From Moraxella sp. (GTDB lineage Bacteria; Pseudomonadota; Gammaproteobacteria; Pseudomonadales; Moraxellaceae): DNA of 34,640 nucleotides. Numbering within the stretch: the first letter of the stretch is position 1; each line of letters opens with the position of its first letter. A program made the position numbers and the translations under genes. The stretch is from NCBI RefSeq assembly GCF_030525845.1, contig NZ_JAUNDY010000019.1:1-34640 (forward strand), in the 5' to 3' direction. This document shows, one piece after another, positions 1 through 34,640 of the stretch. The notes under the pieces were generated by a model. That model ran no database searches. It was not told where the DNA came from and was given only the letters and a program-made list of their open reading frames with translations.

Positions 1-694
1 ATATCAATGCCATGCCAAATAAGTCGTATTGTAAATGTACAAGGGTGAATAGTATGCTACTGATGAGCGTTGCCATAAGTGTGTTTTTCTTGATGTGCAC
101 ATGACCAAACAAGCGAATGGGGGCAGTATCTAGACCAGCTTGATGAGATATAGCTCCAAAGATAAGCCCACGAAATACTAACTCTTCATATATTGGGGCG
201 ATGATGATAATGGCAAAAATGAGCAAGAGCTGGGACTGCTGATTGATTAGTCCATCCAAAAAATCCATCGGGGACTTATCAGCGATGACGGTCAAAATCT
301 CGCTAATGACCATAAAAATGATCAGGTTAATCAGGCTGATGATGACACTGGTAAGGGTGGGGGATTTGATGCCAAAAAAATACTTCATGGCTTGCCATGT
401 ATGAATGTCATGGGTGTTATTTAATTTTTTGAATTTTAAAAATACTAATAGCAAAGATACCAAAGTAAACACCAAAGCGGTAAATATAACCGATAGAGCA
501 ACAACCACACCATTTTGAGAACCTTGCGTGATGAGGTTGGCGACATCCATTTGGGTGGATTTAGGGTAATATGCCAAACCCGCCAAATACACGCCGATAA
601 GTTGCAGGGTAAACATGCCAAATAAGCAGCATAAACAAATGGCGGTAACACCTGTCCAAGAAAAAGCAAAGAGGGCTGGGCGATGATGGGGCAT
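1..694 (-). CDS. CPBP family intramembrane metalloprotease (partial, C-terminus outside window)
   Basis: Read directly on the minus strand from an ATG at 694; the frame stays open to the window edge, giving about 231 residues with several hydrophobic segments. It carries the CPBP/CAAX-protease (Abi) motif EELVFRG at residues 170-176 and the second motif FTLVHLQYD with His220. In this family these residues form the metal-dependent active site in the membrane; substrates of bacterial members are mostly unknown. The start gives a short basic N-terminus followed by a transmembrane segment. The gene lies downstream of tRNA-Leu on the same strand but is separated from it by a terminator. The family assignment is firm; the role is not known. 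Confidence 0.85.
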   Translation of the reverse strand, partial: MPHHRPALFAFSWTGVTAICLCCLFGMFTLQLIGVYLAGLAYYPKSTQMDVANLITQGSQNGVVVALSVIFTALVFTLVSLLLVFLKFKKLNNTHDIHTWQAMKYFFGIKSPTLTSVIISLINLIIFMVISEILTVIADKSPMDFLDGLINQQSQLLLIFAIIIIAPIYEELVFRGLIFGAISHQAGLDTAPIRLFGHVHIKKNTLMATLISSILFTLVHLQYDLFGMALI

Positions 695-743
695 GGCGTA
701 CCTTGTGTTTATTGGTAAAGCAGATGAGGGCTGGTCAAATAAC

Positions 744-773
744 AAAAAACTCAACCGTATTCACGATTGAGTT
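744..773 (-). terminator. Intrinsic terminator of tRNA-Leu
   Basis: On the minus strand a 10-bp stem (AACTCAATCG against CGGTTGAGTT, with one U-G pair) and a 6-nt loop are followed by a run of Ts. It starts 6 nt after the tRNA 3' CCA, as expected for a stand-alone tRNA transcription unit. Confidence 0.8.
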
Positions 774-779
774 GATGTA

Positions 780-864
780 TGGTGGGGTCGGAGAGACTCG
801 AACTCTCACGGGTCGCCCCGCTGGAACCTAAATCCAGTGCGTCTACCAATTTCGCCACGACCCC
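780..864 (-). tRNA. tRNA-Leu (anticodon UAG), CCA encoded
   Basis: On the minus strand the acceptor stem GGGGTCG (858-864) pairs with CGACCCC (784-790), followed by discriminator A and an encoded CCA at 780-782. The anticodon stem CTGGA/TCCAG encloses the loop TTTAGGT, so the anticodon is TAG. The T arm GAGAGTTCGAGTCTCTC is intact, and the long variable arm of a class II tRNA-Leu is present. Length is 85 nt including CCA. Confidence 0.97.
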
Positions 865-877
865 TAGATGGCTCAAC

Positions 878-905
878 ATTATACACGATTGTGGCAACCT
901 GTCAA
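878..905 (-). promoter_or_regulatory. Promoter of tRNA-Leu
   Basis: On the minus strand a consensus -35 TTGACA (900-905), a 16-nt spacer and a consensus -10 TATAAT (878-883) lie just upstream of the tRNA 5' end at 864. The near-perfect boxes fit a highly expressed stable RNA. Confidence 0.85.
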
Positions 906-1225
906 GTGGTTTGTCAAATTTTTTTGTCACAGTGATTGGCATCATGTGTTTTCGAGTGGTAAGTTAAGATGGGCTATTTTGCGTTCATCGCTTATTGGGT
1001 GTTGCTTTATTATTTTTGGATAGGAAAATACATTATAGGCTATTCGTGGTTGGCGTTATTGGTTTGCAAAAAATAACATAAGTCCCCGTGGATAAACCCC
1101 AGCATTGAGGTTGATACAAACCTTGCCAAAAGAGTACCATTCTTTGTAAATGATAAATATTCGCTTTTCAAAAATAGCAAAATATGTTATCTTAATCGCT
1201 GTTTTTTATAAAAAGATAAAATGAC
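906..1225. other. Intergenic region without recognised gene
   Basis: This AT-rich gap lies between the tRNA promoter and the oxygenase gene. No RNA gene, repeat or convincing ORF is visible. The promoter of the downstream plus-strand pair must lie here, but no strong -35/-10 pair stands out. Confidence 0.5.
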
Positions 1226-1831
1226 ATGAATACCCAATTGCCTTTTTGTATTGACTGGCACACCCTAATTGACCCACGCCTTGATGACTTTGTCCATACA
1301 GGTACTATGGTGCTTGATGATGTTTTTGATTCTGAGAGCCTAACCGCCCTGCAAAATGAGAGCGGATTTATTGGGTATAAAGAAGCCAAGCTCACGCATG
1401 GCGAGCGAGAAACTACCATTCGTGGCGACAGCATTCGCTGGATTGATGAGAGCTGTCCTGTGGGGGTAAACTATCTTGGGGCGATTGATGAGCTGGGGCG
1501 GTATTTTAATGCCACGCTGTATGCGGGCATTCGTTCGAGTGAAGCTCATTATGCCTGCTATCCTGCAGGCTTTGGCTACAAGTGGCACTCGGACAACCCC
1601 AAAGGGCGAGATGAGCGAGTGATTTCGGCGGTGTTTTATCTGAATGACAACTGGACGGCAGATGATGGCGGTCAAATTACGGTCGTGGATAAGACAGATA
1701 ATACCGTACAGCTCATGCCACAGTTAAACCGACTTGTGATTTTTGACAGTAACCTGCTACATCAAGTAGAAATCACTAACCGTCAGCGTTTTTCTATCGC
1801 CACTTGGCTAAGACGAGATGACAGGGTTTAA
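1226..1831 (+). CDS. 2OG-Fe(II) oxygenase (SM-20/prolyl 4-hydroxylase-like)
   Basis: A 201-residue protein with the double-stranded beta-helix signature of Fe(II)/2-oxoglutarate dioxygenases: the WHSDN motif supplies iron ligands His121 and Asp123, LLHQVE supplies distal His179, and Arg188 in RQRFSIATW is placed to bind the 2-oxoglutarate carboxylate. Such enzymes hydroxylate protein or small-molecule substrates using O2 and 2-oxoglutarate. No signal peptide is seen, so it should be cytoplasmic. It ends 16 nt before the exporter gene and the two are probably co-transcribed. The substrate cannot be deduced from sequence. Confidence 0.85.
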   Translation: MNTQLPFCIDWHTLIDPRLDDFVHTGTMVLDDVFDSESLTALQNESGFIGYKEAKLTHGERETTIRGDSIRWIDESCPVGVNYLGAIDELGRYFNATLYAGIRSSEAHYACYPAGFGYKWHSDNPKGRDERVISAVFYLNDNWTADDGGQITVVDKTDNTVQLMPQLNRLVIFDSNLLHQVEITNRQRFSIATWLRRDDRV

Positions 1832-1847
1832 GGCATAGCGATACACC

Positions 1848-2714
1848 ATGCTCTACATCATCATCGCCCTACTCATCTGGGCAAGCTCATTTACTGCTGG
1901 TAAATACGCTTATACCATGTTTGACCCTGCCTTTGCCATACAGTTACGCTTTATCATCGCAAGCCTGATTGTTTTGCCCTTTTTTATCAAAACTTACCCC
2001 AGTATCGACAAGCCCACTCGCAAAAAACTCTGGGGCATCTCCTTGCTCATGTCTCCCATTGGCATTTTTATGCAGTTCATGGGGCTTTTTTACACATCGG
2101 CAAGCAGTGCGGTGGTCATCATCGGCACAGAGCCGATACTGGTACTGGTGCTGGGCTTTTTACTCTTTAAAAGTAAAGTCGCTCTCTATGACTGGGCATT
2201 AAGTGCCATCGCATTTTTGGGGATTTGCCTACTGGTCTTAGGCTCAAAAGACGATGGAGCGGTGGACTTGTTTGGGCTGACATTGGTCTTTTTGGCAGGG
2301 GCAGGCTTTGCTCTTAGCCTATATGTCGCCAAAGAAGTGATGGCAAGGCTTGATAACAAAGTTTATACCTCCACCATCTTGGTGTAGGGCATGATTTTAT
2401 GCTTACCCTTCTCGCTGGTTTTGGTAAAAAATTGGCAAGTTGATTTTAATTGGCTTGGCTTATTATCAGTGCTATACTTAGGGGTGTGTTGTAGCTGGCT
2501 TGCCTATAAACTATGGAACTTGGGACTTGCCAAAACCCCTGCTCATATTAGCGGTATGTTAATCAGTTTAGAACCTGTATTTGGCGTGCTACTGGCAATG
2601 GTGCTACTGGGCGAGACGATGACGCTGTTGATGGCGGTTGGGAGCGTGCTGGTGATTGGCTCAGCGATGTTATCGACTGTCATTCCGATGATTAAACAAA
2701 AACAAGCCCAATAA
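1848..2714 (+). pseudogene. EamA/DMT-family transporter interrupted by an in-frame TAG
   Basis: Two open stretches (1848-2387 and 2391-2714) lie in the same reading frame and are divided only by TAG at 2385-2387. Together they encode about 288 residues with roughly ten hydrophobic segments in two similar halves, the normal size and shape of an EamA (drug/metabolite transporter) exporter. The first part carries an N-terminal half plus a piece of the second. Re-initiation at ATG 2391, four nt after the stop, could give a C-terminal fragment, but a working exporter needs both halves. A CAG-to-TAG change, a sequencing error or suppression are all possible. It follows the oxygenase gene by 16 nt. 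Confidence 0.8.
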
Positions 2715-2730
2715 AGACAATCAAAATCCT

Positions 2731-2757
2731 AAAACCCCCTTATTTTAAGGGGGTTTT
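2731..2757. terminator. Bidirectional terminator between the EamA gene and znuD
   Basis: A perfect 12-bp inverted repeat (AAAACCCCCTTA, loop TTT, TAAGGGGGTTTT) lies between convergent genes. A-runs and T-runs flank the GC core on both sides, so it can end transcription from either direction. Confidence 0.9.
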
Positions 2758-2764
2758 ATCGGCT

Positions 2765-5287
2765 TTAGTATTTTATATTCACCGACAAACTCACATTTCG
2801 CCCTTGCTGTGGCACAAAGGGCAAAAATGAGTTGTGGATATACACCTTTTCATCAAGCACATTATTGGCACGAATTGACCAAGTGGTGTCGGCATTGCCA
2901 AAGGCTTTGTGATAATCTAGCCCCAAATTCAAAAGATTGTAGCCGTCTGTGGCATCTTCATTGATATAAATGGGGCAAAGTTTGTTTCGCCCTGCGTTAT
3001 GGTAGGGGCATTCGCTGTCGTATTTGGCAGCGACAGACTCCGAAGTGCGTTTTTGGGCAAAGACTTTACTAAATTCTAGGGACGACGACCAATTACCGTG
3101 TTCGCCATTGATACGAAAACCAAGTCTGTCAGGCGACATTCTAGGGGCGTGGCGGTCTGGGCGAGTGATGGTCTCTTGTCCGATGATGGGGCGTTTGTAG
3201 ATGGCACATTCTTCTTCATAATCTGGGTGCGTTCTGCTCCACCCACAGTCCTCTGGGTCTTCGTAACCGACCAGTTGTCGGTCGCCATAGATGTTACCCA
3301 CAAAAATGGGGTCGAAGCCGTACAATCTGCCACGCACTTTGTCGCCAAATACCGATATTTTGTAATTGGGGTTAAATTGATAGCCAATCTCTAATTCCGC
3401 CCCACGAATTTTGGCTTTGGACTGGGTAAAGCGTCTCATGGCAAGATTGCCAACTTTATACAGATTTTCTGGATGGATATAATTGTCAAAGTTATTGCCA
3501 TAGACACTGCCTTTGACACTCCATTTATCGCCCTTAAAGGTCGCCCCAAATTCTAGGTTGTTTGATTTTTCTTTGTTCAGGGCTTTGTTTCCAAACATAA
3601 ATGAATTGGTCGCCAAATGCTTGCCGTGATAATAAAGCTCCATCGGTGTGGGAATGCGTTCGTTGTGCGAATAAGTCGTATCAAGGCGAAGTTTGGGCGT
3701 AATGTCCCAAAGAGCGGTGATGGCGTATGAAGTGGCGTGGTTTTTGTAGGGAGTTAGGTCGGGGTATTCTTGACGAATGCGTCTGCCAAAACTTTTTAGG
3801 GTGTGGTCAATCTCATCTAGGTCATAATGCACGCCAATTTCGGTATTCTCGTGGCGGTAGCCTGTTTCAAGCGTTAGATTGCCAAACTTGGCATTGGTTA
3901 AGGCAAACAGCCCCAAACTTTCTTGGGTGTTTTCTACTAAGGGTCGCTTGTTGCTTTGTTTTTCCTTAATGCTTGGGATAAGGGCGTGTGTGCGGTTGTG
4001 CTGATAATCCGCTCCCCACACCAATCCATATTTGTCAAACAGCGTATGATGAAAACTTAATTTGCCAAGCCTTGCATCATTGCCATAATACACAGGATTG
4101 CCCTGCACAAACCGCTCTTTGCTGCCTGTCATAATCGGCTTGCCCTCATCAAACTCGGCGTGCTTATAGTCGCTTTGTCCTAAGTTTAGCTTGATTTTAT
4201 CCAGCCAAACAAAGGGGTTGTTTAACTCGCCTTGTAGGCTTGTGCTACGAGAACGCATTTCAAGCCAAGGGGCTTTGTGGTTGTGGTTGTGCTTATGCCC
4301 ATAGACATTGTCGTGGCTGTGGGTGGGATCTGCCTCGTGGTCATTACCACAATGAAAATGCAAGGCATCAATCATATCGCTGTCGTCCATCAGGTGCGGA
4401 TAAATGGTCAGATAATGCCGACCTCGCCCCAGCTTAGCATCAGGCTCCAAGATGTGGGCTGAACATTCATCAAATTTGTGGTTATGCCCCACCAGTCCAT
4501 AATTTTCACGGCGTAAGGTATGAGCAATGCCAAGATAGCCTTGATTGCCAATATAAGATAAGCCGATGGTGTTTGCTTTGGTGTTGTTATAAGAATCTGG
4601 CAAATATTTTAAGGTCTCATCATCAAACTTAATGGCAGGCACATTATAAGGATTGGCATCTCGTGCCAAGCCCTCCACACGCATCGCCACACGCTCCCCC
4701 ATAGGAAATGCCAACGATGAAGTAACCAGCTTTTCATTAGAGCCTGTGGTATGGCGAGTTAAAACCTCTCCCTCTAACCCTAACGGCATACGAGTGGGTA
4801 TCTTAGCGTCCACCACATTGATAACCCCAGCAGGCGAGGCATTTGCGTGCATAAGCGTACTTGCCCCACGCACAAGCTCCACCCGACTGGCAAGCAAAGT
4901 ATCCACCGATACGGCATGGTCAGGGCTGATATTTGACATGTCCGTTACGCCCAGTGCGTTATTAAGCACCTTCACACGCACACCCTCTTGCCCACGCACC
5001 ACAGGGGCAGACGCACCCCCGCCAAAGGGGTTTGAATGAATGCCAAGCTCACCTGACAAGGCATTGCCCAGTGTGGCGGAGCGTTGTTGGAGTTTGGATT
5101 TGGAGACGGTGGTGTCAGAGGCTTTTTGATTACCCACAAAGGCATGTCCTTGTACAGGACTGCGATTAAGGGTGATATGCATGCTCTCCAAAACCACGTG
5201 AGGTTCACCATTTGGTGTTTCATGAGCAAAAGCGGTGTTGGCTAAGGTGGCTAGCACCGCACAAGAAAGCGTTTTATAAGTCCTCAT
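2765..5287 (-). CDS. znuD: TonB-dependent outer-membrane receptor, ZnuD-like zinc receptor
   Basis: An 840-residue outer-membrane protein. Residues 1-21 form a signal peptide (cleavage after AFA), about 50-165 form the plug domain with the typical VELVRG and SPAGVINVVD segments, and the rest is a beta barrel ending in a terminal aromatic residue (NIKY), the usual outer-membrane targeting signature. A His/Asp-rich extracellular stretch at about 310-338 (HFHCGNDHEAD then HSHDNVYGHKHNHNHK) is typical of the ZnuD/TdfJ zinc receptors of Neisseria and Moraxella, which pass zinc across the outer membrane using TonB energy. A candidate Zur box lies upstream. It is divergent from dapE, itself a zinc enzyme. 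The receptor class is certain; zinc is the likely ligand. Confidence 0.85.
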   Translation of the reverse strand: MRTYKTLSCAVLATLANTAFAHETPNGEPHVVLESMHITLNRSPVQGHAFVGNQKASDTTVSKSKLQQRSATLGNALSGELGIHSNPFGGGASAPVVRGQEGVRVKVLNNALGVTDMSNISPDHAVSVDTLLASRVELVRGASTLMHANASPAGVINVVDAKIPTRMPLGLEGEVLTRHTTGSNEKLVTSSLAFPMGERVAMRVEGLARDANPYNVPAIKFDDETLKYLPDSYNNTKANTIGLSYIGNQGYLGIAHTLRRENYGLVGHNHKFDECSAHILEPDAKLGRGRHYLTIYPHLMDDSDMIDALHFHCGNDHEADPTHSHDNVYGHKHNHNHKAPWLEMRSRSTSLQGELNNPFVWLDKIKLNLGQSDYKHAEFDEGKPIMTGSKERFVQGNPVYYGNDARLGKLSFHHTLFDKYGLVWGADYQHNRTHALIPSIKEKQSNKRPLVENTQESLGLFALTNAKFGNLTLETGYRHENTEIGVHYDLDEIDHTLKSFGRRIRQEYPDLTPYKNHATSYAITALWDITPKLRLDTTYSHNERIPTPMELYYHGKHLATNSFMFGNKALNKEKSNNLEFGATFKGDKWSVKGSVYGNNFDNYIHPENLYKVGNLAMRRFTQSKAKIRGAELEIGYQFNPNYKISVFGDKVRGRLYGFDPIFVGNIYGDRQLVGYEDPEDCGWSRTHPDYEEECAIYKRPIIGQETITRPDRHAPRMSPDRLGFRINGEHGNWSSSLEFSKVFAQKRTSESVAAKYDSECPYHNAGRNKLCPIYINEDATDGYNLLNLGLDYHKAFGNADTTWSIRANNVLDEKVYIHNSFLPFVPQQGRNVSLSVNIKY

Positions 5288-5328
5288 GACCTATCCTTTT
5301 CATAAATATTTTAAAAAATAACATGATT

Positions 5329-5345
5329 AAGTAATATTATAACAT
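5329..5345 (-). promoter_or_regulatory. Candidate Zur operator upstream of znuD
   Basis: The stretch AAGTAATA-T-TATAACAT is an imperfect palindrome. Its right half matches the Zur half-site TATAACAT exactly and its left half matches 6 of 8 positions of ATGTTATA. It sits about 40 nt before the znuD start in an AT-rich region, so chance similarity is possible. The placement fits zinc-dependent repression of znuD. Confidence 0.5.
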
Positions 5346-5407
5346 TTAAAAATATAATTATACAATATAACATAACAAATAAAAACTCATTACTTTTATG
5401 TAAAAAT

Positions 5408-5417
5408 TTGCTACAAT
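5408..5417 (+). promoter_or_regulatory. Extended -10 promoter of dapE
   Basis: TTGCTACAAT contains TGC directly before TACAAT, an extended -10 element (5/6 match), about 50 nt before the dapE ATG. No good -35 is visible, as is common with extended -10 promoters. Confidence 0.5.
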
Positions 5418-5468
5418 GACATCTGCTTTTTATTTATCCATCAACCATTGACCGACAAGATCGCACCC

Positions 5469-6647
5469 ATGACCCCCACTCTATCCCTATCCACCGCCCT
5501 ACTACAACAGCCGTCCATTACCCCCAATGATTTTGAATGCCAAAATATATTGGCAGAGTTTTTGGGGAAATTGGGTTTTGAGTGTGAATTTATGCACTTT
5601 GGCGACCCTAATGACAACGGCAAAAACGCCCAAGTTAAAAATCTCTACGCCAAGAAAAAAGGCTCTGACCCTACCGCCCCCCATTTGTGCTTTGCAGGTC
5701 ATACCGATGTCGTGCCTGTGGGCGATGAGAGTCTTTGGACTTACCCACCTTTTTCAGCGACGGTGGCGAAGGGCTTCTTGTGGGGGCGTGGGGCGAGCGA
5801 CATGAAAACCGCCATCGCCTCATTTTGTGTGGCGTGTGAAAATTTTATCAAACAAAATCCCAACCACAAAGGCGACATCTCCCTACTCATCACCGCAGAC
5901 GAAGAAGGCGTGGCGATTAACGGCACTGAAAAAGTCGCCCGAGCATTGGCAGGGCGTGGCGAACGCATGGATTATTGCTTGGTGGGCGAGCCGTCCAGCA
6001 CAAGCGTACTCGGAGACATCATCAAAAACGGTCGGCGTGGCTCATTAAATGGCAAACTTACCGTAACTGGCAAACAAGGACACATCGCTTATCCACATTT
6101 GGCAGTCAATCCAGTCCACGAAGTATCGCAAGCATTGGCAGAGCTTGTGGCGACCACTTGGGACAATGGTAATGATTATTTTCCTGCCACCAGTATGCAA
6201 ATTTCTAACATCAATGGTGGCACAGGGGCGAGCAATGTTATCCCTAATAGTGTGGAAGTATTGTTTAATTTTCGCTTTTGCACCGAAAATACGGCAGAGA
6301 GCTTAAAGGCAAAAACCCATGCCATTTTTGATAAACACTTTCAGGGCAGTAAAGCCACTTATCACATCGAATGGAGTTTGTCAGGCGAGCCGTTTTTGAC
6401 CCCCAAAGGCAACTTTGTCGATGCGGTGGTGTCCGCCATCAATGAAATCACAGGCACAAAGGCACAGCTTTCCACAAGTGGCGGAACTTCGGACGGTCGC
6501 TTTATCGCTCCCATCATGAATGCTCAGGTGGTTGAGCTTGGTGTGCTTAATGACACCATTCATCAGATTGATGAAAAAGTGGCGGTGGAGGATTTGGAAA
6601 AGCTCACACTCATTTATCAGCAAATTTTACAAAAACTCATCGCCTAG
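5469..6647 (+). CDS. dapE: Succinyl-diaminopimelate desuccinylase
   Basis: M20-family zinc peptidase of the lysine/diaminopimelate pathway: hydrolyses N-succinyl-LL-diaminopimelate to LL-diaminopimelate and succinate in the cytoplasm. Visible motifs, numbered from the ATG at 5469: metal ligand His78 in [13 protein letters not shown], bridging Asp111 in GRGASDMK, and the catalytic/metal pair Glu145-Glu146 in TADEEG. Length is 392 residues, near the family norm (about 375-380). The frame is open from TTG 5448, which would add seven residues, but the ATG at 5469 gives the usual DapE N-terminus ([19 protein letters not shown]) and is preferred. The next gene starts 23 nt downstream, so the ABC transporter may be co-transcribed. 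Confidence 0.95.
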
Positions 6648-6670
6648 TTTACACTTATAGGAAATCCACG

Positions 6671-7654
6671 ATGATCACAGCTTTACCAACTTTTTCTTGG
6701 CGTTCGCCCTTATTTGTGAATATGGGGGCGTTGTTTGTGCTGTTTATTTTTGTCATCATCAGCATTTCGGTGGGGGTGGCGGATTTTTCGTGGGGCAAAT
6801 TATTTGACGACACGGACAACAGTTTACAATTACTGCTTGTTAGTCGTTTGCCCCGTACGCTTGCTTTGATATTGACAGGGGCGAGCATGGCAATTGCAGG
6901 CATGATGATGCAAGTGGTGCTAAAAAACCGCTTTGTCGAGCCGTCTATGGTGGGGGCAACGCAGTCGGCGGTTTTGGGAATTTTGCTTACCAGCCTATAT
7001 ATGCCAAGCCTGCCCCTTTTGGGTAAGATGAGCGTGGCAACCGTCATGGCATTTGTTGGTATGATGGTGTTTATGAATCTTATCAAACGCTTACCGCCCA
7101 CAGATTTTCTTATCATTCCTTTGGTGGGGATTGTCTTTGGGGGGATTATTGATTCGGCGACCTTGTTTTTGGCGTATCAGACTGAAATGGTGCAAATGCT
7201 CTCGGTGTGGCGGTTTGGCGATTTTTCAAGCGTGCTGGCGGGGCGCTATGAGACCTTGTGGCTCGTTGGGGTGTTGTCCATCATCGCTTATGTGATGGCG
7301 GATAGGCTTACCATCATTGGGCTTGGGGACGGTATCGCCAAAAACTTAGGCATCAACAAAGACGCCGTGATGTGGCTTGCCATTGGCATGGTAGCGATGA
7401 TTAGTGCGGTGGTGGTGGTTACGGTGGGGGCGATTAGTTTTGTGGGATTGGTTGTGCCAAACATTGTCAGTCGTCTGGTGGGCGACCGTCTGCGTGTGTC
7501 GCTCCCTGCGGTGGCACTGCTCGGCTCATCGTGTGTATTGCTTTGCGATATTATTGGGCGAGTGATTCGTTATCCCTTTGAAATTCCTGTGTATGTGGTG
7601 TTTGGGGTGCTGGGGTCGGCATTGTTTTTGTGGTTATTGTCAAGGGCGAAATAG
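6671..7654 (+). CDS. FecCD-family ABC permease, siderophore/iron type (first permease)
   Basis: A 327-residue inner-membrane permease with about nine hydrophobic segments and FecCD-family signatures: RLPRTLALILTGASMAIAGMMMQ near the N-terminus, the coupling-helix region GDGIAKNLGI, and the conserved GAISFVGLVVPNIVSR. It resembles the CeuB/ViuD/FatD/FetC branch that imports ferric catecholate or related siderophores from the periplasm. AGGAAA provides a ribosome-binding site ahead of ATG 6671. It follows dapE by 23 nt and is followed after 7 nt by the second permease, so the pair should form the transmembrane heterodimer. No dedicated substrate-binding protein gene lies alongside. Confidence 0.85.
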   Translation: MITALPTFSWRSPLFVNMGALFVLFIFVIISISVGVADFSWGKLFDDTDNSLQLLLVSRLPRTLALILTGASMAIAGMMMQVVLKNRFVEPSMVGATQSAVLGILLTSLYMPSLPLLGKMSVATVMAFVGMMVFMNLIKRLPPTDFLIIPLVGIVFGGIIDSATLFLAYQTEMVQMLSVWRFGDFSSVLAGRYETLWLVGVLSIIAYVMADRLTIIGLGDGIAKNLGINKDAVMWLAIGMVAMISAVVVVTVGAISFVGLVVPNIVSRLVGDRLRVSLPAVALLGSSCVLLCDIIGRVIRYPFEIPVYVVFGVLGSALFLWLLSRAK

Positions 7655-7661
7655 GGGGCGT

Positions 7662-8630
7662 ATGATGACTTTTTTAAAAAACCACCCAATTTTTATTGCC
7701 TTGATTGTCCTTGTCATTGGTTGTGGGTTGTATTTGACTTTAAATGTAACAAGTTGGGATTTTGCCCTGCCACTGCGTACTCGCAAACTTATCGCCTTTT
7801 TGGTGGTGGGCTATGCGGTGGGCGTGTCCACACTGCTATTTCAGACGCTGACACACAATCCGATTTTGACGCCTAGTCTCTTGGGCTTTGACGCTTTGTA
7901 TGTGTTGATACAGAGTCTTATGTTGTTCTTTTTGGGCATGGTAAGCTATGTTACGTTGCCTGCGGTGGGTAAATTTGCCTTTGAAGTGGGCGTGATGATG
8001 GCGATGAGCGTTCTTATGTTTCGCTTTTTGTTCACGAGGCACAATCAGGATTTGACACGGCTTATCTTGGTGGGCGTGATTTTTGGGATACTGTTTAGAA
8101 GTTTGTCCTTTATGGTGGCTCGCATGATAAATCCTGATGAATTTGTTACCGTGCAAGCCCAAAGCTATGCCAGTTTTACCGCCGTCAATATCAAATTGCT
8201 GATGGCAAGTCTTGTGTTGTCTCTCATTACCTTTGTGTATGTATGGCGACAAAGATTTGCCCTTGATGTGCTACTTTTGGGTAAAAATTGTGCCATTGGT
8301 TTGGGTGTGCCTTATCGCAAACTCTCGCTTGGCATACTGATGACGATTGCTCTTTTGGTGTCTATGGCGACTGCTCTTGTCGGCCCGATTACGTTTTTTG
8401 GGCTTTTGGTGTGTGCCTTGACCAATCAATTTTGCACCAAAATGGCTCATGGCGAAAGACTGATTTTGGTAACGCTGGTGGCAAGCAGTACGCTGATTGT
8501 GGGGCAGGCGGTGTTTGAGCATGTCTTTAAAATGGCAGGCGTGCTTGAAGTGGTGATTGAGTTGTTTGGGGGTGTGGCGTTTTTGCTACTGATTTTTGCA
8601 CAATATCGCAAACAACGTACAACCCAATAA
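7662..8630 (+). CDS. FecCD-family ABC permease, siderophore/iron type (second permease)
   Basis: 322 residues from ATG 7662 (ATG 7665 is an alternative); AGGGGG lies just upstream at a good distance. The frame is open back to 7578 inside the upstream gene, but that region is a shadow of the first permease. Multiple transmembrane segments, the coupling-helix segment NCAIGLGVPYRK and the conserved ALVGPITFFGLLVCALTN place it in the FecCD family, in the branch paired with the upstream gene (FatC/ViuG/FetD-like). It should form the second half of the membrane channel. The next gene begins 43 nt downstream. Confidence 0.85.
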   Translation: MMTFLKNHPIFIALIVLVIGCGLYLTLNVTSWDFALPLRTRKLIAFLVVGYAVGVSTLLFQTLTHNPILTPSLLGFDALYVLIQSLMLFFLGMVSYVTLPAVGKFAFEVGVMMAMSVLMFRFLFTRHNQDLTRLILVGVIFGILFRSLSFMVARMINPDEFVTVQAQSYASFTAVNIKLLMASLVLSLITFVYVWRQRFALDVLLLGKNCAIGLGVPYRKLSLGILMTIALLVSMATALVGPITFFGLLVCALTNQFCTKMAHGERLILVTLVASSTLIVGQAVFEHVFKMAGVLEVVIELFGGVAFLLLIFAQYRKQRTTQ

Positions 8631-8673
8631 TTATTAATATATCAAATTTAATCCGTGGAACTTAGGTTGCTGT

Positions 8674-9375
8674 ATGACAAATAAACTAAAATCATTGCAT
8701 TTATTTGATGTGGTTATTTTGGCAATGATATTTTTTGGTTTTGCCATTTATAGTTCTAATATACAGTTTTTGGAGTTATTAAGTCAGGAGCAGGTCGCCC
8801 CCCAAACTTTGGAATTTAACAGTTCAAGCAATTGGTCGGGGATTATCAGCGAAATTGTGTCATTGGTGGCGGCATTTGGGTATTTGACCTATCGTAAATT
8901 TGATTTTAAGCAATTAAATTTTAGCGTCAATCGCTGGACATTACCAAAGGTGGTGCTATATATCCTCATTGCAGGGACGGTGGCATCGCTTTATGAGTAT
9001 TTGCAGTACTGGGCTTTTCCTAATCTTTATCCACAGACAGAGGCACAGTATGGGGCAAGCGAGCATTTTGCCATGTGGTCTGTCTCCTTTATTTTGTTTG
9101 CTCTGCTAAATGGGTTTTATGAGGAAGTATTTTTTATTGGGCTGGTGGCATTGACCGCAAAAAAACATTTGCCCATTGCCATTATGTTTACTTTGTTTGT
9201 GCGATTTGCCTTTCATACTTATCAAGGGCTGGCAGGGGCATTAACCATCACGACTTTGGGGATTGTGTTTTTATTATTGCGTTATAAAAGCGATGAACTA
9301 CTCCCCTTTACTTTGGCACATTCATTTTTTGATTTGTTTGGGCTTGGGTTGCCTTTATATTTATTGGAGGCATAA
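8674..9375 (+). CDS. CPBP-like intramembrane protein, probable protease homologue
   Basis: 233 residues with about seven hydrophobic segments. The C-terminal half has CPBP (CAAX protease/Abi) features: FYEEVFFIG, FAFHTYQG and LAHSFFD. In the first motif the arginine of EExxxR is replaced by isoleucine, while both glutamates and the histidines remain, so catalytic competence is uncertain. It lies between the permease genes and their ATPase, an unusual place for a protease-like gene. It may be an accessory to the transporter or a passenger. The start ATG has only a weak ribosome-binding site. Confidence 0.7.
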   Translation: MTNKLKSLHLFDVVILAMIFFGFAIYSSNIQFLELLSQEQVAPQTLEFNSSSNWSGIISEIVSLVAAFGYLTYRKFDFKQLNFSVNRWTLPKVVLYILIAGTVASLYEYLQYWAFPNLYPQTEAQYGASEHFAMWSVSFILFALLNGFYEEVFFIGLVALTAKKHLPIAIMFTLFVRFAFHTYQGLAGALTITTLGIVFLLLRYKSDELLPFTLAHSFFDLFGLGLPLYLLEA

Positions 9376-9382
9376 TTTTTTT

Positions 9383-9406
9383 GGAAAATTGGAAAATTGG
9401 AAAATT
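9383..9406 (+). repeat. Octanucleotide tandem repeat, three copies of GGAAAATT
   Basis: Three head-to-tail copies of GGAAAATT (9383-9390, 9391-9398, 9399-9406) followed by GG lie in the short gap between the CPBP-like gene and the ABC ATPase gene. Tracts of this kind can change copy number by slipped-strand mispairing. Confidence 0.8.
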
Positions 9407-9470
9407 GGGCGACTTTGCGCCTTTGAGGTTAAAATAATGGCTGGTCTTTGGACAGCATGAGGACATGACG

Positions 9471-10226
9471 ATGATACAAGTAGAAAATGTCAATCACAAC
9501 ATTGGCAATTTGGCGATTTTAAAAGATGTCAATTTTACGCTACCGACAGGGCAGATTGTGGCACTTATTGGGGCGAATGGGGCAGGCAAATCCACGCTGT
9601 TTAACCTAATGGCTCGCATGTATGTGCTACAATCTGGCAAAATTAGCTTTGACGGCAATGACATCAATACCACCAGCGATAGCCAGATGGCAAAAGTGGT
9701 TGCCATGCTCGCCCAAGAAAATCACATTCAAGGGCGACTTCGTGTGCGTGAGCTACTGATGTTTGGGCGTTATCCTTATCATCAAGGCAGACCCACGCAG
9801 GCGGACAAGGATAAGGTCGAGGAGATGATAGCAACTTTTGAGCTTGAATCCTTAGCCGAGCGGTTTTTGTCGGATTTGTCAGGTGGACAACGCCAACGAG
9901 TGTTGATTGCGATGGTGGTGTGCCAAGACACACCGTATCTTTTGCTTGATGAGCCTTTGAATAATTTGGATATGTATCACGCAGGACGGCTCATGCGTCA
10001 GATGAAAGTTTTGGCAAATCAAGGTAAAACGGTGGTTATCGTACTACATGACATCAACCAAGCCTCGCAGTTTGCCGATACGGTGGTCATGATGAAGCAG
10101 GGCGAAGTTGTTTCGGTTGGCACACCAAAAGAAGTTTTGACGGTGGAAAATATGAAAACGCTTTATGGTGTTGATGTAACCGTCTTGATGCACGAGGGCA
10201 AGCCGATTGTGGTGGATGTGGTGTGA
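9471..10226 (+). CDS. ABC transporter ATP-binding protein, siderophore/iron type
   Basis: About 251 residues from ATG 9471. ATG 9465 is also in frame, but the GAGGA at 9459-9463 is seven nt from 9471 and only one from 9465. Domains of an ABC ATPase are complete: Walker A GANGAGKST, Q-loop in LAQENH, signature LSGGQRQRV, Walker B LLLDEP with NNLD, and switch histidine in VLHDINQ. The sequence groups with FepC/FecE-like ATPases and should power the FecCD permease pair encoded upstream, despite the CPBP-like gene between them. It overlaps the following small gene by a GTGA junction. Confidence 0.88.
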   Translation: MIQVENVNHNIGNLAILKDVNFTLPTGQIVALIGANGAGKSTLFNLMARMYVLQSGKISFDGNDINTTSDSQMAKVVAMLAQENHIQGRLRVRELLMFGRYPYHQGRPTQADKDKVEEMIATFELESLAERFLSDLSGGQRQRVLIAMVVCQDTPYLLLDEPLNNLDMYHAGRLMRQMKVLANQGKTVVIVLHDINQASQFADTVVMMKQGEVVSVGTPKEVLTVENMKTLYGVDVTVLMHEGKPIVVDVV

Positions 10227-10732
10227 TAGTGAAAAAAGCAACATATTATGATTTTGCTATTAGTCATGTTTTTAAGAAGTATATTGATAGAGTATTGATT
10301 ATTATTGCAATTTGTTTATTTTTTATTTTATTCTTTTCTTATTATGTGTTTACCGCCAACGCATGGCGTATTTCACTATTTGGTTTGAGTATTTCTACTT
10401 ATTACCTACCACCTGTTATTGCACTAACGCTAGTATTGCATGAAGAATTTATGGTGGTCAAAAAATATGGCATAAAGTCTTTTAAGAAAATTGGTGTTAT
10501 TGATAACACATTGATTGGGAAGAATTTTATCAATCAAGCAATTTATATGAAAAATCCTGTGGTGGTAGATTGGGATTTTCATATTAAAAAGACTTGGTAT
10601 TTTTCTAAAAATAGCGATGTTTTTAACGTTAGCTTTATTAAATTAAAAAGTGGCGACAATATATTATATGTGCCACATAGTAAAACTGATAATAATTTTA
10701 TTCAAAGGTTAAAAGAAATATCGTGCAATTAA
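10223..10732 (+). CDS. Hypothetical membrane protein
   Basis: 169 residues starting at GTG 10223, which overlaps the stop of the ATPase gene (GTGA) and suggests translational coupling; GTG 10229 is an alternative. Two hydrophobic segments (about residues 22-45 and 50-75) are followed by a soluble C-terminal part of about 95 residues with many lysines and aromatics. I do not recognise the family. Base composition is more AT-rich than in the preceding ATPase gene. It is the last gene before a strong terminator, so it closes the transporter operon. Confidence 0.6.
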   Translation: MIVKKATYYDFAISHVFKKYIDRVLIIIAICLFFILFFSYYVFTANAWRISLFGLSISTYYLPPVIALTLVLHEEFMVVKKYGIKSFKKIGVIDNTLIGKNFINQAIYMKNPVVVDWDFHIKKTWYFSKNSDVFNVSFIKLKSGDNILYVPHSKTDNNFIQRLKEISCN

Positions 10733-10757
10733 AAAGGACGAAAATTTCGTCCTTTTT
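10731..10757. terminator. Bidirectional terminator with long T tract
   Basis: A perfect inverted repeat AAAAAGGACGAAA / TTTCGTCCTTTTT lies between convergent genes and is followed on the plus strand by an A and then 17 consecutive Ts (10759-10775). The homopolymer may vary in length between isolates. Confidence 0.9.
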
Positions 10758-10778
10758 ATTTTTTTTTTTTTTTTTGGT

Positions 10779-12215
10779 TTAGGATGTCCGAGCCTCCCCC
10801 GCCTTATTCCCCACCAAAAATGCCACAAGTCCAATCACCAAAGCAGGCACAACGGCATGCAAATCAAAAATGGCAATTTTAAAATAAGCAATCACAACAT
10901 AACTGACAAGCCCCGCCATCATCGAGCATATTGCCCCTGTGGCATTGGCTTTTTTGTAGTACAATCCAAACACCAGCACCCACAAAAAAGTCGCTTCAAG
11001 CCCACCAAAGGATAAAAGGTTTAGCCAAATGAGCATATCAGGCGGATTGAGCACGGCGACCACCGCCAAAATCACCGTAAAGGCAAGTGTAAAACCTGTG
11101 GAGTAACGTTTGATTTTGGCTTCGTGTTTGATGGCGTCAGGCTTGGCGGATAAATATAAGTCTTTAATCAGTGTGCTTGATGACTGAATCAGCATGGAGT
11201 CAATGGAAGACATAATCGCCGCCATCGGAGCTGCCAAAAATATCCCTGCCACAAAAGGTGGTAATACGGTCATCATGAGTGTGGGAATCACTTTGTCAGG
11301 TACATCAAGCTCAGGCACGACCGCCCGAGCCAACACCCCAGCAAGGTGCATGCCCAATACCAACACCGTCATCGCCACCGTCCCCACCAAAATCCCACGA
11401 TGGAGCGAGCGACTGTCCTTGTATGCCATCGCACGGATTGCTGTGTGGGGCAGACCAATCAAACCAAAACACACCAGTACCCAAAACGACAGCATAAAAG
11501 TCGCTGACAACTTGTCATCAACGCCTGTGGGCGTAAGCAGGCGTGGATCAATGGCGTGGAGCGTGGTCATGGCGTTGTCAATGCCCCCTGTCGCCATTAC
11601 CGTACCACCCAAGAGTATCACCGTACCAATCATCATCACAAGCCCTTGCACGGTATCAGTCAGCACCACTGCCCGAAAGCCACCGATAAACGTATAAAGT
11701 CCAATAACCACCGCAAACAGGGCGATTGACCATTCATAAGGTAAGCCAAGTGTCGTTTCCAAAAGGCGACCTGCTCCGATGAACTGCACCACCATCATGC
11801 CAAAAAATGCCAAAAGGAGCGAGATACACGCCAAATAAACCACCGCTTTATTTTGATAACGAGCAAAAAGCAAGTCGTTAATGGTAATGCTACCTGTTTG
11901 GCGGGCGTAGATGGCGAATTTTTTGCCAAGCGTACCAAGTGTTAGCCAAATCGCTGGCACTTGAATCATGGAGAGTAGCACCCAGCCAAGCCCATATTTG
12001 TACGCCGCCCCCGGTCCACCGATGAAGGAGCTTGCTGACACATAAGTAGCGACAGTTGTCATGGCGAGCACAAAACCGCCCATTGAGCGACCGCCGACAT
12101 AGTATTCGTTTAAAAAACCGCCTTGATTGCGTTTTTGGTAGGCATACCACGCCACTCCAAAGACAAAGCATAGGTACAGTACAAGAGGGATAAGAATTTG
12201 CACATTAAGATTCAT
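10779..12215 (-). CDS. panF: Sodium/pantothenate symporter
   Basis: About 478 residues, a member of the sodium:solute symporter family with around 12-13 transmembrane segments. The conserved N-terminal part NEYYVGGRSMGGFVLAMT and the run SASSFIGGPGAAYKYGLGW are characteristic of PanF, which takes up pantothenate for coenzyme A synthesis with sodium. The frame is open to 12245, but ATG 12215 is preferred because GGGGAAAA lies just upstream and the protein then begins MNLNVQILIPL as in homologues. Its start overlaps the end of yhdT by 11 nt, a typical yhdT-panF operon arrangement. Confidence 0.93.
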   Translation of the reverse strand: MNLNVQILIPLVLYLCFVFGVAWYAYQKRNQGGFLNEYYVGGRSMGGFVLAMTTVATYVSASSFIGGPGAAYKYGLGWVLLSMIQVPAIWLTLGTLGKKFAIYARQTGSITINDLLFARYQNKAVVYLACISLLLAFFGMMVVQFIGAGRLLETTLGLPYEWSIALFAVVIGLYTFIGGFRAVVLTDTVQGLVMMIGTVILLGGTVMATGGIDNAMTTLHAIDPRLLTPTGVDDKLSATFMLSFWVLVCFGLIGLPHTAIRAMAYKDSRSLHRGILVGTVAMTVLVLGMHLAGVLARAVVPELDVPDKVIPTLMMTVLPPFVAGIFLAAPMAAIMSSIDSMLIQSSSTLIKDLYLSAKPDAIKHEAKIKRYSTGFTLAFTVILAVVAVLNPPDMLIWLNLLSFGGLEATFLWVLVFGLYYKKANATGAICSMMAGLVSYVVIAYFKIAIFDLHAVVPALVIGLVAFLVGNKAGEARTS

Positions 12216-12468
12216 CGTTTTCCCCAGTATTTGTATCCAAATCAATGTCTTGATAAACGATTTTTAATACCGCCATGCTGATGAGTATAAATAAAATGGG
12301 TAGCACAATACAGCTCATCTCAAACCATAAAGGAAAGCCCAAAAGCCCCGTCCCTGTTGGCAAAAAATAGGCAAAAACCACCCAACCTACCACATAAAAT
12401 AAGGTCAAATACAGCGACCATTTGGCTTCACGGTTAAGTTGGTGGATGGTGGATGGAGTGTTTGACAT
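12205..12468 (-). CDS. yhdT: YhdT family protein (small membrane protein)
   Basis: 87 residues with two transmembrane segments (about 18-38 and 48-70) and an acidic C-terminus. Sequence features such as the N-terminal NREAKWSLYLTLFYVVGW and the central GFPLWFEMSC match YhdT, a small protein nearly always encoded directly before panF. Its role is unknown; the overlap with panF suggests a shared function or a subunit-like partner of the symporter. Confidence 0.88.
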   Translation of the reverse strand: MSNTPSTIHQLNREAKWSLYLTLFYVVGWVVFAYFLPTGTGLLGFPLWFEMSCIVLPILFILISMAVLKIVYQDIDLDTNTGENDES

Positions 12469-12540
12469 TGTGGCACGCCTTCTAAAACAGGAGGGTTACA
12501 TTCTAACACAAAATGACGGTACTGGGTTTTAAAATTTAAA

Positions 12541-12572
12541 CAAAAAAAGACCCTGAAAATATCAGGATCTTA
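12541..12572 (-). terminator. Intrinsic terminator of rpsT
   Basis: On the minus strand AGATCCTGA and TCAGGGTCT form a stem (with a G-U pair) around a short T-rich loop, followed by a run of Ts. It lies about 25 nt after the rpsT stop. Confidence 0.75.
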
Positions 12573-12594
12573 CCAAAAATGGTTATTTGAGCAA

Positions 12595-12861
12595 TTAGGC
12601 TTTTAGGGCTTTTACCGCTTTGTTTAGACGGCTCTTATGGCGAGCAGCTTTGTTTTTGTGGATAATGCCTTTGTCTGCCATGCGGTCAATCACAGGAACT
12701 GCTTTATTGTAGGCTTCGGTAGCAGCTTCGTATGACTTAGATTCAACAGCGGCAACCACACGTTTGATGTAGGTACGAACCATAGAACGCTGAGAAGCAT
12801 TTTGAGCACGACGTTTTACGTTTTGACGAGCACGTTTGCGAGCTTGGGCTGAATTTGCCAT
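12595..12861 (-). CDS. rpsT: 30S ribosomal protein S20
   Basis: 88 residues, highly basic and helical: [18 protein letters not shown] at the start and [16 protein letters not shown] at the end are typical of bS20, which binds 16S rRNA in the small ribosomal subunit. The length matches the family. AGGAAT precedes the ATG. It is transcribed alone, from a clear promoter at 12986-13014 to a terminator at 12541-12572. Confidence 0.98.
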
Positions 12862-12985
12862 GATAATTCCTTACAAAAAGTAAAATAAAAAGGGTAGATT
12901 AACTTAGTGTAGGCGATAATTCAGGCAGCCACCGAATTACCCAATAAAATAAAGGAGACACGTTGCCTAACACAATAAAGTGGCT

Positions 12986-13014
12986 ATTGTACCAAATCCT
13001 ACTCTTTTATTCAA
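12986..13014 (-). promoter_or_regulatory. Promoter of rpsT
   Basis: On the minus strand -35 TTGAAT (13009-13014), a 17-nt spacer and -10 TACAAT (12986-12991) preceded by TGG (extended -10). The 5' UTR would be about 120 nt, long enough for the translational autoregulation known for S20. Confidence 0.7.
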
Positions 13015-13152
13015 GTGCTTACGGGAAATAAAAATGTGTATTTTGGGTAAAATGTATTGACATACTGAGACAATTAAAAATTTAACCGATTGATTTATAT
13101 TTAGTTTTTTGGGTGGTTGTAAAATGCAATACGTGCAAAAATTCTCATTTTA

Positions 13153-13161
13153 TGGTATAAT
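13153..13161 (+). promoter_or_regulatory. Extended -10 promoter of gyrA
   Basis: TGGTATAAT is a consensus -10 (13156-13161) with a TGn extension, 29 nt before the gyrA ATG. No good -35 is seen, as expected for an extended -10 promoter. Confidence 0.75.
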
Positions 13162-13190
13162 ATCGCCCTTATTTAGTATTTGGATAGCAT

Positions 13191-15890
13191 ATGACCGACA
13201 GCATTACCCCCATTGGCATTGTAGATGAACTAAAACAATCCTATCTGGATTATGCGATGAGCGTTATCGTCTCTCGTGCCTTGCCTGATGTCAGAGACGG
13301 CTTAAAGCCCGTGCATCGCCGTGTGATGTACGCAATGCACGAGCTGTCCAACGATTATAACAAACCCTACAAAAAATCCGCCCGTGTTGTCGGCGATGTC
13401 ATCGGTAAATATCACCCACACGGCGATACTGCCGTTTATGATGCGATTGTGCGTATGGCACAGCCGTTTAGTTTGCGTTATATGCTCATTGACGGGCAGG
13501 GCAACTTTGGCTCGGTGGACGCTGACCCGCCTGCGGCAATGCGTTATACCGAAGTACGAATGCAAAAACTCACGCACGAGCTTTTGTCCGACCTTGACAA
13601 AGACACGGTGGACTGGGAAGACAACTATGACGGCTCTGAAAAAATGCCGTCCGTATTGCCGTCCAAAATCCCCAACCTGCTTGTTAATGGCTCGGCGGGC
13701 ATTGCGGTGGGTATGGCAACCAATATGGCACCGCACAATCTGACCGAGAGTATCAATGCTTGCCTTGCCTATGCTGACAACCCAATGATTACAGGCGAAG
13801 AATTAGCACAGTATATTAGTGGTCCAGACTTTCCGACAGGCGGTGTGATTTATGGCAGAAGTGGCATTCGTGATGCCTATATGACGGGCAAGGGCAGGGT
13901 GCGAATTCGGGGCAAATACCACATTGAACAAATGGACGGCTCACAAAAAGACCGTGAACGCATTGTCTTTACCGAAATTCCTTATCAAGTCAATAAAGCC
14001 AAACTCATTGAACAAATTGCCGAGCTGGTCAAAGACAAAAAACTAGAAGGTATTACAGGGGTCAATGACGAGTCCGACAAAGAAGGAATGCGGATTGTCA
14101 TTGATTTACGCCGTGGCGAAAATGCCGAAGTTTTGGTGAACAATTTGTTTAACCAAACGCCTTTGGAGTCCAGTTTTTCTATCAATATGGTGGCACTTGA
14201 CAACGGTCAGCCCCGTTTGATGACTTTGCGAGATTTGATTTCTGCTTTTATTCGTCATCGTCAAGAAGTTGTAACTCGCCGTACCATTTTTGAATTAAAT
14301 AAGGCTAAGGCTCGTGGGCATTTGTTAGAAGGCTTAACCATTGCCCTTGCCAACATTGACGATGTCATTGAAACCATTAAACAATCCACCAACCGTGCCG
14401 ATGCTCGTGAAAATCTGCTGGGTAAAATTTGGCAGGCGGGGACGGTTGTGGCAATGCTTAAAAAAGCAGGAGCAGAATCTGTACGACCCGATGTCATTGA
14501 GGGCGAAGATTTGAACAATCCGTTTGGTTTGATTGACAACGAAACGCATTATCGTCTATCGCCTGAGCAGGTCAATGCCATTTTGGATATGCAGTTGCAC
14601 CGTTTGACGGGCTTGGAGCAGGACAAATTAAGCAAAGAATTTGAAGAAATTTTGGCGGAAATTGCACGGCTGAATTTGATTTTGTCAGATTTTAATGTTT
14701 TGATGAATTTGATTAAAACCGAACTTGTTGAAATTAGAGACAATTTTGGCGATGACAGACGCACCGAGATTGTGGACGCCAGCGGTGATTTTAGTCGTGA
14801 AGATTTAATCCCTGAGCAAACGGTGGTAATGACCGTGTCCGCCACAGGCTACGCCAAAACCCAAGCGGTGGGCGACTACCAAGCCCAAAAACGGGGCGGT
14901 AAGGGCAAGTCCGCCACAGCGATGAAAGAAGACGATGTGATTGAGCATTTGCTCGTTACGAGTACGCACGCTCATATTTTGTGCTTTACCAGTACAGGGC
15001 GAGTGTTTGGTTTGCGGGGCTTTGAAGTGCCGATTGCGTCTCGTGGCTCTAAGGGCAGACCGCTGGTTAATCTAATTGGCATTGAGCCTGATGAGAGTGT
15101 TACCGCCATTTTGCCTGTGGAGAGCCTAAAAGACGAAGATAAATTTGTGTTTTTTGCCACCGCAAGTGGGACGGTTAAGCGGGTGGCGTTGTCGCAATTT
15201 GCCAATTTGCGTGCCAATGGGCTACGGGCGATTGACCTTGTGGACGGCGACAGTTTGGTGGGCGTGGCGATTACGGACGGCACGGCAGAGATTATGTTGT
15301 TTAGCAACGAAGGTAAGGCGATTCGCTTTAAGGAATCTGCCATTCGGACTATGGGGCGGACTGCCAAAGGCGTGCGGGGCATTCGGGTCAATTTGCTTGC
15401 CAGTTTGGGCTTGAATGCAGGGCTTGACGATGACGAGCCGACCGATGATGAAACCGATGACAACGACAATGACAGCGTGGTGGCGGTCAGCCGTGTGGTG
15501 TCGCTTGTGGTTGCTCCAAGTGCGGGCGAGATTTTGTGTGCTTGTGAAAACGGCTATGGCAAACGCACACCGATTGGCGACTATCCGACCAAAGGGCGTG
15601 GCGGTCAGGGCGTGATTGCCATTAAGACTTCCGAACGCAACGGTCAGCTTGTCAAGGCGGTGGCAGTCACAGGCGAAGAAGATGTGATTTTGATTTCCAA
15701 TAAAGGCACGCTGGTGCGAACGCCTGTCGCCCAAATTGCCACCGCAGGCAGAAACGCCCAAGGGGTTCGCCTAATCCGTGTGGCGGACGATGAAAAACTG
15801 GTGGGCGTGGCGTGTGTGGAGCACGAGGAAGTCGAGAGTGATGAACTTACTCAAACCGACAATCAAGATAATGAGAATGCCAATGATTAA
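13191..15890 (+). CDS. gyrA: DNA gyrase subunit A
   Basis: 899 residues; the A subunit of the A2B2 type II topoisomerase that introduces negative supercoils. Catalytic Tyr119 is in [10 protein letters not shown]. The quinolone-resistance region reads [10 protein letters not shown], so the positions equal to E. coli Ser83 and Asp87 are Thr80 and Asp84; Thr80 is, to my knowledge, the wild-type residue in Moraxella. The C-terminal domain holds the GyrA box ([10 protein letters not shown], about residues 564-573) and beta-pinwheel blades, with an Asp-rich insertion at about 745-765 and an acidic tail. Slightly longer than E. coli GyrA (875) because of these acidic segments. Promoter upstream and terminator downstream indicate a monocistronic unit. 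Confidence 0.98.
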
Positions 15891-15906
15891 GAATGGTTAA
15901 TAACAG

Positions 15907-15936
15907 ACAACGCCAAGTAAACATGCTTGGCGTTGT
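15907..15936 (+). terminator. Intrinsic terminator of gyrA
   Basis: A perfect 11-bp stem, ACAACGCCAAG and CTTGGCGTTGT, with an 8-nt loop begins 17 nt after the gyrA stop. The following T-run is short. Confidence 0.8.
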
Positions 15937-16034
15937 TTGCTGATGGATTGCACAGCAAATATAAAGACAATCCATATTTTGTAAATGCCCTGAAATCAAC
16001 GTTTTTGGTGGGTATTTTTTATCATCAAGAATCC

Positions 16035-17237
16035 TTACGATACAATCATCAAAGGATAATCCACCACTTCTTCGGCTAACACTTCGCCCACCATATTACT
16101 GGCGACGATATAAAATCCAGAGATTTGGCGTGATTGATGGCTTTCATAAAATTTTTCCAATTCTTCTTCCATAAAATCAAGACAAAAATAAGGATTACCA
16201 TCGTATTCTTGGCAATATTCTTGACTTAACACATTACAACAAAATAAATGCTGGGGTTTATTGTCAATCACATCATACAGTTTAAAATGAACACCGTGTT
16301 TTAATTGATGGGCTAGATGAATATAAAGACGCACACCTTTATTAGCCGAAATGGTAGAGTCTTTTTTAATTGACTCAAGTCTACCATTTAAGTTTGGCTC
16401 ATCATCATAAATACCGTCAAAAGCAAAAGTAAACTCTTGACCTACGCCATCATCAGACCAATCTTCCACAATCAAAGGAAAATCTACTGCAAAATGCTCT
16501 ATTTCATAGTCATAACGGTTATAAGCAACAATCAAAAAGCCTTTGATTTTGCCTGTTTCTTTCATTGTAAATTGTAAATCCAGCACACCATCTAAGGGTT
16601 TTGACATTGGATTATAACCATAATTCATTTCCTCATCTGTTCTTGGGAAACAAGCAAAATGCACCCCATCATTGCATTTGGCATGAATACGCACGCTAAT
16701 CTCTGTCTCCATGCCCACCGTATCATTGGGCGATAAACCAATCAGCTCATAACCATATTCGCTGTCCGTAATACGGGCTTTGATAAATTCTATTTGTAAA
16801 CCGTCTTTATCAATATTTTGACGCATCTTTAATTCGTCAGGCGAAAACGACACAAAAGCACAATCAGTCGGATATACTTGATTGTGCAAAGTATAGCCAT
16901 CTTCTGTCTGAGCAATCACTTTTCCACCATTGACCAACAATCCATTCGGATAATCCGCCACATCAAGATTATTAAAATAAAACCAGCGTTTTATGGTGTG
17001 TCGCCCTGCTGGATAAACATCGGACGGATGATAACCGCCAGAAACATTACCACGAAAGACATCATCAGAATTGGGGTGAAGCCAAACTTGACAAGGGTGT
17101 TTGCTTTCAAAATCAATGGTTGCCCATAGATATTCGCCATCTTTTAAAGTTTGATTGCTTGGCACATCAAAATCAATACGATGAACAATAAAATCAGCTT
17201 TTGGTTTATTACCGAATAATTTTGACAAAAAAGACAT
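16035..17237 (-). CDS. Protein of unknown function, 400 residues
   Basis: 400 residues from ATG 17237 (MSFLSKLFGNK), chosen because AGGGG lies seven nt upstream; the frame is open to 17255. No signal peptide or membrane segment. The sequence is acidic and rich in Asp, Tyr and Phe, with beta-strand-like character, and seems to contain two similar halves: each has a phrase ending in a pattern like GFLIVAYNRYDYEIEHFAVDFPLIV (about 230-255) or GFYIVASNMVGEVLAEEVVDYPLMIV (about 373-399). This points to an internal duplication of a beta-sandwich-like domain. I do not recognise the family. A terminator of the upstream gene separates it from the lipoprotein gene. Confidence 0.7.
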   Translation of the reverse strand: MSFLSKLFGNKPKADFIVHRIDFDVPSNQTLKDGEYLWATIDFESKHPCQVWLHPNSDDVFRGNVSGGYHPSDVYPAGRHTIKRWFYFNNLDVADYPNGLLVNGGKVIAQTEDGYTLHNQVYPTDCAFVSFSPDELKMRQNIDKDGLQIEFIKARITDSEYGYELIGLSPNDTVGMETEISVRIHAKCNDGVHFACFPRTDEEMNYGYNPMSKPLDGVLDLQFTMKETGKIKGFLIVAYNRYDYEIEHFAVDFPLIVEDWSDDGVGQEFTFAFDGIYDDEPNLNGRLESIKKDSTISANKGVRLYIHLAHQLKHGVHFKLYDVIDNKPQHLFCCNVLSQEYCQEYDGNPYFCLDFMEEELEKFYESHQSRQISGFYIVASNMVGEVLAEEVVDYPLMIVS

Positions 17238-17263
17238 TGCATTACCCCTTAACATTTATCCTT

Positions 17264-17310
17264 AAAAAAATACTGCAAAATTATTGTTTGATACAAAAAA
17301 TTTTGCAGTA
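17264..17310 (-). terminator. Intrinsic terminator of the lipoprotein gene
   Basis: On the minus strand a perfect 12-bp stem (TACTGCAAAATT at 17299-17310 and AATTTTGCAGTA at 17271-17282) is followed by seven Ts. It ends transcription of the lipoprotein gene before the 400-residue protein gene. Confidence 0.85.
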
Positions 17311-17326
17311 CACTTAATCAAACCAA

Positions 17327-17947
17327 TTAAGAAATCTTGCAACGCTCCATTTCTTTTTGTACCATTGGTATCATAAAATTAACTGCTTCTTCTTCGCTCA
17401 TTGCGTCTGTTTTAGCTTTAACTTTAACAAAAAATGGCTTTAATAGTGCTTTGGCAATTTCAGCTTTCTCGCTGTTGGTTGGCTCAATAAATGGCGGTAA
17501 ATTTTCTGCACCCATTTGTTTTAACATCATTTCGCTAAATTTACGCCCTGCATCGCTGGCAAAAAATTCGTCCGCTTCTTTAATTTCATCATCATTTAAA
17601 ATACCCTTAAAATAAGGTTCAAGCACTGACAAATAATTAGGATTACCTTCCAGACTTAATAGACAGGCATTTTGTTCTGGACTTAATTGAAATTCAGATT
17701 TAATGTCCGCCACCACGATTGCACGGTTGGCATTCACCTGAAAATCCATATAAGGACTTTTGATAATTAGTTTGTCAACATCAGCAGGCATTGCTCCTGC
17801 GTCAGTTGTGGTCTCGGTTTTGGTTTCTGTGGCGGTGGCGGTTTCAGTTTTGACTTCTTGTTTTGTCTCGCTGGGTTTATCGCCACCACAAGCCGTTAAA
17901 GTCAATAACACCGCCAAAGAAACGGCTGTAAGATTCAATAATTTCAT
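17327..17947 (-). CDS. Putative lipoprotein, DUF2059-like C-terminus
   Basis: 206 residues. Residues 1-20 form a lipoprotein signal peptide with lipobox LTAC (Cys20), so the mature protein should be lipid-anchored. A Thr/Glu/Lys-rich low-complexity linker (about 27-50) follows. The C-terminal part is helical, with a stretch EADEFFASDAGRKFSEMM that resembles DUF2059-type proteins; this is a weak resemblance. Function unknown. AGGAG lies upstream of the ATG. Confidence 0.75.
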   Translation of the reverse strand: MKLLNLTAVSLAVLLTLTACGGDKPSETKQEVKTETATATETKTETTTDAGAMPADVDKLIIKSPYMDFQVNANRAIVVADIKSEFQLSPEQNACLLSLEGNPNYLSVLEPYFKGILNDDEIKEADEFFASDAGRKFSEMMLKQMGAENLPPFIEPTNSEKAEIAKALLKPFFVKVKAKTDAMSEEEAVNFMIPMVQKEMERCKIS

Positions 17948-17994
17948 TGCAAAACTCCTGATAAAATTGGAGTCCTAGCATAACACAAAAAATC

Positions 17995-18024
17995 AAAAAA
18001 AAAAAAAAACGATTTTTTTTTTTT
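17995..18024 (-). terminator. A:T-only hairpin downstream of cysG (possible terminator)
   Basis: Fifteen As, CGA, then twelve Ts. On the minus strand this reads A12-TCG-T15, a hairpin made only of A-T pairs ending in a T tract, about 35 nt past the cysG stop. A weak or slippage-prone terminator is the simplest reading. Confidence 0.45.
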
Positions 18025-18058
18025 CAAAAATACGTCTAATGGTGCAAATTAGATGATA

Positions 18059-19444
18059 TTAACCATGATAAATCCCCACCACTTTCCCCACCACAATAAT
18101 CGCAGGGGCAGGCAAATTAGCAGTCGCTTGTTTTTCCACAATATTACCCAAATCCCCCACCAATACTTTTTGGGTTGGTAGGCTTGCGTGCGAAATAATC
18201 GCCACAGGCGTATCGCTTGGCAAATCGGGCGTTAAACTTGCCACCACCTTATCAAGGGCGTGCAAGCCCATATAAAACACCAGCGTTTCATCGGCTTGAT
18301 AAGTGCTTTTTAGACCGTCAAAAGTCTCGCCCCCTGCTTTTTGTGAACTGGTATAGCACCCCGTCAAAAACCGCACGCTCGTTGCCACGCCCCGATGTGT
18401 GAGCGGAATGCCCGCACCGCTTGCCCCTGCTAGGCTGGCACTGATGCCCGCCACGATTTGATAGGGTACACCAGCCGCTTGGCACGCAAGCATTTCTTCG
18501 CCCCCACGCCCAAAAATAAAGGGGTCTCCGCCTTTTAGGCGTAACACTCGCTTGCCTTGTTTTGCCAAATCCACGAGCATCTGATTGATTTCATCTTGGC
18601 TTTTGGCGTGGCACGAGCGTTTTTTACCCACAAAAATCTTGTCGCTATCACGGCGACACAAATCCAAAATCTCATCAGACACCAAAGCGTCATACAGCAC
18701 AATGTCCGCTTGTTGCATTAATCGCAATGCCTTAAAAGTTAATAAATCAGGCGAACCTGCTCCTGCTCCGACAATATAGACTTCGCCTTGACTGTGATTG
18801 GTTTTTTCAAAATCGGATAACGCTTTTTGTAATTCATCAATATTAATATTGTGATTACCTGCAAATACGCCCACGCCATTTAAATTTTCGCCAAAAATCT
18901 TTTCCCAAAACTTGCGTCTGGCATTGACATTGGGCAATCGCTCTTTAATGGTGTCTCTAAATTCGCCCGCCACTTGTACCAATTTGCCGATATTGCTTGG
19001 CAATACGCTTTCTATTTTGGCACGAATCAGGCGAGCCAGTACAGGAGAATTGCCATTTGACGAAATACCCACCGTAATCGGATTTCTGTCCACAATCGCA
19101 GGAAAAATAAAATCGCACAATTCTGGCGTATCTACCACATTAACAGGAATGTTTAAAATTTTGCAATCTTGATAAATTTGACGGTTTAAATCATTATCAT
19201 CAGTAGCAACAATACAAAATACAAAGTCTGAATTTAAATCTGACTTATCATAAGATTTAATTATCAATTTATGATTATCATCTTTTAATAAGTGTGTTAA
19301 CTCATCATCAATATTTTTGGCAATGACGGTGATATTTGCCCCTGCCGATTTTATGAGCGCGGCTTTACGAATGGCGACTTCGCCCCCGCCAATGATTAAC
19401 ACGGAGTGATTTTGTAAATTAAAAAATAGGGGCAAGGTGTTCAT
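18059..19444 (-). CDS. cysG: Siroheme synthase (multifunctional CysG)
   Basis: 461 residues with two fused parts. Residues 1 to about 205 are the precorrin-2 dehydrogenase/sirohydrochlorin ferrochelatase (NAD-binding VLIIGGGEVAIRKA near 14-27). Residues from about 216 are the SAM-dependent uroporphyrinogen III methyltransferase (VYIVGAGAGSPDLLTFKA, LRLKGGDPFIFGRGGEE). It makes siroheme, the prosthetic group of the sulfite reductase CysI encoded at 28273-29967 on the same strand. Length agrees with E. coli CysG (457). AAAGGAT precedes ATG 19444. The crRNA-like element at 19602-19636 lies upstream on the same strand. Confidence 0.96.
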   Translation of the reverse strand: MNTLPLFFNLQNHSVLIIGGGEVAIRKAALIKSAGANITVIAKNIDDELTHLLKDDNHKLIIKSYDKSDLNSDFVFCIVATDDNDLNRQIYQDCKILNIPVNVVDTPELCDFIFPAIVDRNPITVGISSNGNSPVLARLIRAKIESVLPSNIGKLVQVAGEFRDTIKERLPNVNARRKFWEKIFGENLNGVGVFAGNHNINIDELQKALSDFEKTNHSQGEVYIVGAGAGSPDLLTFKALRLMQQADIVLYDALVSDEILDLCRRDSDKIFVGKKRSCHAKSQDEINQMLVDLAKQGKRVLRLKGGDPFIFGRGGEEMLACQAAGVPYQIVAGISASLAGASGAGIPLTHRGVATSVRFLTGCYTSSQKAGGETFDGLKSTYQADETLVFYMGLHALDKVVASLTPDLPSDTPVAIISHASLPTQKVLVGDLGNIVEKQATANLPAPAIIVVGKVVGIYHG

Positions 19445-19488
19445 ATTATCCTTTTAAGCAAGCAACGATGGCAAAATGATTATGGCGA

Positions 19489-19517
19489 ATTTTAAGACAT
19501 TCACCCCATAAAACCAA
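19489..19517 (-). promoter_or_regulatory. Candidate promoter of cysG
   Basis: On the minus strand TTGGTT (19512-19517), a 17-nt spacer and TAAAAT (19489-19494), 45 nt before the cysG ATG. The -35 match is only moderate. If used, cysG would not depend on a transcript passing through the solitary repeat at 19602-19636. Confidence 0.45.
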
Positions 19518-19578
19518 TTTACAAAATGGAATATGCTTAGGCAAATATGCGGTATTTGTCAAAAATAATTCAACAACC

Positions 19579-19636
19579 ACACAAAACATACAATACAACC
19601 AATCTACAAGAGTAGAAATTAAAAAGGTCGTTAGAC
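19579..19636 (-). ncRNA. Solitary CRISPR-repeat RNA, candidate CreR-type autorepressor guide of Cas12a
   Basis: The minus strand at 19636-19602 reads GTCTAACGAC, CTTTTT, then AATTTCTACTCTTGTAGAT. It is a 35-nt relative of the 36-nt array repeat with one base missing and a few changes, all outside the handle stem: TCTAC and GTAGA are kept and only the loop changes (TATT to TCTT). There is no second repeat, so it is not an array. The bases that follow (19601 downwards) begin TGGTTGTATTGTATG. The first nine equal plus-strand 19863-19871, and TTTA, a Cas12a PAM, stands immediately before that match, near the cas12a promoter. Known crRNA-like regulators (CreA/CreR) combine a degenerate repeat with a short seed match to a cas or toxin promoter, giving binding without cleavage. 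Function is inferred. Confidence 0.8.
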
Positions 19637-19691
19637 CATTAAAGATGAGAATTACTTTCAAATATAACTAGCCAATTCCTCTTTTTTTGCC

Positions 19692-19700
19692 ATTATAACA
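19692..19700 (-). promoter_or_regulatory. Extended -10 promoter for the solitary-repeat RNA
   Basis: On the minus strand TGTTATAAT is a consensus -10 (TATAAT, 19692-19697) with TG extension. Transcription would start near 19685, about 50 nt ahead of the solitary repeat, and run toward cysG. The -35 is weak. Confidence 0.55.
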
Positions 19701-19858
19701 AAAATCATTGCAAAAATCAGTACGGATTTTTCGGTCCAACCACGACCACAAAAGATTTTGGCGTATAGACACCGCTACATCCAAACTAAATTTTTCTTAA
19801 AATTATTATAAAAATCAATATATTATATAATTTTAAGCCAATGTACATAACATCATCT

Positions 19859-19871
19859 TTTATGGTTGTAT
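19859..19871 (+). promoter_or_regulatory. Candidate Cas12a-guide target site: TTTA PAM plus 9-nt seed match
   Basis: TTTA (19859-19862) is followed by TGGTTGTAT (19863-19871), identical to the first nine guide bases after the solitary repeat at 19602-19636, in the orientation Cas12a requires. Beyond position 9 the match breaks down. The site is about 20 nt upstream of the best -35 of cas12a. Confidence 0.7.
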
Positions 19872-19891
19872 GTATTATTTTAAAAAAATTA

Positions 19892-19920
19892 TTGAAAGCG
19901 ACAATTTTTTCTGCTAGACT
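19892..19920 (+). promoter_or_regulatory. Candidate promoter of cas12a
   Basis: TTGAAA (19892-19897, 5/6 to consensus), a 17-nt spacer and TAGACT (19915-19920, 4/6) lie 32 nt before the cas12a ATG. Alternative -10-like sequences are TATTAT at 19873-19878 and TATAAT at 19826-19831; all would be within reach of a complex bound at 19859-19885. Confidence 0.6.
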
Positions 19921-19952
19921 GATTAAAGCCTCATTACTATTAAGGATTTACC

Positions 19953-22900
19953 ATGCTATTCACGCACTTCACTCAACAGTACCCACTTTCTAAAACCCTG
20001 CGTTTTGAGCTCAAACCAATCGGAAAAACCCTGCAACATATCCAAGCTAAAAACTTTTTAGAAAAAGATGCTACCCTTGCTGAAAGTTATCAACAAATCA
20101 AGCCAATTCTTGATGAGTATCATCGTGATTTTATTGAGCAAGCATTAAATGGTGTGGAGTTATCGACATTGGCAGACTTTCAAAGTCATTATTTAACACT
20201 CAAACAAAATAAAAATGATGATAAGTTGCGTAAAGCTCTAGAAAAATCACAAGAGCAATTACGCAAAGCCATCGTTAAACAATTTAAAAAAGACGACAAA
20301 ACCAAAGCTTTATTTGAAAGGCTGTTTGCCAAAGAATTGTTTGGTAGTCATAAAGAATATGGCAGTTTAGTCAAATGGATCATCCAAAAAGAAGGAGAGC
20401 AATCGCAAAAGATTGCCCTTATACAACAGTTTATCGGTTTTACCACTTATTTTACAGGTTTTTATGAAAACCGTAAAAATCTTTATAGTGATGAAGCCAA
20501 GCATACGGCGATTGCTTATCGCTTGATTCACGAAAATTTACCACGCTTTGTGGATAACATTCAGATTTTAAGCCAGATTAAAGACAAATATGCTGATTTA
20601 TATCAACAGCTTAATCAATTAGACAATAAAATCACCAGTTCTTTTGATGGTTTTAATATTGACGATTTATTGGGTGTTAATTTTTATAATCGTCTTTTGA
20701 CCCAATCTGGTATCACAGCTTATAATGCGTTATTAGGTGGGAAAGTTTTGGATGATGATACAAAGCTACAAGGCATTAATGAGTCAATCAACCTTTTTAA
20801 TCAAAAGAACAAGACTAAAATCGCCAAATTAAAACCTTTACACAAACAGTTATTAAGTGATAAACAAAGCCTATCATTTTTACCGCCAAAGTTTCATGAT
20901 GACAATGAAGTTTGTACTGCAATTAATGAATTTTATCGCGGCTATCACGACAGTTTTTCCAAAATTGAGATCTTATTAAACGATATTCAAAAATACGATT
21001 TAACTGGGGTTTATATTCATCATGGGCAATTAACACATATCTCACATACATTGTATGGTAATTTTAATATCATCAATCAGACATTATCCGATTATTATAG
21101 CAATTTCATTAATACTGAGTTTAATACCAAACTTGCCAAAGCAACAAAAGACAGTGTCAAAGACAAATTACTCAAAGAGCGAGAGAAATTCATCAAATCC
21201 GAGCATAGTATTGCCGTTTTGGAACAAGCAATCAAGGCGTATTGTCAAAATAAAGATGATGTTGAATTTGTTTCTATTGCCGATTATTTTGCAGAATTCA
21301 CCATTCAAATTGATGATAAAAAATTATCAATCATCAAAGACATTGATAATAAATTTAGCACCATTAAAGGCTTTGTTGAAAAAGAATATCCAATAGGCGA
21401 ATGTACTTTTTATAAGCACAAAAAATCCCAAGACATCATCAATCTAAAACTATTTTTGGATAGTGTGATGACATTGATACACTTTATCAAACCGTTAGCA
21501 ATTGGCAATGATACAGGTTTAAATGAAGACAAGTCATTTTATGGTGAGTTTACGCCTTTATATGATGAATTAAAGCAATTTACTTCGCTTTACAATAAAG
21601 TGCGTGATTATATTTCACAAAAAGCCTTTGATACTGAGAAATACAAGCTCAATTTTGATAATGCTCAATTTTTAAATGGTTGGGATTTAAATAAAGAAAA
21701 AGATAATTTTGGCATTATCTTGCAAAAAAATGGTAATTATTATTTGGCGATTTTGGATAAAGACCATAAAAAAGTCTTTGAACAAGCACCTATTGCCACA
21801 AGTTCAGATGTTTATCAAAAAATGGTTTATAAACAAATTGCAAATGCTGGTGCGGATATTGCTACTATCCTAAAAATAGGTGGGGAAGTCGTTAGAAAAA
21901 CCAAAGGCTTAGAAGAGTTAAAAAATCAATATTTTCCACAAGAAATTAATAGAATTAGATTATCTCAAAGTTATTCGGTATCTTCCGAAAATTTCAATAA
22001 AGATGATTTAACTAAATATATTGATTTTTACAAAGAGCTTGTTCGAGAGTATTTTTCATACTTTAACTTCACTTTCAAGGATAGCGAGCAATATAAAAGC
22101 TACCCAGAATTTATCTCTGATGTAGATAGACAAGGATATGATATTAGATTTATTGACATTGACAGCAGTTATATTGATGACTTGGTGGAGCAAGGTAAGT
22201 TATACTTGTTCCAAATTTATAATAAAGATTTTTCTGACAAGAAAGTAGAAAAATTTGGCAAAGATAATTTGCATACTTTGTATTTTAAAGCCTTGTTTAG
22301 CCCAGAAAATCTGCAAAATGTGGTTTATAAATTAAATGGCGAAGCGGAGATTTTTTATCGCAGGGCGTCATTAAATCTTGATGATGTGGCAAAACACCCT
22401 GCTGGCGAAGTGTTAAAGATGAAAAATCCAAACAATCGCAATCAAAATAAAATCGCCACGCATACTATTATTAAAGACAAACGCTATACCCAAGATAAGT
22501 TTTTATTACATATTCCCATTACAATGAATTTTGGAGTTGCTGGCACTGGTTTTAAAGAGTTTAATCGCAATGTGAATCAAACGCTCAAAAATAGTAATGA
22601 CGACATTCATATTATCGGTATTGACCGTGGCGAACGCCATTTGTTATATGTCAGCGTAATCAACCAAAAAGGCGAGATTATTGAGCAAAAATCTCTAAAT
22701 GAAATCATCAATATTGGACATAATGGTGATAAGCTTAGTGTTAATTATCACACTATTTTGGATAATAAAGAAAAAGAACGAGCCGATGCCCGTGTAAACT
22801 GGGGCGAAATTGAAAATATCAAAGAAATCAAGCAAGGCTATTTGAGCCAAGTGGTGCATTATGTCAGCCAGTTGATGATGAAATATAATGCAATCATCGT

Positions 22901-23786
22901 GCTTGAAGATTTGAATTTTGGCTTTAAGCGTGGACGATTTAAGGTTGAAAAACAAGTTTATCAAAACTTTGAAAATGCCCTGATTAAAAAGCTTAATTAT
23001 TTGGTATTAAAAGATAAAAAAGCTGATGAGTTGGGTGGGGTTAGAAATGCCTTGCAATTAGCCAATAAACTTGAAGACATTAAGGAAATCGGCAAGCAAA
23101 CGGGCTTTTTATTCTATGTGCCAGCGTGGAATACCAGTAAAATTGACCCAACGACTGGCTTTGTGGATTTATTAAAACCGCATTATGAAAGCGTAGACAA
23201 ATCCATTGAGTTTTTTAAGAAATTTAATGCCATTCGTTATAATAGTCAACATGGTTATTTTGAATTTGCCATTAACTATCAAAACTTTGGCAATAAAGCC
23301 AATGGCTCAAAAACAGATTGGGTCATTTGTTCTTATGGCGATGTGCGTTATGTTTATAATAATGCCAAGAAAACCACAGACACAATCAATGTCAATGACG
23401 GTTTAAAGGCGTTATTTGATAAACATCAAATTCATTATCAATCTGGCGATAATTTGCTTGATGAGATTTGTGCTAAACACAATAAAGATTTGTACAGTGG
23501 TCTTTGTTATTATCTAAAAGTCATGCTGTCTATGCGATATAGCAATGCTCAAACTGGTGATGATTTTATTTTATCGCCTGTGATGAATGCAAATGGCGAG
23601 TTTTTTGACAGCCGTCAAGCGGATAAATCCCTGCCAAATGATGCCGATGCCAACGGAGCGTATCATATTGCATTAAAAGGTTTATGGATTTTGGAACAAA
23701 TCAAAAATAGTGATGATGTGGATAAAGTGGATTTGTATATTCGCAATGAATACTGGTTAAAATATTCACAAAATCGCTTTAATTAA
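19953..23786 (+). CDS. cas12a: Type V-A CRISPR effector nuclease Cas12a (Cpf1)
   Basis: 1277 residues, within the normal Cas12a range (about 1230-1370). N-terminus FTQQYPLSKTLRFELKPIG is typical of the WED-I/REC start. RuvC catalytic residues are intact: Asp891 in IGIDRGERH, Glu985 in VLEDLNFGF, Asp1232 in DADANGAYHI. Residues His815, Lys824 and Lys841 have the same spacing as the crRNA-processing residues H843/K852/K869 of Francisella Cas12a, so it should mature its own crRNAs. In the PAM region NGWDLNKEKDN places Asn575 and Lys581 where AsCas12a has Ser542 and Lys548. AAGGAT precedes the ATG. Base composition is more AT-rich than the flanking gyrA-cysG region. It is followed by a terminator and then by the adaptation genes. 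A candidate autorepressor guide lies upstream. Confidence 0.98.
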   Translation: MLFTHFTQQYPLSKTLRFELKPIGKTLQHIQAKNFLEKDATLAESYQQIKPILDEYHRDFIEQALNGVELSTLADFQSHYLTLKQNKNDDKLRKALEKSQEQLRKAIVKQFKKDDKTKALFERLFAKELFGSHKEYGSLVKWIIQKEGEQSQKIALIQQFIGFTTYFTGFYENRKNLYSDEAKHTAIAYRLIHENLPRFVDNIQILSQIKDKYADLYQQLNQLDNKITSSFDGFNIDDLLGVNFYNRLLTQSGITAYNALLGGKVLDDDTKLQGINESINLFNQKNKTKIAKLKPLHKQLLSDKQSLSFLPPKFHDDNEVCTAINEFYRGYHDSFSKIEILLNDIQKYDLTGVYIHHGQLTHISHTLYGNFNIINQTLSDYYSNFINTEFNTKLAKATKDSVKDKLLKEREKFIKSEHSIAVLEQAIKAYCQNKDDVEFVSIADYFAEFTIQIDDKKLSIIKDIDNKFSTIKGFVEKEYPIGECTFYKHKKSQDIINLKLFLDSVMTLIHFIKPLAIGNDTGLNEDKSFYGEFTPLYDELKQFTSLYNKVRDYISQKAFDTEKYKLNFDNAQFLNGWDLNKEKDNFGIILQKNGNYYLAILDKDHKKVFEQAPIATSSDVYQKMVYKQIANAGADIATILKIGGEVVRKTKGLEELKNQYFPQEINRIRLSQSYSVSSENFNKDDLTKYIDFYKELVREYFSYFNFTFKDSEQYKSYPEFISDVDRQGYDIRFIDIDSSYIDDLVEQGKLYLFQIYNKDFSDKKVEKFGKDNLHTLYFKALFSPENLQNVVYKLNGEAEIFYRRASLNLDDVAKHPAGEVLKMKNPNNRNQNKIATHTIIKDKRYTQDKFLLHIPITMNFGVAGTGFKEFNRNVNQTLKNSNDDIHIIGIDRGERHLLYVSVINQKGEIIEQKSLNEIINIGHNGDKLSVNYHTILDNKEKERADARVNWGEIENIKEIKQGYLSQVVHYVSQLMMKYNAIIVLEDLNFGFKRGRFKVEKQVYQNFENALIKKLNYLVLKDKKADELGGVRNALQLANKLEDIKEIGKQTGFLFYVPAWNTSKIDPTTGFVDLLKPHYESVDKSIEFFKKFNAIRYNSQHGYFEFAINYQNFGNKANGSKTDWVICSYGDVRYVYNNAKKTTDTINVNDGLKALFDKHQIHYQSGDNLLDEICAKHNKDLYSGLCYYLKVMLSMRYSNAQTGDDFILSPVMNANGEFFDSRQADKSLPNDADANGAYHIALKGLWILEQIKNSDDVDKVDLYIRNEYWLKYSQNRFN

Positions 23787-23791
23787 ATTTA

Positions 23792-23827
23792 TAGGCTTAA
23801 TTCAAACTGGATTGAGCCTATTTTTTT
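23792..23827 (+). terminator. Intrinsic terminator between cas12a and cas4
   Basis: A 12-bp stem with two G-U pairs (TAGGCTTAATTC and GGATTGAGCCTA), a 5-nt loop and then seven Ts starts six nt after the cas12a stop. It matches the textbook form and should reduce transcription into cas4-cas1-cas2. Confidence 0.85.
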
Positions 23828-23838
23828 GGAAGAGTATT

Positions 23839-24405
23839 ATGGAATACAATGTTTTGAATATCAGTCAATTAAATGATTTTATTTTTTGCCCCTATTCCAT
23901 TTATTTGCATAATGTTTATCAAGCATTAGACGATGAACAATTTCACGACACACCGCAAGTGGCTGGCAAACAAGCACATCAAACCATTGATGAAAATACT
24001 TATAGCACCAAGAAGACAGTATTAACAGGTATGATGGTGTACTCTGAAAAATATGGGCTGATTGGCAAGATTGACCAATATTTTATACAAAGTAAAAAGT
24101 TGATTGAACGAAAGAAAAAGATTAAAACCATTTACGATGGTTATAAATTACAACTTTATGCTCAATATTTTTGTTTGATTGAGATGGGGTTTGAAATTGA
24201 ATATCTTGGATTTCATTCTATGGACGATAATAAAAATTATTACATTCCAGTTCCTGACGATAATATTATAGAATGGTTTGAAAATCACTTATATAAAATT
24301 CGCCATTATAATCCTAATTTTGTTATTCAAAATATCAATCTTAATAAATGCCAATACTGCATTTATTCTGCTTTGTGCAACCAAACAACTTTGTATGACA
24401 ATTAG
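23839..24405 (+). CDS. cas4: CRISPR-associated exonuclease Cas4
   Basis: 188 residues from ATG 23839, chosen because GGAAGAG lies just upstream (the frame is open to a TTG at 23812 inside the terminator hairpin). Four cysteines for an Fe-S cluster are present: Cys17 in FIFCPYS and Cys171, Cys174, Cys180 in the C-terminal KCQYCIYSALC. RecB-nuclease motifs are visible: GLIGKIDQY (metal-binding Asp), LIERKKK (ExK-type) and YKLQLYAQY (QxxxY). In type V-A systems Cas4 trims prespacers and selects those with a PAM, working with Cas1-Cas2. The cas1 ATG follows after nine nt. Confidence 0.95.
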   Translation: MEYNVLNISQLNDFIFCPYSIYLHNVYQALDDEQFHDTPQVAGKQAHQTIDENTYSTKKTVLTGMMVYSEKYGLIGKIDQYFIQSKKLIERKKKIKTIYDGYKLQLYAQYFCLIEMGFEIEYLGFHSMDDNKNYYIPVPDDNIIEWFENHLYKIRHYNPNFVIQNINLNKCQYCIYSALCNQTTLYDN

Positions 24406-24414
24406 GGGGTATTT

Positions 24415-25419
24415 ATGCTCAATCAAAGTGATTTAAAACACCGTCAAGTGGTGTTATTAACCAATCAAGAACTTCGTCATCTATGTATATCTCAAGGCAA
24501 TATTGTGATCAAAGATGAAAATGATGAAGTCTTAACACGCTTATCCAAAAACAAAGTATTGGCAATCATGAGTATTGGTCATATTACTTTGACTAGTATT
24601 TTAATGGATTATTGCCAAAAAAATAATATCGCTTTAATTTTAATGAATGAACGCTTACGACCAATATTATTTATGAGTCATTCTGCTGATGCTAATTTTT
24701 TATTAAGACAAAAGCAGTATTTAATGACAGAAGATTTAAAGCTTTATTTTGCAAGCCGTATTGTTCAATCCAAAATTGACGGTCATATTTTATTGCTCAA
24801 AAATATCAGGCAAAAGAATGATGAAATAAAGCAAGCAATATCCACATTGGAACAATATCGTGAACAATGCTTATCTAATCGTAATTTAAATTATCTGATG
24901 GGGATTGAAGGTAATTCAGCAAAGTTATTTTTTAAAATCCATTTTTCCAATCTTAAAAATTTGGAATGGAGGGGTAGAAAACCAAGATTAAAACTTGACC
25001 CTGTTAATGTGGTTTTGGATATGGGATATACATTGCTCTTTAATTATATTGAATGCAATTTAAAATTATTTGGTTTTGATGTCTATCAAGGGGTATTGCA
25101 TCAACTTTGGTTTAAACGTAAATCATTGGTTTGTGATTTTGTTGAGCCATTTCGCTGCATTATTGACAAACAAGTATTAACTGCTTTTAATTTGGGGAAA
25201 TTTAAAAACGAACATTTTACACAAAATAAAATGCAATATTATCTCAATAAAGAACATAATCGGAATTATAATGCAATATTAATGCAGGCTATTATTGAGC
25301 ACAAACAAGAGGTTTTTATTTATTTGCGTGAATATTATCGCCTATTTATGAAATTAAATCATAAAAATTTAGATATTGAATTTCCAGAATTTGATTTATT
25401 CTCAAAAGAGGTTAAATAA
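24415..25419 (+). CDS. cas1: CRISPR-associated integrase Cas1
   Basis: 334 residues; the catalytic integrase subunit that inserts new spacers at the leader-repeat junction. Metal-binding residues are in place: Glu165 in GIEGNSAK, His229 in GVLHQLW, and Asp241/Glu244 in SLVCDFVEPFR. AGGGGGT precedes ATG 24415, overlapping the region of the cas4 stop. It is followed after one nt by the cas2 ATG. Size and motifs match type V-A Cas1. The adaptation set cas4-cas1-cas2 looks complete and intact, so the array could still grow. Confidence 0.96.
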   Translation: MLNQSDLKHRQVVLLTNQELRHLCISQGNIVIKDENDEVLTRLSKNKVLAIMSIGHITLTSILMDYCQKNNIALILMNERLRPILFMSHSADANFLLRQKQYLMTEDLKLYFASRIVQSKIDGHILLLKNIRQKNDEIKQAISTLEQYREQCLSNRNLNYLMGIEGNSAKLFFKIHFSNLKNLEWRGRKPRLKLDPVNVVLDMGYTLLFNYIECNLKLFGFDVYQGVLHQLWFKRKSLVCDFVEPFRCIIDKQVLTAFNLGKFKNEHFTQNKMQYYLNKEHNRNYNAILMQAIIEHKQEVFIYLREYYRLFMKLNHKNLDIEFPEFDLFSKEVK

Positions 25420-25420
25420 A

Positions 25421-25690
25421 ATGATTATTGTTAGTTATGATATTAGCGATAATAAAGTGCGAACAAAATTTGCCAAATTTTTAATGGAATATGGCGACCG
25501 ACTGCAATATTCGGTGTATGAAATTCAAAATAGTGAACGCATTTTAAATATCGTTACACAAAGAATAAAACACGAATTTGAACCCTTGTTTTGCGGGGCG
25601 GATAGTGTTATAATATTCAGATTTACAGAGCGAGAAGTATTGCGTTTTGGCAATGCAGTTCATCGCGTGCAGGATTTATTGGTGTTGTGA
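25421..25690 (+). CDS. cas2: CRISPR-associated protein Cas2
   Basis: 89 residues from ATG 25421, one nt after the cas1 stop; AAAGAGG at 25405-25411 gives the ribosome-binding site. The frame is open upstream into cas1 but MIIVSYDISDNKVRTKFAKFL is the standard Cas2 start, with the conserved Asp7 of the ferredoxin-like fold. Cas2 bridges two Cas1 dimers in the integration complex. It is followed by about 134 nt of leader before the first repeat. Confidence 0.96.
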   Translation: MIIVSYDISDNKVRTKFAKFLMEYGDRLQYSVYEIQNSERILNIVTQRIKHEFEPLFCGADSVIIFRFTEREVLRFGNAVHRVQDLLVL

Positions 25691-25824
25691 TGTTTCTTGA
25701 CAACTCACAAAACAAACCTGAGTCTTCCTGCTGTGATTTTTTAGTTTTTGAGGTAAAATGAGAGAAATTTGTTTAAATTTTAACCATCATGTGACTATTT
25801 TTGGTCAATTTACCTCAAAACGGG
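25691..25824 (+). promoter_or_regulatory. CRISPR leader with 12-bp inverted repeat
   Basis: The region between cas2 and the first repeat is AT-rich. It contains a perfect inverted repeat, TTTTGAGGTAAA (25746-25757) and TTTACCTCAAAA (25809-25820), 51 nt apart, whose right arm ends four nt before the first repeat. A smaller one, TGAC (25792-25795) and GTCA (25804-25807), is nested inside. TAAAAT at 25754-25759 could be a -10 for the pre-crRNA, without a convincing -35. Confidence 0.75.
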
Positions 25825-26937
25825 GTCTAACGACTTTATTTAATTTCTACTATTGTAGATATGGATTTTTTGGCTTTTAGTGATTTTGTCTAACGACTTT
25901 ATTTAATTTCTACTATTGTAGATAAGCCCCCCGAATGACAACGCAAGTTGTCTAACGACTTTATTTAATTTCTACTATTGTAGATTCGGTTGCCCATGCC
26001 ATTGCTTTAAAAGTCTAACGACTTTATTTAATTTCTACTATTGTAGATAATTGCCACCGCATGAAATTGCCTTTGTGTCTAACGACTTTATTTAATTTCT
26101 ACTATTGTAGATTGGCGTTCTACCGCCTGTTTGACTTCATGTCTAACGACTTTATTTAATTTCTACTATTGTAGATTGCGATGGGTCATCGCTTCGACAG
26201 AGTGTCTAACGACTTTATTTAATTTCTACTATTGTAGATCCGTGTCCATTAGCACCAGTAACAAGAAGTCTAACGACTTTATTTAATTTCTACTATTGTA
26301 GATATTGCAACGGAAAAGCAAGCCCACAGCCGTCTAACGACTTTATTTAATTTCTACTATTGTAGATACATAAATGCGGTTCATCATCTAAATCGTCTAA
26401 CGACTTTATTTAATTTCTACTATTGTAGATAGATAAGTTTGTGTGATGTATGTATTTGTCTAACGACTTTATTTAATTTCTACTATTGTAGATGCAATAC
26501 TATTAATGTATTGGTTTAATGTCTAACGACTTTATTTAATTTCTACTATTGTAGATAATGGAAAAACCAAAAGCCCAAAAGATGAGTCTAACGACTTTAT
26601 TTAATTTCTACTATTGTAGATTAAATCGCAAAAACTTCGCATAATGTAGGTCTAACGACTTTATTTAATTTCTACTATTGTAGATAAATAACCCCTAATT
26701 AAAGGGGTTATTGTCTAACGACTTTATTTAATTTCTACTATTGTAGATTGCCTCATATATCATCTGGTTTTGATGTCTAACGACTTTATTTAATTTCTAC
26801 TATTGTAGATTTTGTAGTAATTACAGTGAATTTTATATGTCTAACGACTTTATTTAATTTCTACTATTGTAGATTCAGAGCCAAATTTTACTTGGCATTG
26901 TGTCTAACGACTTTATTTAATTTCTACTATTGTAGAT
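25825..26937 (+). CRISPR. Type V-A CRISPR array, 18 repeats and 17 spacers
   Basis: Eighteen 36-nt repeats, all identical by eye, begin GTCTAACGAC, then TTTATTT, and end AATTTCTACTATTGTAGAT. The 3' part forms the Cas12a handle: stem TCTAC/GTAGA with loop TATT. Repeats start at 25825, 25888, 25950, 26013, 26077, 26141, 26204, 26268, 26332, 26395, 26458, 26521, 26586, 26650, 26713, 26775, 26839 and 26902. Spacers are 26-29 nt (mostly 27-28) and all differ. The last repeat is also perfect. Orientation is the same as cas12a, and the leader is on the cas2 side, so spacer 1 (25861-25887) should be the newest. None of the spacers matches elsewhere in this window by eye. Confidence 0.99.
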
Positions 26938-26992
26938 GTTAATTCTGCATAGGCTTTGGATATTTCTACCATTTAGCCCAAATAAGCCCAAA

Positions 26993-27020
26993 CCCTCAAA
27001 TCATCATGATTTGAAGGTTT
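26993..27020. terminator. Weak hairpin after the array and cysH remnant
   Basis: TCAAATCA-TCA-TGATTTGA (26996-27014) with two more C-G pairs outside a mismatch, followed by only three Ts on either strand. It lies about 55 nt past the last repeat and just beyond the 3' end of the cysH remnant, so it may stop either transcript. Confidence 0.35.
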
Positions 27021-27041
27021 ATCAATACGACCAATTTTGCC

Positions 27042-27525
27042 TTAAATCTGCGTATGCAATCCACACTCACGATGGGCAAGAGCTTTGGTTGGGTCAAAAT
27101 AATCAAATTCACCATATTCGCCAATGCCAGGCAATCCATTATCGGTCAAATATTGGTTAAGTTCATCAGATTTTAAATGGTACAACGGTGCAACTTTTAA
27201 CACCTCGTCTTTGGACGGACTCAGCACATCCAATGCATCACGAACTCAGTTTGTTCGCTACAAATGGTGGTAAACCACACATCAGGGCTCAATTCTGATA
27301 AAGCACGGCGAAACGGCTAAAATTCATCATGCGATGGGCTATCCACCTCAGGAATGCCGCCCATCGCCACAAGGTGCAAAATCACCGCCTTATAAGGGCG
27401 AAAATTGGCGATGATTGGGTTTTGGCAATAGAAGATGCCTATTCTACGATTTCTTTGGGGGATTTATCTGTTAATGAGGTGTTATACTCGCCAAGATTGG
27501 TTTCGTTGACGATGGTCTTTGACAT
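27042..27525 (-). pseudogene. cysH: Decayed cysH (phosphoadenylyl/adenylyl sulfate reductase)
   Basis: The minus strand from ATG 27525 starts NETNLGEYNTSLTDKSPKEI and meets an in-frame TAG within 30 codons, where CysH would continue with a Trp or similar. Further CysH-like pieces follow in shifted frames (FRPYKAVILHLV near 27390, LSELSPDVWFTTICSEQTEF near 27270), and the end is recognisable (LDVLSPSKDEVLKVAPLYHL to DYFDPTKALAHRECGLHTQI, keeping the ECGLH motif). The remnant spans about 0.48 kb against about 0.72 kb for an intact gene, so an internal segment is lost besides stops and frameshifts. CysH reduces activated sulfate to sulfite; this copy cannot work. The CRISPR array points toward its 3' end. 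Confidence 0.85.
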
Positions 27526-27638
27526 AAAATTACTCCATGGGATTAAAAAAATGACTTATGATAAAATAAAATGACTACTTTGTAATCTTATAAAATTCAC
27601 CATCATTAATCTATTTTGGAATAAAATATCATCATAGA

Positions 27639-27676
27639 CAACAAAAAGCCCAACATAACATTAGGCTTTTTTGTTG
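27639..27676. terminator. Terminator downstream of the DUF934 gene
   Basis: CAACAAAAAGCC (27639-27650) pairs with GGCTTTTTTGTTG (27664-27676) around a 13-nt loop. On the minus strand it follows the DUF934 stop by nine nt and its stem ends in a T-rich stretch. It would separate the cysH remnant from cysI-DUF934. Confidence 0.75.
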
Positions 27677-27684
27677 ATGATTTA

Positions 27685-28221
27685 TTATTGAAACATTGGC
27701 AAGGCTTTTGCCGATTGTCCAAAATGTCCGCTTTTTAAATCATCTAGGGTTTTTAATAGGGTGTCCAATTGCTCATCTTTAACAAAAAACCCTGTCGCCC
27801 CTGATTTAAAATAATAGCCTGCTTGGTCAAGTCCATAATTGCCAAGCAAATAAATACTACCAAAAAAACTTAAATTTCTTAAATAGCGAATTAAACTAAA
27901 AGTTCTACCATCTTTAAAGTCTTGGACAAAAAAGATGATGTCATAAAATCCAAAATCATTGACCAATTTTTCAATGTCATTGGACGAATTATCCGCCGTC
28001 AAAATGACCGTATGACATTCTTGATTAAAATTTTCTAATTCATCAAACAAAACAGCCGTTTTTAAAAAATGAGCCGTTTGTTCGTGGTTTTTAATAAAAT
28101 CAAATACCGCATTTTCTTGCAACTCACTTGCTTTATGAGTTAATAAAGAAACATTGACTGGTGTTTTAGTAATTTCTTGATTTTCAAATTCAACCAAATA
28201 CATTTTAAATCCCCATTTCAT
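27685..28221 (-). CDS. DUF934 family protein, sulfite-reduction accessory
   Basis: Up to 178 residues; the first ATG (28221) and a second at 28203 (MYLVEFENQ) are both possible, the latter being more usual in length. The core has the DUF934 pattern: FVQDFKDGRTFSLIRYLRNL (about residues 99-118), then GSIYLLGNYGLDQAGYYFKSGATGFF. DUF934 genes commonly sit between cysI and cysH in proteobacteria and are annotated as oxidoreductases linked to sulfite reduction; the exact activity is not settled. It follows cysI by about 50 nt, with a palindromic repeat in the gap, and precedes the cysH remnant. Confidence 0.85.
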   Translation of the reverse strand: MKWGFKMYLVEFENQEITKTPVNVSLLTHKASELQENAVFDFIKNHEQTAHFLKTAVLFDELENFNQECHTVILTADNSSNDIEKLVNDFGFYDIIFFVQDFKDGRTFSLIRYLRNLSFFGSIYLLGNYGLDQAGYYFKSGATGFFVKDEQLDTLLKTLDDLKSGHFGQSAKALPMFQ

Positions 28222-28229
28222 TTGCTATT

Positions 28230-28249
28230 GGGCGAATTGCAATTCGCCC
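28230..28249. repeat. 20-bp palindromic intergenic repeat, copy 1
   Basis: GGGCGAATTGCAATTCGCCC is a perfect palindrome between cysI and the DUF934 gene. It is flanked by TGCTATT on the left and CTACAA on the right, and a second copy with the same flanks in inverse orientation lies at 32869-32888. Confidence 0.9.
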
Positions 28250-28272
28250 CTACAAATCATTACTATATTGAA

Positions 28273-29967
28273 TTACCCATAAACCGCCGTTTTAAAAGGC
28301 TCAATCCCCACACGACTGACAAACTCGCCAAAGCGTTCTATCTCATCGGCATTTTCTTGTCGGTTATCTTTATAGACTTTGGCAATGGTTTTTATGGTAT
28401 TAGCCACTTCATCGGCAGGCACAGCTTTGCCTAATATCTGACCCAATTTGGCATTACTACCGCCATTACCGCCAAGGCTTATCTGATACCAATGCTCGCC
28501 TTTTTTGTCCACGCCCAAAATGCCAATATCGCCAATATGATGATGAGCACAGGCATTCATACAGCCAGACATATTCAAACGAATGTCGCCCAAATCATAC
28601 AAATAATCCAAATCGTCAAAGGCTTTTTCAATATTTTGGGCGATATTATGGGTGGTGGCATTAGCAAGTGAGCAATAATCAAAGCCTGGGCAAACAATCA
28701 TATCGGTCAGCGTGCCAATATTGGGGCGAGCCAAATTTAATTCATCTAAGGCTTGCCATAAAGCATACAAATCGCTAAATTCAATATCGGATAAAATCAC
28801 ATTTTGATGATGGGTAACACGGATTTCGCCAAAGCTGTATTTGTCCGCCAAATCCGCCAAAGCTCGCATTTGATGACTTGTCATATCGCCAGACGGAACA
28901 AATTTTTCTGTGCCGTCTTTATATTTAATTAGCCCTGCTTTTAAAGAAATGACCACCGCACGATAGCCGTTGATTTTATGATTGACGGTATTGTGTTCAT
29001 ACCAATTTTTAAAGGCTTTATTGCTGTCTAATTGGGTTTTTAATTTATTAGTTTCAGTTAATAAATCCAACGATTCATAATCAGGGGAAGTAAAATAACT
29101 CTCCGCTTTTTTAAAATGCTCATCAGATAAAGTCAGTTCGCCATTTTTAGAAAATTGCCATTCAGTTTCTACTTTTTGGGCAAATTCTTCTGCTCCCAAA
29201 CTTTCTACCAAGATTTTGATACGGGCTTTGTATTTATTATCTCGTCTGCCTTCCAAATTATACACACGCAGAATAGCGTCCAAATAACTTAATAAATGAC
29301 GGCGTGGCAAAAATTCTTTAATCACTTTACCAATAATCGGCGTACGACCCAGTCCCCCACCAACAATGACTTCAAAGCCGATTTCGCCATTTTGTTTGAC
29401 AAGGTGCAAGCCAATGTCGTGCAGTTGGCTTGCCGAGCGGTCAATTTTTGAGCCGATGACGGCAATTTTGAATTTGCGTGGCAAATAGGCAAATTCTGGG
29501 TGGAAGGTACTCCATTGGCGGATGATTTCGCAGTAGGGGCGTGGGTCGGCAATCTCGTCCACACTCACGCCTGCAAAGGGGTCGGTGGTGGTGTTACGAA
29601 TGCAGTTGCCTGAGGTTTGAATGGCGTGCATTTGGTTGTCCGCCAAAAGCTGTAAAATGTCGGGGACTTTGGGCAGTTCCACCCAGTTAAATTGAATATT
29701 GGTGCGGGTGGTAAAATGTCCGTAGCCACGGTCGTAGTCGTCCGCAATGCGAGCCAGCGTGCGAAGTTGGTAGCTTACCAAAAGTCCGTAGGGAATGGCG
29801 ACACGAAGCATCGGGGCGTGGCGTTGGACATATAAGCCGTTTTGTAGGCGGATTGGCAAAAATTCGTCTTCGGGGAGTTCGCCTGCCAAGAAACGCTGGG
29901 TTTGGTGGCGGTATTGGGCGACTCGTTCGTTTACTAGGGCTTGGTCGGCGTAGGAATATTGGTACAT
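28273..29967 (-). CDS. cysI: Sulfite reductase hemoprotein (beta subunit)
   Basis: 564 residues, of the size of CysI-type sulfite reductases. The four cysteines that bind the 4Fe-4S cluster and siroheme are Cys426 and Cys432 (CPGFDYC) and Cys469 and Cys473 (CMNAC). The two nitrite/sulfite reductase repeats and substrate-site arginines (TTRTNIQ, about residues 86-92) are visible. It reduces sulfite to sulfide with siroheme supplied by CysG. No flavoprotein partner (cysJ) is seen in the window, so electrons may come from ferredoxin or a distant gene. It heads a minus-strand unit cysI-DUF934-(broken cysH). Confidence 0.93.
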   Translation of the reverse strand: MYQYSYADQALVNERVAQYRHQTQRFLAGELPEDEFLPIRLQNGLYVQRHAPMLRVAIPYGLLVSYQLRTLARIADDYDRGYGHFTTRTNIQFNWVELPKVPDILQLLADNQMHAIQTSGNCIRNTTTDPFAGVSVDEIADPRPYCEIIRQWSTFHPEFAYLPRKFKIAVIGSKIDRSASQLHDIGLHLVKQNGEIGFEVIVGGGLGRTPIIGKVIKEFLPRRHLLSYLDAILRVYNLEGRRDNKYKARIKILVESLGAEEFAQKVETEWQFSKNGELTLSDEHFKKAESYFTSPDYESLDLLTETNKLKTQLDSNKAFKNWYEHNTVNHKINGYRAVVISLKAGLIKYKDGTEKFVPSGDMTSHQMRALADLADKYSFGEIRVTHHQNVILSDIEFSDLYALWQALDELNLARPNIGTLTDMIVCPGFDYCSLANATTHNIAQNIEKAFDDLDYLYDLGDIRLNMSGCMNACAHHHIGDIGILGVDKKGEHWYQISLGGNGGSNAKLGQILGKAVPADEVANTIKTIAKVYKDNRQENADEIERFGEFVSRVGIEPFKTAVYG

Positions 29968-30181
29968 TTGGCTAATCTCGTTGGAATTTGGCTAAAATAA
30001 GGCGTATGGTAAAGGGTTTTTGGCTATTTGATAAATGCCGATTAGCCGTTTTTTTATTCCAAAAATTCATATAGGGTTAAGGGAAATGGTGGGGTTAGGG
30101 ATTTGTGGAAGGAAAAATTTGGCTAAAAATTGGGGGTTTGTGGTAAAATAAAAGGATATAAAGTTAAATTTGGAGCAAAAA

Positions 30182-30418
30182 ATGCCAATAGAATTAAGTA
30201 CCTTACCGCCTGTGGTGGTTGAACAAAAGATGAATTTAAAAAATGATAAAGCCGTGCAACCAAGCTATGCCAAAGGTGATTTTGATTATGATTTGGAGCG
30301 GATGAAAAAGGCGGTGGAAGCCCCTTATGTAGTAATGCCAAAATTTGATAATGACGATGATTTTTTTGCGTGGGTAGAAAATTTAACCGATGATGATTTT
30401 ATTTCGGAGAAAGTATAA
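30182..30418 (+). CDS. Small acidic protein, possible antitoxin of a toxin-antitoxin pair
   Basis: 78 residues from ATG 30182; GGAG at 30172-30175 decides this start against a TTG at 30170. The protein is acidic toward the C-terminus (FDNDDDFFAWVENLTDDDF). Its stop overlaps the next ATG (TAATG), an arrangement typical of antitoxin-toxin operons. There is no clear DNA-binding motif and I do not recognise the family. The call rests on gene size, order and coupling. Confidence 0.5.
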   Translation: MPIELSTLPPVVVEQKMNLKNDKAVQPSYAKGDFDYDLERMKKAVEAPYVVMPKFDNDDDFFAWVENLTDDDFISEKV

Positions 30419-30783
30419 TGGAAGTCAGATTTGGGCAAATTTTCCTAAAACATTTTAATAATTTTCCAAAAGCTGACCAAATTAAAATTCGTGCTTTTGC
30501 TAAACACATTGAGCAATTTGGCTTTGACGGCTTGCAAGGTCGCAATAAATCGTCCGATGATGTGCCAATGACGCACCCCAATTGGAGTGAACGAATACTT
30601 TATGCCAAAACGCACAACCTTTGGCATTATCATATTGGCATTCCCCATTATGAAAAATCCAAAAAAGGCGATTACACATCAGAATATGTGTTGCATTATA
30701 TCAAAGGCGATGATTTTGTTAAACTCGTGGATTTGTCGGCACACCCACCTTTAAATTTACCGAGTTTGGAGTATTTGGTTTGA
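30418..30783 (+). CDS. Putative toxin of a type II toxin-antitoxin pair (RelE/YafO-like)
   Basis: 121 residues, basic N-terminal half (FGQIFLKHFNNFPKADQIKIRAF) and a C-terminal half with histidines and tyrosines in the pattern NLWHYHIGIPHYEKS and YVLHYIKGDDFVKLVDLSAHPP, which resembles RNase-type toxins such as RelE/YafO. Translation is coupled to the acidic upstream gene by one-base overlap. No transposon lies nearby. A toxin role is inferred from layout and weak similarity only. Confidence 0.5.
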   Translation: MEVRFGQIFLKHFNNFPKADQIKIRAFAKHIEQFGFDGLQGRNKSSDDVPMTHPNWSERILYAKTHNLWHYHIGIPHYEKSKKGDYTSEYVLHYIKGDDFVKLVDLSAHPPLNLPSLEYLV

Positions 30784-30913
30784 TGTACTTAAAATGATAA
30801 TAACACCATTTTGAGTCATTGCTAGTAAAAATAACGGCATAAAATTTTAATTGGTTTTTTATTGGAAATAATATACAATAAACCATAAGTTTTTGGCGAT
30901 TAAGGATAAAAAT

Positions 30914-31567
30914 ATGACTGATAAAGTGATATATTTAACGGCTTTTGTGCTAATGTTATCAGGCTGTCAAACTTTGCACCCCAATCAAGCCACAGTACCC
31001 AATGGCGTATACTCAAAACAAACCACCAATCTTAATTCCGCCGACCGCCATGAGACTTTTTATTTCACTCATGATTTTCGCAATGCACGCATCTATGGCA
31101 AAGGTGATTATCGCTATCGTATGGTGTTATTGTACCCTGCTTCTAATAATTATATTATGCCAAACCAACCCTATGCTTTAAGCCATAGCGATGTGGATTT
31201 GCCTTTTGTTAAAGATGAGAAAAAAATTTTTCAAGGCGTAACAGACCGCTATGGTCGTACAGATGTTTTTGCTTTTGAACAACCTGTCAACCCAAAAGGC
31301 TGGAATTTACGCCCACGAACAGGCAAGGGTAACTACGGCGGACAACCTGTGTTTGCAGACCAACTTGACAGACCCTTGTGGGCTTTTGCTTATATACTGA
31401 TTGTGTGTGGCGAAAAACCACATCAATATCGAGGCATTACAGACAAACGCGGTCAAACCGCTTATGTTGCGACACCAACGGTACAAAATATTATTTTTCA
31501 AGAAGATAGTGATGGCGAATTATTAAGCAAAAAAGAAATGTGGGAATTGTGCCAAAATCCGCCATAA
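30914..31567 (+). CDS. Hypothetical lipoprotein
   Basis: 217 residues from ATG 30914 (AAGGATAAAA upstream; an upstream TTG at 30893 is unlikely). A lipoprotein signal peptide ends in LSGC, so the protein should be lipidated at Cys18. The mature part is rich in Tyr, Arg and Gly (for example KGDYRYRMVLLYPAS and RYGRTDVFAFEQP). I do not recognise the family. A terminator follows, so it is transcribed separately from sbp. Confidence 0.7.
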   Translation: MTDKVIYLTAFVLMLSGCQTLHPNQATVPNGVYSKQTTNLNSADRHETFYFTHDFRNARIYGKGDYRYRMVLLYPASNNYIMPNQPYALSHSDVDLPFVKDEKKIFQGVTDRYGRTDVFAFEQPVNPKGWNLRPRTGKGNYGGQPVFADQLDRPLWAFAYILIVCGEKPHQYRGITDKRGQTAYVATPTVQNIIFQEDSDGELLSKKEMWELCQNPP

Positions 31568-31593
31568 AATGAGCGATTAAAATCACATTTGAT

Positions 31594-31624
31594 AACCAAC
31601 CCCAATTTGGCGGTTGGTTTTTTT
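31594..31624 (+). terminator. Intrinsic terminator of the hypothetical lipoprotein gene
   Basis: AACCAACC and GGTTGGTT form an 8-bp stem around a 10-nt loop, followed by a run of Ts (31618-31624). It lies 27 nt after the stop. Confidence 0.8.
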
Positions 31625-31760
31625 ATTCATATCCTATGATGTCTGTTTTTGGTGTAAATACCAAACTTACCTATCCTTATTCCAAATTGACATATACACA
31701 ATTTCCCAAAATCTTTTAAACTATGCAAACTTTCTTAATTCCCTATTTATGAGCATAACA

Positions 31761-32816
31761 ATGAAAATAGAAACTTCTAGCACCAAAATTTTAAGTGCCG
31801 CCTTAGTTGCCCTAACACTGACTGCCTGTGGTGGTGATAAAGCCAGCACACAAAGGGGAACGACCGAAATTCTAAATGTCTCGTACGATGTTTCACGCGA
31901 TTTTTATAATGAATACAACCCCCTATTTGCCAATTATTACAAAACCAAAGACCCGAACGCCAACATTGTAATCAAGCAATCACACGGCGGTTCTAGCAAA
32001 CAAGCTCTGTCCATTGTCAATGGCTTGCAAGCCGATGTTGCCACAATGAATCAAGGCTCGGACATTGAAGTGCTTGCCAAAAACAATCTGGTCAAGCCCA
32101 CTTGGGAGTCTGATTTGCCCAACCACGCCGTGCCATTTACCAGCACGATTGTGTTTTTGGTGCGAGACGGCAACCCCAAAGCCATCAAGGATTGGGACAG
32201 CCTTGCCAATCAAAAGCTAGAACTTGTTATCGCCAACCCCAAATCCACAGGCAATGGGCGTTATGCGTTCTTGGGAGCGTATGGTTATGGCTTGCACACC
32301 TTTAACAAAGACACCGCCAAAACAGACGAATTTGCCAAAAACTTACTCAACAATGTCGCCATTTTTGAAAGTGGCGGACGAGCAGCAACGACAACTTTTG
32401 CTCAGCGAGACATTGGCGATGTGCTGATTACCTTTGAAAACGAAGCCCACACTATTGTCAGCAAATTTGCCGACAAAAAACTGCAAATTGTTTATCCAAG
32501 CTATTCAATCAGTGCCGAAAACCCTGTGGCGACCGTAACTTCTGTAACGGACAAAAAAGGCACAACCGCCATTGCCGATGAGTACCTAAAATACCTATGG
32601 AGCGATGAAGCTCAAAACTTGGCGGTGAAGTTTAATTTGCGTCCGTCTGTTCCTGCAATTATGGAAGCCAATAAGGACAAATTCCCTGCAATGACCACAT
32701 TTAGAGCGACCGATGTGTTTGGTTCGTGGGATACGATTATGACCGATTATTTTAAAGATGGCGGTATTTATGATAAATTGGTTGCCGAAAATGGGGCGGC
32801 AAAATCCGCAAAATAA
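31761..32816 (+). CDS. sbp: Sulfate/thiosulfate-binding protein, lipoprotein form
   Basis: 351 residues from ATG 31761 (MKIETSSTKIL); an ATG at 31749 would add four residues. The start is a lipoprotein signal ending LTAC, so it should be anchored rather than free in the periplasm. Typical Sbp/CysP features follow: ILNVSYDVSRDFYNEYNPLF, the anion-binding loop SHGGSSKQA, then VATMNQGSDIEVLA and NPKSTGNGRYAFLGAYGY. It captures sulfate (or thiosulfate) for the CysT-CysW permease encoded downstream. Length fits the family. A 280-nt gap containing palindromic repeat copy 2 separates it from cysT. Confidence 0.93.
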   Translation: MKIETSSTKILSAALVALTLTACGGDKASTQRGTTEILNVSYDVSRDFYNEYNPLFANYYKTKDPNANIVIKQSHGGSSKQALSIVNGLQADVATMNQGSDIEVLAKNNLVKPTWESDLPNHAVPFTSTIVFLVRDGNPKAIKDWDSLANQKLELVIANPKSTGNGRYAFLGAYGYGLHTFNKDTAKTDEFAKNLLNNVAIFESGGRAATTTFAQRDIGDVLITFENEAHTIVSKFADKKLQIVYPSYSISAENPVATVTSVTDKKGTTAIADEYLKYLWSDEAQNLAVKFNLRPSVPAIMEANKDKFPAMTTFRATDVFGSWDTIMTDYFKDGGIYDKLVAENGAAKSAK

Positions 32817-32868
32817 TTGTTAATTATAAATAGCCCTTTTTAATTTATATCAATATTGAATTGTGTAG

Positions 32869-32888
32869 GGGCGAATTGCAATTCGCCC
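32869..32888. repeat. 20-bp palindromic intergenic repeat, copy 2
   Basis: GGGCGAATTGCAATTCGCCC again, between sbp and cysT. Read on the minus strand its flanks (TGCTAT and CTACAC) match those of copy 1 at 28230-28249, so about 31 bp are shared in inverse orientation. Such a hairpin can protect sbp mRNA or limit read-through into cysT. Confidence 0.9.
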
Positions 32889-33096
32889 ATAGCATAAAAA
32901 CCATTTTATAAATTAAAATTGGTCATTAAGTTGGGCTAATATTAGTCCAACTTGCTTTTGTTTTTAAACAAGGATAAAAATTTTAAATGATTTGATTTGT
33001 GATTGTTAATGATATTTTTAATAAGAATTTGCTAGAATTATTGATAATTTTAATTTAAAAATATCAGAGTTTTAATCCTATAATATACTTTGTAAT

Positions 33097-33957
33097 ATGA
33101 CCACTTACAATCCCCCACCTCCAAAAATCAAACAAAGAAAAGTAATGCCCTTTTTTGGGCTAAGTTTGGGCATTAGCGTTTTTTCGCTGTCCTTGTTGGT
33201 TTTTTTGCCGTTTTTGATGATGGCGATTACCACTTATAATATGGGATTTTCCGCCATTATTAAGACCATTAGCGAACCGCAAGTGCTACACGCCATTAAA
33301 TTATCCTTACAAATGGCAGGGCTTGCCGCCCTAACCAATTTGATTTTTGGCACGCTGGTGGCGTGGGTGCTGGTGCGCTATGAGTTTTTTGGGCGGTCAT
33401 TTGTCAATGCGTTGGTGGATTTGCCCTTTGCCTTGCCGACTGCGGTAACAGGCATTGCCCTTGCCACGCTGTACGCCCCCAACGGCTTGTTTGGCTCGCT
33501 GTTTGCCAAGTTTGGCATCAAAATCGCCTTTACCCCTGCTGGGATTTGGCTTGCCCTTGTCGTGGTGTCGTTCCCGTTTATTGTACGGGCGGTGCAACCT
33601 GTTTTGGCGGATTTGTCGGTGGAATTTGAAGAAGCCGCCGCCGTGATGGGAGCAGGACGAATTAAGACATTTTTTGCGGTGATTTTGCCACAAATCGCCC
33701 CTGCAATGCTGATGGGCGTGGGAATGGCGTTCGCTCGGGCAACGGGCGAATATGGCTCGGTGATTTTTATTGCTGGCAACATTCCAATGAAATCGGAGAT
33801 TTTGCCCTTGATTATCATTTCAAAATTGGAACATTTTGATGTGGCAGGGGCAAGTTGTGTGGCATTGTTTATGCTGGTATTATCTTTGGTGGTTTTGACG
33901 GCGATTAATTTGGCAAATTGGCACTTGTCCAAAAAACTTGGGGCAAAAACCAATTGA
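33097..33957 (+). CDS. cysT: Sulfate/thiosulfate ABC transporter permease CysT (CysU)
   Basis: 286 residues with six transmembrane segments and the EAA-loop signature EEAAAVMGAGRIKTFFAVILP (about residues 176-196) that docks the ATPase CysA. DLPFALPTAVTGIALATLYAP is typical of CysT. With CysW it forms the membrane channel for sulfate or thiosulfate delivered by Sbp. The ribosome-binding site before ATG 33097 is weak. cysW follows after 175 AT-rich nt, a wider gap than usual in cys operons. Confidence 0.94.
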   Translation: MTTYNPPPPKIKQRKVMPFFGLSLGISVFSLSLLVFLPFLMMAITTYNMGFSAIIKTISEPQVLHAIKLSLQMAGLAALTNLIFGTLVAWVLVRYEFFGRSFVNALVDLPFALPTAVTGIALATLYAPNGLFGSLFAKFGIKIAFTPAGIWLALVVVSFPFIVRAVQPVLADLSVEFEEAAAVMGAGRIKTFFAVILPQIAPAMLMGVGMAFARATGEYGSVIFIAGNIPMKSEILPLIIISKLEHFDVAGASCVALFMLVLSLVVLTAINLANWHLSKKLGAKTN

Positions 33958-34132
33958 TTTTAATTTCAATTATCACACACCATTAACAAATTAACTTTAT
34001 GGCAATTTAAACATTTTATTTTAATTTTTTATAATCATAGAATGTTAAAATTGATAATCAAAATAGTTAAAAATATCAATTTTTAATTTCTTTTTATAAA
34101 AAAACCAATTTAAAAAAACATTTGAGAGTTTT

Positions 34133-34640
34133 ATGGCAGGACATTCAAGTTATCCTTATCAAGCAAATCCCGCAACCAAAGACCCGATTTGGCTAAAATA
34201 TTTATTGATTTTTTTGGCATTGGGATTTGTGGGCATTATGCTCATTGTGCCACTCATTGCGGTATTTTATGAAGCGTTTAGAGAAGGCGTATTGGCTTAC
34301 AAAAATGCTTTAATTGACCCAGAAGCCTTGCACGCCATTAAATTAACTTTATTAACCAGTGCCATTATTTTGCCCATTAACACCATTATTGGCGTGGCGA
34401 TTGCGTGGCTGGTTACTCGCCATAAATTTAAAGGCAAATTTTTAATCACCACTTTATTGGATTTGCCCTTTGCCGTTTCGCCTGTTGTAGCAGGTTTGAT
34501 GTTTATTTTGATTTTTGGGACAAATAGTATCATTGGGCAATGGTTTGAAAGTCTTGGCATTCACATTATTTTTGCCGTTCCCGGCATTGTTTTGGCGACT
34601 TTATTTGTTACTTTTCCGTTTATTGCCCGTGAGTTGATTC
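34133..34640 (+). CDS. cysW: Sulfate/thiosulfate ABC transporter permease CysW (partial)
   Basis: Read directly from ATG 34133, preceded by GAGAG; the frame runs past the right edge, so the C-terminus is missing (about 169 residues visible). It begins MAGHSSYPYQANPATKDPIW and shows CysW features: a first membrane segment, TLLTSAIILPINTIIGVAIAWLVTR as second, and LLDLPFAVSPVVAGLMFILIFG. It pairs with CysT in the sulfate importer. The ATPase gene cysA would be expected beyond the window. Confidence 0.93.
   Translation, partial: MAGHSSYPYQANPATKDPIWLKYLLIFLALGFVGIMLIVPLIAVFYEAFREGVLAYKNALIDPEALHAIKLTLLTSAIILPINTIIGVAIAWLVTRHKFKGKFLITTLLDLPFAVSPVVAGLMFILIFGTNSIIGQWFESLGIHIIFAVPGIVLATLFVTFPFIARELI

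Follow-up and report, generated by a model that had tools for sequence, protein, structure and literature searches.

Does the lone, diverged CRISPR repeat upstream of cas12a in this Moraxella genome give rise to a crRNA-like RNA that guides Cas12a to the promoter of its own gene? The window, i.e., the whole 34,640-nt stretch of DNA analysed, is one contig of a 1.89-Mb genome assembled in 44 contigs and carries a type V-A system. The lone repeat sits between a cysG-like gene and cas12a, in a gap of 316 nt. Taken together, the sequence comparisons below make it very probable that this repeat and the bases following it encode a CreR directing Cas12a to repress its own gene.

The solitary repeat and its target upstream of cas12a

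The relevant features of the window were as follows.

19578..19601, minus strand: would-be guide, with the seed TGGTTGTAT at 19593-19601
19602..19636, minus strand: solitary V-A repeat of creR, with the Cas12a handle at 19602-19620
19692..19700, minus strand: possible creR promoter, a putative extended -10 (TGTTATAAT) 55 nt ahead of the repeat, good -35 absent
19859..19862, plus strand: TTTA PAM of the target, as read in the sequence
19863..19871, plus strand: 9-nt seed target; a 20-nt protospacer would extend to 19882
19892..19920, plus strand: likeliest cas12a promoter by consensus match only, TTGAAA (19892-19897), 17 nt and TAGACT (ending at 19920), with TG before the -10
19953..23786, plus strand: cas12a, 1277 aa, with five Cas12a domains in Pfam (RuvC_1, REC1, NUC, Cpf1 REC2 and PI-like)
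23812..24405, plus strand: cas4 (PF01930)
24415..25419, plus strand: cas1 (PF01867)
25376..25690, plus strand: cas2 (PF09827)
25825..26937, plus strand: CRISPR array of 18 repeats

The array repeat, present in 18 copies, was GTCTAACGACTTTATTTAATTTCTACTATTGTAGAT. The solitary repeat, read on the minus strand from 19636 to 19602, was GTCTAACGACCTTTTTAATTTCTACTCTTGTAGAT and had no adjoining partner repeat; its handle matched that of the array except at one base in the loop, and its 5' half had diverged. When the genome was searched for the handle with up to two mismatches, 21 matches were obtained (the lone repeat, the 18 array repeats and two distant single ones), bearing out the sequence-only reading of a diverged, partnerless minus-strand repeat that keeps the handle stem. 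The backwards control of this search gave one match, indicating that handle matches alone are not proof. The element is a crRNA-like unit outside the array, near the cas genes and with an intact handle, one of the features by which a CreR is recognised. Read leftwards from 19601, the guide was TGGTTGTATTGTATGTTTTG.

The handle was formed in the predicted fold of the window RNA. In the unprocessed RNA (window 19580-19640, minus strand), the 5' half of the repeat was predicted to pair with the guide seed (GGUUGU), so that the seed would stay hidden until trimming by Cas12a. The best predicted fold of the L021 RNA was another structure, not the handle; Cas12a binding may or may not override it.

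The nine guide bases were repeated at 19863-19871 directly after TTTA, as had been claimed, and TTTA followed by TGGTTGTAT (19859-19871) was the sole copy of TTTV plus TGGTTGTAT in the whole 1.89-Mb genome. Pairing of guide and target stopped at position 10, in agreement with the claim that it ends after the seed. The limited, PAM-adjacent match to the cognate cas promoter region that marks a CreR was thus 9 nt after TTTA, with none continuing from position 10. The -35 TTGAAA begins at 19892 and the seed target therefore ends 20 nt ahead of the -35 hexamer, in line with the distance noted at the outset; this promoter shares its score (9/12) with two other plus-strand matches, which start at 19797. 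Five promoter-like sites were found in the region against a shuffle mean of 3.7 (sd 1.9), showing no excess. With equal-score alternatives and a shuffle-level density of sites, the cas12a promoter is a prediction.

At the local base composition, the expected number of such sites was 3.4e-5 per 100 bp, rising to 1.4e-4 over the whole gap of 316 nt; the initial chance figure of about 1 in 100,000 was about 3 to 14 times too low. When the 332-nt region was shuffled 5000 times with its dinucleotide content kept, no shuffle gave more than 7 nt, and the best match of the 18 array spacers to the region was 6. Guide shuffles equalled the 9-nt match of the window in 8 of 5000 cases. A match of only this length would suit a decayed array remnant without function, the first 'spacer' of which resembles the promoter by chance. 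For judging the match, recurrence across species weighs more than a p-value.

Recurrence among cas12a loci and co-change of guide and target

Among 22 Moraxella genomes searched, one per species, nine had cas12a, the window's genome included, and the lone repeat was found upstream of cas12a in six of the nine. In five of the eight other genomes it lay 180-183 nt upstream; these carriers were M. bovoculi 237, M. caprae DSM 19149, M. lacunata NCTC10359 and the genomes G010 and G012. The lone-repeat element was absent from M. oculi, Moraxella sp. VT-16-12 and G004, all with cas12a. A search for the relatives' handle and guide type, which a different guide would escape, matched the five carriers but nothing in the 13 genomes that lack cas12a. 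The guides of the five relatives begin with TGAGAATATGC, or with TAAGAATATGTAA in G012. Each matched 10-13 nt directly beside a TTTA on the minus strand, ahead of the cas12a gene of its own genome, with zero mismatches in the first ten guide-target positions. Across the six Moraxella, TTTA-flanked guide matches of 9-13 nt were thus found in the guide's own promoter region; the observed length was reached by 0 of 5000 region shuffles in each of the six, and 0 or 1 times per 5000 guide shuffles in the five relatives. The proposal that the guide is aimed at its own cas12a promoter gained support from these five genomes: a lack of seed-target conservation in relatives that keep the repeat had been named beforehand as able to refute it, and seed and target were conserved in 5 of 5. 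In G010 (contig 1, 47357-51144; L050) the cas12a match came in two pieces that overlap slightly (residues 1-259 and 256-1275), which suggests from the sequence a broken gene, though its lone repeat and target still match.

Fifty cas12a loci were examined more widely, some of them closely related and three (L022, L024 and L026) with less than 350 nt upstream, allowing up to two substitutions in a lone repeat within 1 kb upstream of cas12a. Ten lone hits were obtained. A lone full repeat was present in 8 of the 50 loci, namely the six Moraxella and two Coriobacteriia (L035 and L037), and all eight had a TTTA-anchored match near a predicted promoter, of uneven strength. The two weak hits set aside, at -807 in L021 and at -805 in L023, lacked the GTCTAAC half; the best promoter match in the former was a single exact nt, extending to 8 when G:U pairs are counted, and that in the latter was 7 nt with a GTTC PAM. 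In L035 and L037 the lone V-A repeat was about 215-220 nt upstream and in the same direction as cas12a. The protospacer there was over the predicted -35, and TATAAT was found 17 nt ahead of the handle. L037 had an exact match of 8 nt, reached by 2/5000 region shuffles and 5/5000 guide shuffles. L035 had 4 nt exact (123/5000 region and 814/5000 guide shuffles), or 10 nt with one G:U at position 5; L035 alone would be unconvincing. L039 carried a lone handle slightly beyond the 1-kb limit (1,038 nt upstream), and this had no promoter match.

A Cas12a relative was found in 0 of 79 stretches of viral contigs, and phage records gave no match; one distant Butyrivibrio record matched among plasmids, and it carried no lone upstream repeat. 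The REC1 domain was detected in 2/396 genomes of the class around a Coriobacteriia genome (both known beforehand), 2/369 of the window's class (window included), 17/393 of the order around a Bacteroidales genome (one, L084, below the cut-off) and 2/391 of the class around a Clostridiales genome. None of the 17 newly found loci examined, with the below-cut-off L084 left out, had a lone upstream repeat.

When the five relatives were aligned, positions 2 and 11 of the G012 guide differed from the others, and both changes recurred in the G012 target. Every guide was scored on every promoter in a table of 8 x 8 loci. The window guide scored 9 on its own promoter and 2-4 on the others, and the G012 guide 13 on its own and 1-3 on the others; the four sister guides scored 10-12 within their own group of promoters and 2-3 beyond it. 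By these sequence comparisons, guides fit only the promoters of their own lineage, and seeds differ between lineages and change along with their targets. Co-maintenance of guide and promoter target is a supporting feature chosen here rather than one taken from a published CreR criterion. The array-remnant explanation is favoured by two further solitary repeats in the genome and by the lone handle of L039 without a promoter match, indicating that solitary repeats need not all act as CreR. Against it stand a layout that five other Moraxella share although their seeds differ, the paired change in G012 and table scores that are high only within lineages; we rejected a chance match or array relic on this cross-species co-change of guide and target, leaving it a very small probability. 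Origin from a full self-spacer, with pairing past the seed, was tried separately and rejected as well: after the seed, only 5 of 15 window positions agree, and identity per 20 nt varied from 9 to 16 over the eight loci, no tail being consistently present.

The window seed was unrelated to the seeds of the five relatives, and its target was on the opposite strand (plus versus minus). Relative to the predicted cas12a start, the 20-nt protospacer nevertheless lay at -64..-45 in the window (plus) and at -65..-46 or -64..-45 in the five relatives (minus), showing that the predicted binding footprint (about -65 to -45) is kept while seed and strand differ. A protein-binding motif would not explain this shared position; a Cas12a-sized object just upstream of the -35 would. 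A shared transcription-factor operator was rejected since guide and target are inverted relative to each other in the window but run in the same direction in the five relatives, and only the handle-plus-PAM register was common to all. The joint change of guide and promoter and the kept predicted footprint offer sequence evidence of function without experiment.

The proposed circuit and competing explanations

Pre-crRNA is processed by Cas12a itself, which cuts immediately 5' of the handle and needs no second repeat. In the proposed circuit, Cas12a would trim the crRNA-like RNA 5' of its handle and then load it, and the 9-nt seed would pair with the site that follows TTTA, a short way ahead of the -35 box of cas12a. 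Cutting by Cas12a requires a long guide-target match, so matches of 9-13 nt would give binding only; with pairing that ends after the seed, Cas12a should bind the window target without cutting. The complex, parked at -65..-45, would hinder RNA polymerase and reduce cas12a transcription. With Cas12a taken up by array crRNAs or anti-CRISPRs, less of the CreR complex would form and cas12a expression would rise. Transcription of the element, repression and its relief by crRNAs or anti-CRISPRs are what we infer by analogy with published CreR work; processing of the creR RNA and its loading onto Cas12a are likewise presumed. Such a thermostat would be relevant to how cells afford the nuclease, and to the rise in cas12a expression expected under anti-CRISPR attack.

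The complex may instead control mainly the creR transcript, or both divergent promoters, rather than cas12a alone. In the five relatives a possible creR promoter (TGTTATAAT, weak -35) was divergent from cas12a, with its predicted start near the first bases of the repeat. In L021, L023, L042, L049 and L050 the two predicted promoters diverge with the protospacer between them; counted from the cas12a start it lies at about -65..-45, and counted from the creR start at -59..-40. From this position creR itself may also be controlled, and one complex might touch both promoters at these five loci. A weak minus-strand promoter match in the window (19904-19877, 9/12) also points through the target towards creR. 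However, the TGTTATAAT likeliest for creR in the window (19692-19700) is about 160 nt from the target. The footprint promoter scan covered the cas12a direction only and thus did not weigh creR control evenly; we consider control directed mainly at creR, or at both promoters, very improbable. Solitary repeats do act as RNA anti-CRISPRs, and RacrVA1-3 inhibit a reconstituted M. bovoculi V-A system (PMC10651486), but a Racr-like decoy that mimics the repeat and ties up Cas12a, with an incidental promoter match, was the least probable explanation of all, because the element is beside cas12a in the window and in five other genomes, not in phage, and a decoy does not need a PAM-abutting match that co-changes with the promoter.

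Further solitary repeats and comparison with known systems

The two distant handles in the same genome were full-length V-A repeats with a GTCTAAC(A/G)AC 5' half. One, on contig 24 outside the window (18203-18238, minus strand; L091, L102), ends 31 nt before an lrgA-like gene that is followed by lrgB; the LrgA-like gene scored below the Pfam cut-off. The other, on contig 16 and also outside the window (46203-46239, plus strand; L090, L099), ends 22 nt before a CheY-like response-regulator gene, which lies downstream of a CheA-like kinase gene. Both repeats are in sense orientation to the gene and keep the handle stem, with changed loops. A pattern search of the 22 Moraxella genomes, which allowed no mismatches and left out any repeat whose third base ahead of the handle is C or T, found no repeat before lrgAB-like or cheY-like genes in other species; two array repeats of M. 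oculi also matched, and the backwards control gave nothing. A second lone V-A repeat, partly decayed and away from the cas locus, was seen in M. caprae (G002 contig 69, L100, about 1501-1522), flanked by ORFs of 431 aa and 337 aa. In G008, contig 45 (L095, 138-156), a handle-like element without the GTCTAAC half was located a short distance ahead of an ORF that spans 500 aa or more; this is possibly a chance match, in a genome where cas12a was not found.

No PAM-anchored match of 8 nt or more to the guides of the two extra repeats was present in the window and two further stretches of the genome. One same-strand promoter match (9/12) was found near the lrgAB-like leader and none in the scan of the cheY-like leader, and folding of both leaders was no better than that of shuffles. 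If these repeats were transcribed within mRNA leaders, Cas12a could trim the mRNA and cover the ribosome-binding site. Free Cas12a would then be the hub of a small regulon comprising its own gene, via a CreR with seed and target strand exchanged relative to those in related species but an unmoved footprint, and the lrgAB-like operon and cheY-like leader mRNAs, a speculation that we regard as unlikely. Under it, expression of the lrgAB-like (autolysis-modulator) and cheY-like genes would follow the free Cas12a level, and host mRNAs would also be regulated by Cas12a if the two leader repeats work, something with no description among the literature matches listed. Gene control has been achieved with engineered direct repeats placed in 3' untranslated regions (PMC11988398); no case of natural leader-repeat regulation by Cas12a was among the matches listed.

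Several known systems resemble the window element in part. As in scaRNA/tracr-type autoregulation of Cas9, a non-array RNA would steer a Cas effector through short pairing, with host transcription repressed, whereas the effector there is Cas9 and the RNA architecture is different (PMC9458426, PMC13131331). Racrs, like the window element, are solitary repeat units, and they are transcribed without an array; they come from mobile elements and need no target, whereas the window element is beside cas12a with a matched target (PMC10651486). Its neighbours are the cysG-like gene and cas12a, not a mobile element, and its position is the same in five other Moraxella. CreA (CreTA/CrePA) likewise has a diverged ectopic repeat and a guide partly matching a promoter, but CreA represses a toxin gene whereas the window guide matches the cas12a promoter region (PMC9458426, PMC12737573). 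No toxin gene was recognised in the gap, where besides cas12a only ORFs of 20-71 aa were found; a CreT RNA could escape such a search.

The closest counterpart is CreR. The statement that CreR-type regulators are known, also for type V-A, was confirmed by reviews, which describe autorepression through CreR in type V-A as well as in types I-B and I-E (Liu et al. 2023, doi 10.1016/j.chom.2023.08.005, via PMC13131331, PMC12948488, PMC12737573). The window element shares with it a crRNA-like RNA from outside the array with limited complementarity to a cas promoter, and a predicted autorepression of Cas that senses crRNA load and anti-CRISPRs (PMC13131331, PMC12948488, PMC12737573). It differs in that the CreR of these reviews is a mini-CRISPR with two repeats and the window element has one, and in having its own species, seed and target strand. 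This particular element was not recognised in any description among the literature matches listed. The mechanism, as reported in those reviews, is already described, and on this comparison the window element is very probably the CreR of a further Moraxella species, to which CreR-type autorepression of Cas12a would thereby be extended.
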